Assembly: GCF_002694385.1 (NCBI RefSeq)
Contig: NZ_NZMB01000012.1
Location: forward strand, 40,778 to 104,777
Length of the DNA stretch: 64,000 nucleotides
DNA from: Sneathiella sp.
GTDB taxonomy: Bacteria > Pseudomonadota > Alphaproteobacteria > Sneathiellales > Sneathiellaceae
Direction: 5' to 3'
Made by a program: the position numbers and the translations under genes. This document shows, one piece after another, positions 1 to 64,000 of this stretch (positions are counted from its first letter, which is position 1; every line of letters begins with the position of its first letter). The notes under the pieces were generated by a model. That model saw nothing but the letters and a program-made list of their open reading frames with translations. It ran no database searches and was not told the DNA's origin.

Positions 1-456
1 TTCGTCAATCTCGGCGCCTATGTGGACAGCGGCACCATGGTCGATACCTGGGTGACTGTCGGTTCCTGCGCGCAGATCGGCAAGAATGTGCATCTTTCCG
101 GCGGCGTCGGCATCGGCGGCGTTCTGGAACCCCTGCAGGCCGATCCGGTCATCATCGAGGATAACTGTTTCATCGGCGCCCGCTCCGAAGTGGTGGAAGG
201 CGTGATTGTCGAGGAAGGCTCCGTCCTGTCCATGGGGGTTTTCATCAGCGCCTCCACCAAGATCATCAACCGTGAAACCGGCGACGTCCATATCGGCCGC
301 GTCCCCGCCTATTCGGTGGTGGTGCCGGGCTCCCTCCCCGGCAAGCCCCTCCCAGATGGAACGCCGGGGCCCAGCCTTTACTGCGCCGTCATCGTCAAGA
401 CCGTGGATGCGCAGACACGCTCCAAAACATCCATCAATGAATTGCTGCGCGATTGA
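1..456 (+). CDS. dapD: Tetrahydrodipicolinate N-succinyltransferase, 3' part
   Basis: DapD transfers succinyl from succinyl-CoA to tetrahydrodipicolinate in the succinylase branch of lysine/diaminopimelate synthesis in the cytosol. The reading frame is open at base 1, so only the last 151 residues are present. They carry the left-handed beta-helix of hexapeptide repeats (turns such as [20 protein letters not shown]) and the DapD-specific [17 protein letters not shown] stretch, then the C-terminal domain ending NELLRD. The gene is cut by the window edge, not broken. A strong terminator follows 25 bases after the stop. dapE, which acts two steps later, lies 1 kb downstream, with a transporter gene inserted on the other strand. 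Confidence 0.97.
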
Positions 457-478
457 TCGCCGATCTGTGTGAAGCGTG

Positions 479-510
479 AAAACGGCGGGGTCCTTCCCCG
501 CCGTTTTTTA
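479..510 (+). terminator. Rho-independent terminator of dapD, probably bidirectional
   Basis: A perfect 10-bp stem (AACGGCGGGG / CCCCGCCGTT) with a 5-base loop is followed by six T residues. It sits between dapD and the convergent EamA gene, whose stop codon overlaps the T-run. The minus strand also reads TTTT after the stem, so it may terminate both transcripts. Confidence 0.9.
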
Positions 511-1389
511 TGCGCGCTTGCGGTTTTCGCGATAGATCATGTAAAGGCCGCTTCCGGCAATGATGACAACGCCAAGCCAGACATGCAGGCCCGGAAAATC
601 ACCGAAGATGAGATAGCCAAGCATCACCGCCCAGAAGATTCCGGTATATTCGAAGGGCGTGATCACCCCGACTTCCCCCAGCGCAAATGACTTCACCAGA
701 CAGATATTCCCGGCGAGCGACAGCAGGGCCATTAGCGCGACCAGCGCAACATCCTGAAGCGGTATAGGATGCCAGAAAAAGACGGCCAGACAGGCCGTGG
801 CAATCAATACTCCCAGATTGCTGTAAAAGATGATTGTAAATGTTGTCTCTGTCTTGCTCAGCACCCGTCCGGTCAGCATGACACCGCTATAGCAAAGGCT
901 GGCGCCGATGACCATCAGCGCATCCATCTTGAGCACGCCGCTGGTCGGTTGCATGACGATCAGCACCCCGATAAATCCCAGCATGATCGCACTCCAGCGA
1001 TGAATGCCCACCTTCTCGCCGAACAGGGGCACGGAAAGTGCCGTCATGACAAAGGGTGAGATAAAAAAGATCACCGTCGCGTCCGCAAGCGGCAACTCCT
1101 TCAACGACAGGAAGAAAAGCAACGGGGCGAGGACGCCGAAAACAACCCGGATGCCATGCGTTCCGATTTGTCGCGTACGCAGAATACCCGGCCCGCCACG
1201 CATCATCATCCACACGATCAGCAGCGGTATCAGGACCGCGCCGCGAATTGCCAGCATCTGTGGGACGGAATAATCCGCCTGCACCAGAAACTTGGCAACC
1301 GCATCCATGGAACTCATAAAGAATATCCCGGCGATCATGAACATGATCCCGCGAATATTCCCGGCACTGAACGAAGGGGCGAACGGCAT
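508..1389 (-). CDS. EamA/DMT-family transporter
   Basis: A 293-residue integral inner-membrane protein with about ten hydrophobic helices in two repeated EamA halves, the usual size and layout of the drug/metabolite transporter superfamily. Members export amino acids, metabolites or S-adenosylmethionine, and the substrate cannot be told from sequence. The N-terminal half has the typical first-helix motif FFMSSMDAVAKFLV. The start at 1389 has only a weak AGAAAG ribosome-binding site; an in-frame ATG 15 codons later is possible. It lies alone on the minus strand between dapD and dapE, so a role in lysine or diaminopimelate export is conceivable but unproven. Confidence 0.85.
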   Translation of the reverse strand: MPFAPSFSAGNIRGIMFMIAGIFFMSSMDAVAKFLVQADYSVPQMLAIRGAVLIPLLIVWMMMRGGPGILRTRQIGTHGIRVVFGVLAPLLFFLSLKELPLADATVIFFISPFVMTALSVPLFGEKVGIHRWSAIMLGFIGVLIVMQPTSGVLKMDALMVIGASLCYSGVMLTGRVLSKTETTFTIIFYSNLGVLIATACLAVFFWHPIPLQDVALVALMALLSLAGNICLVKSFALGEVGVITPFEYTGIFWAVMLGYLIFGDFPGLHVWLGVVIIAGSGLYMIYRENRKRA

Positions 1390-1520
1390 GTGATTTCTTT
1401 CTAATCAAACCAGCGAGTATTATCCCGCCTTTCGCCAAAGGGCAATCATGAAGACAAATATGCGCGCGCACCCACCTTTCCCCATTGACCGCACAGCCCG
1501 GCGGGCGGTAAAGGTCATCT

Positions 1521-2699
1521 ATGGACAAGAATACAGAAATTTCCGATGTCGTCGCCCTGACGCAGGCCCTGATGCGCTGCGCAAGTGTCACCCCGGCTGA
1601 CGCAGGTGCCCTTGATGTGTTGCAGGCCGCTCTCGAAGAAATCGGTTTTACCTGCCATCGCCTGACCTTTTCCGAAGCGGGAACGGCGGATGTGGAAAAT
1701 CTCTATGCCCGGTTCGGCACATCCGCTCCCAATTTCTGTTTCGCAGGGCATACGGATGTGGTCCCGGCCGGAGATAAGGACGCCTGGAGCGTCGATCCCT
1801 TTAACGGTACGATCCGGGACGGCATGATTTTGGGCCGCGGCGCTGCGGACATGAAAGCCGCCGTTGCCGCATTTGCCGTTGCGGCAAAGCGTTTTGTCAC
1901 GGAAATCCGCGGAAATTTTAACGGCTCCATCAGTCTGCTGATTACCGGCGATGAGGAAGGCCCGGCCATTAACGGCACCCGTAAGGTGCTGGACTGGATG
2001 TCTGAAAAGGGTGAAGTGATCGATCATTGTATCGTCGGCGAGCCGACCAATCCGTCCGAACTGGGCGAGATGGTCAAAATCGGCCGCCGTGGCTCTTTCA
2101 CCGGATATCTGACAGTTACCGGGACGGAAGGGCATGTCGCCTATCCGCACCTGGCGGACAACCCCGTTCCCCATCTTGCGGCCATGGTGACGGCGCTTGA
2201 TTCTTATGTCCTTGATGAAGGGACCGAGCATTTCCAGCCAAGCAATCTGGAATTCACCACCATTGATGTCGGCAATGCGGCCACCAATGTGATCCCCAGA
2301 ACCGCACAGGCAACATTCAACATCCGTTTCAATACCGAACATACTCTCGACAGTCTGGAAGACACTGTGCGCGATATCCTCGATAAAGTCGCAATCGAAA
2401 GAAACTGCCATTATTCACTGGACTGCCGGAAAAACTCCGCACCCTTCCTGACGCCGGAAGGAGAATTCAGCGCCCTGATTTCGACGGCAATTGAAAAGCG
2501 CCTTGGCATCAAGCCAGTCCTGTCAACCACGGGCGGGACATCGGACGCCCGTTTCATAAAAGACTTCTGCCCCGTGGCCGAATTCGGGCTGATCAGCCAG
2601 ACCATGCATAAGATTGACGAACGGGCGAGCCTTGCCGATATTGAGGCGCTGGCGGATATCTATACAGATATCCTGAAAAGCTATTTCCAGAAACGCTGA
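1521..2699 (+). CDS. dapE: Succinyl-diaminopimelate desuccinylase
   Basis: DapE hydrolyses N-succinyl-LL-diaminopimelate to LL-diaminopimelate and succinate, for lysine and peptidoglycan. The 392-residue protein is a full-length M20 di-zinc peptidase. Metal and catalytic motifs are all visible: AGHTDVVPAGD (H77, D79), GRGAADMKAA (bridging D110), TGDEEGPA (E145 base, E146 ligand), GGTSDARF, and the late SQTMHKIDER with the last histidine ligand. An AAAGG site lies about six bases before the ATG. The stop overlaps the next start (ATGA), so the downstream membrane gene is translationally coupled. Confidence 0.97.
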   Translation: MDKNTEISDVVALTQALMRCASVTPADAGALDVLQAALEEIGFTCHRLTFSEAGTADVENLYARFGTSAPNFCFAGHTDVVPAGDKDAWSVDPFNGTIRDGMILGRGAADMKAAVAAFAVAAKRFVTEIRGNFNGSISLLITGDEEGPAINGTRKVLDWMSEKGEVIDHCIVGEPTNPSELGEMVKIGRRGSFTGYLTVTGTEGHVAYPHLADNPVPHLAAMVTALDSYVLDEGTEHFQPSNLEFTTIDVGNAATNVIPRTAQATFNIRFNTEHTLDSLEDTVRDILDKVAIERNCHYSLDCRKNSAPFLTPEGEFSALISTAIEKRLGIKPVLSTTGGTSDARFIKDFCPVAEFGLISQTMHKIDERASLADIEALADIYTDILKSYFQKR

Positions 2700-3280
2700 T
2701 GATCAGCCTTCAGGAAATCCGATCATCCCTCACTGGCGCGTTTCTTCTGGCAAAGCGCGCGCCGGATGCCCTTTCCGCCTTTAATCTTTCAACGGACGGG
2801 TTTTATCGCTCCTTTTACGCCATGCTGCTCGCGGCTCCGGTTTTCGCTGTTGAAAATGCGTTCGATTACCGGACATTTGATACCGCAACCCCCTTCGTTC
2901 CCTTCATATTGCTGTTGTGCCTTGCGCTTTGGGTGAGTTGGGGGACCTATCTTTTCGTCATGGGGCTACTGACGCGCTTCATGGGGCTCGGGGCACACTA
3001 TGGCACATTAGCCATTGTCTATAACTGGGTCCAGTTCGGGCTGATCCTGATCTGGCTGCCGGTTACGGTTATTGCCGCCGGTATCCTGCCGCCGGGATTT
3101 GGCAGCCTGCTCAACCTCATCTTTATCATCGCGACATATGCTTATCTCTGGTACATCCTGAAGGTCACGCTGAACACCACCGGGCTGATTGCCGCCGGAT
3201 TTGCCTTTCTTGAATTTCTCGTGGTTGTTCTGGTCCAGTCACTCTTTGCCGGCTGGCTGTTTACCGAACCGCTGCTCTAG
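2699..3280 (+). CDS. Yip1-like multi-spanning membrane protein
   Basis: A 193-residue protein with five or six hydrophobic helices (about residues 38-53, 67-92, 97-130, 134-152 and 160-187) and no enzyme motifs. Its start overlaps the dapE stop by 4 bases, which implies translational coupling. The layout resembles Yip1-domain proteins that follow dapE in other alphaproteobacteria. I do not know its function. It ends 4 bases inside the convergent truA gene. Confidence 0.8.
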
Positions 3281-4017
3281 CTGTAATCCACCTGTGTGAG
3301 ATAGAGCCCGTAAGGCGGCGCGTTGGGCCCCGCCCGCTGCCGATCCCGCGCCTCCAATGCCGCCTGAAGATCACCCGCCGTCCACTGCCCTGTGCCGACC
3401 AGCGACAGGCTGCCGACCATGGCCCGCACCTGATTATGCAGAAAGGATTGCGCAGAAGTTCGCACTTCTATCAACTCCCCCGCCCGGGAAACCTCAAGTT
3501 TGTCGAGAGTACGTAAAGGCGAATTCGCCTGACAGGCGGCGGCCCGGAAGGTTGTAAAATCATGCTGCCCAACCAGTACGGACGCCGCCCGCGCCATGGC
3601 CGCGGTATCCAGATCCCGTTTCACATGCCAGGCGAGTCCGGCATCTACAGTCAGCGGAGCCCGGCGATTGATGATGCGATAAAGATAATGCCGGCGGGTC
3701 GCGGAAAAGCGGGCGCTGAAATCCTCATCCACCTCCACACAATCAAGAATGGCGACGGGCGCCGGTTTCAGATGAAAATTAAGGGCATTCATCACTACCT
3801 CCGGCTTGCGGTATGAGGCAAGGGCGAAATTCGCCACCTGCCCCAATGCATGCACGCCTGCATCGGTGCGCCCGGCGCCCTGAATGCGCACTTCTTCCCC
3901 GCAGAAGGCAAAGATTGCCTCTTCGATATGCTGCTGGACGGAGGGTCCATTTTTCTGCCGCTGCCAGCCGACAAGAGCGCGGCCATCATATTCAATGGTG
4001 ACACGGTAAAAGGGCAT
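3277..4017 (-). CDS. truA: tRNA pseudouridine(38-40) synthase TruA
   Basis: TruA isomerises uridines 38-40 in the anticodon arm of many tRNAs. The 246-residue length is standard. The catalytic aspartate is D52 in the motif [18 protein letters not shown], and the C-terminal [13 protein letters not shown] motif is present. Its ATG shares the last base of the fmt stop (TGATG), so it is translationally coupled as the third gene of a def-fmt-truA operon, a common alphaproteobacterial order. Confidence 0.97.
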
Positions 4018-4940
4018 CAGGCCAGCCTGTCCCCTTTGCGGACGGGACGGCCGTTCAAAAAGGCGGCGGCGCTCATCGGCGCTTTCCCGGCAGGCTGCAA
4101 AGTAATCAGGCGGAGGGCCCCCGCCCCGCAGGCGATGGTGAGTTGATCATCCAGCGCTTCACCGGGTTGCCCGCGCCCTTCAACCGGTTTGGCGGCCAGC
4201 AGCTTGATCCGCTGCCCCTGATATTCAAAGAAAGCCCCAGGGGCCGGGTTAAGACCACGAATATGCCGATCCAGCTCAATCGCGCTGCGCGGCCAGTCGA
4301 TGGCCGCCTCTGCCTTGGTGATTTTCTCCGCATAGGTGACGCCCCGGTCTGACTGCGGCACCGCTTTTAAATCCGGATCACCCAGCCGTTCCAATGTCGA
4401 GAGGAGGAGCGGCACGGCCGCCGCCGCCAGTTCGTCATGCAAACTGCCCGCCGTTGTCTCCTCCGTTATGGGCAGGCGGGTTTCTGCCAGCACGGGCCCG
4501 GTGTCCAGCCCTGCCTCCATCTGCATGACGGCAATGCCGGTCTCAACATCTCCCGCCATGATCGCCCGCTGGATCGGAGCCGCCCCCCGCCAGCGTGGCA
4601 GAAGCGACGCATGCAGATTGAGGCAACCATATTCCGGCGCGTCCAACACCGCTTGCGGCAGGATCAGGCCATAGGCAACCACAATCGCCGCATCGAGGCC
4701 GAGATCCGCAAATTCCTGCTGAACATCGACGGGTTTAAGCGACAAGGGGGTGCGAACGGGAATACCCGCCTCCTCCGCCAGCTTGTGAACGGCAGACGGC
4801 ATCAGCTTCTTGCCCCGGCCCGCCGGGCGCGGCGGCTGGGAATAGACACAGATTACCTCATGCTGAGAGTCTATCAAGGCTTTCAGGATATGAGCCGAAA
4901 AGGCCGGCGTCCCCATAAAGGCAAGTCGCAATCCGGCCAT
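4017..4940 (-). CDS. fmt: Methionyl-tRNA formyltransferase
   Basis: Fmt formylates initiator Met-tRNA using 10-formyl-tetrahydrofolate. The 307-residue protein has the family core: N-terminal MGTPAFS, the [20 protein letters not shown] block with catalytic N108 and H110 at the E. coli positions, and LDTGPV with the third catalytic aspartate. The C-terminal OB-like domain starts near residue 205. A GAGGGGG site precedes the start. It follows def by 9 bases, so formylation and deformylation of initiator methionine are co-expressed. Confidence 0.97.
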
Positions 4941-4949
4941 GACGCCCCC

Positions 4950-5471
4950 TCAGCTTGCCAGCTTTTTCTGCTTGAGCAGCTTTCGGAGGATCATGTTGCG
5001 TTTCAATGCTGAGAGATGATCAAGAAACAATATACCATCGAGATGGTCCATCTCATGCTGAACACAGGTTGCCAGCAGGCCATCGGCGCGAAGGGTTTGC
5101 ATATTCCCGTCCACATCCAGATAGCTTACCTCCACCTCGGCCGGGCGGACCACATCGGCATAATGTTCGGGAACGGACAGGCAGCCCTCCTCATAGGTCA
5201 CATCATGATCGGACACCCAGGTGATTTCCGGGTTGATCAGGGCCAGCGGCTGCGGCGCCTCATCCTCACGTCCCTTGCCGACGACATCCATGACCAGCAG
5301 GCGCTTCGGCACGCCCACCTGAATGGCGGCGAGGCCGATGCCCGGCGCGGCATACATGGTCTCGAACATATCCTCGACCAGTTTGCGGATCTCCGCATCC
5401 ACCGTTGCAACCGGTTTCGAGATGGTTTTCAGCAACGGGTCAGGCGCTGTATATATAGGCAAAAGGGCCAT
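4950..5471 (-). CDS. def: Peptide deformylase
   Basis: Def removes the N-formyl group from nascent proteins. At 173 residues it is a normal type 1 enzyme with all three motifs: [18 protein letters not shown] (metal-binding cysteine) and QHEMDHLDG (two metal-binding histidines and the catalytic glutamate). It is the first gene of def-fmt-truA and is transcribed divergently from rmuC. The 108-base gap between them holds an inverted repeat. Confidence 0.97.
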
Positions 5472-5498
5472 GGCATTCCATTGGTGATAAGGTTACGG

Positions 5499-5519
5499 TG
5501 TACATTTGGCGTACAAATG
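5499..5519. promoter_or_regulatory. Inverted repeat in the def/rmuC divergent promoter region
   Basis: CATTTG-GCGTA-CAAATG (5503-5519) is a perfect 6-bp inverted repeat interlocked with TGTAC/GTACA (5499-5503, 5511-5515). A TATTAT hexamer at 5526-5531 could serve as the rmuC -10 element. The position between two divergent genes is suitable for an operator, but no known factor site is recognised. Confidence 0.3.
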
Positions 5520-5579
5520 AGTAGGTATTATGCCTATTTGCATTCGTCAAGGCCAATGGTCCCCGGGGAGGAGCCGGTT

Positions 5580-6737
5580 TTGCAAGAGTTTATCCAGAAA
5601 ATTCAGCCCGAAATGGCCTTGGCTGTTGTTATCGGGCTGCTCTTTATCGTTATTCTGGTTCTGATCTTCCGAATGTCGAAAGCGCAGACGCTTGCGGAAA
5701 GGGCCTCGGCAAACAGTGAAACCCTCAACCGACTCGCTGAAAACCTTCTCAGCCGTCAGGCGCAGCTTGAAGGCCAACTCCGACAGGTTTCCAATGACAC
5801 GGCCACCAGCCGGGCGGAGATCAACCGGACTTTGAGCGAACGGCTGGATTCAGTTTCCAAACGGCTGGGAGACAGCCTGAACCAGTCTGCCGAGAAAACC
5901 GGGCAGAGCCTTTCCGAATTGCAGGCTCGCCTCGCCGTGATCGACAAGGCACAAAACAACCTGACCGAACTGTCCACACAGGTGGTCGGATTGCAGGATA
6001 TTCTCGCCAACAAGCAGGCCCGCGGGGCGTTCGGGGAAATCCAGCTCTATGATCTGGTCAAATCGGCGCTGCCCCCCTCGGCTTACGAGTTTCAGGTGAC
6101 ACTGCCCAATAACAAACGGGCGGACTGCCTGATCAAACTGCCGAACCCGCCGGGACCCATCGTCGTTGATGCGAAATTCCCGCTGGAGAGCTTTCATATG
6201 ATGCGACAGGCGGAAAGCGAGGCTGAAAAAACACAGGCCGCCCGCGCCTTCAGTACGGCCATGATGAAGCATATCGCGGATATCAGCGAGAAATATATTC
6301 TGGAGGGAGAGACGGCGGAATCCGCACTTCTGTTTCTCCCCTCCGAAGCGGTTTATGCGGAGCTGCATGCCGGATTTCCGGCGATCCTTGAAAAATCCTA
6401 TAAATCGCGGGTCTGGATTGTTTCTCCGACAACCTTGATGGCGACGCTCAATACCGTCCGCGCGGTCCTGAAAGACAGCCAGATGCGCGCGCAGGCAGGC
6501 GTCATCCAGAAGGAAATCAGCATCCTGTTGAAAGACATCGAACGGCTGGATGCGCGCGTTGGCAACCTGTCAAAACATTTCGTTCAGGCGGGAAATGATA
6601 TCGAGCAGATTAAGGTTTCGAGCCGCAAAGTCAGCAGCCGCGCCGAGAGGATAGAAGAATTACAGCTTGGCGATGTGGAAGGTGATCTTCTCTCCGCTCC
6701 ACCGGAAGCCCCGCGTCAGATGGAACGGGAGTCCTAA
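5580..6737 (+). CDS. rmuC: DNA recombination protein RmuC
   Basis: RmuC-family proteins limit recombination at inverted repeats and have a PD-(D/E)XK-like nuclease fold. The start chosen is TTG at 5580, preceded at good spacing by GGGGAGGAG; an upstream ATG at 5556 lacks a site. The frame stays open far upstream only because it runs antisense to def. The 385-residue protein has one N-terminal membrane helix (about residues 11-30), a long coiled coil (about 35-150), and the RmuC core with [18 protein letters not shown], the DAKFPLESF nuclease-like motif and [14 protein letters not shown]. It ends 4 bases into the convergent recR. Confidence 0.93.
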
Positions 6738-7330
6738 CTCATGGAGCGGCGTGATTTCAGCGCCGCCGACAGCGTACCGTCATCAAGATAGTCAAGCTCC
6801 CCGCCGACGGGCACCCCATGGGCAAGACGGGTAATCTGCACATTTAAATCGGCGAGCCGGTCCGACAGATAATGCGCGGTTGTCTGCCCCTCCACGGTTG
6901 CATTCAGCGCAAGGATAACCTCCGATATCCCGCCTTCCTTCACACGATGGACCAGGGATTCAATATTCAGTTCCTCTGGCCCGATCCCGTCAAGCGCCGA
7001 CAATGTGCCCCCCAGCACATGATAACATCCTTTGAATGCGGCGGAACGTTCCAGCGCCCAGAGGTCCGACACATCCTCGACAATGCAGAGCAACCCCCTC
7101 TCCCGCTCCTCATTCCGGCAAATGCCGCATGGGTCTGTCACGTCAAGATTGCCGCAGGTCTGGCAGATTCTCACCTTGTCGGCCGCCGCCTGCATCGCCG
7201 TTGCCAGCGGCGTCAGAAGGGTTTCCCGGCGGCTGATCAGATGCAGGGTTGCCCGCCGGGCCGAGCGGGGGCCAAGCCCCGGCAGACGGGAGAGAAGCTG
7301 GATCAGCAGATCAATTTCGGACTGGCTCAT
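6734..7330 (-). CDS. recR: Recombination mediator RecR
   Basis: RecR works with RecF/RecO to load RecA at gaps. The 198-residue protein has an N-terminal helix-hairpin-helix ([19 protein letters not shown]), a four-cysteine zinc finger (C56, C59, C68, C71) and a Toprim domain starting [16 protein letters not shown]. It is the last gene of dnaX-ybaB-recR, 25 bases after ybaB, a very conserved bacterial order. Confidence 0.97.
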
Positions 7331-7355
7331 TGAAGGGCTATAACGTTCTGACGTT

Positions 7356-7679
7356 TCAGAAAGGCATCTGCATTCCGGGGGGAAGCTGCAATCCGCCGGT
7401 CATTTCCTTCATTTTTTCGGCTGTGTAGGAATCCACCTTGCTGCGCGCATCGGCATGGGCGGCGACAATCAGGTCTTCCATCACTTCCTTGTCTTCCGGA
7501 TCGACCAGCGACGTATCTACCTTCAATTTGCGCATTTCGCCCTTGCAGTTCAGTGTGACCTTGACCATTCCGGCACCAGAGACCCCCGTCACTTCATGAC
7601 TTTCCAGTTCGGCCTGCATTTCGGCCATCTTGGCCTGCATTTCTTTGGCTTGCTTCATCAGGTTGCCAAGGTTTTTCAT
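7356..7679 (-). CDS. ybaB: YbaB/EbfC-family nucleoid-associated protein
   Basis: A 107-residue DNA-binding protein that forms tweezer-like dimers and affects nucleoid structure. It opens with the family's amphipathic helix ([20 protein letters not shown]) and has the central [15 protein letters not shown] strand region. Its ATG overlaps the dnaX stop by four bases (ATGA). The context dnaX-ybaB-recR is diagnostic. Confidence 0.95.
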
Positions 7680-9550
7680 TCGAAAATATCTCCGTCATCA
7701 ATGTCATCTTCACCGGATATGTCATCGGGAAGCATACTGTCAAGAGAAGGGCCAAGATGCCGGACCTCCCGGATCATGGCTGCCGGAAAATGCGACTTGA
7801 TATTCCGCACGACCGGATGGGCCTCCAGCGCTGCAATTTCAGCCGCCCTGTCACTCTGGCGTTTTTCCGCAACCGTTTCCGCCCCTTCGGCATGGGCGGT
7901 CATGCGAACATCCCAGAGTTCCCCGGTAATCTCTCTGAGGCGCCGGCCAAGCCGACTGGCAAGGTCCGGCTGGGCTCCCGGCGCCGGGCTGAATTCAATC
8001 ACGCCCTGCTCAAAGGAAACAGGCCGGGCAAAATTCAGAACCTCGGCTTTCAGCTTGATATCCTGCCGGTCGATCAGCAAATTGACCACATCCTCCATGG
8101 ACTGCAGCGGCGCTTTGACGGCTTCCGGCTCGCTTTCGGCAACCTCGGTCTTCGACTCTCTATCAGCCTCCGCCTCTCGCCGGATGTCCGGCTGAGGATC
8201 GTTATTGGCGACAAGTGACAGATGTGCCCGCGCCTCTCTGCCCGACTCGGGCGCGGCCTCTGCCCGTGACAGGGCCACAGCAGTAGCGCGGGATGCCGTT
8301 GCGCCATAACCCGCCGTGCTGCCGCGAGCCCCGGAAGGCGTGCCGCCATTGACGGTCGGTTGAGCGGACGCCGATGCCGCCGGATTATCGGCAAGCTGAC
8401 GCGCCATGTCGCCGGGCGTCGGCAGGTCGCTGACATAGGCCATGCGGACAAGCAGCATTTCCGCCGCGGCAAGCGGCATAGGTGCATGGCTGACTTCCTC
8501 CAGCCCCTTCAGAAGCATCTGCCAGCTGCGGGCGAGCACGGGCATGGAGAGTTTCGCGGCCAGTTCCTCTCCGCGCCTGACCTCTCCCCCCGCCAAGGCG
8601 ATATTGGTCGCGGCTTCGGGCGTGACTTTCATCGAGGTCAGCCAATGCGTCAGTTCCAGCAGGTCCTGAATAATGACAATCGGATCGGCGCCGCTGTCAT
8701 ACTGCCCGCGCAATACCGCCAGCGCTTCCTTGATATTGCCTTCCATCAGGAGCGTGAAAAGATCAAGGATGCGGGTCCGGTCGGCAAGCCCGAGCATGTC
8801 GCGCACCTGAAGAGCCGTTACCGCACCATCCCCATGGGCAATAGCCTGATCGAGAAGGGACAGTCCGTCCCGCACTGAGCCGCCTGCCGCGCGGGCGATA
8901 AGCGCCAGCGCATCAGGCTCAACCTGTGCCTGTTCTTTCTCGGCGATTGTCGAGAAATAAGCAGCAAGTGTCTCCCCATCGACGCGCTTGAGATCAAACC
9001 GCTGGCAGCGGGAGAGAACGGTCACCGGAATCTTGCGGATTTCCGTTGTTGCGAAGATGAACTTCACATGCTCCGGCGGTTCTTCCAGTGTTTTCAAAAG
9101 GGCATTGAACGCATTGCGCGAGAGCATATGCACTTCGTCAATGATATATATCTTGAAACGCGCGCTGGTCGGAAGATAGCGCACCCCGTCTATCAGTTCC
9201 CGGATATCATCAACGCCTGTGCGGCTCGCCGCGTCCATCTCCAGCACATCCTGATGCCGGTCTTCGGATATCGCGATGCAATTGGCGCAAACACCGCAGG
9301 GAGACACCGTCGGGCCGCCATCCCCATCAGGACCGATACAGTTCAGACCGCGGGCAATAATGCGCGCCGTCGTTGTCTTGCCGATCCCCCGCGTTCCCGT
9401 CAGGATAAAGGCATGGGCCAGCCGCCCCGTTTCCAGCGCATTGGAAAGGGTTCGCACCATTGCCTCATGGCCGATCAGCTCATCGAAATTTTTAGGGCGG
9501 TACTTCCGGGCAAGAACCCGGTAGGGAGTATTGGCTTGATCCATCGACAT
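7676..9550 (-). CDS. dnaX: DNA polymerase III subunits gamma/tau
   Basis: The clamp-loader ATPase that organises the replisome. The 624-residue protein has Walker A GTRGIGKTTT (K58), a four-cysteine zinc module beginning near C71 and ending CGVCANC, Walker B IIDEVHMLSR, sensor 1 LEEPPEHVKFIFATTE and the SRC motif LSRCQRF. Residues of about 385-480 are a low-complexity Ala/Ser/Glu linker, followed by the tau C-terminal polymerase/DnaB-binding region. The start has a poor ribosome site, and ATG two codons later is equally possible. I saw no A-rich slippery heptamer of the E. coli type, so a separate gamma form is not evident. Confidence 0.97.
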   Translation of the reverse strand: MSMDQANTPYRVLARKYRPKNFDELIGHEAMVRTLSNALETGRLAHAFILTGTRGIGKTTTARIIARGLNCIGPDGDGGPTVSPCGVCANCIAISEDRHQDVLEMDAASRTGVDDIRELIDGVRYLPTSARFKIYIIDEVHMLSRNAFNALLKTLEEPPEHVKFIFATTEIRKIPVTVLSRCQRFDLKRVDGETLAAYFSTIAEKEQAQVEPDALALIARAAGGSVRDGLSLLDQAIAHGDGAVTALQVRDMLGLADRTRILDLFTLLMEGNIKEALAVLRGQYDSGADPIVIIQDLLELTHWLTSMKVTPEAATNIALAGGEVRRGEELAAKLSMPVLARSWQMLLKGLEEVSHAPMPLAAAEMLLVRMAYVSDLPTPGDMARQLADNPAASASAQPTVNGGTPSGARGSTAGYGATASRATAVALSRAEAAPESGREARAHLSLVANNDPQPDIRREAEADRESKTEVAESEPEAVKAPLQSMEDVVNLLIDRQDIKLKAEVLNFARPVSFEQGVIEFSPAPGAQPDLASRLGRRLREITGELWDVRMTAHAEGAETVAEKRQSDRAAEIAALEAHPVVRNIKSHFPAAMIREVRHLGPSLDSMLPDDISGEDDIDDGDIFE

Positions 9551-9633
9551 GGCCGGATCATAGCAGAAAACTTTTATCCAGCGCCAGCCAAAGCGGCGCT
9601 AATTTCAGCGTTAAGCTCATATTTTGGGAAATA

Positions 9634-9731
9634 GGAAGAAGACTGGCAACAACCCGCACCGAAACTCGTTACGGCTGCTTCCTTCCGGATCTGACCGGGT
9701 TGGCGAGAGGCACGCCCATCGCCAGCCTTCC
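9634..9731 (-). ncRNA. ffs: Small signal recognition particle RNA (4.5S type)
   Basis: The minus strand reads the SRP RNA apical signature GGTCAGATCCGGAAGGAAGC around 9674-9695, flanked by long complementary arms (GGAAGGCTGGC at the 5' end against GCCAGTCTTCTTCC at the 3' end). This folds into the single hairpin of bacterial 4.5S RNA that binds Ffh. The length of about 98 nt is normal. Location just upstream of dnaX on the same strand is common in proteobacteria. Exact ends are estimated from the pairing. Confidence 0.93.
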
Positions 9732-9738
9732 ATCGCCT

Positions 9739-9767
9739 ATATCATGCAGTTAGGCGAGAGAAGCAAG
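9739..9767 (-). promoter_or_regulatory. ffs: Putative promoter of the SRP RNA
   Basis: On the minus strand CTTGCT (9762-9767) and TGATAT (9739-9744) are separated by 17 bases, and the -10 lies about 8 bases before the predicted RNA 5' end. CTTG-type -35 elements are usual for the housekeeping sigma factor of alphaproteobacteria. The GC-rich bases just after the -10 fit a growth-rate-controlled stable-RNA promoter. Confidence 0.55.
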
Positions 9768-9875
9768 CCCTTTTCGTGATTTTTTTCATCCCGCGCCGCC
9801 CGCCTCGCAATTTTTTAACGGCTGGGCAATGTCTTGGAGATTGCGGGGCGCAAAAGTTTATGACAATCTGCATTC

Positions 9876-10808
9876 ATGAATAAGCCGATTGTCTTTGGCG
9901 GTGGAAATCTCGACCGCGCGTCACATGTCCGGAACGATCCGGACTGGATAGAACAAAAAATAAAAGATCCGAATAGCCGGTTTCTTCCGTTGCATCAGTT
10001 GAAAGCTCTTATCAACCTTCGGGGGATGGCGGCGATTGACTGGCGTCCGGAGGCGGACGTCCGCGAATTTATAGAGAATCGCGCGGAAATGGTTTTCCTT
10101 GGCATCGATGACGGCGACACCTGTCATTTCGCCATTGATGTCTCGGCAATGGAAAACCCGCGGCAGCCCCCCAACCCGGAATGGGGAAAGTTCATTGATG
10201 TGCGCTCAGTCGCGCCGCAGCTAAGCCCTGGGGAAGCGGGCGCGCTGGCCCAGGCCAGATCCATGATCGACTGGCATAACCGGCATGGCTTTTGCGCCGT
10301 ATGCGGCGCCTCCACCCGGTCGCAGGAAGCGGGCTATTCACGCATTTGCCAGGATCCCGACTGCAAGGCATCGCATTTCCCCCGCACGGATCCGGTCGCC
10401 ATCATGATGGTCACCCGCGGCGATAAATGCCTGATGGGCCGGGGAGCGAACTTCCCGCCCGGCTTTTTTTCCTGCCTTGCCGGTTTTATCGAGCCCGGAG
10501 AGACCATCGAACAGGCCGTTGCCCGCGAAGTTTTCGAAGAATCCGGCATTCGGGTTAAAAATGTCCGTTATCACCAGAGTCAGCCCTGGCCCTTCCCCTC
10601 CTCCCTCATGATCGGCTGTTTCGCCGAGGCAATGAATGAGGATATCGTGATTGACCGGACAGAACTCGCCGATGCCGATTGGTTCAGCAAGGACGATGTC
10701 AGGATGATGATGCAGCAAAGCGGCAAGCCGAGCGGCCTTCGCATGGGCGGCCCCATAGCCCTTGCCCATCAGCTTGCAAAATCCTGGGTGGAAGACGCCG
10801 CGGACTAA
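9876..10808 (+). CDS. nudC: NAD(+)/NADH diphosphatase, RNA deNADding enzyme NudC
   Basis: NudC hydrolyses NADH to NMNH and AMP and removes NAD caps from RNA. The 310-residue protein has the NudC N-terminal domain, a zinc ribbon (C140, C143, C158, C163) and a Nudix box beginning GFIEPGETIEQAVAREVFEE, followed by the SQPWPFPSSLM motif that marks the NADH-specific subfamily. It stands alone on the plus strand and overlaps the convergent transporter gene by 4 bases. Confidence 0.95.
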   Translation: MNKPIVFGGGNLDRASHVRNDPDWIEQKIKDPNSRFLPLHQLKALINLRGMAAIDWRPEADVREFIENRAEMVFLGIDDGDTCHFAIDVSAMENPRQPPNPEWGKFIDVRSVAPQLSPGEAGALAQARSMIDWHNRHGFCAVCGASTRSQEAGYSRICQDPDCKASHFPRTDPVAIMMVTRGDKCLMGRGANFPPGFFSCLAGFIEPGETIEQAVAREVFEESGIRVKNVRYHQSQPWPFPSSLMIGCFAEAMNEDIVIDRTELADADWFSKDDVRMMMQQSGKPSGLRMGGPIALAHQLAKSWVEDAAD

Positions 10809-11662
10809 CCAGTCGCGAGCAGCACCATACCCATCAGGATAAGCCCCGCCCAGATCATCCTGTCGCGGAATCGCCCCTCTTTCAGGATCAAGGTGCCCAG
10901 CATAACGGTAAGCAGCACGCTGATCTCGCGCGCGGGCGCCGCATAAACCAGCGGTGTCAGCGTTACTGCAATCAGAAACAGGATATAGGCCAGCGAATTC
11001 AGAAGGGCGATCACTATCACGGATCCTTTATGATCCCGCCAGAGCCCGGTGACGCGGGTCTTGTGCAGGGCGGCATAGGGAGCCAGCGCAACACTGCGCA
11101 CAATGGCGGAGGCATAATCGACAATTACTGGTGAAATCATCAGGGCCGTGACCGCATAGGCATCCCATGCCGTATAGCTGCCGATCAGAACGCCCGTCGC
11201 CAGCCCGAACAGAAGCGATGCCCTGAGGTTCGTCGCGCCCCCCCTGAAACCGCCGGTTAGAAAAAACACACCGATGATGATGGCCAAGCCTCCCATCAGA
11301 ATCTGCGTGGTCATATGCTCGCCCAGGATCAGAACGGCGAATGTTATGGACAACAGCGGACCGGATGCGCGCGCCGTTGGATAGACAACCGACAGATCCC
11401 CATGTCTGTATCCCTGCTGCAACAGCAGGAAATAGGCGAGATGGAGAAATCCGCTGCCCCCAAGAAACAGGAACTCAATCCAGCCAAATTCCGGGCGCTC
11501 AATAACTATAACCGCGAGCACCAGCGGCAGATAAAGAAAGGACGTAACGAAGGAAAAGAGCCAGACCAGCTCCGGCCCGCCATTCAGTTTTTTAATCAGG
11601 AAGTTCCAGGTCGCATGGCAACCGGCGGCAGCAAGAATCAGAAAGATAGCGGCAAAATCCAT
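10805..11662 (-). CDS. EamA/DMT-family transporter
   Basis: A 285-residue inner-membrane protein with ten predicted helices in two EamA repeats. The second half has the characteristic YAAPAREISVLLTVMLGTLILKE region. The substrate is unknown. It is not closely similar to the other EamA protein at 508-1389, so they are not a recent duplication. The next minus-strand gene upstream starts 220 bases away, and this interval shows no gene. Confidence 0.85.
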   Translation of the reverse strand: MDFAAIFLILAAAGCHATWNFLIKKLNGGPELVWLFSFVTSFLYLPLVLAVIVIERPEFGWIEFLFLGGSGFLHLAYFLLLQQGYRHGDLSVVYPTARASGPLLSITFAVLILGEHMTTQILMGGLAIIIGVFFLTGGFRGGATNLRASLLFGLATGVLIGSYTAWDAYAVTALMISPVIVDYASAIVRSVALAPYAALHKTRVTGLWRDHKGSVIVIALLNSLAYILFLIAVTLTPLVYAAPAREISVLLTVMLGTLILKEGRFRDRMIWAGLILMGMVLLATG

Positions 11663-11881
11663 AGAGACACCTCAATCGACAAGGTTAAAGGCGCGCAAAA
11701 GCACACCCCTCTATCCCCCCTAGCCTTTTATTCTTTAAGGTGTCTGCCGCTCTCGGCTTTACATGACGCTCGGTCCGAACCCGCAGGCGGTGGAACCCTA
11801 GTCACACATAGATAGGTTCTTTTCTGATAGCATAAGACCGCGTCAGGGGAAAGACTGTTTCCTCCCGCCGCGTCCGATGTC

Positions 11882-12460
11882 CTAACGGGCCAGCGGCGCG
11901 AGCGTTAGCGGATCGGTAATGCGGATAAGACCGCGGAACGGCAGGATCAGAACCACCACCATGACCAGCTTGGTGGCATAATCTCCCATTGCCCAAGTCT
12001 GCCACGGCAGGCCCGTTCCGGCGAAGGCAAGCGAGAAGAAGATGACCGTATCCACAAATGATGCAATGACGGAGGAGATCACCGGCGCCTTCCACCAGCT
12101 TTGTCGGCGCAACCGATCAAAAATCGTCACATCAAGAAGCTGGGCAACCAGAAAAGCCGAACCGGAGGCAATGGCAATTCGGGAGTCAGCAATCAGCAGG
12201 GACATAATAACTGCGGCAATAAAGCCAACCACAACCACATAACGGGCGACCCGTACGCCCAGAGTGCGGTTGGTGATGTCCGTAACAAGAAAGGCAACCG
12301 GATAGGACAGCGCGCCCCAGGTCAGCCAGTCGTTGATGGGCATCTCGACCAGAATGTTTGACGCCGTTACCACAATCGCCATGGCGACGACCGCCGCCAG
12401 CAGAAACAGCTTCTGGGCGCCACTGAGGGAGGCCACTGCCTCAAGATAGTTTTTCAGCAT
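11882..12460 (-). CDS. Queuosine precursor transporter (VUT/YhhQ family)
   Basis: YhhQ/QPTR-family proteins import preQ0/preQ1, precursors of the queuosine tRNA modification. The 192-residue protein has six helices with family landmarks: ASNILVEMP near the start, SYPVAFLVTDITNRTLG, SGSAFLVAQLLDVTIFDRLR and ASFVDTVIFFSLAF. The start at 12460 (MLKNYLEAV) has a GGAAGGG site; a longer frame to 12505 lacks one. No other queuosine gene is adjacent. It lies 83 bases downstream of pheA on the same strand. Confidence 0.88.
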   Translation of the reverse strand: MLKNYLEAVASLSGAQKLFLLAAVVAMAIVVTASNILVEMPINDWLTWGALSYPVAFLVTDITNRTLGVRVARYVVVVGFIAAVIMSLLIADSRIAIASGSAFLVAQLLDVTIFDRLRRQSWWKAPVISSVIASFVDTVIFFSLAFAGTGLPWQTWAMGDYATKLVMVVVLILPFRGLIRITDPLTLAPLAR

Positions 12461-12543
12461 TGCTTTCCCTTCCAATTCCGGCAATCCGCCCATCTGGAAA
12501 TGCAAGCGCTTATATTCAATCCTATCGACTTGATCAAGACTAA

Positions 12544-13410
12544 TCAGGCACCATACTGCCGCCGATAGGGGTTCATTGGATAAACACCGAGTATTTTGAG
12601 CTTGGCGGAAAAGAACTGGAGTTCCTCAATCGCACGGGCTACCCGGGCTTCCTCCGGATGCCCTTCGATATCAATATAGAATTGCGCGGCTTCAAAGCTC
12701 GCGTCCGTGATATAGCTTTCCAGCTTTGTCACGTTGATGCCGTTGGTGGCAAAACCGCCAAGCGCCTTGTAAAGGGCCGCGGGCTGGCTGCGGACCTGAA
12801 AAATGAAGCTGGTCATACAGCTTCCCGCTCTGGGGTCCGGGTCCTGACGCTGCCCCGACATGATGACAAAGCGCGTCGTATTGCCGATGCGATCCTCCAC
12901 CCGGTCCCGCAGGACCTGCAATCCATAGATTTCTCCCGCCAGGCTGGAAGCGATGGAGGCCTGTGTCTTGTCCCCGAGTTCGGCAATCATCTTCGCCGAT
13001 CCCGCGGTGTCCGCATGGATCATCGGCTCCAGCTTCAGATCATGGATCAGTCCCCGGCATTGCGACAGTGCCTGTTCATGGCTGTGTACATATTTGACAT
13101 CGGTAAGCGTCGCCCCCGGAACACCAAGCAGCTGATGCTTCACGGGCTGAAAATGCTCGCCAATGATATAAAGCCCGGATTCCGGCAGAAGATGGTGAAT
13201 GTCAGCGACCCGCCCGCCCAGGGAATTCTCGATCGGGATCATGGCAAGCGCCGCGTCCCCGTCGCGCACCATCGCCAGGGTATCCGCAAAAGTATCACAG
13301 GCAATCGCCTCCATCTCCGGATAAACCGTGGCGCAGGACAGGTGACCATATGCCCCGGGAACCCCCTGAAAGGCAATGCGATTGTCGGGATCAATATCTG
13401 ACATCTTCAA
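12544..13410 (-). CDS. pheA: Prephenate dehydratase
   Basis: Converts prephenate to phenylpyruvate in phenylalanine synthesis. The 288-residue monofunctional enzyme lacks the chorismate mutase domain of the E. coli protein. The catalytic domain shows AFQGVPGAYGHLSC, IENSLGGRVADIHHLL and the NTTRFVIM motif with the catalytic threonine. The C-terminal ACT domain carries KLESYITDASFEAAQFYIDI with the ESRP-equivalent phenylalanine-binding segment (here LESY), so feedback inhibition is likely. It follows kdsB by 12 bases, a conserved alphaproteobacterial pair. Confidence 0.96.
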   Translation of the reverse strand: MKMSDIDPDNRIAFQGVPGAYGHLSCATVYPEMEAIACDTFADTLAMVRDGDAALAMIPIENSLGGRVADIHHLLPESGLYIIGEHFQPVKHQLLGVPGATLTDVKYVHSHEQALSQCRGLIHDLKLEPMIHADTAGSAKMIAELGDKTQASIASSLAGEIYGLQVLRDRVEDRIGNTTRFVIMSGQRQDPDPRAGSCMTSFIFQVRSQPAALYKALGGFATNGINVTKLESYITDASFEAAQFYIDIEGHPEEARVARAIEELQFFSAKLKILGVYPMNPYRRQYGA

Positions 13411-13422
13411 CTTCTCAAATTC

Positions 13423-14169
13423 TTAGGAAACAAACATGCGGCGGACACGCGCCAGATCTTCGGGAGTATCAACGCCAAGCGGCACCGTGTCAACGACGGC
13501 CGCGTCAATTCTCATCCCCGCTTCAAGCGCACGAAGCTGCTCAAGCCGCTCCCGCTGTTCAAGCGGCGCAGGCGGCAGGGACACAAACTTCGCGAGCGCC
13601 GCGCGGCGATAGGCATACAGTCCGATATGGTGATAATGCGCGCCCGCCCCGCCGGGCGCTTTCAACCGGCTGAACCACAGGGCCCGGCCAATCCCCTGCC
13701 CTTCTGTCAGCGACACCACGGCCTTGACGGCGTTTTCATCGGCAAGCTCATCCGGATCGGTAATCTCGGCGACGAGCGTGGCAATATCGACTGCGACATT
13801 TTGTAGCGGCTGGAACACGGCGGAAATAGCGGTGGGATCAAGTGCGGGAAGATCGCCCTGAAGATTGACGATGGCATCAAACGCCCCGTCGGGATCAAAA
13901 ATCTCCGCCGCCTCAAACACGCGGTCGGAACCGGAGGGATGATCCGGCCGCGTCAGGATCGCCGTTCCCCCCGCCGCCGCCACGATATCGGCGATTTCCT
14001 TTTCAGCACAAGCGACTATGGCCGGTCCGATATTCGCTTCCTCGGCCCGGCGGAGCACCTGAACAATCATCGGCAGGCCGCCAATCTCAGCCAGCGGCTT
14101 TCCCGGCAGTCGGCTCGACGCCATGCGGGCAGGAATGACAATCAGCGGTTTTTGCGGTGCATATCCCAT
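13423..14169 (-). CDS. kdsB: 3-deoxy-manno-octulosonate cytidylyltransferase
   Basis: KdsB activates Kdo with CTP for the lipopolysaccharide inner core. The 248-residue protein has the nucleotidyltransferase start VIPARMASSRLPGKPL, the metal-binding VNLQGDLPAL and the Kdo-site segment HHIGLYAYRRAAL. The ATG at 14169 is chosen because the 10 extra residues from an upstream TTG (14199) fall outside the family and that start has no ribosome site; a GGAT lies before the ATG. It heads a kdsB-pheA transcript divergent from the cytochrome gene. Confidence 0.95.
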   Translation of the reverse strand: MGYAPQKPLIVIPARMASSRLPGKPLAEIGGLPMIVQVLRRAEEANIGPAIVACAEKEIADIVAAAGGTAILTRPDHPSGSDRVFEAAEIFDPDGAFDAIVNLQGDLPALDPTAISAVFQPLQNVAVDIATLVAEITDPDELADENAVKAVVSLTEGQGIGRALWFSRLKAPGGAGAHYHHIGLYAYRRAALAKFVSLPPAPLEQRERLEQLRALEAGMRIDAAVVDTVPLGVDTPEDLARVRRMFVS

Positions 14170-14314
14170 GATTTTGATCCAAAAGACGAATTTTAACAAT
14201 AAAATGAGTATATACGTCTTGCGCCCCGCAGGAGAAAGCAGTTAATTTCCGCTCGCAATTTTTTATCGTCGCTGGTAAGAGGTACCGCAAGGATATAAAA
14301 AGCTGAGGGCAGCA

Positions 14315-14965
14315 ATGAATAGTTTCGAATTAAACAAAATTATTGGCGCCGTTCTGGCGGGCGTTCTGATTTTGCTGGTTGTCAATGAGGTCGCCAAGCT
14401 CGCGGTCCATCCGACATATCCAGAGTCTCCCGCTTATGCGATTGATACGAGCGCAATCACCTCCACGGACGTTGCCTCCGACGAGGAAGAGGATACGGGC
14501 CCGTCCCTCGCCGTCCTGCTGGCCTCTGCCGATGCTGAAAGCGGAAAGCAATCATTCAAAAAATGCGCCACCTGCCATACGGCTGAAGAAGGCGGCGCCA
14601 ACAAGATTGGTCCCAATCTCTATGGCGTTCTGGATCGCGTGAAGGGCGCGGTTGATGGCTTCAGCTATTCCAACGCGCTTCATGAAAAAGGCGGCGAATG
14701 GACATATGAAAATCTCAACCATTTCCTGACCAAGCCGAGCGATTATATCAAAGGCACCAAAATGGCGTTTCCCGGCATCAAAAAACCGGAAGAGCGCGCC
14801 GACCTGATTCTCTATCTCCGCAGCCTTGGCAAGAGCGATACTCCCCTGCCTGTTGTCGAGGAAGAAAAGCCCGCTGAAGCAAGCGAAGGCGCTGAAACTA
14901 ACACAGAAGGTGCGACGGAAGCCCCAGCAGCAACGGAAGAAAAACCGGCGGGCGACGCAAACTGA
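14315..14965 (+). CDS. cycM: Membrane-anchored cytochrome c (CycM type)
   Basis: A 216-residue protein with an uncleaved N-terminal membrane anchor (about residues 9-27), a flexible acidic spacer, and a class I cytochrome c domain. Heme is attached at C84-A-T-C87-H88, and M150 in KGTKMAFPG is the sixth ligand. This matches CycM/cytochrome c552, which carries electrons from the bc1 complex to aa3-type oxidase. After the domain comes an Ala/Glu/Thr-rich tail of about 45 residues. A GAGGG site precedes the ATG, and a strong terminator follows. Confidence 0.93.
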   Translation: MNSFELNKIIGAVLAGVLILLVVNEVAKLAVHPTYPESPAYAIDTSAITSTDVASDEEEDTGPSLAVLLASADAESGKQSFKKCATCHTAEEGGANKIGPNLYGVLDRVKGAVDGFSYSNALHEKGGEWTYENLNHFLTKPSDYIKGTKMAFPGIKKPEERADLILYLRSLGKSDTPLPVVEEEKPAEASEGAETNTEGATEAPAATEEKPAGDAN

Positions 14966-15012
14966 TATTCTGGCCGGTGACAAGACGCGCACCCGAGCCC
15001 ACAATCAATACC

Positions 15013-15044
15013 CACCGGATGGTAAAACATCCGGTGTTTTTTTT
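15013..15044 (+). terminator. Rho-independent terminator of the cytochrome c gene
   Basis: A perfect 9-bp stem (CACCGGATG / CATCCGGTG) with a GTAAAA loop is followed by eight T residues, 48 bases after the cytochrome stop. Confidence 0.92.
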
Positions 15045-15118
15045 GCGTAAGATCACACGCTCAGACCTGCCTATTTTTTTGGCCAATCATTAAACTGGAC
15101 CAAGACAAATGTAGAGCT

Positions 15119-15142
15119 AGCCGCCAGTTCACGGCTTTTTTT
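15119..15142 (+). terminator. Second terminator-like hairpin upstream of the Yej operon
   Basis: AGCCG/CGGCT with an 8-base loop is followed by seven T residues. It lies 75 bases beyond the cytochrome terminator and 60 bases before the first Yej gene, and no recognised gene ends there. It could be a back-up terminator, an attenuator in the Yej leader, or the end of a small RNA. Confidence 0.5.
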
Positions 15143-15201
15143 CTTGATGTCCCCTGGCAAACCGCCCATCTTGATCATTAAGGTTCAACAAGGGGTATCC
15201 A

Positions 15202-17064
15202 GTGAGGACATTTATGGGTTTTCTGAAAACAGCCGCAACTGCAATTCTGCTGCTGGGCCTCTCATTTCCCGCCACTGCCGAGGATGTCAAAACCATCAAA
15301 AGTCATGGGCTGTCCCTGGCAGGACCTCTAAAGTACGGCCCTGATTACACACATCTTGAATATGCCAATCCTGACGCCCCAAAGGGGGGAAGTGTCCGAC
15401 TGTCTGCTGAAGGGGGATTTGATAATCTCAACCCCTATATCGCCAGAGGTCAATCTGCCAGCGGCATCGGGCTTACATTTGAAACCCTGATGAGCCAGTC
15501 CTATGACGACCCCAGCGCGGAATATGGCCTCGTCGCCGAAAGCGTGGAAGTTGCCGAGGATCTATCTTTCGCGATTTTCAATCTTCGTCCCGAGGCCCGC
15601 TTCCATGATGGAACGCCAATAACGCCGGAAGACCTGATTTTCAGCCTTGATGCGGTCAAGGAAATGGGCGCACCGCTTTTCCGATATTACTATGCGAATG
15701 TGCAATCGGCCGAGAAAATTGGCGACCATCGCATCAAATTTATATTCTCCGGCCCGCCAAACCGGGAATTGCCGCAAATCGTCGGACAGCTTCTGCCGGT
15801 CCTTTCCAAAAAACATTTTGAGTCGCGTAAATTTGACGAAACGACCCTGACACCGATATTGGGGTCCGGCCCCTACCGCGTAAAGGATTTTGAGGCCAAC
15901 CGCTATATCACCTATGAACGCGTTCCCGATTACTGGGGGACCGATGTGCCCATCAACAAGGGGCGCTATAATTTCGATACGATCCGCTATGATTACTATC
16001 GTGATTCATCCGTCCGCCTCGAAGCTTTCGCCGCCGGGGAGTATGATTACCGTTCGGAAAATAGCGCCAAGAACTGGGCCACCGGATATAATTTCCCGGC
16101 CGTCCGGGAGGGGCTTGTTGTCCTTGAAGAAATTCCGAATGAACGGTCTGCCGGAATGCAGGGGTATGCCTTCAATCTCCGGCGGGAAAAATTTCAGGAT
16201 CCCGCCCTTCGTGAAGCCTTGGGATATGCCTATGATTTTGAATGGCTGAACAAGAACATCATGTTCGATCAATACAGCCGGACGAACAGTTACTTTGAAA
16301 ATTCCGTTATGGCCGCCGAAGGAAAGCCTTCCGAGGAAGAGCTTGCCATACTGGAACCCTATCGCGACCAGTTGCCACCGCGTGTTTTCGGGCCCGCCTA
16401 TAAGGCGCCTGTAACGGATGGTTCTGGTCGGGATCGCGAACCCCTGCAAACCGCCAAGAAAATCCTCGAAGACGCCGGATGGCATGTAAAGAATGGAAAG
16501 TTGATTAACCCGCACAGCGGGCAGCCGCTCACGATTGAGTTTCTCATGTATGATCCCAACGGGCTGCGCAGCACCGGCCCGTTCATCAAAAACCTGAAAA
16601 AACTTGGTATTGATGCCTCAGCCCGCGTTGTCGACAGTTCACAATATGCGGAACGGCTGCGCAGTTATGACTTCGATATAACGACCGTGGTTCTGGCGCA
16701 ATCCATCAGTCCCGGCAATGAGCAGCGGGAATTCTGGGGCAGTGCCGCGGGGAAACGGCCTGAGAGCCGCAATGTCATGGGCATCAACAGCCCCGTCATC
16801 GACGCCCTGATTGAAAATCTGATCGCCGCCCCGACCTATGAGAAGCTGATCCCTGCCGTTCGCGCGCTCGACCGGGTGCTGAGCTGGAATTTCTATGTCA
16901 TTCCCCAGTTCCACGCCGCCTATGACCGTATCGCCTACTGGAACAAATTTGGCCATACGGATGTCAATCCATCTCAGGGGCCGGATATCCTGAGCTGGTG
17001 GGTCGATCCGGAGAAAGAAGCAAGGTTGCGTGAAGGGCTGAAAAAGCTGGAAGAAAAAGAATAG
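15202..17064 (+). CDS. yejA: YejA-like oligopeptide-binding protein, copy 1
   Basis: A periplasmic SBP_bac_5 protein of 620 residues that delivers oligopeptides to the Yej ABC transporter. It has a signal peptide ending ATAED, the YejA motif LKYGPDYTHLEYANPDAPKG, and the family pattern FHDGTPITPEDLIFSLDAVK. GTG at 15202 has an AAGGGG site; ATG at 15214 (MGFLKTAAT) with GTGAGG is equally credible, and both keep the signal peptide. A second yejA-like gene follows after 24 bases, then the permeases. Yej transporters in enterobacteria also take up microcin C-like peptides. Confidence 0.93.
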   Translation: MRTFMGFLKTAATAILLLGLSFPATAEDVKTIKSHGLSLAGPLKYGPDYTHLEYANPDAPKGGSVRLSAEGGFDNLNPYIARGQSASGIGLTFETLMSQSYDDPSAEYGLVAESVEVAEDLSFAIFNLRPEARFHDGTPITPEDLIFSLDAVKEMGAPLFRYYYANVQSAEKIGDHRIKFIFSGPPNRELPQIVGQLLPVLSKKHFESRKFDETTLTPILGSGPYRVKDFEANRYITYERVPDYWGTDVPINKGRYNFDTIRYDYYRDSSVRLEAFAAGEYDYRSENSAKNWATGYNFPAVREGLVVLEEIPNERSAGMQGYAFNLRREKFQDPALREALGYAYDFEWLNKNIMFDQYSRTNSYFENSVMAAEGKPSEEELAILEPYRDQLPPRVFGPAYKAPVTDGSGRDREPLQTAKKILEDAGWHVKNGKLINPHSGQPLTIEFLMYDPNGLRSTGPFIKNLKKLGIDASARVVDSSQYAERLRSYDFDITTVVLAQSISPGNEQREFWGSAAGKRPESRNVMGINSPVIDALIENLIAAPTYEKLIPAVRALDRVLSWNFYVIPQFHAAYDRIAYWNKFGHTDVNPSQGPDILSWWVDPEKEARLREGLKKLEEKE

Positions 17065-17088
17065 CCTGATTGCCGACGGAGAGGTGAG

Positions 17089-18939
17089 ATGAAAAGAGCC
17101 CTGCCATCGCTGATCGCAGTCTTCCTGCTTATGACGACAGGCGTCAGCGCCGAACCGCAAACAAGTCATGGTTTTTCCGCATTCGGAGCGTTGAAATACG
17201 GCCCTGATTTCACCCATTTCGACTATGTAAATCCGAAGGCGCCAAAAGGCGGAACCATCAAGCTGCGTGATCTGGACAGCTTCGATACCGTCAACCCCTT
17301 CCTGCTGAAGGGCAATCCGGGCGTGATCAACGGCGACCGGGGCGGCGAGCTCTATTTCAATTTCACATCGCTGATGACCCCCTCTTTCGATGAACCGGAC
17401 GCCGTTTATGGCCTGCTTGCAAAAAGCATTACCCTGGATGACGCTGGCAATTGGGCGGAATTTACCCTGCGGCCCGATGCGCGTTTTCATGATGGCAGCC
17501 CGATCACAGCAGAAGATGTCGCCTTCACCTTCAATACTCTGAAAGAAAAGGGACATCCGCGATATGCCAATAATTTCCGGGATGTAATTGCCGCGCATGT
17601 TCTCGCGCCGGACAGTATCCGCTTCGATTTTCGTGCTGATGCCCTCACCCGCGATCTACCGGCACAGGTCGGCACCATGCCTATTCTCTCGAAAGCTTCC
17701 TTCGAGACACGGGAGTTTGCCGTAACCAGCATGGAACCGCTGCTGGGATCGGGCCCCTATCGGCTCGTCCGGGTAAGCCCCGGCCGCACACTCGTCTATG
17801 AGCGGGTGAAAAACCATTGGGCGGAAGATTTGCCCGTCAATAAGGGGCGTTTCAATTTCGATGTCATTCAGGTGGATTACTACCGGGACAGGACCATCGC
17901 GCTTGAGGCGTTTTTCGCCGGCGAATATGATTTTCGCGAAGAATTCACCGCCCGCTCCTGGGCGACGGAATATGACGACAAGCCCGCCGTTAAAAGCGGA
18001 TTTATCAAGCGGGACATATTGCCGGATGCCAGCCTGACTGGATTGCAGGCCTTCTTTCTCAATTCTCGCCGCGCGCCTTTCGATAATGCTGCGGCGCGGG
18101 AAGCCTTCGGCCTGCTGTTCGACTACGAATGGACGAACCAGAATCTTTTTCATGGCCTTTACAACCGCCTTGGTTCGGCTTTTGAAAATTCACGGCTGAA
18201 AGCGACCGGACTCCCTTCCCCGGCTGAGCTGGCATTGTTGAGCCCGTATCGGAATATTCTGCCTGAGGCTATCTTTACGAAAGAGTTCTCCCCGCCGAAG
18301 ACAGACGGCTCAGGCAACATGCGCACCCCGATCAGCCGGGCGCTGGAGCTTTTCCGTGCGGCTGGCTGGACGATTGAGGGCAACCGCCTTATCGATGCAC
18401 GCGGACAGCAGATGACCGTCGAATTTCTGCTCTATGAACAGACCATAACCCGCATTATCAACCCGTTCATCGCCAATCTGAAACGGGCGGGCATAAACGC
18501 CAGCGTGCGGATCATAGACGTCGCCAGTTGGCAAAATCGCGTCCGCGACTTCGATTTCGATATCGTCATCCGGCGCTTCCCGCAGCCGGAGATTCCCGGC
18601 GTCGAACAGCGCAACTGGTGGGGCTCGGCCTCGGCGGATGTTATGGGCGGCCTGAATATTGCGGGCGTCAAAAGCCCGGCGGTCGACGCCCTTATTGAAA
18701 AGATAATCGAGGCGAAAACAGAAGATGACCTTGTAACCGCCGCCCGCGCGCTCGACCGGGTGCTGATGTGGAATTACTATTTCATCCCGCAATGGTATAA
18801 GAACACGCATTTCATTGCCTATTGGGATAAATTTGGCCGACCTGACACAGAGAAACCGGGTTTTGACCGTGCGGTTCTGCAAAGCTGGTGGTATGATCCG
18901 GCAAAAGCCGAGGAGCTGACGGCCCGGCAGGGGAAATAG
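17089..18939 (+). CDS. yejA: YejA-like oligopeptide-binding protein, copy 2
   Basis: A 616-residue SBP_bac_5 protein and paralogue of the preceding gene, collinear along its length: signal peptide ending VSAEP, LKYGPDFTHFDYVNPKAPKG, FHDGSPITAEDVAFTFNTLK, LLGSGPYRLVRV and the final SWWYDPAKAEEL. Divergence is substantial, so the duplication is old and the two probably bind different peptides. A GGAGAGGTGAG site precedes the ATG. It sits between copy 1 and yejB, in the same transcript. Confidence 0.93.
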   Translation: MKRALPSLIAVFLLMTTGVSAEPQTSHGFSAFGALKYGPDFTHFDYVNPKAPKGGTIKLRDLDSFDTVNPFLLKGNPGVINGDRGGELYFNFTSLMTPSFDEPDAVYGLLAKSITLDDAGNWAEFTLRPDARFHDGSPITAEDVAFTFNTLKEKGHPRYANNFRDVIAAHVLAPDSIRFDFRADALTRDLPAQVGTMPILSKASFETREFAVTSMEPLLGSGPYRLVRVSPGRTLVYERVKNHWAEDLPVNKGRFNFDVIQVDYYRDRTIALEAFFAGEYDFREEFTARSWATEYDDKPAVKSGFIKRDILPDASLTGLQAFFLNSRRAPFDNAAAREAFGLLFDYEWTNQNLFHGLYNRLGSAFENSRLKATGLPSPAELALLSPYRNILPEAIFTKEFSPPKTDGSGNMRTPISRALELFRAAGWTIEGNRLIDARGQQMTVEFLLYEQTITRIINPFIANLKRAGINASVRIIDVASWQNRVRDFDFDIVIRRFPQPEIPGVEQRNWWGSASADVMGGLNIAGVKSPAVDALIEKIIEAKTEDDLVTAARALDRVLMWNYYFIPQWYKNTHFIAYWDKFGRPDTEKPGFDRAVLQSWWYDPAKAEELTARQGK

Positions 18940-18968
18940 TTCAACATCTCGGACGGGGGAAGTAGTCG

Positions 18969-20069
18969 TTGTTTGCCTATATATTGAGACGCATCCTGCT
19001 CATGATACCGACGCTGTTCGGCATCATGGTTCTCAATTTTGTGGTTATCCAGTTCGCCCCCGGCGGGCCGATTGAACAGATCATCGCCGAAATTCAGGGA
19101 ACCGCCGTCGGCGCAACGGCTCGCATCGGCGGCAGCGGCAGCGGCGATATGGCAGGCGGCGGCGCTTCCTCGGTTGGCGGTGAAAGCTCTTATCGCGGCG
19201 CGCAAGGGCTCGACCCTGAATTTATCAAAAAGCTTGAAGTCCAGTTCGGATTTGACAAACCGGCCCATGAACGCTTCTTCCTGATGATGAAGAATTACCT
19301 GATGTTCGATTTCGGCAGCAGCTATTTCCGCGATGAAACCGTCGTCAATCTGGTGATCGAAAAGCTACCCGTCTCCATCTCCATCGGGCTATGGACGACG
19401 CTGCTGGTCTATCTGATTTCCATCCCGCTCGGTATCGCCAAGGCGGTGCGGGACGGATCGAAATTCGACATCTGGACCAGCAGTCTTGTCATCATCGGCA
19501 ATGCGATCCCGAGTTTTCTGTTCGCCGTCGCGTTGATCGTTCTTTTTGCGGGCGGTTCCTATTTCAACTGGTTTCCGCTTCGCGGCCTCACCTCCGATAA
19601 CTGGGAACAGCTCAGCCTGATTGGCAAAATCGGTGATTATTTCTGGCATCTTGCCCTGCCGATCACGGCCCTTGTCATTGGCGGTTTTGCCGCCCTTACC
19701 CAGCTGACCAAGAACTCCTTTCTCGACCAGATCAGCCAGCAGTATGTCCTGACCGCCCGCGCCAAGGGCTTAAGCGAACGGCGCGTGCTGTATGGCCATG
19801 TCTTCCGCAACGCCATGCTGATCGTCATTGCCGGTTTCCCGAGCGCCTTTATCGGTATCCTGTTTACCGGCTCCCTGCTGATCGAGGTCATCTTCAGCCT
19901 CGACGGGCTTGGCCTGCTGGGATTTGAAGCCGCCATTAACCGCGACTATCCGGTTATTTTCGCCACCGTTTATGTCTTTGCGTTGCTCGGGCTGATCATG
20001 AATCTGGTCGGGGATCTGACCTACACACTGGTCGATCCGCGCATCGATTTTGAAGCGCGGGAGGTATAA
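18969..20069 (+). CDS. yejB: Oligopeptide ABC transporter permease YejB
   Basis: The first inner-membrane permease of the Yej system, 366 residues with six helices in the DppB/OppB fold. The cytoplasmic ATPase-contact loop is TARAKGLSERRVLYGHVFRN. After helix 1 there is a Gly/Ser-rich periplasmic stretch (about residues 48-78). The start is TTG at 18969 with a GGGGGAAG site 7-8 bases upstream. It is followed by yejE after two bases. Confidence 0.95.
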   Translation: MFAYILRRILLMIPTLFGIMVLNFVVIQFAPGGPIEQIIAEIQGTAVGATARIGGSGSGDMAGGGASSVGGESSYRGAQGLDPEFIKKLEVQFGFDKPAHERFFLMMKNYLMFDFGSSYFRDETVVNLVIEKLPVSISIGLWTTLLVYLISIPLGIAKAVRDGSKFDIWTSSLVIIGNAIPSFLFAVALIVLFAGGSYFNWFPLRGLTSDNWEQLSLIGKIGDYFWHLALPITALVIGGFAALTQLTKNSFLDQISQQYVLTARAKGLSERRVLYGHVFRNAMLIVIAGFPSAFIGILFTGSLLIEVIFSLDGLGLLGFEAAINRDYPVIFATVYVFALLGLIMNLVGDLTYTLVDPRIDFEAREV

Positions 20070-20071
20070 AC

Positions 20072-21097
20072 ATGGCCCTTTCCGCCATCAATCGACGCAG
20101 GCTTAATAACTTCAAGGCCAACCGGCGCGGCTACTGGTCGATGATCTTTTTCGTGACCCTGTTCATCATTTCGCTGTTCGCAGAGCTGATCGCCAATGAC
20201 AAACCCCTCGTCGTTTCCTTTGATGATCAGCTTTATTTCCCGTTCCTCATCGCCTATCCCGAGACGGCCTTCGGCGGCGATTTCGAGACCGAGGCGGATT
20301 ATCGCGACCCGTTTGTTGCCGATCTGATTAACGAGAAGGGCTGGCAGGTCTGGCCGTTGATCCGTTACAGCTATACCACGATCAATTACAACCTGACGTC
20401 CCCCGCCCCCTCCCCGCCGGATGCGGAAAACTGGCTCGGCACCGATGATCAGGGGCGAGATGTGCTTGCCCGCGTTATCTATGGCTATCGTATTTCCGTT
20501 GCTTTCGGTCTGATTCTGACGATCCTGAGCTCGATCATCGGCGTTGCCGCCGGCGCGGTGCAGGGGTATTTCGGCGGCTGGGTGGATTTGATCTTCCAGC
20601 GCTTGCTGGAGATTTGGGGCGGCATGCCAAGCCTGTATATCCTGATCATCCTTGCCGCCCTGATCGAACCGAGTTTCCTGATCCTGCTCTTCCTGCTGCT
20701 GCTGTTCAGCTGGCCCAGCCTTGTCGGCGTTGTGCGGGCGGAATTCCTGCGGTCCCGCAATTTCGATTATGTCCGGGCGGCACGCGCGCTTGGCGTGCGC
20801 GATAGCGTCATCATGTTCAAGCATCTGCTGCCGAACTCCATGGTCTCCGCCCTGACATTTCTCCCCTTTATTCTGACCGGGTCGATTGTCAGCCTGACCT
20901 CGCTTGATTTTCTGGGGCTCGGCCTGCCGCCCGGTTCTCCGTCGCTTGGCGAGTTGCTGGCGCAGGGCAAGGCCAATCTGCAGGCGCCCTGGCTTGGCAT
21001 TACCGCCTTCCTGACCCTGTCCATCATGCTGACGCTGGCCTTCTTCATGCAGGAAGGGATCCGCGACGCCTTCGATCCAAGAAAGACTTTTCAGTAA
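20072..21097 (+). CDS. yejE: Oligopeptide ABC transporter permease YejE
   Basis: The second permease, 341 residues, DppC/OppC-like. It has an N-terminal helix, a periplasmic domain including the YejE-specific LYFPFLIAYPETAFGGDFET stretch, then five helices with the coupling loop AARALGVRDSVIMFKHLLPN. A GGGAGG site precedes the ATG. Its TAA overlaps the yejF ATG by one base. Confidence 0.95.
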   Translation: MALSAINRRRLNNFKANRRGYWSMIFFVTLFIISLFAELIANDKPLVVSFDDQLYFPFLIAYPETAFGGDFETEADYRDPFVADLINEKGWQVWPLIRYSYTTINYNLTSPAPSPPDAENWLGTDDQGRDVLARVIYGYRISVAFGLILTILSSIIGVAAGAVQGYFGGWVDLIFQRLLEIWGGMPSLYILIILAALIEPSFLILLFLLLLFSWPSLVGVVRAEFLRSRNFDYVRAARALGVRDSVIMFKHLLPNSMVSALTFLPFILTGSIVSLTSLDFLGLGLPPGSPSLGELLAQGKANLQAPWLGITAFLTLSIMLTLAFFMQEGIRDAFDPRKTFQ

Positions 21098-22719
21098 TGG
21101 CGCTTGTCGAAGTCAATGACCTCTGGGTGACCTTCAAATCGGACGGAAAGGACGTTCCGGCCGTTAAAGGCGCCTCCTTCAATATCGAAAAGGGAGAAAC
21201 CCTCGCGCTCGTCGGCGAAAGCGGCTCGGGCAAGTCCGTGACAGCGCTCAGCATTCTGCAACTGCTGCCCTACCCGCTTGCACGCCACCCGGAAGGTTCT
21301 ATCAAAATTGATGGCACGGAGGTTGTTGGCCGCCCACAGAAGGAAATGCGGAAATTCCGCGGCAACAGCGTCTCCATGATCTTTCAGGAGCCGATGACCT
21401 CTCTCAATCCGCTGCATACAATCGAGAAACAGATCAATGAGACACTTCTTGTCCACAAGGGGATGAGCAAAAAGGCTGCGAGTGCGCGGGTGCGGGAACT
21501 GCTGGAACTGGTCGGGCTGGACGCCATTGACGAACGGCTGAATGCCTATCCACATCAGCTTTCCGGCGGGCAACGGCAGCGGGTCATGATCGCCATGGCG
21601 CTCGCCAATGAACCGGAGTTGCTGATCGCGGACGAGCCGACAACCGCTCTCGACGTGACCATTCAGGCGCAAATTCTGGAACTTCTGGCGGACTTGCAAA
21701 AGCGTCTCGGCATGGCGATCCTGCTGATCACCCATGATCTTGGCATCGTCCGTAAAATGGCGAAGAATGTCTGCGTGATGACGGACGGGGAGATCGTCGA
21801 AGCCAATACGGCCGAGGAGATATTCCTCCGCCCCCGCCATGAATATACCCGTATGCTGCTCGATGCGGAGCCGAAGGGGCTCCCCATTCGCAAGAATGCA
21901 GCCGTTCCCGACATCACGTCTTGCCGAAATCTGAAGGTTTATTTCCCGATAAAAAAAGGGCTGCTCCGGCGCACTGTCGATCATGTCCGGGCCGTCGATG
22001 ACATTACGCTCCACGTTAAACAGGGGCATACGGTCGGCATTGTCGGAGAAAGCGGCTCGGGGAAGTCCACGCTGGGTTTTGCGCTGCTGCGCCTGATCTC
22101 CTCCGAGGGGGAGATTATGTTTGATGGCAAGGCGATCCAAGACAAACGCTGGTCGGAACTCCGATCGCTTCGCAGCCAGATGCAGATTGTCTTTCAGGAC
22201 CCCTATTCCAGCCTCAGCCCGCGCCTTTCGGTCGGTCAGATCATTGAAGAGGGGTTGATCGTCCATGAGGGGCGGGGCAGCCGTCTGGAACGGCGGGACA
22301 GAATTTCCGATGTCCTGAAGGAAGTCGGCATTCCGCCGGAAGCGCAGGATCGCTACCCGCATGAGTTTTCCGGCGGACAGCGGCAGCGCATCGCCATTGC
22401 CCGCGCCCTGATCCTGAAGCCGAAATTCATCGTGCTGGACGAGCCGACCTCGGCCCTCGACATGTCGGTTCAGGCGCAAATCGTCAATCTTCTCCGTGAC
22501 TTGCAGAACCGCCATAATCTGACCTATCTTTTTATAAGTCATGACCTCAAGGTTGTGCGCGCCATGGCCGACAGTGTTATTGTCATGCAGCGTGGGAAGA
22601 TTGTCGAACAAGGCCCGGCCACGGAAATCTTTGACAATCCGGCCACAGACTATACAAAAGCCCTGATGAAGGCGGCATTCGATCTGGAAGCCGCCACCCC
22701 CGGCGTTGTAAGCAGCTAA
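21097..22719 (+). CDS. yejF: Oligopeptide ABC transporter dual ATPase YejF
   Basis: A 540-residue protein with two fused ATPase domains that power the Yej importer. Domain 1 has Walker [11 protein letters not shown], signature LSGGQRQRV and Walker [13 protein letters not shown]. Domain 2 has [19 protein letters not shown] and [12 protein letters not shown]. Each carries the C-terminal extension typical of Opp/Dpp ATPases. All catalytic residues are intact. It is translationally coupled to yejE by a TAATG overlap. Confidence 0.96.
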
Positions 22720-22749
22720 ACTATCGCCAATTGAGAAGCGGAGACAAAA

Positions 22750-23679
22750 ATGGCCCTGATGTTCAAAAGCAATATTGATCGACCGGACTGGTGGCGGCGG
22801 GAGTTAAACAAATATGTCCCCGATCTTGAAGTCCGCATCTGGCCGGATATTGGCGACCCTGATGAAATCGAGTATGCGCTTTGCTGGAAAATGCCGCATG
22901 GAGAGCTCGCGAAATTCAGGAACTTGCGGGCCATTTATTCCCTCGGCGCGGGGGTCGACCATCTGCTCGCCGATCCGGATTTCCCCCGGCACCTGCCCTT
23001 CTCGCGCGTGGTCGATCCCAACCTGACCGGCCGCATGACCGAATATGTCGTGCAGCATGTCCTGAACCATCACCGTTTCTGCCACGCCTATGACGCGCAG
23101 CAGCGGGAACATGTCTGGAAGGAACATTTCGCTCCTTTTGCAACCGAACGGAAAGTTGGCATTCTCGGCATGGGAGAATTGGGGAGCGGTGCGGCAAGGG
23201 CTTTGCAGTTTCTCGGCTTCGATGTCGCCGGGTGGAGCAAGTCACTAAAGAATATCGACGGGGTCACAAGCTTTTTCGGCGATGACCAGTTGAAGGCGTT
23301 TCTGGCGCGTACGGAAATTCTTGTCTGCCTGCTCCCCCTCACCCCCGAAACGGAAAACATCCTGAACAGGGATCTTTTCGCCAAGCTGCCGGAAGGGGCA
23401 GGCATTATCAATGCCGGGCGGGGCCCGCATCTGGTGGATGAAGACCTGATCCCCGCCCTTGATAGCGGACAGCTTTCCGCTGCGACGCTGGATGTCTTCA
23501 GGACAGAGCCCCTGCCTGCCGATCATCCATTCTGGAGCCATCCGAAAATACGGATTACGCCGCATGTCGCCAGCATTTCCGATCCCGCAAGCGTCGCCCG
23601 GCTGGTCGCGGAAAATATCATCCGCACCAAGAATGGCGAGCCGCTGCTGAATGCGGTGGATGTCAACAAGGGATACTGA
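22750..23679 (+). CDS. ghrA: Glyoxylate/hydroxypyruvate reductase A-like dehydrogenase
   Basis: A 309-residue D-2-hydroxyacid dehydrogenase of the GhrA group, which reduces glyoxylate and hydroxypyruvate with NAD(P)H. The nucleotide-binding motif is GILGMGELGSG, the arginine is in NAGRGPHLVDEDL, the glutamate in DVFRTEPLP, and the catalytic histidine in RITPHVAS. A GGAG site precedes the ATG. It lies 30 bases after yejF on the same strand, so it may be transcribed with the Yej operon, though no functional link to peptide uptake is obvious. Confidence 0.88.
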   Translation: MALMFKSNIDRPDWWRRELNKYVPDLEVRIWPDIGDPDEIEYALCWKMPHGELAKFRNLRAIYSLGAGVDHLLADPDFPRHLPFSRVVDPNLTGRMTEYVVQHVLNHHRFCHAYDAQQREHVWKEHFAPFATERKVGILGMGELGSGAARALQFLGFDVAGWSKSLKNIDGVTSFFGDDQLKAFLARTEILVCLLPLTPETENILNRDLFAKLPEGAGIINAGRGPHLVDEDLIPALDSGQLSAATLDVFRTEPLPADHPFWSHPKIRITPHVASISDPASVARLVAENIIRTKNGEPLLNAVDVNKGY

Positions 23680-23700
23680 AGAGGTCGTTTAACTCTCCGG

Positions 23701-25080
23701 TCAGCGACCGTAACGATCCCGGATCAGGGCGAACAGGGCGCGCAGGGCAAACGCCTCTCCGCCAACCGGTCGGCCCGCCCGGGCCCGGTTGTTATAGGCC
23801 ATGATATCGAAATGCACCCAGCTTTTCGCTGTATCGACAAATTCTTTAAGGAAAAGCCCCGCCGTAATCGCCCCGGCGAAGCCGCCCGATCCCGCATTGT
23901 TGATGTCGGCGAATTTGCTGTCGAGGATATGACGATAGTCCTGCCATAACGGCAAGCGCCACACAGGGTCATTTTCCGCCGCTGCATGGGCGGCAATCTC
24001 GGCGTAAAGGGCGTCATCATCAGTGAAGGTCGCGGCGATTTCCGTGCCCACCGCAACGCGCGCCGCGCCCGTCAGCGTGGCCATGTCGATCAGCAGCTCC
24101 GGCGCCTCTTCATCGGCAGCGGCCAAGGCATCGGCAAGGATCAGACGCCCCTCCGCATCCGTATTGCCGATCTCGACCGTCTTTCCTTTCCGGCTTGTCA
24201 GAATATCACCGGGGCGGAAGGCATTGCCGGAAACGGAATTTTCGACCGCCGGGATCAGTACCCGCAGCCGGACCGGCAGCCCGGCATCCATGATCATATA
24301 GGCAAGGCCCAGCACCGTTGCCGCGCCACCCATATCCTTTTTCATCATCAGCATGGCGGAAGAGGGTTTAAGATCAAGACCGCCCGTATCGAAGCACACC
24401 CCCTTGCCGACCAGTGTTACTTTGGGGGCGGATTTATCACCCCATGTGATGTCGATGAGCCGCGGCGCATCCGCCGCCGCCCGCCCCACCGCATGCACCA
24501 TCGGGAAGTGGTAGGTCAGCAGATCCTCGCCAATGATATTTGTCTGCTCCGCTTCAAATTCACCTGCCACCTGCGAGGCCGCTGCTTCCAGACCGGAGGG
24601 GCCCAGATCGCCAGCGGGCAGGTTGATCAGGTCCCGCACCAGAGTGATCGCCTTCACCGTCCGGCGGACCATATTTTCATCCGCCGCATCCGGCAGGATC
24701 AGCGTGGCGAACTCCTTCTTGCTTTTTTTGAAGCGATCAAAGACGTAAGTTGCGAGCGACCAGCCTGTCGCCACCTCCGTCGCTTCTTTCTCAGAAAAAT
24801 CAGCCGACACCGTATAAAACCCAGGCGGCAATTGCGCCGGAAGGTCAGCCAGCGACCAGATATTCCATGCCCCGTCTTTAATAAAAAGGACTGCGTCAAT
24901 ATCGCCCGCCGAACCGGGAAGTGAGAGGCTCTTGCCCCCTGTCGCTTCAAACCCTTGCGCCGCAATCCAGCCCTTGTGCATTTCCGGCTGCGCGGAAAGC
25001 CAGCTATCGAAATTTGCCTTCTCGACAACAACAATCGGTTTCGGGGGGGTATCGGCACGGGTCGCGACATATGGGATCAC
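23701..25080 (-). CDS. M17 leucyl aminopeptidase family protein
   Basis: A cytosolic di-metal aminopeptidase of 459 residues. The metal and active-site motifs are GKGVCFDTGGLDLKPSSAML, MMKKDMGGAA and the signature NTDAEGRLILADAL; a variable N-terminal domain covers about residues 1-150. GTG at 25080 is chosen because AAAGGAG lies 7 bases upstream; an in-frame ATG at 25167 would add 29 atypical residues without a site. It is convergent with the Yej/ghrA operon. A role in breaking down imported peptides is an attractive inference from position only. Confidence 0.92.
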   Translation of the reverse strand: MIPYVATRADTPPKPIVVVEKANFDSWLSAQPEMHKGWIAAQGFEATGGKSLSLPGSAGDIDAVLFIKDGAWNIWSLADLPAQLPPGFYTVSADFSEKEATEVATGWSLATYVFDRFKKSKKEFATLILPDAADENMVRRTVKAITLVRDLINLPAGDLGPSGLEAAASQVAGEFEAEQTNIIGEDLLTYHFPMVHAVGRAAADAPRLIDITWGDKSAPKVTLVGKGVCFDTGGLDLKPSSAMLMMKKDMGGAATVLGLAYMIMDAGLPVRLRVLIPAVENSVSGNAFRPGDILTSRKGKTVEIGNTDAEGRLILADALAAADEEAPELLIDMATLTGAARVAVGTEIAATFTDDDALYAEIAAHAAAENDPVWRLPLWQDYRHILDSKFADINNAGSGGFAGAITAGLFLKEFVDTAKSWVHFDIMAYNNRARAGRPVGGEAFALRALFALIRDRYGR

Positions 25081-25187
25081 GGTAAACTCCTTTGATTTTG
25101 CACGACCATAGCAAAGCCCCTGATAAGCGACAACTGCAATCCGGCAGGCAGGAACCGCCTCATTCACGAAGTGGTCCGCGGGCGTGT

Positions 25188-26210
25188 TTACTGTTCAAGA
25201 AGGCCGATTTGTTTGTAATATAATGCGGCACCGGGATGCAGCGGAACCGTGACGCCTTTCAGCGCCGTATCGAGATGGATCAGCAACCCTTTTGAATGGC
25301 CGCGATCAAGCAAATGGCGATTTCTCGGGTTCCACAATGCTTTGGTGAGTTCATAGACCAGCTCGTCCGACGCATGCTCACTGATTATCCACTGGGTACT
25401 GACGGCTAGTGTCGGGGTGGCGTCAATATTGCGATACGTGCCTGCCGGTATATGCGAAAGGCTGTAATATCCTGTCTTTTCAACCAGCTTCTCGACAACC
25501 TTTCCACCAATCGGAACCAGATCGACAATCTCCAGATCAGCGAGTTCCGAGACCGCCGCGGCAGGATATCCTGCGACAAAGAAGAATGCGTCGAGTTCGC
25601 CATTCAGCATCATGGTGACGGCTTTATTCGGGCCCGCCATAACCGCCTTGATATTCTTAAGCCGCAATCCATATGCGTTAAGAATTTCCAGGGCATTGAC
25701 ACGCGTTCCCGATCCTTCCGAATCAATTGATACTCGCTTGCCCTTGAGATCGGCTACTGTCCGGATACCCGCATCCGTCCGAACGACGAGATGAATATCC
25801 TCCGGATACAGATTGGCGATGACACGGATATTTCCAACCGGCTTTTTCTTGGCATAAATGCCGGTGCCATTATAGGCGGCGGCAATGATATCCGATTGCG
25901 CGAGCGCGGTCTCAAACAGGCCATGAGAAACCCCGTTGATGTTATCGACGGACCCATGGGTTGTCTGGGCCGTTGCGATCAGTCCCGGCACACCGCAGGA
26001 ACCGCCATCCTCACAGGCGCGGCTGCCCGGCGGGCTGGAAATCACGGATGCGATCAGTGTGCCGATGGGGTAATAAGTCCCCGCCGTCGATCCGGTGCCG
26101 ATCCGCAGGAACGAGATATTCTGCGCGCTGAGCACGCCCATCATAAAAATCAAGGCCACAAGCGAACAGAGTAACAGGCTTGCGTATTTCCTTGCATTTA
26201 TGAAAGACAC
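25188..26210 (-). CDS. TAXI-family TRAP transporter solute-binding protein (orphan)
   Basis: A 340-residue periplasmic binding protein of the TAXI type, which normally feeds a fused TRAP DctQM permease. It has a signal peptide (about residues 1-26, ending VLSAQN) and the TAXI opening RIGTGSTAGTYYPIGTLIAS, plus the GSGTRVNALEILNAYGL binding-site region. GTG at 26210 has a GGGGGAGGGAG site at good spacing; the longer frame to 26297 would bury the signal peptide. No TRAP permease gene lies nearby. It follows the receiver-like gene by 90 bases on the same strand and may be in one transcript with it. The ligand is unknown. Confidence 0.87.
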   Translation of the reverse strand: MSFINARKYASLLLCSLVALIFMMGVLSAQNISFLRIGTGSTAGTYYPIGTLIASVISSPPGSRACEDGGSCGVPGLIATAQTTHGSVDNINGVSHGLFETALAQSDIIAAAYNGTGIYAKKKPVGNIRVIANLYPEDIHLVVRTDAGIRTVADLKGKRVSIDSEGSGTRVNALEILNAYGLRLKNIKAVMAGPNKAVTMMLNGELDAFFFVAGYPAAAVSELADLEIVDLVPIGGKVVEKLVEKTGYYSLSHIPAGTYRNIDATPTLAVSTQWIISEHASDELVYELTKALWNPRNRHLLDRGHSKGLLIHLDTALKGVTVPLHPGAALYYKQIGLLEQ

Positions 26211-26300
26211 AGACACTCCCTCCCCCCGTTTAGCCAAATCATAATTTAATATTAGTCTTTTAATATCAGGAACAAAGCAGGGAATGCAAAAAAACACGCC

Positions 26301-27296
26301 TCAGGCAAAGGAATGTTTCCCTTTCATGGCGGCGCGGGCGCCTGTCGGCCGGGGCGATAGGGTCCCCGCCTTATGAAGGCGGTTGGAAAGATCGCGTATA
26401 TCGAACACGAGACCCGATGAATGATGCAGCTCCTGACACCCCCGGTGGATCGCATAAGGAAGTTGCGAAACCAGATCCTGATCTTTACCGGTGAGCGCCC
26501 CTTTCTCCACATATAATCGGGTCAGCAGGCCATCCAGAGCATCACAAAGAGACAGGATATGCTCATACCCCGATCCTTTTACCGCCGCCATCAGGGCAAG
26601 ATTCCGCTCCCGCATGACGGCGAGAACCTCCTTGCGGTCGCCGGGTGATCCGGCCGTGCCGGATAAAAGTACAACCGCAGAAGCAAGGCGCAGGACATGT
26701 TCGGAATAAGCCGCAATTTTCCGTTCATTGACCGCCCGCATCGCCAGCTTGATTGTTTCGGGTGTTGCCGCCAGTTCCGGCATATTCTCGACCTTGGCAC
26801 GCAACGAATTCGGGACAATCAATGTGGGAAGGGATGACGGATTGCGTAATGCCGCCCGCCGGTCGGGTCCAATATAGTCCGCTGTCACAACGAAAGGTTT
26901 GCGGGCATTGATCAAATGCCGAAGGCGCGTAAATATCTGGGTTCGGGACATGGGGCGCAAGATCAGATCGTCCGCGCCTGCATTTATCACATCCCTGACC
27001 ACATCCGGCCCGGTATGCCAGATCGACAGCACAACATTGACAAAGGGGTCCTTACCGACCCTGCTGTGGCGGATATCGCGAATGATATGATGGGTATCGG
27101 ACTGCGCACTTGCCGTTTCGGCAATAACCAGATCGAACTTTTCCTGTTCGAGCTTGCGGGAAAAATCCGCTTCATCGCCAGAGGCAATGACCTCGCCAAA
27201 ACCGATGTTCAAAAGCGCGCTTCTGATACTTTGCCGCATGGAGGGTTCGGGGTCATACAACAGAACCGCCGCAGGCTGAAAGCGCGGATCAGACAT
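26301..27296 (-). CDS. Receiver-like regulator with altered phosphorylation site
   Basis: A 331-residue cytosolic protein. Residues 9-125 fold as a response-regulator receiver (VLLYDPEPSMRQ, FDLVIAETAS, AGADDLILRPMS). The residue at the phospho-aspartate position is E60 instead of D, and the conserved lysine is R114, so normal phosphotransfer is doubtful. A linker with YIGPDRRAA (about 141-149) leads to a helical domain of about 150 residues (185-315) that I cannot assign; no DNA-binding, GGDEF or HPt motif is evident. Its ATG overlaps the stop of the PilZ gene (TGATG), so the two are translationally coupled. An Asp-to-Glu change can mimic a constitutively active state, but this is inference. 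Confidence 0.75.
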   Translation of the reverse strand: MSDPRFQPAAVLLYDPEPSMRQSIRSALLNIGFGEVIASGDEADFSRKLEQEKFDLVIAETASAQSDTHHIIRDIRHSRVGKDPFVNVVLSIWHTGPDVVRDVINAGADDLILRPMSRTQIFTRLRHLINARKPFVVTADYIGPDRRAALRNPSSLPTLIVPNSLRAKVENMPELAATPETIKLAMRAVNERKIAAYSEHVLRLASAVVLLSGTAGSPGDRKEVLAVMRERNLALMAAVKGSGYEHILSLCDALDGLLTRLYVEKGALTGKDQDLVSQLPYAIHRGCQELHHSSGLVFDIRDLSNRLHKAGTLSPRPTGARAAMKGKHSFA

Positions 27297-27697
27297 CAGG
27301 CCGGACGATTGTCAAAACCGGGGATGAGCTTCTGAAGCCTTGCAAGGATCTGTTTCGGATCTTCCGAAAATTGCAGACCAATCTTGTTGCCACGACGCCA
27401 GACCAGATCACAACGCAGAATGCCGAGCTGTGATGTCTGCAGCAGAAGGTTGTTCTTCTCAAAGAACAGCCCATCCACATCGATACGGGCACCATTCGCC
27501 GAAATATCCTTGATAATGCCGCAGACTTCCCGTTCTTCCTCGTGCAGACAGGCATTGCCCCGCTCCGCCCGGATAGTTGCCTGCCACTGGACATCTGCCC
27601 GGCGATATCGTCTGTCCGCTGCCGTACCGGTTGATCTGTGATCCTCCTCGAAGTCGAGTGCTCTCAACATTTTCTTGATATCATTTGCAATGATCAT
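27296..27697 (-). CDS. PilZ domain protein
   Basis: A 133-residue single PilZ domain, the common cyclic-di-GMP receptor module. Both binding motifs are intact: the arginine pair R29-x-x-x-R33 in RRYRRADVQW and D64-x-S66-x-x-G69 in KDISANGARI. Binding of c-di-GMP is therefore likely. The start is taken at MIIANDIKK (27697), since an upstream TTG/GTG extension is not PilZ-like; the ribosome site is weak. It is coupled by a one-base overlap to the receiver-like gene, suggesting that the two proteins act together. Confidence 0.85.
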   Translation of the reverse strand: MIIANDIKKMLRALDFEEDHRSTGTAADRRYRRADVQWQATIRAERGNACLHEEEREVCGIIKDISANGARIDVDGLFFEKNNLLLQTSQLGILRCDLVWRRGNKIGLQFSEDPKQILARLQKLIPGFDNRPA

Positions 27698-27809
27698 TTC
27701 AGTTCTCTGTCCTAGATGGCCACTTCCCGGCCATTTACAATCGCAATTGCAAACCATTGATCAGTTAATCAACAAACTGTTAAAAATTCGCAAATTTATA
27801 GGGAGAATC

Positions 27810-28523
27810 TTACCAATCACTGCATTTGGCGTATGTCGCGGTGTAGGACTGCGTTGTATCAATGGCATCATTGGCCGCAAGGCGCGCTGCATTGAAGTCA
27901 TCCAATAATGGGTCTAGCTCAAATCGCAGCCGGTTGCCGATGGATTGCCCCGCCCGCTTCACATCACTCGTATAGAACGGCCGGATTGCCGCAGACCGCG
28001 CCGCCAGCTCTTTTTCAATCTTCGGAACATACTCGCGGACAATCCGCTCGTTAATGCGCACATGTTCCATTTCATGGTTCAGGATCGCATCATAGGCGCA
28101 GCTTCCCTGCCGGTATTTTCGCGCCACATAGACGTCGGTTGATCGGGCGCCGAAGCTGAATTTCACCCGCTCCAGCCGGATGCAGCGCTTGCCGTTCCGA
28201 GCCTCGCGGAATTTTGTTTCAACGGCAATATTCGGACCCGTAAAAGCATAGGTCAGGCCCAGCAAGCTGGCCTGATTGAGGGAACGCGCATAGCCGCTCT
28301 GCCGGGCAACCTCCGCGATCTGGTCAGAGGATTTGCTGTTATCGAATTGCGGCGGCGCTATCAGGCCTTCAACCTGGATTTCCGGCTTGACCCAGATGTC
28401 GAGACAATCGCCGTCGGTTTCTTGTGCAAGCGCGCGTTGTGGATTCCACAGGCTCACCATGACAGCAATCGCGACCGACCATAAAAAGCCATGCCGAGAT
28501 GAATATCTAGCCGAACAAGGCAC
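27810..28523 (-). CDS. Secreted putative metallopeptidase-like protein (HEXXH)
   Basis: A 237-residue exported protein. GTG at 28523 is preceded by a perfect AGGAGG six bases upstream and gives a clean signal peptide (WSVAIAVMVSLWNPQRALAQ). A longer frame to 28601 would hide it. The mature part contains AYDAILNHEMEHVRINERIV, a zinc-peptidase-type HEXXH motif in a helix with a downstream glutamate possible. Two cysteines (DCLDIW and CIRLER) and two later ones could form disulfides. I do not recognise the family with certainty; it resembles DUF922-like putative proteases. It overlaps the upstream gene by 17 bases. Confidence 0.75.
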   Translation of the reverse strand: MPCSARYSSRHGFLWSVAIAVMVSLWNPQRALAQETDGDCLDIWVKPEIQVEGLIAPPQFDNSKSSDQIAEVARQSGYARSLNQASLLGLTYAFTGPNIAVETKFREARNGKRCIRLERVKFSFGARSTDVYVARKYRQGSCAYDAILNHEMEHVRINERIVREYVPKIEKELAARSAAIRPFYTSDVKRAGQSIGNRLRFELDPLLDDFNAARLAANDAIDTTQSYTATYAKCSDW

Positions 28524-29034
28524 TGATCGCCTCCTGATCAAGCGGTCCTTCCTTCCCGTCTTTTCGGACAAGAGCTGGAGAGGCCTTCGGAACATATCCA
28601 TTTATTATCCCGCCGGCCTTGTCGATCAGGCCGCGAATTGTCTGACAGCGCGCCACGACCGCCGCATCTTCGGAGTTCGCCTCATTTGCCGTTAATGTCT
28701 CACGGAAATGCTGTTGCAATCCCTGTATTTCATCATCAAGCTGCTGGGTGATCCTCTCCAGGGTCAACCTGTATTCCGGCGGCGAATAGGGATAGGCTTC
28801 AATGGCGAGTTCCCGATCCGCAATACCGCTCTGGCGAAAATGATCAAGATAGGAACAGGGCTGCCAGTCGCTAAAATCCTCCAACATCTCCGGCATATCC
28901 GCAACCATTTCAGCCAGCATCAGCGCTTCATTAAAATGATTGAGATAGTCCGTCGCCAGTAGCGTCAGATCATTTATGTTGGTATTTCTGGCGCGGAGCC
29001 GAAAGGTTTCCCGCACACTTGTCGCAACATTCAT
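28507..29034 (-). CDS. Conserved-looking protein of unknown function
   Basis: A 175-residue, mostly helical, soluble protein without signal peptide or membrane helix. It is acidic in the middle, with a helix-rich stretch (EYRLTLERITQQLDDEIQGL) that may be coiled coil. No motif or family is recognised. It overlaps the start of the HEXXH gene by 17 bases, and the SD of that gene lies inside this coding sequence, so the two are co-expressed. Codon use resembles neighbouring genes, which supports it being real. Confidence 0.65.
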   Translation of the reverse strand: MNVATSVRETFRLRARNTNINDLTLLATDYLNHFNEALMLAEMVADMPEMLEDFSDWQPCSYLDHFRQSGIADRELAIEAYPYSPPEYRLTLERITQQLDDEIQGLQQHFRETLTANEANSEDAAVVARCQTIRGLIDKAGGIINGYVPKASPALVRKDGKEGPLDQEAISALFG

Positions 29035-29644
29035 CTTGACCGCATTCCGTTTGATACCGACCGGTTCGATCCGGCCAAATACAGAATGTTACGATTATTT
29101 GATTAAAGAAGTGTTTTTTCCGATCAATCGAGAAGCGCGGCCGTTTCCGGTGGCGTCGTCCCTTTGTCGTCCTGATGGCGTTCCTGCACAAAAAAAGTAA
29201 CCGACAATAGCAATGTCAGCAGAAAAACCGAGGATGAAAGGATAAGCTTTGAATAACAGCCTTTCACTGAAAGCGTTTTGCCCATGTCACTGAACATCAT
29301 TCCCATCTTACCCCCTATCCCTGTAACAGATCCATTTCCGTTCCGAAATCAAGTATAGGAAACAGGTCTCATCGGAACTAGCGTTTTGGTTGTTCCGAGA
29401 AGTTTTTTTACACTTTTAAACATACATCCTTAAAAGTGCGAATACGAAATAAAGAACAACCACAAGATATAGCCTCTCTTCCCTCATCCCTCACAAGTCG
29501 CAATCAGCTTTTTTTGAGTGAATGGAAGACAGTGTTGATCCGTTCAGCCGAATCGGGGGAATTCCGCTCATTATCAAGAGGACAGCTCGTCATCCGGCAA
29601 GCCGGAGCCGTTCTGACCGAAGGCCCAGATGCCCTGGTTGATGC
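29035..29644. other. Gene-poor, AT-richer interval of about 610 bases
   Basis: No recognised gene lies between the unknown gene ending at 29034 and the MarR gene ending at 29645. Base composition is noticeably more AT-rich than neighbours around 29320-29430. Two short frames (29124-29306 minus and 29436-29648 plus) are listed separately with low confidence. No stable RNA or long repeat is visible. Confidence 0.5.
29124..29306 (-). CDS. Possible small single-pass membrane protein
   Basis: A 60-residue frame with one strongly hydrophobic segment (about residues 20-40, LILSSSVFLLTLLLSVTFFV) followed by a charged tail. An AGGGGG lies 4 bases before the ATG. A hydrophobic helix with positive charge on the N-terminal side (KGCYSK) fits a real inner-membrane peptide. 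No homologue is recognised and codon bias is inconclusive. Confidence 0.4.
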   Translation of the reverse strand: MGMMFSDMGKTLSVKGCYSKLILSSSVFLLTLLLSVTFFVQERHQDDKGTTPPETAALLD

Positions 29645-29648
29645 TTAA
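29436..29648 (+). CDS. Possible small protein, doubtful
   Basis: A 70-residue frame starting GTG, without a convincing ribosome site. Its second half (from about residue 30) has codon choice like real genes here, which is the only support. It ends 4 bases inside the convergent MarR gene. It could be a remnant or noise. Confidence 0.22.
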   Translation: MRIRNKEQPQDIASLPSSLTSRNQLFLSEWKTVLIRSAESGEFRSLSRGQLVIRQAGAVLTEGPDALVDA

Positions 29649-30112
29649 ATGATATCGTGGAATTTCTTCAACAGCTCAATCAAACGCGCATGATCCTCTG
29701 CCCCGAGACCAGCAATCACCTTTGCCTCGATCTCTTTCACCTTCTCTTCAAGGGCTTCGAGTTCCGCCTCTCCCTTTTCGGTGAGGCGCACCGCATAGGC
29801 GCGCTTGTCGCCAGCCACCGCCGCGCGCAGGATCAGACCGTCCTTTTCGAACTTGTTCAGGATCGGCACGAGGGAGGAACGGTCAAGACCGGCGGCCTCC
29901 GCAATGGCGCTCTGCGTCCGGCCGGGGTTCTCATGAATGATTGCCATGACGGAATACTGTCCGGTCATCAGCTTTTTTCCTGCGGCGGTTGCAAAGCTGC
30001 TCTGCGCCCTCAAGGTCGCCTTGCGCATATGAAACCCGACGATTCCGTCAAGGCTCGTCATTTCCATTTCGGACGCAGATTGCCGACCGTTCTTCAATTT
30101 TGCTCCCGACAT
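29645..30112 (-). CDS. MarR-family transcriptional regulator
   Basis: A 155-residue dimeric winged-helix repressor. The recognition region is TQSAIAEAAGLDRSSLVPIL (about residues 66-85), the wing DKRAYAVRLTEKGEAEL (about 102-118), flanked by dimerisation helices. MarR proteins usually respond to phenolic or lipophilic ligands and repress their own promoter. Palindromic repeats in its upstream region support autoregulation. No efflux or detoxification gene is adjacent; the closest gene is glcB, so its targets may lie elsewhere. Confidence 0.9.
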   Translation of the reverse strand: MSGAKLKNGRQSASEMEMTSLDGIVGFHMRKATLRAQSSFATAAGKKLMTGQYSVMAIIHENPGRTQSAIAEAAGLDRSSLVPILNKFEKDGLILRAAVAGDKRAYAVRLTEKGEAELEALEEKVKEIEAKVIAGLGAEDHARLIELLKKFHDII

Positions 30113-30127
30113 CTTATATTGACCGCC

Positions 30128-30180
30128 CCTGTTACAGGCTATGACAGACAGGTTATCTATTTGATATGCCTGTTATAGCC
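30128..30180. promoter_or_regulatory. Repeated palindromes upstream of the MarR gene (putative operators)
   Basis: CCTGT-T-ACAGG (30128-30138) is a perfect 11-base palindrome. CCTGTTATAG (30169-30178) repeats it 41 bases away, about four helical turns. In addition, GGCTATGACAGA (30137-30148) is inverted against CCTGTTATAGCC (30169-30180) with 10 of 12 matches. The block starts 16 bases before the MarR start codon, where a self-repressing MarR protein would bind. Confidence 0.45.
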
Positions 30181-30213
30181 ACAGAGATAGCGGAAAGACA
30201 AGAAAATGCGGGA

Positions 30214-32391
30214 TTATTGGGCCTTCGCCTCAATCCGTCGCGCATGCAGGATTGGCTCGGTGTAGCCACTTGGCTGCTCCCTCCCGCGGAAGACGAGGTC
30301 ACAAGCCGCCTTGAAGGCGACTGATGTTTGGAAGTTCCCGGCCATTGGCCTATACAGTGGATCACCGGCATTCTGTTCGTCAACAACAGCGGCCATACGC
30401 TCCATGGTTTCTGTGACCTGTGCTTCACTACAAATACCATGATGTAACCAGTTCGCGATATGCTGGCTGGAGATGCGCAAGGTCGCCCGGTCTTCCATGA
30501 GGCCGACATTATTGATGTCCGGCACCTTGGAGCATCCGACGCCCTGATCAACCCAGCGCACCACATAGCCCAGAATGCCCTGCGCATTATTATCAAGCTC
30601 AGCCTGCACCTGTTGCTCCGAGAGATTCTCCCCTTTCAGAAGAGGCGGCGTCAGGATGCTGTCCAGACTTGCCCGCCCGCGGGAGACGATTTCCTGCTGG
30701 CGCTCCTTCACAGAGACTTCATGATAATGCAGGGCATGCAGGGTCGCCGCCGTCGGGGAGGGAACCCAGGCGCAATTGGCGCCCGCTTTCGGATGACCGA
30801 CTTTCGCCGTCATCATCTTGGCCATTTCATCGGGCATGGCCCACATGCCCTTGCCGATCTGCGCATGGCCCGGCAGGCCCACTTCAAGGCCGATGTCAAC
30901 ATTCCAGTCTTCATAGGAAGCGATCCACGGCTCGCCCTTCGCATCGTCCTTGCGCATGAAGGGGCCTGCTTCCATGCTGGTGTGGATCTCATCGCCCGTC
31001 CGGTCAAGAAAGCCCGTATTGATGAAAAAGATCCGGTCTTTTACCGCCCGGATACATTCCTTCAGATTGACGGTCGTCCGGCGTTCCTCATCCATCACCC
31101 CGACCTTGAGGCTGTTGCGCGGCAGGCCGAAGCCATCCTCAACCGCCGCGAAAAGATCATTGGTGAAGGCGACTTCCTCCGGTCCATGCATTTTCGGCTT
31201 CACGATATACAGGCTGCCTGCCCGGCTGTTGCGAAACCGGCCAAGACCTTTAAGATCGTGCAACGCCGCAGCCGTCGTCATCACAGCATCCAGAATGCCT
31301 TCCGGAATTTCATGTCCATCGGCGTCCAGCACGGCCCCGGTCGTCATCAAATGCCCGACATTGCGCACCAGCAACAGGCTGCGCCCATGCAGCGTGAATT
31401 TTTTCCCTGCGGGATCAAGATAGCTTCTGTCCCCATTCAGGGTCCGGGTGACAACCTTACCGCCCTTCTCAAACCTGTCTTCAAGATCCCCCTTCATTAG
31501 CCCCAACCAGTTGCGATAGACCAGCGCCTTGTCCTCGGCATCGACGGCAGCAACCGAATCTTCGCAGTCCTGAATAGTGGAAAGGGCGGATTCCATCAGG
31601 ATATCCTTCACACCGGCCGGATGATCCCTGCCAACCGGATGGGACGCATCAATCTGGATATCCAGATGCAGGCCGTTTTTACGCAGCAGCACCGATGTCG
31701 GAGTCGCATCGCCAAGATATCCGGCAAATTGGGACGGATCGGCAAGCGTGCTCTCACTGCCATCGGCAAGTTTGGCAACAAGCTTCCGGCCACCCGGCCC
31801 ATCACTCAGTCGGTAGGCCGTCACCTCCTTATGGCTACCTTTCGCGAGCGGTGCCGCCCGGTCCAGTACACCAAAGCCATATTCGATGACTTTCTGGCCG
31901 CGTACAGGGTTATATCCCGTGCCTTTTTCCGCGCCGTCCGTCTCCGGCAGAATATCCGTGCCATAGAGCGCATCATACAGGCTGCCCCAGCGGGCATTCG
32001 CGGCGTTGAGAGCATAACGGGCATTCATCACCGGCACCACAAGCTGCGGCCCTGCCACATCGGCAATTTCAGGATCGACATTCACCGTCGTCACCTGAAA
32101 AGCAGGGCCCTCCGGCACCAGATAGCCTATTTCTTCGAGGAAGGATTTATAGGCCTTCGCGTCATGCGGCTTTCCTTTTGCCGCCAGATGCCATGCGTCA
32201 ATTTTTGCCTGCAATCTCTCACGCTTTTCCAGCAGGGCACGGTTTCGCGGCGCAAACTCCGTCACGATATCTGCGAGCAGCTTCCAGAGTTTCTCAACCG
32301 GAACATCCAGTCCCGGCAGGATTTCCTTTTCCACAAGATCGGCAATTTCCGGGGCAACTTGAAGCCCGGCTTTCATCACATGTTCAGCCAT
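30214..32391 (-). CDS. glcB: Malate synthase G
   Basis: Condenses glyoxylate with acetyl-CoA to malate. The 725-residue length is that of the G isoform. Recognisable blocks are [34 protein letters not shown] (metal and acid region), the glyoxylate-site region [20 protein letters not shown], and [20 protein letters not shown]. The C-terminal domain has [18 protein letters not shown]. The isoform usually serves glycolate/glyoxylate use instead of the acetate bypass. It is divergent from an IclR regulator, with an IclR-box-like operator between them. No glcDEF or aceA gene is in the window. Confidence 0.96.
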
Positions 32392-32460
32392 CTCAACTCT
32401 TTCATTATCCGGATCAGTTTTCTGCGGCGGCTCATGTCCGCCGGATTTGTTAAGCGAATA

Positions 32461-32488
32461 TTGACATGCCCGCCGCCAGGAATAAACT
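32461..32488 (+). promoter_or_regulatory. Putative promoter of the IclR gene
   Basis: A perfect TTGACA (32461-32466) and TAAACT (32483-32488) are 16 bases apart on the plus strand. Transcription would begin about 32495, inside the IclR-like operator and about 55 bases before the chosen start codon. Confidence 0.5.
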
Positions 32489-32492
32489 AAAA

Positions 32493-32506
32493 TGGAAATA
32501 TTTTCA
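32493..32506. promoter_or_regulatory. IclR-box-like operator
   Basis: TGGAAATATTTTCA is a 14-base palindrome with one mismatch and closely matches the E. coli IclR consensus half-site TGGAAAT. A second ATGGAA begins 19 bases after the first (32511 against 32492). It overlaps the predicted transcription start of the iclR-type gene and lies about 100 bases upstream of glcB. Confidence 0.5.
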
Positions 32507-32548
32507 TATTATGGAATTTATAAATCTCGCAGAAGGATAAATTGCGTC

Positions 32549-33349
32549 ATGAAAGCAACGGCACGGGGCGAACCCGTCGCGCGGTCGGGTCAAGTACAAT
32601 CCCTGACGCGGGCGCTCTCCATCCTGAATATAATCGCCGACGCCCCGCCCGGCCTGTCGCTGACCGCCATTGCCAAGTCGCTGTCCCTGCCCCCGTCCAC
32701 AGCGCACCGGCTGCTCACAACGTTGCAGGAAGAACGATACGTTCAGTATGACAGGGACAGCAGTCGGTGGCAGATCGCCATGCGCGCCTTTGTGACCGGA
32801 AACGGATTCCTTGTCTCGCGCGATCTGTCAACCGTGGCGCGCCCCTATATGCGACGATTGATGGAACTGAGCGGGGAAACGGTCAATCTGGCCATTGCCG
32901 ATGGCGACAAGGCGATTTACCTCGCACAGGTGGAAAGCCGCGAGATGATGCGGGTCTTTTCCAAACCCGGGAATAGCGTCCCGCTGCATTGTTCCGGCGT
33001 TGGCAAGGCCATTCTGATGGCTATGCCGGAAAAAGATGTCGGTCGAATTATTGAAATGCGCGGCCTTGCAAAACTGACCGACAAGACAATTGTCGAGCCA
33101 GAACGGCTGCATCACGAACTGGCAGAGGCGAAGGAGCGCGGTTTTGCCCTCGATGACGAAGAACATGCCATCGGTCTTCGCTGCGTTGCGGCGCTGATCT
33201 ATGATGAACATGCGGAACCCCTGGCCGGGCTTTCCATATCCGGCCCGGCGGCCCGCATCTCACGGGAACGAATGATAGAACTCGGCAACATCACCAAAAT
33301 GATCGCCGACGAAGTGACGGCTGCTCTCGGCGGTCGCTTGCCTGCCTGA
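32549..33349 (+). CDS. IclR-family transcriptional regulator
   Basis: A 266-residue regulator with an N-terminal winged helix (SLTRALSILNIIADAPPGLS, then TAIAKSLSLPPSTAHRLLTT) and a C-terminal effector domain (SVPLHCSGVGKAILMAMPE, GFALDDEEHAIGLRCVAALI). MKATARG at 32549 is taken as start since the 19 residues upstream are outside the family and cross the operator; AAGGA lies 11 bases before it. Being divergent from glcB with a shared operator, it probably controls malate synthase in response to glyoxylate or a related acid. That is inference from position. Confidence 0.9.
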   Translation: MKATARGEPVARSGQVQSLTRALSILNIIADAPPGLSLTAIAKSLSLPPSTAHRLLTTLQEERYVQYDRDSSRWQIAMRAFVTGNGFLVSRDLSTVARPYMRRLMELSGETVNLAIADGDKAIYLAQVESREMMRVFSKPGNSVPLHCSGVGKAILMAMPEKDVGRIIEMRGLAKLTDKTIVEPERLHHELAEAKERGFALDDEEHAIGLRCVAALIYDEHAEPLAGLSISGPAARISRERMIELGNITKMIADEVTAALGGRLPA

Positions 33350-33359
33350 CTGCAGCCGT

Positions 33360-34697
33360 TTAAAATCCGGAGAAATTTCCCCCACCGATTTCTACATCTC
33401 TCTCATAAACCCTCTCCCCGGCCACATAGGTTGCCCGGACAGCGCGATCATCCCCCAGCATCATCAGAACGAACAGTAATTCCTCAAGACTTTCCGCATG
33501 CCCGGTGCGGTAAGAGAGAAGTGGCGTCGCTTTCAGATCCAACACGATCACATCCGCCTCGAACCCGACGCCAAGCGATCCGATTTTATCTTCCAGATAC
33601 AGAGCTTCGGCCGAGCCCCGTGTCGCCAGATAAAAGGCCTGATGGGCATTCAGCGCAAATCCATTGAGCTGGGCCGTCTTGTAGGCTTCATTCATACTGA
33701 CGAGCTGCGAGAAATTCGTGCCCCCGCCAAGGTCGGTCGCAAGGCCGGTCCGAACGGAGGGCGTCCCCGTCATGGCCCGCTCCAGTCGGAATAGCCCACT
33801 GCCCAAAAACAGATTTGACGTCGGGCAATGAGCAAGCGCCGTTCCTGTCTCAGCGAAGAGGCGGAAGTCGTCCTCTGTGAAATGAACGCCATGGCCATAA
33901 ATGGCGCGCGGGCCGAGCTGACCATAGTGATCATAAATATCGGCATAACTCTTGCGACCCGGAAACAGGGACATCGCCCAGTCAATTTCCGACAGATTCT
34001 CGGAAATATGCGATTGCAGATAGCTTCCCGGATATTCCCGCCACAGTGCCCCGGCAAGTTCCATCTGCGCCTCTGTACTCGTCGGGGCGAAACGGGGGGT
34101 CACCGCATAAAGCGCCCGACCCGCCCCGTGCCATTTCTCCATCAGCGCCTTGCTGTCATCATAGCCACTTTGCGCCGTATCCCGCAGGGCTTCAGGCGCC
34201 TGTCGGTCCATCAAAAGCTTTCCGGCGATAGTGCGCATATTGATCTTTGCCGTCGTCTCAAAGAAGGCATCAACGGACTGCGGATGAACCGTACAAAAAA
34301 CCCCTGCCGTCGTGGTTCCAGCGCGTAGCAATTCTTTCAAAAAGACTTCGGCGGTCGCCAGCGCATAGGCTTTATCCGCAAATTTCTGTTCGGTAACGAA
34401 GGTATATTTGTTGAGCCAGTCAATAAGTTGCTTGCCATAGGCGCCGATCATTTCGGTCTGCGGATAATGCACATGGCAGTCGATAAACCCGGGACAGATG
34501 AGGGCATCTTCATAACGGGTGATCGGCACCTCCGGCGAGAGCGTGGGGAGCATCTCATCTGCGGCACCGAAGCCTGTAATCTGCCCGGCTTCCATCACCA
34601 GCAGGGCATCCTCCTCATAATGCAGACAGTCCCTAACGGACCGGGTGAAGGGGTTGTCCCGATAAGTGAGGGCGCGGCCCCGGATCGCTTTCTGCAT
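33360..34697 (-). CDS. guaD: Guanine deaminase
   Basis: Hydrolyses guanine to xanthine and ammonia in purine salvage/catabolism. The 445-residue amidohydrolase has the GuaD signature PGFIDCHVHYPQTEMIGAYG with zinc ligands H75 and H77, later SHISENLSEIDWAMSLFP, YGHGVHFTEDD and the metal aspartate in GLATDLGGGTNFS. It starts 5 bases after the stop of an Lrp/AsnC regulator, so both form one transcript. Confidence 0.95.
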   Translation of the reverse strand: MQKAIRGRALTYRDNPFTRSVRDCLHYEEDALLVMEAGQITGFGAADEMLPTLSPEVPITRYEDALICPGFIDCHVHYPQTEMIGAYGKQLIDWLNKYTFVTEQKFADKAYALATAEVFLKELLRAGTTTAGVFCTVHPQSVDAFFETTAKINMRTIAGKLLMDRQAPEALRDTAQSGYDDSKALMEKWHGAGRALYAVTPRFAPTSTEAQMELAGALWREYPGSYLQSHISENLSEIDWAMSLFPGRKSYADIYDHYGQLGPRAIYGHGVHFTEDDFRLFAETGTALAHCPTSNLFLGSGLFRLERAMTGTPSVRTGLATDLGGGTNFSQLVSMNEAYKTAQLNGFALNAHQAFYLATRGSAEALYLEDKIGSLGVGFEADVIVLDLKATPLLSYRTGHAESLEELLFVLMMLGDDRAVRATYVAGERVYERDVEIGGGNFSGF

Positions 34698-34702
34698 ACG
34701 CC

Positions 34703-35188
34703 CTATTTCCCATACGCCACGGACATGGGCAGGGTTACCTCGTCCTTCACAACCTCCATGACGACATAGGTATGGGTTTGCAGGACATGGGGCAGCCGGG
34801 AAATCGTATTGCCCAGCAGCTCCCGATAGGAGGTTATATCCCGGGTCCGGACCTTCAAAAGATAGTCGAAACCGCCTGCCATCATCATACAGGACTGTAT
34901 CTCCGGCACATCCTGAACGGCATCATTAAAGGCCTCAAGATCCGGCGCCGTGGTACGGGAAAGCTGCACCTGCACCATCACCACATGCCCGGCATCGACA
35001 GTTACCGGGTCCAGCGCCGCAAAATAACCCCGGATGGCGCCTGCTTTCTCCAGCCTTTTGACCCGCTCCGCGCAGGGCGTTTTGGTTAAATTGACACGCC
35101 GGGACAGCTCGACCATGGAAATACGCCCATTTTCCTGAATTTCGCGTAAAATGCGAAAGTCTGTCCTGTCCAGACCCTGATCCACCAT
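34703..35188 (-). CDS. Lrp/AsnC-family transcriptional regulator
   Basis: A 161-residue regulator with an N-terminal helix-turn-helix (ISMVELSRRVNLTKTPCAER, about residues 23-42) and a C-terminal RAM effector domain ending VMEVVKDEVTLPMS. A CAGGAA site precedes the ATG. It is the first gene of a two-gene unit with guaD. The sensed ligand may be an amino acid or, given the neighbour, a purine-related compound. Confidence 0.9.
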   Translation of the reverse strand: MVDQGLDRTDFRILREIQENGRISMVELSRRVNLTKTPCAERVKRLEKAGAIRGYFAALDPVTVDAGHVVMVQVQLSRTTAPDLEAFNDAVQDVPEIQSCMMMAGGFDYLLKVRTRDITSYRELLGNTISRLPHVLQTHTYVVMEVVKDEVTLPMSVAYGK

Positions 35189-35401
35189 CTTAATTTCCTG
35201 TATTGGGCTCTCATTTCACCATATTCGATTTAATCAAATAACGGCGATATTGCCCAGCAAATTCCTGTAATGGGAATTTTGCCTCACATTTCAACCAGGT
35301 CTCGAAATTGTGTTACCATCATAAAAATTGGGGGAGGACGCCCCGGCCACTATTCGCTAGGATGAGCGAAACAGAATTTCCATCACACTATCCGAAAGAC
35401 C

Positions 35402-36646
35402 ATGACAGGCACCCGTTTCATATTCCGAACATTCCGGCGCTACTGCTGCCACTTTGCCATATTTGCCATACTGACGTATCCTCTGACGATCCATGCCAGC
35501 GAGGCGGAGTTCAAAAACTGGGATGAAGTGGTCGACGCGGCGAAGGGAGGCACGGTCAACTGGTTTCTGTGGGGCGGTGCCGATAACATAAACGCCTATG
35601 TTTCAGACTATGTCGGCGGAGAATTGAAAAAACGCTATGACATAACGCTTAACCGCATCGGCCTTAGCGATACGGCGGAAGCGGTCAATCTGGTCCTTGG
35701 TGAAAAGCAGGCCGGGAATGATGACAACGGGTCGGTTGACATGATCTGGATCAACGGCGGTAACTTTCGCACCATGAAGCAGGGGGATCTGCTGTACTGC
35801 GGATATACGGATCTGCTACCGAACAACCAACTGGTTGATTGGACAGATCCCTCCATCGCCAATGACTTCGGCCTGCCGGTGGACGGCTGCGAGGTGCCAT
35901 GGAACCGTGCGCAGTTCGCCTTCGCCTATGACATTGCGCGCACGGAAACCCCACCCGAAAGCATTGCCGCGCTGATTGATTGGGTGAAACAGAATCCGGG
36001 GAGCTTCACCTATCCGGCCGCCAGTGATTTCAACGGCAGCGTCTTTATCCGCCATGTCTTTTATCATGCGGCAGGCGGGGTCGAAAAGCTGCTGGGTCCC
36101 TTTGATCAGACGACATACGATGCGGTGGCGCCAAAAGCCTGGGCAATTCTGAATGACATGAAGCCTTATCTCTGGCGGGAAGGGACCACCTATCCAAATT
36201 CCATCGCCAGTCTCGCGCAACTTTTCGCCAACCAGGAGGTCTCCCTCTATTTCGACTATGATCCGGCTATTTTCGGGATTAATGTGGAGAATGGCATTTT
36301 TCCCGAGACGACACGCTCTTATGGCCTGGCTGACGGGACGATCGGCAATATCAACTATGTCGCCATTCCATACAATTCACCCAACAAGGCGGCGGCCATG
36401 GTGACAGCAAATTTTCTGCTGTCTTTTGAGGCGCAGTTCGAAAAGGCAAAGGCCGATGTCTGGGGGGCGGCGCCCGCCATTGATGTCGCGCGTCTGCGGC
36501 AGGAGGAACAGACGCATTTCGCCGCTCTGCCTCGTAATCCGGCCGTCATTGCGCCGGAGATACTGGCGCGTCATGCCCTGCCCGAGCTTCACCCCGACTG
36601 GATCAGCGCCATTGAAACGGGCTGGCAGGAATATGTTGCAAAATAG
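35402..36646 (+). CDS. ABC transporter substrate-binding protein, YnjB-like
   Basis: A 414-residue periplasmic binding protein. The N-terminus has a long signal peptide (about residues 1-30, ending TIHASEAE). The YnjB family pattern is clear: VNWFLWGGADNINAYVSDYV, DMIWINGGNFRTMKQGDLLY and VPWNRAQFAF, similar to E. coli YnjB. It heads an operon with two permeases and an ATPase. Ligand unknown; YnjBCD-type systems are suspected of carrying thiamine-like or other small cations, unproven. The ATG has only a weak ribosome site. Confidence 0.85.
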   Translation: MTGTRFIFRTFRRYCCHFAIFAILTYPLTIHASEAEFKNWDEVVDAAKGGTVNWFLWGGADNINAYVSDYVGGELKKRYDITLNRIGLSDTAEAVNLVLGEKQAGNDDNGSVDMIWINGGNFRTMKQGDLLYCGYTDLLPNNQLVDWTDPSIANDFGLPVDGCEVPWNRAQFAFAYDIARTETPPESIAALIDWVKQNPGSFTYPAASDFNGSVFIRHVFYHAAGGVEKLLGPFDQTTYDAVAPKAWAILNDMKPYLWREGTTYPNSIASLAQLFANQEVSLYFDYDPAIFGINVENGIFPETTRSYGLADGTIGNINYVAIPYNSPNKAAAMVTANFLLSFEAQFEKAKADVWGAAPAIDVARLRQEEQTHFAALPRNPAVIAPEILARHALPELHPDWISAIETGWQEYVAK

Positions 36647-36709
36647 CGCAGTATCACCACCCTTGTCATAACGGCCGGGAACGGATTATCCCATTAGCAG
36701 GATCGGCTC

Positions 36710-37567
36710 ATGAATGAGCGATGGAAAATATCCCTGATGCTGGCCCCTGCGGTCCTGATAATAGCGGGGCTGTTTCTGGGCGGCCTCCTGCTCGGCATAA
36801 TGGGTAGTCTCGGTTATATGCCCTTTATCGGACGTCATGATTGGAGTTTTGATGCCTATCGCGAAATTGTCACGTCAGAGCGTTTTTATCACTCCTTCCT
36901 TCTTACTTTTCATATTGCGTTTACCTCGACGATTATCGCCTCTGTCATCGCCATGGGGGCCGCGCTTGTTCTCAGAAAAAGTTTCTTCGGACGCCGTGTC
37001 ATTCAGTTTCTGTTTCACCTTAATCTCACCGTTCCGCACCTCGTCGGGGCTATCGGCATTCTCTATCTCTTCTCCCAGTCCGGTTTTTTTGCGCGCCTTG
37101 CCCATGAATTTCATCTGATCGCACGTCCGGCGGATTTTCCGGCCCTCGTGTACGATCCCTTCGCCATCGGTATTATCCTGCAATATGTATGGAAGGAAGT
37201 GCCCTTTATCGGCCTGATCCTGCTCGCCAACATGCAAAGCCTCAGCCATGACTACGAAGCCGTTGCGCGCTCCCTCGGTGCAAGCCGCTGGCAGAGTTTT
37301 CGCCATGTCCTGTTGCCGCTCCTCAGTCCCGGCCTGCTGGCTGCCGCAATGATCGTTTTCGCTTTTACCTTCGGCGCCTATGAAATTCCCGCGCTGCTCG
37401 GGCAGAATTATCCTGCCGCGCTGCCCGTTCTCGCCTATCAGGCTTTCACCGATACCGATCTTAACGCCCGCCCGGCGGCCCTCGCCATGGCGATGGTCAT
37501 TGCCATCATGAGCGCGCTGATGATTTTCGCTTATGCCCGGCTGACCCGGCGCTATGTGCGGGCCTGA
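36710..37567 (+). CDS. ABC transporter permease (YnjC N-half-like)
   Basis: A 285-residue permease with six predicted helices and the coupling loop AVARSLGASRWQSFRHVLLP (about residues 183-202). In E. coli the two permease modules are fused in the YnjC protein; here this is the first module as a separate gene. It follows the binding-protein gene by 63 bases. Confidence 0.85.
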   Translation: MNERWKISLMLAPAVLIIAGLFLGGLLLGIMGSLGYMPFIGRHDWSFDAYREIVTSERFYHSFLLTFHIAFTSTIIASVIAMGAALVLRKSFFGRRVIQFLFHLNLTVPHLVGAIGILYLFSQSGFFARLAHEFHLIARPADFPALVYDPFAIGIILQYVWKEVPFIGLILLANMQSLSHDYEAVARSLGASRWQSFRHVLLPLLSPGLLAAAMIVFAFTFGAYEIPALLGQNYPAALPVLAYQAFTDTDLNARPAALAMAMVIAIMSALMIFAYARLTRRYVRA

Positions 37568-37571
37568 AATA

Positions 37572-38411
37572 ATGCAGGAACGCACGCATATTGTCCGTTC
37601 GAAAAATGGCCTGTCCCCGCTTGTGTGGCTATCCCTTGCCCTGCTGGTGACCTGGCTTGTCCTGCCGCTAGTCCCGCTGGCTGTCTGGTCCGTGAGCCGA
37701 AGCTGGTTTTTCCCTGATATCGCCCCCTCCGCTTATAGCCTGCGGGCCTGGGAGTATGTTCTTTCTCCGACATCCGAAGTCCTGCCTGCACTTGGGACCA
37801 CCCTGATCATTGCCCTCGGCGTCACCATTTTATCCATCCTGATCGGGCTTCCGGCGGGGCGGGCGCTTGGGCTTTACCGCTTTCGGGGGAAAGCCCTGAT
37901 TGAGCTTCTTATTCTGGCGCCGACAATTGTGCCGGGCATCGCCGTTGCCCTTGGCCTGCATGTGGTATTTCTGAAGGCGGGGCTGGCCGGAACGATGAGC
38001 GGCGTACTGATCGTGCATCTGATCCCGACGCTGCCCTATATGGTGCTGGTCATGGCGGGCGTTTTTGCAAACTATAATCCGGATGCGGAAGCGCAGGCCC
38101 GCAGCCTTGGAGCAAACCGCCTTCAGGCATTCCGATATGTCACCCTGCCGGCCATCCTGCCCGGTCTGCTGATCGGTTCCCTCTTCGCCTTTCTGGTTTC
38201 CTGGAGCCAGTATATTCTTACTCTGCTGATCGGCGGCGGACGGGTTGTGACCTTACCGTTGCTGCTGTTCAATTTCGCAAGCGCCGGGCGTAACGACATC
38301 ACCGGCGCGATCGGCATGATCTATATCCTCCCCGGCATGATTCTGCTGGTTTTTGCCGCCCGCTATATGTCTGGCCGAAATCAAGCCTATACCGCTACGG
38401 GGCAGATATGA
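37572..38411 (+). CDS. ABC transporter permease (YnjC C-half-like)
   Basis: The second permease, 279 residues from ATG 37572, with six helices and the coupling loop AEAQARSLGANRLQAFRYVT. ATG 37572 starts 4 bases after the previous stop. An alternative ATG at 37554 would overlap the preceding gene, and neither has a clear ribosome site. The stop overlaps the ATPase start by 4 bases (ATGA). Confidence 0.85.
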   Translation: MQERTHIVRSKNGLSPLVWLSLALLVTWLVLPLVPLAVWSVSRSWFFPDIAPSAYSLRAWEYVLSPTSEVLPALGTTLIIALGVTILSILIGLPAGRALGLYRFRGKALIELLILAPTIVPGIAVALGLHVVFLKAGLAGTMSGVLIVHLIPTLPYMVLVMAGVFANYNPDAEAQARSLGANRLQAFRYVTLPAILPGLLIGSLFAFLVSWSQYILTLLIGGGRVVTLPLLLFNFASAGRNDITGAIGMIYILPGMILLVFAARYMSGRNQAYTATGQI

Positions 38412-39448
38412 CAGAAGTTGCCTTGCGAAATCTTTGCAAAACTTATCCGGGCGCGGACAAAGCCGTCGTTGATGATATCTCTCTGCATATCAAAAGCGGT
38501 TCTTTGACCGCCCTGCTCGGCCCGTCTGGCTCCGGCAAATCGACAATCCTCAAGATGATTGCGGGTCTACTTTTCCCCACATCCGGTGATATCCTTGTCG
38601 GCGGACACTCCGTCCTGTCACTGCCGCCTGAGAAACGGGACATCGTCTTGATCTTTCAGGACAATCTTCTTTTTCCCTATCTTAGCGTTGCGGAAAATAT
38701 CGGCTTTGGCCTCAGGATGCGGCGGCGGCCAAAAGCGGAAATAGCAGATGCCGTGCATGCGATTATGAATCTTATGCAGATCCGCGGGCTGGAGAAGCGG
38801 AAACCTTTCGAACTTTCCGGCGGTCAACAACAGAGAGTGGCCCTTGCCCGGGCGTTGGTGCTCCGCCCCCGGCTTCTGCTGCTGGATGAGCCTTTTTCAA
38901 ATCTTGATGCCTCTCTGCGCCTCGAAATGCAGTCCCTGCTGAAGGAACTGCACCGCGAAACCGGCACGACCATGCTGTTCGTGACCCATGACCAATCAGA
39001 AGCCGTCCGGCTTGCCGACCGGATTGCCCTGATCTTTCACGGGCAGCTTCGTCAGTATGACGCGCCGGATGCGTTCTACAACCGGCCCCATGACCGCAGC
39101 GTCGCTGAATTTTTCGGCGGCCGAAATTTTATCGACGGCACCTTAAAGGAAGACCATTTTGAATGCGCCCTCGGCCATCTGAAAATGCCCGCAGATACGC
39201 CATCACATGGGAGTATTCTGACCTTTCGGCCAGAAAATATTATTATCGGGGAGACTTCCTCTGCAACAAACAGGATCACCGCAATACTGGAAGGCCGGCA
39301 ATTTCTGGGTGAGAGGACAATACTCCACCTACGATGCGGGCCCGCAATGTTCGAAGCCTATAGCTCCCCCCTTGCGGCGGCCTCATACGTGATCGGCCAG
39401 CCTTTATCCGTCTGTCTTCCGCCAGATTCCCTCTGGCTCCTGCCCTGA
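38408..39448 (+). CDS. ABC transporter ATPase of the YnjBCD-like system
   Basis: A 346-residue nucleotide-binding subunit with Walker A LLGPSGSGKSTIL, Q-loop LIFQDNLLFPY, signature ELSGGQQQRVALARAL, Walker B LLLLDEPFSNLD and H-loop VTHDQSEA. Beyond the ATPase core (to about residue 230) is a TOBE-like C-terminal domain (about 235-340), absent in the short E. coli YnjD and resembling PotA/FbpC-type proteins. It is translationally coupled to the second permease. Confidence 0.9.
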   Translation: MTEVALRNLCKTYPGADKAVVDDISLHIKSGSLTALLGPSGSGKSTILKMIAGLLFPTSGDILVGGHSVLSLPPEKRDIVLIFQDNLLFPYLSVAENIGFGLRMRRRPKAEIADAVHAIMNLMQIRGLEKRKPFELSGGQQQRVALARALVLRPRLLLLDEPFSNLDASLRLEMQSLLKELHRETGTTMLFVTHDQSEAVRLADRIALIFHGQLRQYDAPDAFYNRPHDRSVAEFFGGRNFIDGTLKEDHFECALGHLKMPADTPSHGSILTFRPENIIIGETSSATNRITAILEGRQFLGERTILHLRCGPAMFEAYSSPLAAASYVIGQPLSVCLPPDSLWLLP

Positions 39449-39460
39449 TGCGAATAGGAC

Positions 39461-39496
39461 ATGATAAAGGCCCCGGAAGCCGAAGCTGCCGGGGCC
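39461..39496 (-). terminator. Rho-independent terminator of the Liv operon
   Basis: On the minus strand a 12-bp stem (GGCCCCGGCAGC against GCTTCCGGGGCC, one mismatch) closes a stable TTCG tetraloop and is followed by TTTAT. It lies 26 bases after the livK stop. The plus strand lacks a T-run. Confidence 0.8.
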
Positions 39497-39521
39497 CGAT
39501 ATCAGTCCGCAAGAGACTTAA

Positions 39522-40625
39522 TTATTTATAGTCGTACTTGCCATCTTTCCATTCATACCAGACATAACCCGGCAGGGTAACATCACCCTTGTCATCAAAG
39601 GACAGCTCACCCAGAACGGTGTTGAACTTGCCTGAGTTCAGGGCTTCAATGACCTTGCCTTCTTCAACAGACTTGGCGGCTGTTGCGGCCTGTGCCCATG
39701 CCTGAACCGCGGCATAGGTGTAAAGGACGTAACCTTCCGGCTCGATGCCCTTTTCGCGGAATTTGGCGACCAGTTCATCAACGCCCGGATTTTTCCGGGG
39801 GTCCGGCGAGAAGGTCATCAGCGTACCTTCACCGGCATCACCCGTGATGGACCAGTATTCATCTGTCACAAGCGCGTCACCGGAAACAAGCTGGGTATCC
39901 ATACCCTGATCGCGCATCTGACGGACGATCAGACCAGCTTCGGTGTGATAACCGCCCACATAGGCAATGTTGATGCCTTCCTGCTTCATTTTAGAAACAA
40001 GAGCCGTATAGTCCTTTTCACCGGCGGTATAGGCTTCATACATGGTTGCCTCTGCGCCATCGGCTTCCATTGCCGCCTTGGTTTCATCGGCAAGTCCCTT
40101 ACCATAGGCCGTCTTGTCATGCAGGATGGCAATTTTCTTGCCGCCCTTTGCTTGTTCCGCAAGATAGGCGCCAGCAACAACACCCTGCTGATCATCCCGG
40201 CCGCAAACACGATAGACATTTGGTCCGCCTTCATCCGTCAGCTTCGGATTTGTCGATGCGGGAGAGATCTGGATAATCCCTTCCTCGGTATAAACAGCAG
40301 AGGCCGGAATGGAAGAGCCGGAACAGAAATGGCCTGCCATAAAGACAACGCCCTTGGAAGCCATCTGGTTGGCGACGGCCACCGCCTGTTTCGGATCGCA
40401 GGCATCATCTCCGATTTCCAACGTCAGCATTTCGCCATTCACGCCGCCAGCGGCGTTAATATCCGCCACCGCCTGTTCGGCGCCCGCTTTCATCTGCTGT
40501 CCAAAACTTGCATACTGGCCGGTCATCGGACCCGCGGTTGCAATGGCGATGTCCGCCCAAGCCGCTGTCGAGGTCATCATCATGCCCATCGACAGTGCCG
40601 ACATGGCAACTAAAATCTTTTTCAT
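39522..40625 (-). CDS. livK: Branched-chain amino acid ABC transporter binding protein
   Basis: A 367-residue periplasmic Leu/Ile/Val-type receptor. Its signal peptide (about residues 1-24) ends STAAWA. The mature start is DIAIATAGPMTGQYASFGQQ, followed by GHFCSGSSIPASAVYTEEGI with the amino-acid site serines, and CGRDDQQGVVAGAYL. ATG 40625 has GGGAG 7 bases upstream; a GTG two codons earlier is too close. It is the last gene of the Liv operon, 102 bases after the DUF6867-like gene. Ligand preference cannot be fixed from sequence. Confidence 0.94.
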   Translation of the reverse strand: MKKILVAMSALSMGMMMTSTAAWADIAIATAGPMTGQYASFGQQMKAGAEQAVADINAAGGVNGEMLTLEIGDDACDPKQAVAVANQMASKGVVFMAGHFCSGSSIPASAVYTEEGIIQISPASTNPKLTDEGGPNVYRVCGRDDQQGVVAGAYLAEQAKGGKKIAILHDKTAYGKGLADETKAAMEADGAEATMYEAYTAGEKDYTALVSKMKQEGINIAYVGGYHTEAGLIVRQMRDQGMDTQLVSGDALVTDEYWSITGDAGEGTLMTFSPDPRKNPGVDELVAKFREKGIEPEGYVLYTYAAVQAWAQAATAAKSVEEGKVIEALNSGKFNTVLGELSFDDKGDVTLPGYVWYEWKDGKYDYK

Positions 40626-40727
40626 TTTCACACTCCCAGTTGATTGAAAAACAAATTCTACCGTACGCTGGTTTTCACAAATATATCAAATTTTTACTTA
40701 AAGTTGAATGCGAATATTCGGGAAACA

Positions 40728-41081
40728 CTATTCTCCGGCGGCCTTCTTTTCACGCCATGAGAAGGGTCCCGCACGCTCGTAAAGCCAGCGATATTGCGTC
40801 ACCATCTGACGCACCCGCGTCACCCGGTAACCCAATAGCGAAATACCGATCAGCACAAGGGCATCAACGGCATAATATTGCAAGGACAGCAACGTTCCCT
40901 CGAAAAGAGAGAAATGGAAAAACCTGACCGCGGCGGCAAGCAGCAGCATGTAAAAAATAAGCTGCGGGATCGGCCGCCAGCTTGAGGCGAGGGCCCGCCC
41001 GGCCAGATATCCAGCCCCTCCCCCAACGAGAACCGTCACGAACAGGAAGGTCAGAAAGCTGTTTTCCCACAAAATTCCCAT
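40728..41081 (-). CDS. DUF6867-like small membrane protein in the Liv operon
   Basis: A 117-residue protein with three helices (about residues 9-31, 39-55, 64-84) and a basic cytoplasmic tail (YRVTRVRQMVTQYRWLYERA). It matches in size and pattern the DUF6867 proteins that accompany Liv transporters in Rhodospirillales and relatives. It overlaps the livF stop by one base, hence coupled. Function unknown; it may be an accessory to the permease. Confidence 0.8.
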   Translation of the reverse strand: MGILWENSFLTFLFVTVLVGGGAGYLAGRALASSWRPIPQLIFYMLLLAAAVRFFHFSLFEGTLLSLQYYAVDALVLIGISLLGYRVTRVRQMVTQYRWLYERAGPFSWREKKAAGE

Positions 41082-41809
41082 CAGTGAGCCCCCCCTTCAA
41101 GATAGGCTGCCCGGACTTCCTCGCTCGCGAGAAGCTCCTTGCCCGTGCCGCTCATAGTAATGCGGCCGTTGACCATGACATACCCGCGATGCGCGAGCTT
41201 GAGCGCATGATAAGCATTTTGTTCGACCAGAAAAACAGTGAGGCCGTCTTTTTCGTTCAGTAGCTTGATCGCCTCAAAGATCTGCTTGACCACCAGCGGC
41301 GCCAGCCCGAGAGACGGTTCATCCAACAGCAAGAGCCGCGGCCGCGCCATCAATGCCCTGGCAATGGCGAGCATCTGCTGCTCTCCGCCCGAGAGGGTGC
41401 CCCCCCGCTGGTCGCGGCGCTCCTTCAGGCGGGGGAACAGTTCAAAGGCCCGCTCAAGATCTTCATCAAAATGAACCGCATCCGAGGTGGTCGCCCCCAT
41501 GATCAGATTTTCATAAACCGTCATGCGGGGGAAAATTCGGCGGCCTTCCGGTGACTGTGAAATTTTCAGTCGGGTGATTTCATGGGTCGGCAATTGTGTA
41601 ATATCCCTACCATCGAAGATGATTTGCCCGATCGCCGCCCGTGGATCGCCGCAAATTGTCATCATAAGGGTGGATTTTCCTGCGCCATTGGCCCCGATAA
41701 GGGTCACGATTTCGCCCGGATTGACATCAAGCGTCACTCCTTTGAGCGCCTGGATTTTACCATAATAGGTTTCGACATCTTTCACATGAAGAAGCGGGCC
41801 AGAACTCAT
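41081..41809 (-). CDS. livF: Branched-chain amino acid ABC transporter ATPase LivF
   Basis: A 242-residue ATPase with Walker A LIGANGAGKSTLMM, signature LSGGEQQMLAIARAL, Walker B LLLLDEPSLGLAPL and H-loop VEQN as usual for LivF. It pairs with LivG. Its ATG overlaps the livG stop by four bases. Confidence 0.96.
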   Translation of the reverse strand: MSSGPLLHVKDVETYYGKIQALKGVTLDVNPGEIVTLIGANGAGKSTLMMTICGDPRAAIGQIIFDGRDITQLPTHEITRLKISQSPEGRRIFPRMTVYENLIMGATTSDAVHFDEDLERAFELFPRLKERRDQRGGTLSGGEQQMLAIARALMARPRLLLLDEPSLGLAPLVVKQIFEAIKLLNEKDGLTVFLVEQNAYHALKLAHRGYVMVNGRITMSGTGKELLASEEVRAAYLEGGAH

Positions 41810-42672
41810 GATGACGCCCCTTCTTCAATTTCATCGATTTCCTGCTCCACCTCTTCCACCTCTTCATCGGGAACGCCGAGATAGGCGGCAATGACGCTTG
41901 GATCATTGCGGATCTCTTCCGGCGTCCCGTCAGCGATTTTCTTGCCATAGTCCAACACAACGATATGATCGGAAATACCCATCACCACATTCATGTCATG
42001 CTCGATCAGCAAAACGCCGGTCGCCGCCTCATTGCGAATGAACAGGAGAAGCTTGTTCAATTCCTCCGATTCGCGTGGATTGAGGCCTGCCGCCGGTTCA
42101 TCAAGGCACAGCAATTTAGGCTTCGTACACATGGCGCGCGCAATTTCCAGCTTGCGCTGCTCCCCATAGGGAAGATCGCCTGCCGCATCATCGGCGCGAT
42201 GCATGAGCCCGGCCTGCGCCATCCAGTATTTGGCAAATTCAATCGCCTCTTTTTCCGCCCGCTTGTATCCGCCAAGCCCCAGAATGCCGCCAAAAGTATA
42301 ATTGGAGGCAATCATCAGCGGATTATGCTGGCCTACCATCAGATTCTCAAGAACCGTCATCCCGCCGAACAGCCGGATATTCTGGAAAGTCCGGGCAACC
42401 TTCGCAATTTTCGGGATCTTGAAATCATCCATACGTTCCAGAAGAAACTTTTCGCCATTCTCATGCAGGGCCGTGATACATCCTTCTGTCGGTTTGTAAA
42501 AGCCGGTGATGCAATTGAAGACAGTCGTTTTACCGGCGCCATTCGGCCCGATCAGAGCTGTAATATCCTGCCGCCCTGCCATAAAGGACAGGTCATCCAC
42601 GGCGAGAAGACCGCCAAACCGCATGCTGAGATGTTCGACAGTCAGGACCGGGTTATCAATGACATGCGCCAT
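41806..42672 (-). CDS. livG: Branched-chain amino acid ABC transporter ATPase LivG
   Basis: A 288-residue ATPase with Walker A LIGPNGAGKTTVFNC, the LivG-type degenerate signature DLPYGEQRKLEIARAM, Walker B LLCLDEPAAGLNPRE and H-loop IEHDMNVVM. The last about 20 residues form a very acidic tail (EEVEEVEQEIDEIEEG) beyond the normal family end. It starts one base after the livM stop. Confidence 0.95.
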   Translation of the reverse strand: MAHVIDNPVLTVEHLSMRFGGLLAVDDLSFMAGRQDITALIGPNGAGKTTVFNCITGFYKPTEGCITALHENGEKFLLERMDDFKIPKIAKVARTFQNIRLFGGMTVLENLMVGQHNPLMIASNYTFGGILGLGGYKRAEKEAIEFAKYWMAQAGLMHRADDAAGDLPYGEQRKLEIARAMCTKPKLLCLDEPAAGLNPRESEELNKLLLFIRNEAATGVLLIEHDMNVVMGISDHIVVLDYGKKIADGTPEEIRNDPSVIAAYLGVPDEEVEEVEQEIDEIEEGASS

Positions 42673-42673
42673 C

Positions 42674-44014
42674 TTAATGTCCCTCCCCTTGCGCGACCAT
42701 ATCTGCCGACACGGCTTTTCTTTCTTTCAGGAAGATGGACGGAATGCGGGTTGAAATCAAACCGCGTGGACGCCAGATCATGATCACCACCATGGCCAGC
42801 CCGAAGATCAACATGCGGTACTGCTCCGCCTCGCGGAACAGCTCAAACCCGCCGATCATGGCGATGGACGCAATAACCACGCCGACCTGCGATCCCATGC
42901 CGCCCAGCACGACAATCGCCAGGATCAGCGCCGATTCAATAAAAGTGAAACTTTCCGGCGATATGAACCCCTGCCGTGTTGCGAAAAAAGATCCGGCGAA
43001 ACCAGCGAACATGGCGCCAATCGCGAAGGCTGTCAGCTTGACCGATGTGGTGTTCAGCCCCAGTGAGCGACAGGCAATTTCATCTTCACGCAAAGCTTCC
43101 CACGCCCGTCCGATTGGCAGCCTCCGCAGGCGATTGGTCACAAAGTTGGTGATCAGCGCCAATACCAGAATCAGGAAATACATAAAAATAATTCTGTGGA
43201 TAGAGGAATAGTCCAGTCCGAACAGGTCTGCAAAACCGCCTTCGCTTCGATTGAAGGGGATGCCGAAGAAGCTCGGACGCGGAATGCCGGAAAGCCCATC
43301 GGGTCCGCCCGTGAACTGATACCAGTTGAGCAGGACAACACGGATGATCTCCCCGAAGGCAAGGGTCACAATTGCCAGATAATCCCCCCGCAACCGAAGG
43401 ACAGGGAAGCCGAGAATAATGCCCCAAAAGGCCGCCAGAATACCGGCCAGCGGCAGGCACATCCAGAAAGAAAAGCCAAAATACTGGGCCAGCAGCGCAT
43501 AGGAATAGGCGCCGATGGCATAAAAGGCGACATATCCCAAATCCAGCAGCCCCGCCAGCCCCACAACGATGTTCAGCCCCCACCCCAACATGATATATGT
43601 GAGGATCAGAATGCTGAGATCGAGCAGATAACGGTCCGTTGTCGGCAGAAAGGGAAAGACCAGGGCGAGCAGCAGCATGGCCGGTCCGAAAACCTTGCCG
43701 AACTTTGCTCCGAACGCTCGAAACCCCTGTTTGAGGCCGGTCGGTACGGATACTGCGGGTTGGCCGGGCGCCTTGCTCCAGAAGAAAATCCACAGCAGCA
43801 AGCGCCCAAATACGACAGCCGCGATCACATAGAATGCCTCTGCGAACCGGAGCTCCAATGACAGCCCGCCAGAGGCCGAAACTGTCCGGAAGGCAATCGT
43901 CGAGCCGAAAATCGCCGTCGCAATCAATGCCGTGACAACAAGATCTTTGGCAATTTTTGGAATGTCAAAATGACGTCCCGCTCGTGAGGGGCTGTTTACC
44001 GTATCGGTCATCAA
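42674..44014 (-). CDS. livM: Branched-chain amino acid ABC transporter permease LivM
   Basis: A 446-residue permease. The family core has LDLGYVAFYAIGAYSYALLA, LRGDYLAIVTLAFGEIIRVV and the ATPase-contact region RAWEALREDEIACRSLGLN. Two or three extra helices precede the core (about residues 25-130), as in E. coli LivM. It overlaps livH by 4 bases. Confidence 0.95.
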   Translation of the reverse strand: MMTDTVNSPSRAGRHFDIPKIAKDLVVTALIATAIFGSTIAFRTVSASGGLSLELRFAEAFYVIAAVVFGRLLLWIFFWSKAPGQPAVSVPTGLKQGFRAFGAKFGKVFGPAMLLLALVFPFLPTTDRYLLDLSILILTYIMLGWGLNIVVGLAGLLDLGYVAFYAIGAYSYALLAQYFGFSFWMCLPLAGILAAFWGIILGFPVLRLRGDYLAIVTLAFGEIIRVVLLNWYQFTGGPDGLSGIPRPSFFGIPFNRSEGGFADLFGLDYSSIHRIIFMYFLILVLALITNFVTNRLRRLPIGRAWEALREDEIACRSLGLNTTSVKLTAFAIGAMFAGFAGSFFATRQGFISPESFTFIESALILAIVVLGGMGSQVGVVIASIAMIGGFELFREAEQYRMLIFGLAMVVIMIWRPRGLISTRIPSIFLKERKAVSADMVAQGEGH

Positions 44015-44946
44015 ACTTTCTCCACCTCAGGCTTACCAAGCAAGCCTTGCGGCAGAAAAATCAGAACGATTGCCAGCATGGAAAACGCCGCCACATCCTT
44101 ATATTCGACAGAAAAATAAGCCGACCAGAAGGTTTCGATCAATCCGATCACCAGCCCGCCCAGCATCGCGCCCGGCAACGATCCGATACCGCCGAGAACG
44201 GCGGCGGTAAAAGCTTTAACGCCCGCGATAAAGCCAATGAAAAAATCGATCACCCCATAATAGAGAAGAAACATCAGCCCGGCCACGGCCGCCAGCGCCG
44301 CCCCCATGACAAATGTCGTGGAAATGGTCCGGTCCACATTAATGCCGAGAAGCGAGGCCATCTTGCGATCCTGCTCACAGGCGCGTTGCGCCCGCCCCAA
44401 GGATGTCTTGGCTATGATCAGCGAGAAGATGGTCATCAACACAATCGTCACCACAATGATCAGGATTTGCATATTGGAGATCTGTACCGCAAACTCGCCA
44501 TTTGCATCGACGCGCGTCATCAGGGTGTATCCGTCAGCGATCAAGGGTTGCAGTGGCTTCACCCGGGCGCCCTGTGTGATCTGGATATAGTTTTGCAGGA
44601 CAATGGAAATACCAATCGCCGTGATCAGCGGCGCAAGACGGAATGAGCCGCGCAAGGGACGATAGGCCAGCCGCTCTGTCGTCCAGCCGAAAACCGAAGC
44701 AATCACCATGGCCGAGACCAGAACCAGTATCAGCGCCAGAAATGTCATGCCAAGGCCGGTCGAAACGGTGACCCCCAACGCTGTAATGACAATCAGCGCA
44801 ATGAAGGAGCTCACCATAAAGATGTCGCCATGAGCAAAATTGATCATCCCGATGATGCCATAGACCATCGTATAGCCAATGGCGATCAGGCCATAAATCG
44901 ACCCCAGCGTGATCCCATTAATCAACTGCTGTAAAAAATATTCCAT
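44011..44946 (-). CDS. livH: Branched-chain amino acid ABC transporter permease LivH
   Basis: A 311-residue permease with about eight helices. Signature parts are QLINGITLGSIYGLIAIGYTM, INFAHGDIFMV, and the C-terminal GGIGSLPGAMLGGLVIGLIE. A GGGGGGAGC site is three bases before the ATG. It is the first gene of livHMGF-DUF6867-livK on the minus strand. Confidence 0.96.
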   Translation of the reverse strand: MEYFLQQLINGITLGSIYGLIAIGYTMVYGIIGMINFAHGDIFMVSSFIALIVITALGVTVSTGLGMTFLALILVLVSAMVIASVFGWTTERLAYRPLRGSFRLAPLITAIGISIVLQNYIQITQGARVKPLQPLIADGYTLMTRVDANGEFAVQISNMQILIIVVTIVLMTIFSLIIAKTSLGRAQRACEQDRKMASLLGINVDRTISTTFVMGAALAAVAGLMFLLYYGVIDFFIGFIAGVKAFTAAVLGGIGSLPGAMLGGLVIGLIETFWSAYFSVEYKDVAAFSMLAIVLIFLPQGLLGKPEVEKV

Positions 44947-45186
44947 TAAGCTCCCCCCGGACAGAAATCCTGCTGTAAGTACAGAAATCAGGCATCATTT
45001 CTATATCTTCGCATAAGATATCATCGCGCATTCCAACCAACTCCCTTCCAAAAAGCTGATCAGATATCTCGCTATATTACCGTATGTCAGAGATTTATTC
45101 GACGCAAGAGGGATTAGACGTAAATTGAATTATTGCGCTCTCATAAAGGGTTAGAGTTGCGATATTTGGTTATTCGGCAAGCGGCT

Positions 45187-45294
45187 TCACGGCATCAAAA
45201 TCAACCGAATTATGAACGCTACAGTACCCACTGCCGCAACGCCCAGAATCCACAGCGCGACAAACCAGAGAAGCTGCCGCAGACGTGGGGACAT
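45187..45294 (-). CDS. DUF2474-type mini-subunit of cytochrome bd (CydX-like)
   Basis: A 35-residue protein consisting of one membrane helix: MSPRLRQLLWFVALWILGVA at the start, followed by a second hydrophobic stretch and IRLILMP at the end. This pattern (basic N-terminus, LRQLLWFVALW, GVAAVG, IRL) is the DUF2474 family found after CIO-type cydAB. Its ATG shares one base with the cydB stop (TGATG), giving tight coupling. It probably stabilises the oxidase the way CydX does in E. coli. It was easy to miss because of its size. Confidence 0.85.
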   Translation of the reverse strand: MSPRLRQLLWFVALWILGVAAVGTVAFIIRLILMP

Positions 45295-46304
45295 CAGTGA
45301 TATCCTCCGTCCTTGTCAACCTTGCCGCGGAAAACCCAGTAACTATGAATTGTATAGGCCAGAATAATGGGCACCAGCACAACCGTTCCCACGATCATAA
45401 ACCGCAGACTGGTCTCCGGGGCGGCCGCATCCCAAATGGTGAGATGCGGCGGTACCATACGGGGGTAAAAGCTGATCCCAATGCCGATATAACAAAGCAG
45501 AAAAATCCCCTGCGCCGCAAAGAAGGGACGAATTTCATGCCCTTTTTTGAGACCCAGGAACAGAACCGCCGCGCAGATCGCCAGCAGGAACGGCACCAAA
45601 ATGCTGAAAATAAGATTGGGCCCCTCAAACCAGCGATGGTGATATTCCGTATCCAAAAACGGCGTGACAAGGCTGACAACGCCGATGAGAATAAGCGTCC
45701 CTGCACCGGAAATCATCGCAAAACGTCTGGCACGCGCCTGCAAATCGCCTTCCGTTTTCATGACAAGCCATGTGGCCCCCAGCAGGGCATAGCCGACAAC
45801 GAGACAGCCGCCGGTCAGCACCGAAAAGGGAGACAGCCAGTCAAACCGCCCGCCCGCATAGCTGCGGCCGACCACATCAATCCCTTCGATCAGGGCACCC
45901 AGGCAGATCCCTTGCGCAAAAGTTGCAACCAGCGATCCGAAAGCAAAGGAACGATCCCACCAGATCCGGTTCTTTTCACTGACACGCCAACGGAATTCGA
46001 AGGCCACACCGCGGAAAATAAGCCCGAGCAGCATGACGATAATCGGCATGTAGAGCGCAGGCAGCACGATCGAATAAGCGAGTGGAAATACAGCCAGCAA
46101 TCCCCCGCCACCCATCACCAGCCAGGTTTCGTTACCATCCCAGATCGGCGCGACCGAATTCATCATATCATCGCGATGCCCCGTTCGCGGCGAAACCAAG
46201 GGAAACAAAATGCCAATGCCAAGATCAAACCCGTCAAGCGCGACATAGACAAGGATGGCGAAGGCAATGATTGCTGCCCAGATGAGAGGTAAATCGAGTT
46301 CCAT
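45294..46304 (-). CDS. cydB: Cytochrome bd-type quinol oxidase subunit II (CIO type)
   Basis: A 336-residue CydB/CioB with about eight helices. Landmarks are WAAIIAFAILVYVALDGFDL, the PIWDGNETWLV motif, and GVAFEFRWR. ATG 46304 (MELDLPLIW) is used since GGGGGG lies 8 bases before it; the longer frame overlaps cydA. It follows cydA by 16 bases and is coupled to the DUF2474 gene. It lacks heme ligands, as expected for this subunit. Confidence 0.95.
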   Translation of the reverse strand: MELDLPLIWAAIIAFAILVYVALDGFDLGIGILFPLVSPRTGHRDDMMNSVAPIWDGNETWLVMGGGGLLAVFPLAYSIVLPALYMPIIVMLLGLIFRGVAFEFRWRVSEKNRIWWDRSFAFGSLVATFAQGICLGALIEGIDVVGRSYAGGRFDWLSPFSVLTGGCLVVGYALLGATWLVMKTEGDLQARARRFAMISGAGTLILIGVVSLVTPFLDTEYHHRWFEGPNLIFSILVPFLLAICAAVLFLGLKKGHEIRPFFAAQGIFLLCYIGIGISFYPRMVPPHLTIWDAAAPETSLRFMIVGTVVLVPIILAYTIHSYWVFRGKVDKDGGYH

Positions 46305-46320
46305 GATATTTTCCCCCCGC

Positions 46321-47718
46321 TCAACTATCCGCCGCATCAAGAGTGGCTGACGCCGCCGTAATGCCCAGCGCCCGCTTCAAGTCCGTCGCATCATCGTCCA
46401 TATCGACTGATGGCGGCTTCTTCATCAGCCTGAGCATGTAATATACCCCCGCCCCGAACAGAACGAAGTAAACGACGATGAAGGCAAGCAGCGTTGTTCC
46501 GACTTCCGAAGCATTGAGCGGAGACGCACTCTCGGATGTTCGCATCACCCCATAGATAGTCCAGGGCTGGCGGCCGACCTCGGTCGTGATCCATCCGCAC
46601 AAGACCGCGACAAATCCGAGCGGCCCGGATGCGACCGCCGCGCGAGCCAGCCACCTGTCTTCATACAGCCGGCCCCGATAGCGGCAGAGCAGGCTCCACC
46701 CTCCAATGGCCAGCATGATCAGGCCGATACCAACCATGATGCGAAAAGACCAGAAGACGATAAAGGCATTCGGCCAGTCCTCTTTCGGGAAGGATTTCAG
46801 CCCCTGAATCTCTCCGTCCCAGCTATGGGTCAAAATCAACGATCCCAGGCGCGGCACTTCAATGGAATAGAGTGTCTCTTCGCGTTCATTGTCAGGAATA
46901 CCGAACAGGATGAGCGGCGCTCCTTTCGCATTCTCGTAATGTCCTTCCATGGCCGCCACCTTCGCCGGTTGATGTTCAAGCGTATTGAGACCATGCAGGT
47001 CTCCGGCAAATATCTGGACCGGGGTCACAAGCGCCGCCATCCACATGGCCATGGAAAACATCAGCCGGGCATTCCGGTCCGCCGTATTATGCAGAAGGTG
47101 ATACGCCCCGACCGCCCCGACGACAAAGGCCGTTGTGAGATACGCGGCCAGCACCATATGCACCAGGCGATAGGGAAATGACGGATTGAAAATCACGGCC
47201 AGCCAGTCATCGGGAACGAATTGTCCGGCCTCGCTTATGATGTAGCCGGTCGGGGTCTGCATCCAGGAGTTGACCGACAAAATCCAGAAGGCGGAAAACA
47301 GCGTACCAACCGCCACCATCAGCGTCGCAAAGAAATGCAGCTTCGGGCCGACACGTTTCTCGCCAAATAGCATGATGCCGAGAAACCCCGCCTCCAGGAA
47401 AAAGGCGGACAGCACCTCATACCCCATCAGCGGCCCGATGACCGGCCCGGCCCTGTCGGAAAAGACCGACCAGTTGGTGCCGAACTGATAGGCCATGACA
47501 ATGCCCGACACGACGCCCATGGCAAACCCGATGGCGAAAATCACCTTCCAGTAGTTGAAAAGTTCGAGATACCGGGCGTCTTTCTTCCACAGCCACATCC
47601 CCTCCAGCACGGCCAGATAGCTGGCAAGGCCGATGGAAAACGCCGGAAAGATGATATGAAATGATACCGTAAATGCGAATTGCAATCTTGCAAGATCTAT
47701 GGCGCTGATATCAAACAT
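46321..47718 (-). CDS. cydA: Cytochrome bd-type quinol oxidase subunit I (CIO type)
   Basis: A 465-residue CydA/CioA, the heme-bearing subunit that oxidises quinol and reduces oxygen without pumping protons. Visible landmarks are QFAFTVSFHIIFPAFSIGLA (heme b595 histidine), VNSWMQTPTGY and GRQPWTIYGVMRTSES at the quinol side. It is shorter than E. coli CydA (522), with a short Q-loop, the mark of the CIO/bd-II-like S type that often tolerates cyanide. Usually expressed at low oxygen or under respiratory stress. AAGG is nine bases before the ATG. Confidence 0.95.
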   Translation of the reverse strand: MFDISAIDLARLQFAFTVSFHIIFPAFSIGLASYLAVLEGMWLWKKDARYLELFNYWKVIFAIGFAMGVVSGIVMAYQFGTNWSVFSDRAGPVIGPLMGYEVLSAFFLEAGFLGIMLFGEKRVGPKLHFFATLMVAVGTLFSAFWILSVNSWMQTPTGYIISEAGQFVPDDWLAVIFNPSFPYRLVHMVLAAYLTTAFVVGAVGAYHLLHNTADRNARLMFSMAMWMAALVTPVQIFAGDLHGLNTLEHQPAKVAAMEGHYENAKGAPLILFGIPDNEREETLYSIEVPRLGSLILTHSWDGEIQGLKSFPKEDWPNAFIVFWSFRIMVGIGLIMLAIGGWSLLCRYRGRLYEDRWLARAAVASGPLGFVAVLCGWITTEVGRQPWTIYGVMRTSESASPLNASEVGTTLLAFIVVYFVLFGAGVYYMLRLMKKPPSVDMDDDATDLKRALGITAASATLDAADS

Positions 47719-47943
47719 ACGGTATAACCTTCATAAATATTCGAAGACTGCATGAGAATATCATAAGTATAGCATATTATTGCGTGACAAAGCAGCGCAT
47801 GCGACAATTTGTGCGGCGCTGTCCATTCCGGACGCTAAAGCAAAGCGTTTGAAAACAGGCAATTGCCACATTAATTATGTCGGCATCGGTCCCGCGCCCA
47901 TTCAGGGGGAGCCGGATGCCTCTAATTGAAGCGGGAGGGACTG

Positions 47944-48033
47944 TGGCGGTCGGTGAGAGATTCGAACTCTCGAAGGGCTTGCACCCTTACCGGTTTTCGA
48001 GACCGGCGCATTCAACCACTCTGCCAACCGACC
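47944..48033 (-). tRNA. tRNA-Ser (anticodon CGA)
   Basis: The minus strand folds as a class II tRNA of 90 nt: acceptor GGTCGGT/ACCGACC, anticodon arm CCGGT-CTCGAAA-ACCGG with anticodon CGA reading UCG codons, a long variable arm (AGGGTGC-AAGCCCT region), T arm with GTTCGAATC, discriminator G and an encoded CCA. It lies between the cyd operon and the rplU operon. Confidence 0.95.
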
Positions 48034-48173
48034 GCATGCAGGTTCAGGCTTTCGCCCCCTCGCGAGAGGGCTGGATAACCTGAATTATCTTCGGAAATCG
48101 GCTTGTAGCGCATGGGATATAACGGTGCAAGGAGAGAATGGCTTAAAAACTTCGAAACGACGCCGGAATCATG

Positions 48174-48201
48174 TTGACTTCGCCCGGACCATGGATATAT
48201 T
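48174..48201 (+). promoter_or_regulatory. rplU: Strong promoter of rplU-rpmA
   Basis: TTGACT (48174-48179) and TATATT (48196-48201) are 16 bases apart and upstream of rplU. Transcription from about 48208 gives a leader of about 66 nt. Both hexamers match the consensus at 5 of 6 positions, as expected for a ribosomal-protein promoter. Confidence 0.6.
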
Positions 48202-48273
48202 GCGCCCTTCAATTACGGTGCGCTGGAAAATCGGTTCTGGCGGGCCATTCAACATGTTCGAAACGGATCAGCC

Positions 48274-48729
48274 ATGTTTGCAGTGATCAAAACCGGCGGC
48301 AAGCAATATAAAGTCGCCAAAGACGATGTTATCAAGGTGGAACGCCTCGCAGGCGAAGCCGGAGATAGCGTACAGCTGGACCAGGTTCTGGCCATTTCCG
48401 GCGATAATGGCGCCCTGACAGTTGGCGCACCGCTTGTGGATGGCGCCGTTGTTTCCGCCACCCTGCTGGAGCAGGCCCGCGCCGACAAGATCGTCGTCTT
48501 CAAGAAAAAACGTCGTCAGAACTATCGCCGCAAGGCAGGTCATCGTCAGGATTTGACTGTTCTGAGAATCACGGACATTGCCGCAAAGGGCGCCAAGAAG
48601 TCTGCCGCAAAATCTGCGGAAGCGAAAACCGACGCCGTGAAGGAAGAAAAGGCCGAAACCGCTGCGGAAAAAGCCCCCGCCAAGAAAGCGGCGCCGAAGA
48701 AGGCCGCGGCCAAGAAAACCGAGGAGTAA
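48274..48729 (+). CDS. rplU: Ribosomal protein L21 with lysine/alanine-rich tail
   Basis: Large-subunit protein that contacts 23S rRNA. The L21 domain fills residues 1-102 ([14 protein letters not shown] at the start, then [20 protein letters not shown]). A low-complexity Lys/Ala/Glu tail of about 49 residues (e.g. [18 protein letters not shown]) follows, not present in E. coli L21 (103 residues) but known from other alphaproteobacteria. It is followed by rpmA after 5 bases. Confidence 0.96.
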
Positions 48730-48734
48730 TCTAA

Positions 48735-48992
48735 ATGGCACATAAAAAAGCTGGCGGTTCATCCCGTAACGGTCGCGATTCAGCCGGTCGCCGCCTTGGC
48801 ATCAAGAAATACGGCGGCGAGAAAGTCATCCCGGGCAACATCATTCTGCGCCAGCGCGGCACCAAATGGTACCCGGGCGAGAATGTTGGCATAGGCAAGG
48901 ATCACACCATCTTCGCCGTTACCGAGGGTAATGTTAAATTTACCAAGAAAAGTGGCGGAAAGATCTATGTATCCGTAGAGCAGCAGGCCTGA
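48735..48992 (+). CDS. rpmA: Ribosomal protein L27
   Basis: An 85-residue large-subunit protein whose N-terminal arm ([20 protein letters not shown]) reaches the peptidyl transferase centre. The sequence [20 protein letters not shown] is canonical. There is no extra N-terminal cleavage peptide of the Firmicutes type. A terminator follows 33 bases after the stop. Confidence 0.98.
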
Positions 48993-49024
48993 CGCCCGCC
49001 GCACACGGTTAAAGGATTTTGAAG

Positions 49025-49056
49025 AAGGGGAATGGTCCGGCCATTCCCCTTTTTTA
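49025..49056 (+). terminator. Rho-independent terminator after rpmA
   Basis: An 11-bp perfect stem (AAGGGGAATGG / CCATTCCCCTT) with a 5-base loop and six T residues. It separates the ribosomal-protein pair from obgE. Confidence 0.93.
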
Positions 49057-49112
49057 TTGACCGGAACATATCATATTACACTGGTCACACGACAAGACAG
49101 CAGGCGGCATCC

Positions 49113-50177
49113 ATGAAGTTTCTCGATCAGGCAAAAGTATATCTTCGTTCCGGCAACGGCGGTCCCGGCGCGCTGAGCTTCCGGCGTGAAAAATTCATTG
49201 AGTTCGGTGGCCCGAACGGCGGCGACGGCGGCCGCGGCGGCAGCGTTATTATTGAATGTGTGGAAGGCCTCAACACCCTCATCGACTATCGTTATCAGCA
49301 GCATTTCAAGGCCAAGAATGGCGGCCATGGCATGGGGCAGGACAGAACCGGGGCGGCCGCGGCCGATATCATTCTGAAAGTCCCTGTCGGGACACAGGTT
49401 CTGGAAGAAGACAATGAAACCCTGATCGCCGATTTTACAGAAGTCGGTCAGCGCATGGTTCTGTGCAAGGGTGGGGATGGCGGACGCGGCAACGCCGCCT
49501 TCAAGACATCGACAAACCGCGCCCCACGTAAATTCGAACCCGGCTGGCCGGGAGAAGAAAGGTGGATATGGCTGCGGCTGAAGCTGATCGCCGATGTCGG
49601 GCTGGTTGGGCTTCCAAATGCCGGAAAGTCCACCTTCCTTAGCGTCACCAGCCGGGCGAAACCGAAAATTGCCGATTATCCCTTCACCACCCTGGTGCCG
49701 CAGCTCGGGGTTGTCGCCGTTGGCGAGCGGGAGTTTGTGCTTGCCGATATTCCGGGCCTTATCGAAGGGGCATCGGAAGGCGTTGGTCTCGGACATCGGT
49801 TCCTTGGGCATGTGGAACGCTGCCGTGTTCTACTTCATTTGATAGACGCCACCGAAGAAGATGTCGCGGCCTCCTACAGGACAATCCGCAGCGAACTGGC
49901 GGCCTATGACGAGGGGCTGGCGGCGAAACCGGAAGTCGTTGCCCTTAACAAGATGGACTCCGTCAGCGAGGAAGACCTTGCCAAAAAGGTTCGGGACATC
50001 GAGAAAATCACGGGAAAGCCCGTACATGTCATCTCTGCCGTCATTGGCGAAAATGTGGAACCGCTCCTGTTCGACCTGCTCAAAGTCGTGGATGCGGGCA
50101 AGGCTGAAGAGCGCGCCGAGCAAGAGGCGGAGCAAAGAAAACAGGCCGGAGAAGAAGCGGAAACATGGCGCCCCTGA
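49113..50177 (+). CDS. obgE: GTPase ObgE/CgtA
   Basis: A 354-residue GTPase for late 50S assembly and stress control. The glycine-rich Obg domain (residues 1-158) opens [20 protein letters not shown]. The G domain has G1 [11 protein letters not shown]3 DIPGLIEGA and G4 LNKMD, and a Glu/Arg-rich tail closes it. The start is MKFLDQ at 49113; the longer frame from 49032 crosses the terminator. It overlaps proB by 13 bases. Confidence 0.97.
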
Positions 50178-51289
50178 TCAACAGATTCACACGTGCGAAA
50201 CGTATCGTTATCAAAATCGGTTCCGCCCTGCTGGTCGATAGCAGTACCGGCAAGCTGCGCCGTGAATGGCTGGGCGCCCTGTCCGAGGATATTTCCGGAA
50301 TGCGTTCACAGGGACAGGAAGTATTGATTGTCTCCAGCGGTTCCATTGCCATGGGCAGGCATGTTCTCGGCCTCAGGAACGGTCCCTTACGACTGGAGGA
50401 AAGTCAGGCGGCGGCAGCTATCGGCCAAATCCAGCTCGCTCACGCCTATCAGGAAATCCTTGCCCTGCAGGACATTCAGGTGGCGCAAATTCTTCTCACT
50501 CCCGGCGACACGGAGGAACGCAGGCGGTACCTCAATGCCCGCAGCACCATCAGCACCCTGCTCGCCCTTGGCGCCCTGCCCGTCGTCAATGAAAACGATA
50601 CTGTTGCCACCAGTGAAATCCGATATGGCGATAATGACCGCCTCGCCGCGCGCGTCGCGCAGATGATCTCGGCCGATTGTCTGGTCCTGCTCAGCGATAT
50701 CGACGGCCTCTATACGGCGGACCCCAAAGCCAACCCCGATGCCCGCTTTATCCGCGAGGTAACGGACCTGAATGATGATATTCTCGCCATGGCCAGTAAG
50801 ACCAAAACCGATGTGGGCCGGGGCGGAATGGAAACAAAGCTGAAGGCAGCCCAGATTGCCATGGCCGCCGGGTGCAATATGTTTATTACCAGCGGCACGA
50901 TCGCTCATCCGCTGAAATCCATGCAGGAAGGGGCAAACTTCACCTGTTTTATCGCCCGCGACACGCCCCGCTCGGCACGCAAGAAGTGGATTGCCGCAGG
51001 GCTTTCCTCCAGTGGTCGCCTGACCATCGATGCCGGTGCGGAAAAAGCCTTGAAATCGGGGAAAAGTCTGCTGCCTGCCGGTGTGACACAGGTGGAGGGT
51101 GAATTTCAGCGCGGCGATCTTGTGACGGTCGTAAATACGGCGGATATTGAACTTGGCCGGGGTCTGGTCGCCTATTCCTCTGACGATGCGGCGCGGATCA
51201 TCGGCCATAAAAGTGGTGAGATTACAGAAATTCTGGGCTATTCTGGCCGGGATGAAATGATTCACCGTGATGAACTTGCCTTGAACTAG
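50165..51289 (+). CDS. proB: Glutamate 5-kinase
   Basis: The first enzyme of proline synthesis, phosphorylating glutamate. The 374-residue protein has the kinase domain ([46 protein letters not shown]) and a C-terminal PUA domain (about residues 280-365). Feedback control by proline is normal for this form. It starts within the end of obgE, and proA follows after 21 bases. Confidence 0.97.
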
Positions 51290-51310
51290 ACAATATAAAC
51301 GGACAGCAAG

Positions 51311-52597
51311 ATGACAGCACAGCCTCAACTCAACCGGGATGGCGATATCGCCGCAATGATGGAAGAACTGGGCCGCCGCGCACGCAAAGCGGCGAAGATC
51401 CTGTCGCTTGCTCCGACGGAGGCAAAGAACCAAGCCCTGATCGAGGCCGCGAAGGCTCTTCGCGCCCGCAAGGCTGACATTCTCGCGGCGAATGAGAAGG
51501 ATCTCATCGCCGGACGCGCCAAAGGGCTGACGGCGGCCCTTCTCGACCGGCTGGAGCTGAATGATAACCGTATCGAGGCCATGGCGGCGGGACTTGACGC
51601 CATCGCAGAGTTGCCCGATCCCGTAGGTGATATCATGACGGAGTGGGAGCGTCCGAACGGCCTGCAAATCTCCCGCGTGCGCGTCCCCCTCGGCGTGATT
51701 GGCATCATTTACGAATCCCGCCCCAATGTCACGGCCGATGCCGGTGCGCTCTGTCTCAAGGCGGGAAATGCCTGTATCTTGCGTGGCGGCTCCGAAAGCT
51801 ATCACTCCAGCCGTGCCATCTGGTCTTGCCTACAGGACGGATTGTCTGCCGCCGCCCTCCCCGTTGATGCCATCCAGATGATCGAGACAACGGACAGGGC
51901 CGCCGTCGGCGCGCTGCTTACTCTTTCCGATTATGTGGATGTAATTGTACCGCGCGGTGGGCGCAGCCTGATCGAGCGAGTGCAGAAGGAAAGCCGCATC
52001 CCGGTTTTCTCCCATCTCGACGGGCTGGTTCATATATATATCGACGCCAAGGCCGATCCGGCCAAGGCCCGCCAAATCGTGCTCAATTCAAAAATGCGGC
52101 GGGTCAGCATCTGCGGCGCGCTGGAAACGCTGCTTGTCAGTCGATCGGTGGCCGAGACCCTGCTTCCTGAGATCCTCAATGACCTGATTGAAGCCGGATG
52201 TGAAATACGGGGGGATGAAGCGGTCCGCAAGCTCGATACGCGCGTCGGAGAGGCAACCGAAGAAGACTGGCGAACGGAATATCTGGAACCCATTCTCTCG
52301 GTCCGTATTGTCGAGGATCTTGCGGCCGCGATCGAACATATCGAAACCTATGGCTCCCATCATACCGACTGTATTATTACAGAAGATGCTGCCGCCGCCC
52401 GTCGCTTCATGCAAGAGGTGGACAGCGCCATCGTCCTGCAAAACGCCTCCACCCAGTTTGCCGATGGCGGCGAGTTTGGCATGGGCGCGGAAATCGGCAT
52501 TTCCACTGGCAAGATGCACGCCCGCGGCCCGGTCGGCGTCGAACAGCTTACCAGCTTCAAATATATCGTCCGGGGCGACGGTCAGACGCGGCCCTGA
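51311..52597 (+). CDS. proA: Gamma-glutamyl phosphate reductase
   Basis: The second proline enzyme, NADPH-dependent reduction to glutamate semialdehyde. The 428-residue protein shows [32 protein letters not shown], the active-site cysteine in [12 protein letters not shown], and the C-terminal [20 protein letters not shown]. It overlaps neither neighbour, and nadD follows after 8 bases. Confidence 0.97.
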
Positions 52598-52605
52598 TAC
52601 GCTTG

Positions 52606-53211
52606 ATGAAAGGTCTGAAAATAGGGCTGCTGGGTGGATCCTTCAATCCGGCCCATGACGGGCACCGCCAGATAAGCCTGGCGGCGCTGCGGCTTCTTGA
52701 TCTGGATGAAATCTGGTGGCTTGTCTCGCCCCAGAACCCTCTCAAACCGGCGGAAGGTATGGCCGGGTTCCGGGAACGCTTCGACTATGCCAAAGGTATT
52801 GCCAGGCATCCGCGCATCAAGATTTCCGATTTCGAAGGGCGGATCGGGGAGCAGCGAACGGTTCGCACCCTCACCGCCCTGAAAGCGACATTTCCGCAAC
52901 ATCGCTTTGTCTGGCTGATGGGGGCGGACAATCTTGTCCAGCTTCCCAAGTGGCAGCAATGGGAAAAGATCATGTCTCTGGTTCCCATGGCGGTGTTCAA
53001 CCGTCCGGGCTTCACCTATAAGGCATTGAATGGCAAGGCCGCTGTCAAGTTTCGCAAATACAGGCATTTTGACAATTGCTTCGGCAATGACCGCCGCCAC
53101 CTTGCCCGCATGCGTCCGCCCGCCTGGGCCTTTCTGCCCGAGACCACGATAAATCTGAGCAGTACGCAAATAAGAAATTCTCGTGACATGACAGGAAATA
53201 CTTGCCCTTGA
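52606..53211 (+). CDS. nadD: Nicotinate-nucleotide adenylyltransferase
   Basis: Forms deamido-NAD from nicotinate mononucleotide and ATP. The 201-residue protein has GLLGGSFNPAHDGHRQI with the HxGH catalytic motif and SSTQIRNS, the family's ISSTxIR. ATG 52606 is used; the adjacent TTG at 52603 is in frame. It lies between proA and rsfS, the usual alphaproteobacterial arrangement. Confidence 0.95.
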   Translation: MKGLKIGLLGGSFNPAHDGHRQISLAALRLLDLDEIWWLVSPQNPLKPAEGMAGFRERFDYAKGIARHPRIKISDFEGRIGEQRTVRTLTALKATFPQHRFVWLMGADNLVQLPKWQQWEKIMSLVPMAVFNRPGFTYKALNGKAAVKFRKYRHFDNCFGNDRRHLARMRPPAWAFLPETTINLSSTQIRNSRDMTGNTCP

Positions 53212-53273
53212 GGTGAAAACTTCCCAAATTAAAGATGTGAGGACGACCCTTGATCATTTTTACTGGAGATTAA

Positions 53274-53645
53274 TTGATCCCTATTATGAAAGCTAGTAAA
53301 GCTGAAGTAGCTAAGCTCCGCGACCTCGTTGAAAAAACTCTGAACGACGATAAAGCGGAAGACCTTGTGTCAATCGACCTTGCCGGAAAAACTTCCTTCG
53401 CTGACTATATGATTATTGCCAATGGCCGGTCTTCCCGCCAGGTGACGGCTATGGCAGATCACTTGAAAGAACGCATCAAGGAAGCAGGGTTCGGCACGGT
53501 TCGCATGGAAGGACAAACCGGCGGTGACTGGATTCTGGTTGATGCCGGGGATGTTGTGATCCATCTGTTCAGACCAGAAGTCCGGAATTTTTACAACCTG
53601 GAGAAAATCTGGGCGCCAAATATTCCAATGGAGATGATGGGCTGA
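53274..53645 (+). CDS. rsfS: Ribosome silencing factor RsfS
   Basis: A 123-residue Iojap-family protein that binds L14 and blocks subunit joining in starvation. Family motifs are DLAGKTSFADYMIIANGRSS and DWILVDAGDVVIHLF. TTG at 53274 has GGAG with 5-base spacing; the ATG at 53286 is in frame but too far from it. It follows nadD and precedes rlmH as in many bacteria. Confidence 0.95.
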   Translation: MIPIMKASKAEVAKLRDLVEKTLNDDKAEDLVSIDLAGKTSFADYMIIANGRSSRQVTAMADHLKERIKEAGFGTVRMEGQTGGDWILVDAGDVVIHLFRPEVRNFYNLEKIWAPNIPMEMMG

Positions 53646-53681
53646 CCTTAAAACGGTTGGCGCTGATCAAAGGATAAGCGG

Positions 53682-54140
53682 ATGCGTCTTGTTATTGCCA
53701 GTGTCGGCAGATTTCGGGGCGGTCCGCTGCAAGAACTCTATTCAGAGTATGCAGGCCGATTGCCATGGCCGATCGACCTTAAGGAAGTTGAGGAGAAACG
53801 CCCTCTCAAAGGCAAGGCGCGGATGACCCGGGAAGCGGAACTGCTCAGGGGCGCCATACCGGAAGGCGCGACAGTGATCGCCCTCGATGAAAAAGGCAAG
53901 AGCATGAACAGCCAGGATTTTGCGCAGATGCTCGGCCGGTTTGCCGATGATGGGGTGCAGACCATTGCCTTTCTGATCGGTGGTGCCGATGGGCATACGC
54001 AGGAGACGCTTGGCAAAGCGGACAGATTGCTTTCCCTTGGCCCGATGACATGGCCTCACCTCATGGTGCGTGGCCTGCTGGCGGAGCAGCTTTACCGGGC
54101 GTCGTCAATTTTGTCGAATCACCCCTATCACCGCGCATGA
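53682..54140 (+). CDS. rlmH: 23S rRNA (pseudouridine1915-N3)-methyltransferase
   Basis: RlmH methylates pseudouridine 1915 in helix 69 and uses a trefoil-knot SPOUT fold. The 152-residue protein has the N-terminal SVGRFRGGPLQELYSEYAGR, the SAM-site FLIGGADGHTQE, and the C-terminal SNHPYHRA. AAGGATAAGCGG precedes the ATG. It follows rsfS by 36 bases. Confidence 0.96.
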   Translation: MRLVIASVGRFRGGPLQELYSEYAGRLPWPIDLKEVEEKRPLKGKARMTREAELLRGAIPEGATVIALDEKGKSMNSQDFAQMLGRFADDGVQTIAFLIGGADGHTQETLGKADRLLSLGPMTWPHLMVRGLLAEQLYRASSILSNHPYHRA

Positions 54141-54182
54141 TTATAATGGAATCTTAAGTTTATCGGGACTATAAAAGCGATT

Positions 54183-55769
54183 ATGAAAAGCAATCCCAGA
54201 CAGACATCCGCCCCTCGCCCCGTCCTGCTGTGCATTCTGGACGGCTGGGGCCATAGCAATACCCCCGTGGATAACGCCATTGCCGTTGGCAAGACGCCGA
54301 ATTGGGACAATATGCTGGCCACCCGGCCGCACAGCCTGCTCGGCACTTCCGGTGCCGATGTTGGTCTACCGGATGGGCAAATGGGCAATTCCGAGGTGGG
54401 TCATATGACTATCGGCAGCGGGCGCGTCATTCTTCAGGATCTACCCCGGATCAACAGGGAAATCGAAACGGGGGAGCTGGCTAAAAACCCCGAACTCCTC
54501 GATCTTATCAAGAAGCTGAAGACATCGGGCGGGGCCTGCCACATTGCCGGTCTGCTGTCGCCCGGCGGTGTGCATTCGCATCAGGATCATATGGCCGCCC
54601 TTGCGCGCATTATGGATGATGCCGGTATATCAGTGCATCTGCATGGCTTTATGGATGGCCGCGATACGCCGCCAACCAGCGGCGCGGGCTATACGAAGAG
54701 CCTGCTGACGCAGATTGCGCCGCTTAAGAATTGCGCACTTTCGACGCTTGTCGGCCGCTATTTCGCCATGGACCGGGACACTAACTGGGACCGCGTCGAA
54801 AAGGCGTACAATGCCCTCTTCTCCGCTGAAGGAACGACTTTCACCGATCCGGCAGCGGAGCTTGAGACCGCCTATGCCGCAAAAGAGACGGACGAATTCA
54901 TCAAGCCCCGAATTGCCGCAGGGTATAAGGGCATCCAGGATGGCGACGCCTTCATCATGGCGAATTTCCGCGCTGATCGGGCGCGTGAATTGTTGACGGC
55001 CATTACCGATGACGCCTTTACAGGCTTCACCAGGAAAGCACGCCCGGCCCTTGTTGCGGTCAAGGGAATGGTTGAATATTCAACGACGCTTGCCGCTGCT
55101 GTGCCTGCTCTCTTTCCACCGGTCGAGGTGAAGGAAACCTTGGGCGAGGTGGTTGCCAAAGCGGGCAAGACCCAACTTCGCATCGCGGAAACGGAAAAAT
55201 ATGCGCATGTCACTTTCTTCCTGAATGGCGGGGAGGAGCGCGTTTATAACGGTGAAGAACGTATTCTGGTACCGAGCCCTAAAGTGGCAACATATGATCT
55301 CAAGCCGGAAATGTCCGCCTATGAGGTGTTGGAGAACCTGCTCAAAGCCATAAAATCTGAAAAATTCGATCTTATCGTCGTTAATTTCGCCAATCCGGAC
55401 ATGGTCGGCCATACCGGCATCATGGAAGCCGCCGTCAAGGCGGTTGAGGTCATTGATGACTGCATCGGACAGCTTTCCAGCGCCATTGCAGACACCGGTG
55501 GGGCCATGCTAATCACCGCCGATCATGGCAACATTGAGCTGATGCGCGATCCGGAAACCGATGCGCCCTATACGTCGCATACGACCAATCTCGTTCCTTT
55601 GGTACTGGCTGTCGGCGGCGCGCAGGACGCGAGACTTGAAAAAGGAACTCTTGCCGATCTCGCGCCAACTGTTCTCAACCTGATGGGTCTTGCCATTCCG
55701 TCCGAAATGAGCGGTACAAACCTTATTCACGAGAAGGAGGGGTTTGAGAACAACCGTGTTGCGTCCTGA
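54183..55769 (+). CDS. gpmI: 2,3-bisphosphoglycerate-independent phosphoglycerate mutase
   Basis: Interconverts 3- and 2-phosphoglycerate using two Mn ions. The 528-residue protein has LLCILDGWGHS with the first metal aspartate, the catalytic serine in LPDGQMGNSEVGHMTIGSGR, the RDTPPTS and FRADRARE segments, and TADHGNIELM with the last metal ligands. It is the first of the gpmI-envC-ctpA-deacetylase-rppH group. Confidence 0.97.
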   Translation: MKSNPRQTSAPRPVLLCILDGWGHSNTPVDNAIAVGKTPNWDNMLATRPHSLLGTSGADVGLPDGQMGNSEVGHMTIGSGRVILQDLPRINREIETGELAKNPELLDLIKKLKTSGGACHIAGLLSPGGVHSHQDHMAALARIMDDAGISVHLHGFMDGRDTPPTSGAGYTKSLLTQIAPLKNCALSTLVGRYFAMDRDTNWDRVEKAYNALFSAEGTTFTDPAAELETAYAAKETDEFIKPRIAAGYKGIQDGDAFIMANFRADRARELLTAITDDAFTGFTRKARPALVAVKGMVEYSTTLAAAVPALFPPVEVKETLGEVVAKAGKTQLRIAETEKYAHVTFFLNGGEERVYNGEERILVPSPKVATYDLKPEMSAYEVLENLLKAIKSEKFDLIVVNFANPDMVGHTGIMEAAVKAVEVIDDCIGQLSSAIADTGGAMLITADHGNIELMRDPETDAPYTSHTTNLVPLVLAVGGAQDARLEKGTLADLAPTVLNLMGLAIPSEMSGTNLIHEKEGFENNRVAS

Positions 55770-57084
55770 GTTCAGTTTGTCATGCCTGCGTCAGAATATA
55801 CGCCCGTTCGCCATTGGCATCTTCGGGCTGTCCCTGATCCTGCCGGGCATTGGCGCGGCGGCATCGCCGGATGAAGAACTAAAGGCCCTGCAACAGGCCT
55901 TGGCCACATCGGAAAACCGGCAGCAGAATTTCACAGCCCAGCTTGAAAAACTCGACAGTGAAATAAAAACGCTGAAACGCAAACTTGTGGTTGCGGCGAG
56001 CAATCTCACCCAGCTTGATGAAAAGCTGGTCCAGGTCGAACAGCGATTGGATGAGATCCGACAGGTGGAAAATGATACACTCGCCGATCTGGAAAGCCGC
56101 AAAGATGACCTTTCCGTTACGATTTCCGCCCTGATCCATCTCAGCCGGCAACCGGAAGGTACCTTGATTGGTAATCCCAGCGGGCTTGTCGATAGTCTCC
56201 GCGCCTCCTCTTTATTGCAGTCTATCTTGCCAAAGCTCAAAGCAGATGCGGATCATCTTGCCGGGCAGCTCAACACCCTGGCGGAATTGCGCACACAATA
56301 TGCGAAAGAGAGGGAAGACTTCAGCGCCCTGCGTGACGAACGCATCGCCGAGCAGGAAACGCTTGATCAACTGCTGGAGGAAAAGCGCAACGCCCAAAGC
56401 AAAATTGCAAAACAAAGCGAGCAAGAGCAGAAGCGGCTAGAAAAACTCACTTCAGATGTGACCGATACGACCGCCCTCATCACCCGTCTTGCCGAAGACA
56501 GGGAACGCCAACGCGCCGAAGAGCAAGCTCGGCTTGAACGCGAAATCGCGGCAAAGAAAAAAGCCGATGCCGAGAAAGCCGCCGCAGCCGCAAAGGTGGA
56601 GATCCCAAAACCGGAACAACAACCTCAAAACAAAACAGTCGCGCCGCAAGTGCTGGCAAATCTCAGTGCGACGCGCCATATAACAGAAGCAAAAGGATTG
56701 CTCCCCTTACCCGTTGGCGGACGCATCGTTACCCATTATGATGAGAATGATGATGTCGGCCTCAAAAAGGGAATTGTAATTGAAACCCGGCCAGAGGCCA
56801 CCGTCATCTCGCCTTTCGATGGCCAGATCGCATTCGCCGGACCGTTCCGGCATTATGGATTGCTGCTGATCATCGATCATGGCGACGGGTATCACTCGCT
56901 CCTGGCGGGAATGGGCTCCATAGATGCCGCCGTTGGGCAGCTTCTTCTTGCAGGAGAGCCTGTCGGACGAATGAAAACGAGTAGTAAAGGAAATCCTAAG
57001 CTCTATATGGAGCTTAGGAACAACGGTTCGCCCATTGACCCCGCTCCGTGGTTACTGGCCGAGAATAGAAAGGTTAGCGGATAA
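55744..57084 (+). CDS. envC: EnvC-like murein hydrolase activator
   Basis: A periplasmic 446-residue coiled-coil protein that activates cell-separation amidases. It has an export signal (about residues 15-40, ending GAAASPDE), two long coiled-coil regions (about 40-120 and 165-285, repeats like LEKLDSEIKTLKRKL), then a LytM/M23 domain (about 325-440). The M23 catalytic residues are not conserved: no HxxxD in DVGLKKGIVIETR, and HSLLAGM lacks HxH. That fits an activator instead of an enzyme. The start is uncertain: TTG 55744 has AGGAGG only three bases away; GTG 55756 is further. It overlaps gpmI by 26 bases. Confidence 0.9.
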   Translation: MRTTVLRPEFSLSCLRQNIRPFAIGIFGLSLILPGIGAAASPDEELKALQQALATSENRQQNFTAQLEKLDSEIKTLKRKLVVAASNLTQLDEKLVQVEQRLDEIRQVENDTLADLESRKDDLSVTISALIHLSRQPEGTLIGNPSGLVDSLRASSLLQSILPKLKADADHLAGQLNTLAELRTQYAKEREDFSALRDERIAEQETLDQLLEEKRNAQSKIAKQSEQEQKRLEKLTSDVTDTTALITRLAEDRERQRAEEQARLEREIAAKKKADAEKAAAAAKVEIPKPEQQPQNKTVAPQVLANLSATRHITEAKGLLPLPVGGRIVTHYDENDDVGLKKGIVIETRPEATVISPFDGQIAFAGPFRHYGLLLIIDHGDGYHSLLAGMGSIDAAVGQLLLAGEPVGRMKTSSKGNPKLYMELRNNGSPIDPAPWLLAENRKVSG

Positions 57085-58376
57085 TGAGACATGTTGTAAC
57101 AGGTGTGTTGGCCGCAGCAGTTGTTCTGCTGTCGATTGCCATTGTGACGACACCGGACAACCGGGTGGAGGCGAGTTCCGAGACCTATCGCCAGCTAAAT
57201 CTCTTTGGCGATGTGTTTGCGAAAATCCGCGAAGACTATGTCGAGGAAGTCGACGATGAAAAGCTTATCGAAGCCGCAATCAACGGCATGCTGAGTTCAC
57301 TCGACCCTCATTCGAGCTATCTGAACCCGGAAAGCTATGACGGCATGAAGGTGCAGACGCGCGGCAAGTTCGGTGGCCTCGGGATTGAAGTGACCATGGA
57401 AAACGGCTTCGTCAAGGTGGTGGCGCCCATTGATGACACCCCGGCCGCCAAGGCCGGCATTCAGGCGGGCGACCTGATCACTCATCTTGATGGCGAACCG
57501 GTTCTCGGCCTGACCCTGGCCGAAGCCGTCGACAAGATGCGCGGGCTGGTGGATACGGACCTGACCTTGACCATCCGCCGCAACGGGGAGCAGGAACCAC
57601 TTGAACTGACCCTGACCCGCGCCATCATTACCGTGCAGTCCGTTCGAGGCAGACTTGAAGATGACGGTATTCTTTATGTCCGGATTTCCAGCTTTACGGA
57701 ACAGACGGACAGCGGTCTTCGCAAGACAATCGATACGTTGAAAGCGGAGGCGGGCGATAATTTCCAGGGCCTTGTTCTTGACCTGCGGAATAATCCGGGC
57801 GGGCTTCTTGATCAGGCAATCGCTGTGGCGGACGACTTCCTTGAGAAAGGTGAAATTGTTTCGACCCGCGGCCGGAAACAGGGCGATGCACAGCGCTACA
57901 ACGCCAAACCGGACGACATTATCAACGGCATGCCGATCGTCGTTCTAATCAACGGCGGTTCGGCCAGCGCCTCCGAGATTGTTGCAGGCGCCCTGCAGGA
58001 TCATGGCCGCGCCGTGGTTCTCGGCACCAAGAGCTTCGGCAAAGGGTCCGTTCAGACCATTGTTCCCTTGCAAGGTAATGGCGCCATGCGGATGACAACG
58101 GCCCGTTATTACACGCCATCCGGCACGTCCATCCAGGCTAAGGGTATCGTCCCCGATATCGAGGTGGAACAGGCCAAACTGGAAGTTTTGGAACAGGCGC
58201 GCGGCCGTTCCGAAGCGGATCTTAGAAACCATCTGGAAAATGGCAGCGAGCCGGAAACCCCTGTCGCCGATGGTGAAGGTCAGGCTGCTGAAGAAGAAGT
58301 CCTCGACTATCAGCTTCTTCGTGCAAAGGATCTGTTGAAGGGTGTCTCACTTTTTGCAAAAAAGGATGCTAAATAG
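57084..58376 (+). CDS. ctpA: S41-family C-terminal processing peptidase
   Basis: A periplasmic, membrane-anchored protease (430 residues). It has an N-terminal hydrophobic helix (about residues 5-22), a PDZ domain (about 85-165; FGGLGIEVTMENGFVKVVAP), and a catalytic core with Ser295 in GGSASASEIVAGAL and Lys320 in SFGKGSVQT, 25 residues apart as in D1-type proteases. It is coupled to envC by a TAATG overlap. Substrates are likely envelope proteins, including peptidoglycan hydrolases. Confidence 0.95.
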   Translation: MRHVVTGVLAAAVVLLSIAIVTTPDNRVEASSETYRQLNLFGDVFAKIREDYVEEVDDEKLIEAAINGMLSSLDPHSSYLNPESYDGMKVQTRGKFGGLGIEVTMENGFVKVVAPIDDTPAAKAGIQAGDLITHLDGEPVLGLTLAEAVDKMRGLVDTDLTLTIRRNGEQEPLELTLTRAIITVQSVRGRLEDDGILYVRISSFTEQTDSGLRKTIDTLKAEAGDNFQGLVLDLRNNPGGLLDQAIAVADDFLEKGEIVSTRGRKQGDAQRYNAKPDDIINGMPIVVLINGGSASASEIVAGALQDHGRAVVLGTKSFGKGSVQTIVPLQGNGAMRMTTARYYTPSGTSIQAKGIVPDIEVEQAKLEVLEQARGRSEADLRNHLENGSEPETPVADGEGQAAEEEVLDYQLLRAKDLLKGVSLFAKKDAK

Positions 58377-58459
58377 ACTGAATGTCATGTGTCCTTCGGG
58401 CGGCGTAGGTGAAATGAGTCATCTCCGTCACCAAAGGAAATTAGTATCGGCGGATTACT

Positions 58460-60253
58460 GTGGGAAATTTGGATAAAGACGAGCTGACAAAACCGATGCC
58501 CGCAAACAGGGTGTCGGTTTTGTTCGTTTTGTCTCTGATGGTTATTCTGGCTGTCATTGCGCTGGCCGGATGGGGGTATTTCAGTCAGAAAGGGCAACGT
58601 CCGGCAACCACGGTTTCGGCCAGTACCAGCATCAACGCCCCCATAGAACTGCCCGCGGCCACGCCGGAGAGTACCGCTCTACAGAAGGACGCAGCCCAGC
58701 AAGCGACCGACTCCTCAACGGACAAGATACCTGACGAGACCACCGCCGAAACGGACGACACCTCCAAATCAGAAGACAATGAGCCGCCCGCCGTAACCGG
58801 AGGGGAGACCGCAGGTCGGCCCCTTTCCCCGTCAGTGCCGGAGCAGAGTTCTGACGCCAGCTCCGAACAGGAAAACACAGCGACCGCAAATAAGCGCCCG
58901 CAAGACAGCACCGCAACCACGGCAATTCCCGACTCTTCGCCCCCCGGAACACGGATTATGTCATCGGGAAAAACACCGGAGGAAACAACGGCGACGGAGA
59001 CCATGCTCCCGCCCCCCGGCGACGCTAATACTGACGAAAAAAGCGTAGCGGGTGAAGAGGAGCGGAATATGGACGGAACCTCTTCCTCCATATCCAATTC
59101 AGAGGCAGCGCAAGACAGCGCATTTGACGATACAGCAGCCCCTCCTCCGATTGCAGAGAGGGATGCGGACAGCGAACAAAGTTCTGCTCCGGATGGGGAA
59201 CAGATACCTGTGGGCGAGACCTCCCCACCCTCAATATCAGATAGTGAGGAAGCCCGCCCCATAACCGCAGCAGATGAGTCACATGCAAATCAGACGGCGG
59301 ATGCGATGGCAGATGCGACGACGAATGAGAGTCTCTCTGTGCCCGAATCCGCGGCCAGCGCAGAAACATCGTCGGCCACCGATGGCCGGGTCGGGATGAC
59401 TTTTCCGGCTGCGCCCTCCGCTTCTGCGACGCAGGAAAGTGATGACATCACAGAACCAGACGAAGACGCCCCTCTACAAGCTGTTGACGATGGAGCGTCA
59501 GAAAAACCAGCGGCTACGGAAACAATATCCTCCCCTCCCGTGACAGAGCCAATGCAGGCCGCCGGTCCGGACACGCCCCGGATTGCCATCATTATCAGCG
59601 AACTGGGCATGAGCAATGCGCGAGCGCGGCAAGCCATCGAACGGCTGCCCGCCGCAATTACCTTCAGCTTCAACCCCTACGGACATAATTTGCAGCAGAT
59701 TGCGGATGAAGCCCGCGCGGCGGGGCATGAAATCCTCCTTCAGGTGCCGATGGAGCCAATGGGTTATCCCCGTCTTGATCCCGGCATCCACGGCCTTAGA
59801 ACAGACCTTTCAACCGATGAGAACCTGGCGCGGCTTGACTGGATATTGGATCGCTTTACAGGCTATATTGGCATTACCAATCAGATGGGTTCCAGATTTA
59901 CGACCGACGCCGACGCCATTACCCCCATCCTTGCCGCGATCGGTAAGAAAAATCTCCTTTACCTCGACAGCCGTACAGCAGGCAACAGCATCGCCGCCCA
60001 TATTGCGCAGGAGCTTGCCGTGCCGGTTGCTATTAACAACCGTTTCCTGGACCACCGGGAAGAACGCGCCACGATTGATGCGCATTTTGCGGCCCTCGAA
60101 TCCCTTGCCCAACGCACCGGAGTCGCAATTGGCATTGCCTATCCCTATGAAGAAACCTTCGATTATCTGACCGACTGGATCAAGGGATTAGAAGGAAAGG
60201 GACTTCTTCTTTCCCCAATCTCCGCACTCGTCAACAAACAGGAAACAAGATGA
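58460..60253 (+). CDS. Divergent polysaccharide deacetylase with long acidic linker
   Basis: A 597-residue protein. It has one membrane anchor (about residues 17-36), a linker of about 320 residues (50-370) rich in Thr, Ser, Glu, Asp, Ala and Pro, then a YibQ-like divergent deacetylase domain (about 371-595): [61 protein letters not shown]. Compared with YibQ, the DD of the metal site reads SE and the NHMGS histidine reads Q. This variant may be inactive, or use another chemistry; similar changes occur in other alphaproteobacteria. GTG at 58460 has no strong site. It lies between ctpA and rppH with an ATGA overlap to rppH. Confidence 0.85.
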
Positions 60254-60732
60254 CCAAGACTGCGTTACGTGAAAGCCTGCCCTATCGCCCCTGCGCCGGA
60301 ATGATGGTTCTCAACGGAGAGGGGCGCGTGTTCGTCGGCCGCCGCATCGATATGGTCAGTGAACACTGGCAAATGCCGCAAGGCGGCATTGACGAGAATG
60401 AAGATCCGATCGAAGCTGCGTTGCGCGAACTTGATGAAGAAATCGGCACTCGTAATGTCGAGCTTGTCCACGTGCTCAATGAATGGCTGACCTATGAACT
60501 GCCGGATGATCTGCTCGGGAAGATATGGAAGGGAAAGTATCGTGGCCAGAAACAGAAATGGTTTCTGTTTCGCTTCCTCGGGGAGGATCAGGATATCAAC
60601 ATTCTCACGAAGCATCCGGAATTTTCTGAATGGAAATGGGCAGAATATGCGGAACTGCCGGAACTGATCGTCCCTTTCAAACGTGCTCTTTATGAAACAG
60701 TTCTGGAAAAATTCTCTCCATACGTGCGCTGA
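60250..60732 (+). CDS. rppH: RNA pyrophosphohydrolase RppH
   Basis: Removes pyrophosphate from 5'-triphosphorylated RNA to start decay. The 160-residue Nudix protein has a complete box at residues 45-67 ([20 protein letters not shown] followed by IGT) and the RppH-type [15 protein letters not shown] and [17 protein letters not shown]. It is translationally coupled to the deacetylase. Together with NudC the window encodes two RNA 5'-end-processing Nudix enzymes. Confidence 0.96.
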
Positions 60733-61059
60733 GATATCATTCATTCGGGCACACGCCCCACAAATTATAGTTAAGAATAAATGAAAAATCTTTGATTTTT
60801 ATCTATATCTAGTATTCCTGCGATTTTCATAAAATTTATCTCATCTCCTGTTGTCTTTTCTTTTCCGATACGATTATAATCCTAACGAGTTGTTAATTAC
60901 GAATAATTGCTCATAGTTAATAAACAAGGTTAATTTTGTGGCTTCATTGGAAACTGCATTGTTATTCTTGTAATATTGATCCGTTAGTATCCAGACTGCC
61001 GCCGCCGTGCTGCACATTATTTTTGTCATTTAGAGCCGTAATTGTATTGTGAGCGTAAC
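60733..61059. other. AT-rich intergenic region of about 325 bases
   Basis: No gene is seen. It is markedly AT-rich against its surroundings. It contains an AT-only hairpin (AAAAATC / GATTTTT at 60784-60800) with a poly-T-like end, a possible weak terminator for rppH, and three TTAAT copies at 60893, 60917 and 60930. It must hold the promoter of the PilZ-methyltransferase gene, but I could not assign -35/-10 elements. Confidence 0.5.
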
Positions 61060-62520
61060 ATGAAACATTATGAGGAGCTTTCCGGGGGAGAAGGTCGGCG
61101 TGTTTTTTATCGCGCAGAACGCTTCAATGCCAAAACCTTGATGAGTAGTATATCGCCGATTGTCGAGATGGATGACCGATCTTTCGATATCTACGACATC
61201 AGCATGAGCGGAATAAGTTTTGTCAGCCCACAGAATTTTTCCTGGCTCGAAGACATGAATAAGGATGTTCCGCTGCAACTCAAGATCGGAACAACGGAAG
61301 TTTTCTCGGGAAATGGTAAAATCCGCCGGATTGAACCGCACGAAAATCAGCATAAGGTCGCTGTCGAGCTAACCCGCGGTTTTCTTGATATCAAGAAAAT
61401 TCTGGCGCAGCATGATGATCTCGCGTTGCAGCAGGCCGTGACTATCGGCCTCTCCGATCACTCTCGGCTTGTACCGGCTGCCTATAAGGAAGCAATCGGT
61501 GATGCAGTCTATATGTTCCGCTCCATACACAAGGTTCTCGACAAGGTTGAGGCCGATCTCGGGCGCGATGATTCCCGGCGCAGCGAACGCATAAAGGATA
61601 TTATCCTCGCCTGTGAAACGAAGGCATTGACCCGCTGGAGGGAAATTTCAAAAAAATGCCTGAAAATCACGGAAGAGCTGGGAGACGATAGCCTCGCCAT
61701 TGCCGCCGTCAAGCAGTATACGGAAATGGTGCTGACACCGGAAATTCTACCCGGAGCAAGCTGGGACCGCGCCTACAGCAAACCGCTCGGCTATCCGGGC
61801 GATTATCAGGTCATGAACTATGCCTATAATCTGACGCTGGAAGGCGACACGGCCTATGCAAAATTCTGCCACCGCCTCGGCACCTCAACAGGTGAGTTCA
61901 TCGCCACTCGCATGACAATGACCAAGCAGGCGATCGCTCGCCTCTGTACAGAAGCCGCCGCCCGTGGACGGAGCGATTTCAAGGCCGCGAGCCTTGGCTG
62001 TGGCCCCGCACAGGAAGTCGCCAATTATCTGAAAACGCCGAATATCCCGCTTCCGGTTGAGTTCACTCTCATAGATCAGGATCATGACGCACTCTCCTAT
62101 GCCTATAACAGCACCTATCCCGAGGTAGTCCGGCTCGATGGCATGGCCTGGGTTCGTTGCCTGCATGCCACATTCCTGGAGTTTCTGGCGACAGGCAAGC
62201 TGTTCAGCAAACTCGAAAAGCAGGATCTGATCTATGCTGTGGGTCTTGCCGATTATCTTGGCAAAAAGCGATCCACCAAACTGGTCAATGACCTGTACAG
62301 CAATCTGCGGCCAGGCGGGACGCTGATCATCGGCTGTATGCGTACATCGGAGACAAGCCTCAAATGGCAGGTCGAATATGTGGTGGACTGGACATTGGTC
62401 CATCGCACAGAACAGGAAATGTTCGAGCTTGCAGAAAATCTTGATCCGGCGGCGAAACGTGAAGTTATTGCAGATCCGACGGGTCATTGCCATCTTCTCT
62501 TCGTGACAAAGCCAGAATGA
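61060..62520 (+). CDS. PilZ domain-methyltransferase fusion protein
   Basis: A 486-residue protein. Residues of about 10-115 are a PilZ domain with both c-di-GMP motifs: R14-x-x-x-R18 in RRVFYRAER and D46-x-S48-x-x-G51 in YDISMSGISF. A helical linker follows (about 115-230), then a class I SAM-dependent methyltransferase: PLGYPGDYQVMNYAY (about 243), motif I ASLGCGPAQEVANYL (about 310), acidic motif FTLIDQDHDALSYAYN, and LRPGGTLIIGCM. The C-terminal part is like the family annotated as extracellular-factor/3-hydroxypalmitate methyl ester biosynthesis. ATG 61060 is used; a TTG 18 bases earlier is possible. Substrate unknown; regulation by c-di-GMP is inferred. Confidence 0.82.
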   Translation: MKHYEELSGGEGRRVFYRAERFNAKTLMSSISPIVEMDDRSFDIYDISMSGISFVSPQNFSWLEDMNKDVPLQLKIGTTEVFSGNGKIRRIEPHENQHKVAVELTRGFLDIKKILAQHDDLALQQAVTIGLSDHSRLVPAAYKEAIGDAVYMFRSIHKVLDKVEADLGRDDSRRSERIKDIILACETKALTRWREISKKCLKITEELGDDSLAIAAVKQYTEMVLTPEILPGASWDRAYSKPLGYPGDYQVMNYAYNLTLEGDTAYAKFCHRLGTSTGEFIATRMTMTKQAIARLCTEAAARGRSDFKAASLGCGPAQEVANYLKTPNIPLPVEFTLIDQDHDALSYAYNSTYPEVVRLDGMAWVRCLHATFLEFLATGKLFSKLEKQDLIYAVGLADYLGKKRSTKLVNDLYSNLRPGGTLIIGCMRTSETSLKWQVEYVVDWTLVHRTEQEMFELAENLDPAAKREVIADPTGHCHLLFVTKPE

Positions 62521-62573
62521 CGGAGGAAGCATTCAAGAGGGGGATCCGCTGTCCATAGCGGCGGAATGGATCA

Positions 62574-63971
62574 TTATCCTCTAGCGGCTTTTGCCCGACC
62601 ACTGTCCCCGTCGATCTGGCGATCCACCAGACGCTCTTTCGGGAATTCAACAATGGCGACCGTTCCCTCACCAAGGCGGCTGTCGAGTGTGATCGTCCCG
62701 CTATGCAGCTCCATGATATTTTTGGTAAGGGGCAGCCCTAGTCCTGTTCCATCATAGTTGCGAGCCATGGAGCTTTCTATCTGAACAAACGGATCGAAGA
62801 CCTTTTCGATATTTTCAGGATCAATACCAATACCCGTATCACGGATGCGGATCTGGAGGTTTCCGTTCTCAAGCGACTGGAAACCAATAGAAACCGATCC
62901 GCCTTTATGGGTAAACTTCACCGCATTGGAAAACAGATTAAGGAAGACCTGCGCCAGAAGCCGCGGATCGCCAATCATCCGATGATCCCGCGACGGAACA
63001 TCAAATATGAGGCGCACGCCCCGCTCCGCCGCATTATCGCGAATGACCCGCAAGGTTGAATTGACGGTATCAACGATGGAGACTTCCTCTTCCTGCAACA
63101 CCAGTTTGCCCGCTTCCGCCTTCGACAGATCGAGAATATCATTGATAATGCTGAGCAGATGCTGGCCACTGACATTGATGTCGTGGGAATACTCCTGATA
63201 TTGCTCCTTGCCGAGCGGGCCGAACATTTCTTTTTCCAGAATTTCCGAAAACCCGATGATAGCGTTAAGCGGTGTCCGCAGCTCATGCGACATGATTGCC
63301 AGAAATTCGGATTTCGAATGATTGGCCGCCTGGGCCTTTTCTGCCAGGATATCGCTTTTGACCCGTTCTTCATCCAGCATCTTCATATTGATAAAGTCGC
63401 GGCGCTGCGCCAGTTCCTGAAAATAAGCGGCGAAAACGCCCATCCCTGCCGCCGTCAGCAGGAAAAAGTCGTTGGCCATCAAAATCAGCAGCGGGATCGG
63501 ATTATACCAGATCGCCGCGATATGATAGGCCGCGATCAGGAACACCGTGACAAAGGACGCATACAGAAACCGTGTCGGCGGCAGGCAGCAACAGAAGATA
63601 ATCAACGGTGTCAGACCGGCGTAATAAAGATAATTTCCCGGCTCATCGGCAATGGCCGTCATCACAATAATACTGACGCCCGAGGCAAGCATGCAAAATG
63701 CCGCACCTGGCTGCGCGAAAATTGCGTAGTATTTCGTATAGGTCAATCCGAAAACGATCAGAAAAATCGGGATTGCAAAACAGAAGCGTATAATCGCCGC
63801 TTCCTTGAAAACCTCAGGAATGGCATAAAAGTCGAGGATTGAAAAAGCGGCATAAATAATAATGGCGGACAGAAGCGACAACCGCATGACACCAATTGAA
63901 CGGGCGATTGCGGTATCGTTATAAGCGCTTTCGACTTCATGATCGACAAAACGCAACGAAAATCGGTTCAA
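62574..63971 (-). CDS. Six-TM hybrid-free sensor histidine kinase
   Basis: A 465-residue membrane kinase. Six N-terminal helices (about residues 28-205) form an unassigned sensor, followed by a short coiled coil and the kinase core: H box FLAIMSHELRTPLNAIIGFS, N box NLFSNAVKFTHKGG, G1 DTGIGIDPENIEKVF and G2 GTGLGLPLTKNI. It has no receiver or HPt domain, and no response-regulator gene is adjacent. The TTG at 63971 has GGAACG before it. The frame stays open to the window end, so the true start may lie beyond 64000. It is convergent with the PilZ-methyltransferase gene. Confidence 0.9.
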   Translation of the reverse strand: MNRFSLRFVDHEVESAYNDTAIARSIGVMRLSLLSAIIIYAAFSILDFYAIPEVFKEAAIIRFCFAIPIFLIVFGLTYTKYYAIFAQPGAAFCMLASGVSIIVMTAIADEPGNYLYYAGLTPLIIFCCCLPPTRFLYASFVTVFLIAAYHIAAIWYNPIPLLILMANDFFLLTAAGMGVFAAYFQELAQRRDFINMKMLDEERVKSDILAEKAQAANHSKSEFLAIMSHELRTPLNAIIGFSEILEKEMFGPLGKEQYQEYSHDINVSGQHLLSIINDILDLSKAEAGKLVLQEEEVSIVDTVNSTLRVIRDNAAERGVRLIFDVPSRDHRMIGDPRLLAQVFLNLFSNAVKFTHKGGSVSIGFQSLENGNLQIRIRDTGIGIDPENIEKVFDPFVQIESSMARNYDGTGLGLPLTKNIMELHSGTITLDSRLGEGTVAIVEFPKERLVDRQIDGDSGRAKAARG

Positions 63972-64000
63972 TTTCGTTCCGTTAAAGATAGATTCAATTG

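Follow-up and report, generated by a model that had tools for sequence, protein, structure and literature searches.

A conserved PilZ-methyltransferase fusion paired with a PhcS-like histidine kinase in Alphaproteobacteria: a candidate link between c-di-GMP and fatty-acid quorum signalling

The window examined here, a 64,000-nucleotide stretch of DNA from Sneathiella sp., carries at positions 61060-62520 a gene whose product is confirmed as a genuine and conserved protein comprising a PilZ domain, a helical linker and a class I methyltransferase. Judged by profile and tree, the methyltransferase is a distant relative of PhcB, and the gene that converges on it encodes a histidine kinase related to PhcS. 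We give slightly better than even chances to the reading that these two genes encode a c-di-GMP-gated synthase of a fatty-acyl methyl ester signal together with its receptor kinase. The wider proposal, that the pair represents a widespread alphaproteobacterial form of quorum sensing in which the ester synthase is itself a direct c-di-GMP effector and is read by a coupled PhcS-like kinase, is more tentative, and we place it somewhat short of an even chance. The strongest evidence for the reading is the convergent PhcS-like kinase, to which are added the fatty-acid-related third neighbours that occur beside the pair in other families.

The open reading frame is intact, with an ATG at 61060 that aligns with the start in most homologues, a stop codon ending at 62520, and 486 codons. 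Upstream lie a NUDIX hydrolase gene and a cluster conserved in the genus. Searches of NCBIfam, PADLOC and PDB sequences with the fusion protein returned nothing useful. The features of the locus are as follows.

61060..62520, plus strand: PilZ-methyltransferase fusion, 486 aa (ORF calls, full-length homologues)
61060..61383, plus strand: N-terminal arm and six-stranded PilZ barrel, residues 1-108 (model, Foldseek, Pfam PilZ in 30/33 homologues)
61099..61113, plus strand: RxxxR motif, R14-R18, in an arm that is conserved but disordered in the model (alignment; pLDDT <50 at residues 1-17)
61195..61212, plus strand: DxSxxG motif, residues 46-51 (D or N at 46, invariant S48 and G51 in 33/33)
61384..61749, plus strand: helical linker, residues 109-230 (model helices 111-131, 140-166, 174-206, 211-224)
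61780..61818, plus strand: family signature KPLGYPGDYQVMN, residues 241-253, with the PhcB counterpart KPLGYAGDYEMVN (alignment, PhcB comparison)
61966..62517, plus strand: class I SAM methyltransferase core, residues 303-486 (Pfam, alignment, Foldseek)
61993-62019, plus strand: SAM motif I, LGCGPAQEV, residues 312-320
62521..62573, no strand: gap between the convergent genes, 53 bp
62574..63971, minus strand: convergent sensor histidine kinase with a 6-TM PhcS-like sensor domain, HisKA and HATPase_c (Pfam, pairing, PhcS homology, co-occurrence)

The fusion gene is present in 23 of the 25 genomes of the genus, two of these copies being broken or partial: one is split into two frames, and another is represented only by a C-terminal fragment. 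Because the same domain order is found in full-length homologues across the genus and also in further families of the class, at identities as low as approximately 32%, the arrangement is not a product of chance. When 385 genomes were sampled evenly across the class, 35 of them, from 16 families, matched the methyltransferase; among these, one (G081) encodes a PilZ-less methyltransferase of another subfamily, and a second (G346) is fragmented over several contigs. Thirty-three full-length proteins were aligned for the residue counts given below. At one locus (L049 6592-9499, genome G010), the PilZ-methyltransferase gene and the kinase gene are each split in two, possibly through joint decay or sequence errors.

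The earlier note, made from the window alone, had read this gene as a PilZ domain followed by a methyltransferase and had placed the former within residues 10-115. The Pfam PilZ model (PF07238) does match there, at residues 42-105 (18.2 bits, E 0.003), but both this score and that of the genome match (21.5 bits) fall under the gathering cut-off of 22.5. Taken by itself, the profile match of the single protein is weak, and the assignment was therefore tested by family, structure and neighbourhood. The same Pfam model matches 30 of the 33 family members (best E 4e-5). An AlphaFold model of the full-length protein (mean pLDDT 90.1) contains six strands, a helix, the helical linker and the methyltransferase. 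As Foldseek returned only generic methyltransferases for this complete model, the N-terminal 124 residues were folded alone, giving a model with a pLDDT of 88.9 whose top matches in the PDB are nearly all PilZ domains, many of them bound to c-di-GMP. These include YcgR and VCA0042 with c-di-GMP, MotI, PlzA, BcsA, Alg44 and MapZ; the best match has an E value of 5e-4 and a probability of 1.00, and TM-scores normalized by query length are moderate (0.4-0.6). The fusion protein thus possesses the six-stranded barrel and trailing helix of a PilZ domain, and the proposed domain order is borne out by homologues, isolated-domain model and fold comparison alike. A second PilZ gene lies within the window at 27326-27613 on the minus strand (open frame of 154 aa; 36.3 bits, above the cut-off), and three more are found elsewhere in the genome.

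Both c-di-GMP motifs, which had been described as intact within the first 55 residues, are indeed present as R14-V-F-Y-R18 and D46-I-S-M-S-G51, and their chance occurrence is ruled out by conservation and by the fold match. Residues R18, S48 and G51 are invariant in all 33 aligned proteins, and position 46 is occupied by D in 27 and by N in six, such that the pattern (D/N)xSxxG is universal. The first arginine of RxxxR varies across the family, with R in 23 proteins, K in four, Q in four, and L and E in one each, whereas every aligned congener retains both R14 and R18. Conservation in the N-terminal domain is highest at residues 1-22, which include the RxxxR arm (mean majority fraction 0.73, compared with 0.47 for barrel residues 23-108), yet residues 1-17 are unstructured in the full-length model (pLDDT <50); a loop that becomes ordered by its ligand would look like this. 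GGDEF cyclases, nine matches to which occur in the Sneathiella genome, are present in all 17 further genomes tested.

It is conceivable, at perhaps one chance in five, that c-di-GMP binding has been lost from the PilZ domain, which would then have a structural or protein-docking role, as may also hold for the N-terminal beta domain of PhcB, and that the enzyme is ungated. The substitution of the first arginine by K, Q, L or E in ten of the 33 homologues accords with such a loss, as does the persistence in PhcB of a partly alignable N-terminal domain that is without the motifs; the invariance of R18, S48 and G51, the presence of D or N at position 46 in every protein, the retention of R14 and R18 among congeners, and the superior conservation of an unstructured RxxxR arm, a pattern to be expected of a ligand-ordered switch, argue against it. 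In some members of the family, for example those of f5, where position 14 is mostly Q or E, the standard c-di-GMP contact may be gone and the ligand may not bind.

In the second half of the protein, where the earlier note had located a SAM-dependent methyltransferase, the sequence LGCGPAQEV (residues 312-320) corresponds to motif I, and the block YPGDYQVMNYAY that it had singled out falls within the conserved KPLGYPGDYQVMN region. Several generic methyltransferase Pfam models match the fusion protein, all below cut-off. Residues G315, E319, D339, Y392, G395, D398 and Y399 are invariant among the 33 aligned proteins, consistent with a working class I SAM enzyme. CheR Pfam models match 26 of the 33 family members weakly, and the Foldseek hits for the isolated PilZ domain include MapZ-CheR1 complexes; both might suggest a CheR-like enzyme acting on a protein substrate, possibly the partner kinase, in which the MapZ-CheR1 type of control over chemoreceptor methylation would be combined in one chain. 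We regard this as very improbable, given that other methyltransferase models match equally well or better, that the long profile match is to PhcB, and that the recurrent third neighbours are lipid genes and not chemoreceptor genes.

A search of the phylum recovered homologues of approximately 470-510 codons with two histidine kinase genes after them on the same strand, and a profile search of named contigs places such loci in Cupriavidus, Ralstonia (R. pickettii and R. soli) and Paraburkholderia; R. solanacearum is not among the 80 loci of this comparison set. At one Ralstonia locus (L216) a kinase gene comes after that of the methyltransferase, and at another (L219) a receiver-kinase gene and then a receiver gene come next, on which basis we read the gene order as phcB-phcS-phcR-phcQ. 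Compared profile to profile, the window family and the PhcB proteins of Cupriavidus and relatives match with a probability of 99.94% and an E value of 2e-36 over columns 72-473. In the tree, PhcB proteins form their own clade (support 99/99), and the window family occupies a second clade (91/97) in which a cyanobacterial homologue is nested; the fusion methyltransferase falls outside the PhcB clade, and the branches separating the two groups are long (1.19 and 1.44 changes per column). On this comparison the fusion methyltransferase is a distant homologue of PhcB, belonging to a sister clade, and is not PhcB itself, and the large distance means that its substrate may differ. PhcB synthesizes the 3-hydroxy fatty acid methyl esters 3-OH PAME and 3-OH MAME, which are sensed by PhcS (PMC6989110, PMC11960443). 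The link to synthesis of 3-hydroxypalmitate methyl ester, which had been drawn from annotation, is borne out when the family is compared directly with the PhcB-type proteins of named phc operons. On one Paraburkholderia translucens contig (NZ_JAJITC010000006.1), two PhcB-type genes lie in opposite orientation in neighbouring stretches (L183 and L194).

The N-terminal region of PhcB, as seen in Ralstonia loci L196, L205 and L216, may be a relative of the PilZ domain that is without c-di-GMP motifs. A profile alignment of the two is only partial (28% probability over 45 columns), and so a degenerate PilZ domain in PhcB stays a suggestion. An adaptive mutation, phcB R22C, has been reported outside the methyltransferase domain (PMC6989110); when R. 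pickettii PhcB is counted from its GTG start, residue 22 is an arginine, which fits this mutation. That PhcB has no recognisable RxxxR or DxSxxG counts against a c-di-GMP gate, as this type of enzyme works without one.

The kinase gene (62574-63971, minus strand) is positioned 53 bp past the fusion stop codon, tail to tail with the fusion gene. When 16 neighbourhoods, one per family, were compared, the only two gene families common to most were this kinase and the methyltransferase. Forty loci of the class were examined, of which two at contig edges have no full kinase ORF; in all 38 measurable loci (16 families) the kinase converges on the methyltransferase. The intervening distance is 78 bp or less in 35 of these loci, some of which overlap, 151 bp in one (L097, G081), and approximately 1 kb in two (L076 and L091), each of these larger gaps being filled by one gene. 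Of eight further loci of family f5, seven have a convergent kinase, which lies adjacent in three and approximately 0.6 to 2.7 kb away in four; in the eighth (L233) it is not beside the methyltransferase gene. The genomes with strong matches to the transmembrane domain of the kinase (E 1.5e-29 or better) are precisely the 35 of the 385 that have the methyltransferase (Fisher p ~1e-50, a value that ignores the relatedness of the genomes), and 12 class genomes without the methyltransferase hold weaker relatives of this domain. General synteny is ruled out as a cause of the pairing, since outside the window's own family only the kinase stays adjacent in most lineages. Also ruled out is a generic transmembrane sensor common to many kinases of the same genome, in which the transmembrane profile matches this kinase and no second copy.

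By full-length hhalign comparison, the kinase matches PhcS with a probability of 99.9%. The transmembrane part alone matches at 91% (E 9e-7), whereas none of 16 shuffled or reversed controls exceeds 0.9%, and a plain HMM search with the transmembrane profile finds the PhcS transmembrane domains at E 3e-11. The 6-TM sensor domain of the kinase is thus, on profile evidence, homologous to that of PhcS, the receptor of the Phc signal. The phcBSRQ operon itself was not encountered around the fusion gene: only the convergent kinase is conserved beside it, and no phcR or phcQ homologue adjoins the pair, which weighs against the favoured reading.

Several further arrangements of these genes were observed. 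In genome G081 (L097 5379-8217) the same type of kinase lies tail to tail with the methyltransferase of a different subfamily that is without a PilZ domain. On the Pseudanabaena plasmid pPSE7367.01 (NC_019690; L221 5959-8578), a PilZ-less homologue and a kinase of the same type, with the same transmembrane domain, overlap tail to tail by a few bases, adjoining a gene for a single-domain response regulator and near a Tn3-family transposase. One small genome (L045 / G035) contains three matches to the kinase transmembrane sensor domain. A gene resembling FAD-dependent oxidoreductases by sequence lies beyond the end of the window (L035 9962-11299, minus strand); it follows the kinase in most, though not all, of the congeners examined and was not found beside the kinase in other families.

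Genes related to fatty acids recur as third neighbours of the pair in other families. FadL is an outer-membrane channel for the uptake of long-chain fatty acids, and a FadL/TodX gene (PF03349) adjoins the kinase in families f5, f11, f113 and f164, being the only FadL found in the f5, f11 and f164 genomes tested. A gene for an MMPL-family exporter occurs near the methyltransferase in six families (f4, f10, f91, f97, f116 and f123), directly upstream on the same strand at L044, L073, L085 and L090, and a few kilobases away in f97; MMPL-profile matches number 12-26 in each of these genomes, often with two in one protein, and proximity to MMPL is therefore a weaker argument. Of the single genes that fill the two larger gaps, the one at L076 encodes a fatty acid desaturase and the one at L091 a cyclopropane-fatty-acid synthase. 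At two f5 loci (L235 and L236) a SCO1-like gene intervenes, and the occurrence of lipid genes between the pair is therefore not an absolute rule. The Sneathiella pair has no third neighbours of this kind: neither MMPL nor FadL is encoded around its fusion gene, and no FadL was found in its genome, which also weighs against the favoured reading.

The desaturase, the cyclopropane-fatty-acid synthase and the lipid transporters among these neighbours would also suit a role in membrane homeostasis, in which the methyltransferase would act on a fatty acid or membrane lipid of the cell itself, the kinase would track the state of the membrane, and c-di-GMP would couple this to life on surfaces. We consider such a role unlikely, because enzyme and sensor are both homologous to the members of the PhcB/PhcS signal pair, and because the gene adjoining the kinase in four families is for FadL, an uptake channel of the outer membrane.

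For the favoured reading, that of a gated ester synthase and its receptor, we infer the product, the binding of c-di-GMP, the direction of gating, sensing by the kinase and the downstream regulator as follows. c-di-GMP would bind the PilZ domain through the RxxxR motif of the flexible arm and through DxSxxG, and this binding would alter the packing of the PilZ domain on the helical linker and methyltransferase, thereby setting the activity of the enzyme. The PhcB-like carboxyl methyltransferase would then use SAM to methylate a fatty acid, possibly hydroxylated, to yield a fatty-acyl methyl ester that exits the cell. This ester is predicted to be sensed by the convergent 6-TM PhcS-related kinase, which would signal to an unlinked response regulator.

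According to a published survey, the phc cluster belongs to Betaproteobacteria (PMC10653808). Our literature search, made in a library with few subscription papers and no bioRxiv preprints, found no report combining PilZ, a methyltransferase and 3-hydroxypalmitic acid methyl ester, and nothing joining a PilZ domain, a fatty acid methyl ester, quorum sensing and a methyltransferase; within that scope, papers naming both PhcB and PilZ use the latter in unrelated senses. The fusion may link c-di-GMP and fatty-acid quorum signalling in one enzyme. To our knowledge, the connections reported to date between c-di-GMP and quorum sensing act mainly via gene expression or c-di-GMP turnover. If the favoured reading is true, a synthase with its own c-di-GMP sensor would join the two systems in a single polypeptide, an intracellular second messenger would directly set the output of an extracellular signal, and Phc-type lipid signalling would reach many alphaproteobacterial families, each with a candidate receptor. 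Attention is also drawn to the N-terminal domain of PhcB as the site of the adaptive mutation R22C.

Among known systems, the PhcB proteins of Ralstonia, Cupriavidus and Paraburkholderia are most directly comparable, having an N-terminal domain, a helical region and a methyltransferase in the same order as the fusion, with which they share the motifs KPLGYxGDY, GCGPAxE and GL-x-DYL, and being likewise encoded next to a 6-TM histidine kinase gene. Unlike the fusion, PhcB has no recognisable c-di-GMP motifs and forms a clade of its own, and phcB is the first gene of a same-strand phcBSRQ operon, whereas the fusion gene is convergent with a kinase gene alone. PhcS resembles the window kinase in its homologous 6-TM sensor, with shared LD-Y-P and YYAGL stretches, followed by HisKA and HATPase_c, whereas the window kinase has a divergent kinase core and no adjoining PhcR or PhcQ partner. 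MapZ-CheR1 of Pseudomonas aeruginosa is a known case of a PilZ protein controlling a SAM methyltransferase, as is predicted for the fusion, but there control is exerted in trans by a separate protein, the methyltransferase is different, and its substrates are proteins, the chemoreceptors. Finally, in BcsA and Alg44 a PilZ domain is fused to a biosynthetic or export machine whose output it regulates, an arrangement that the fusion is predicted to share, although those machines serve polysaccharide synthesis and contain no methyltransferase.
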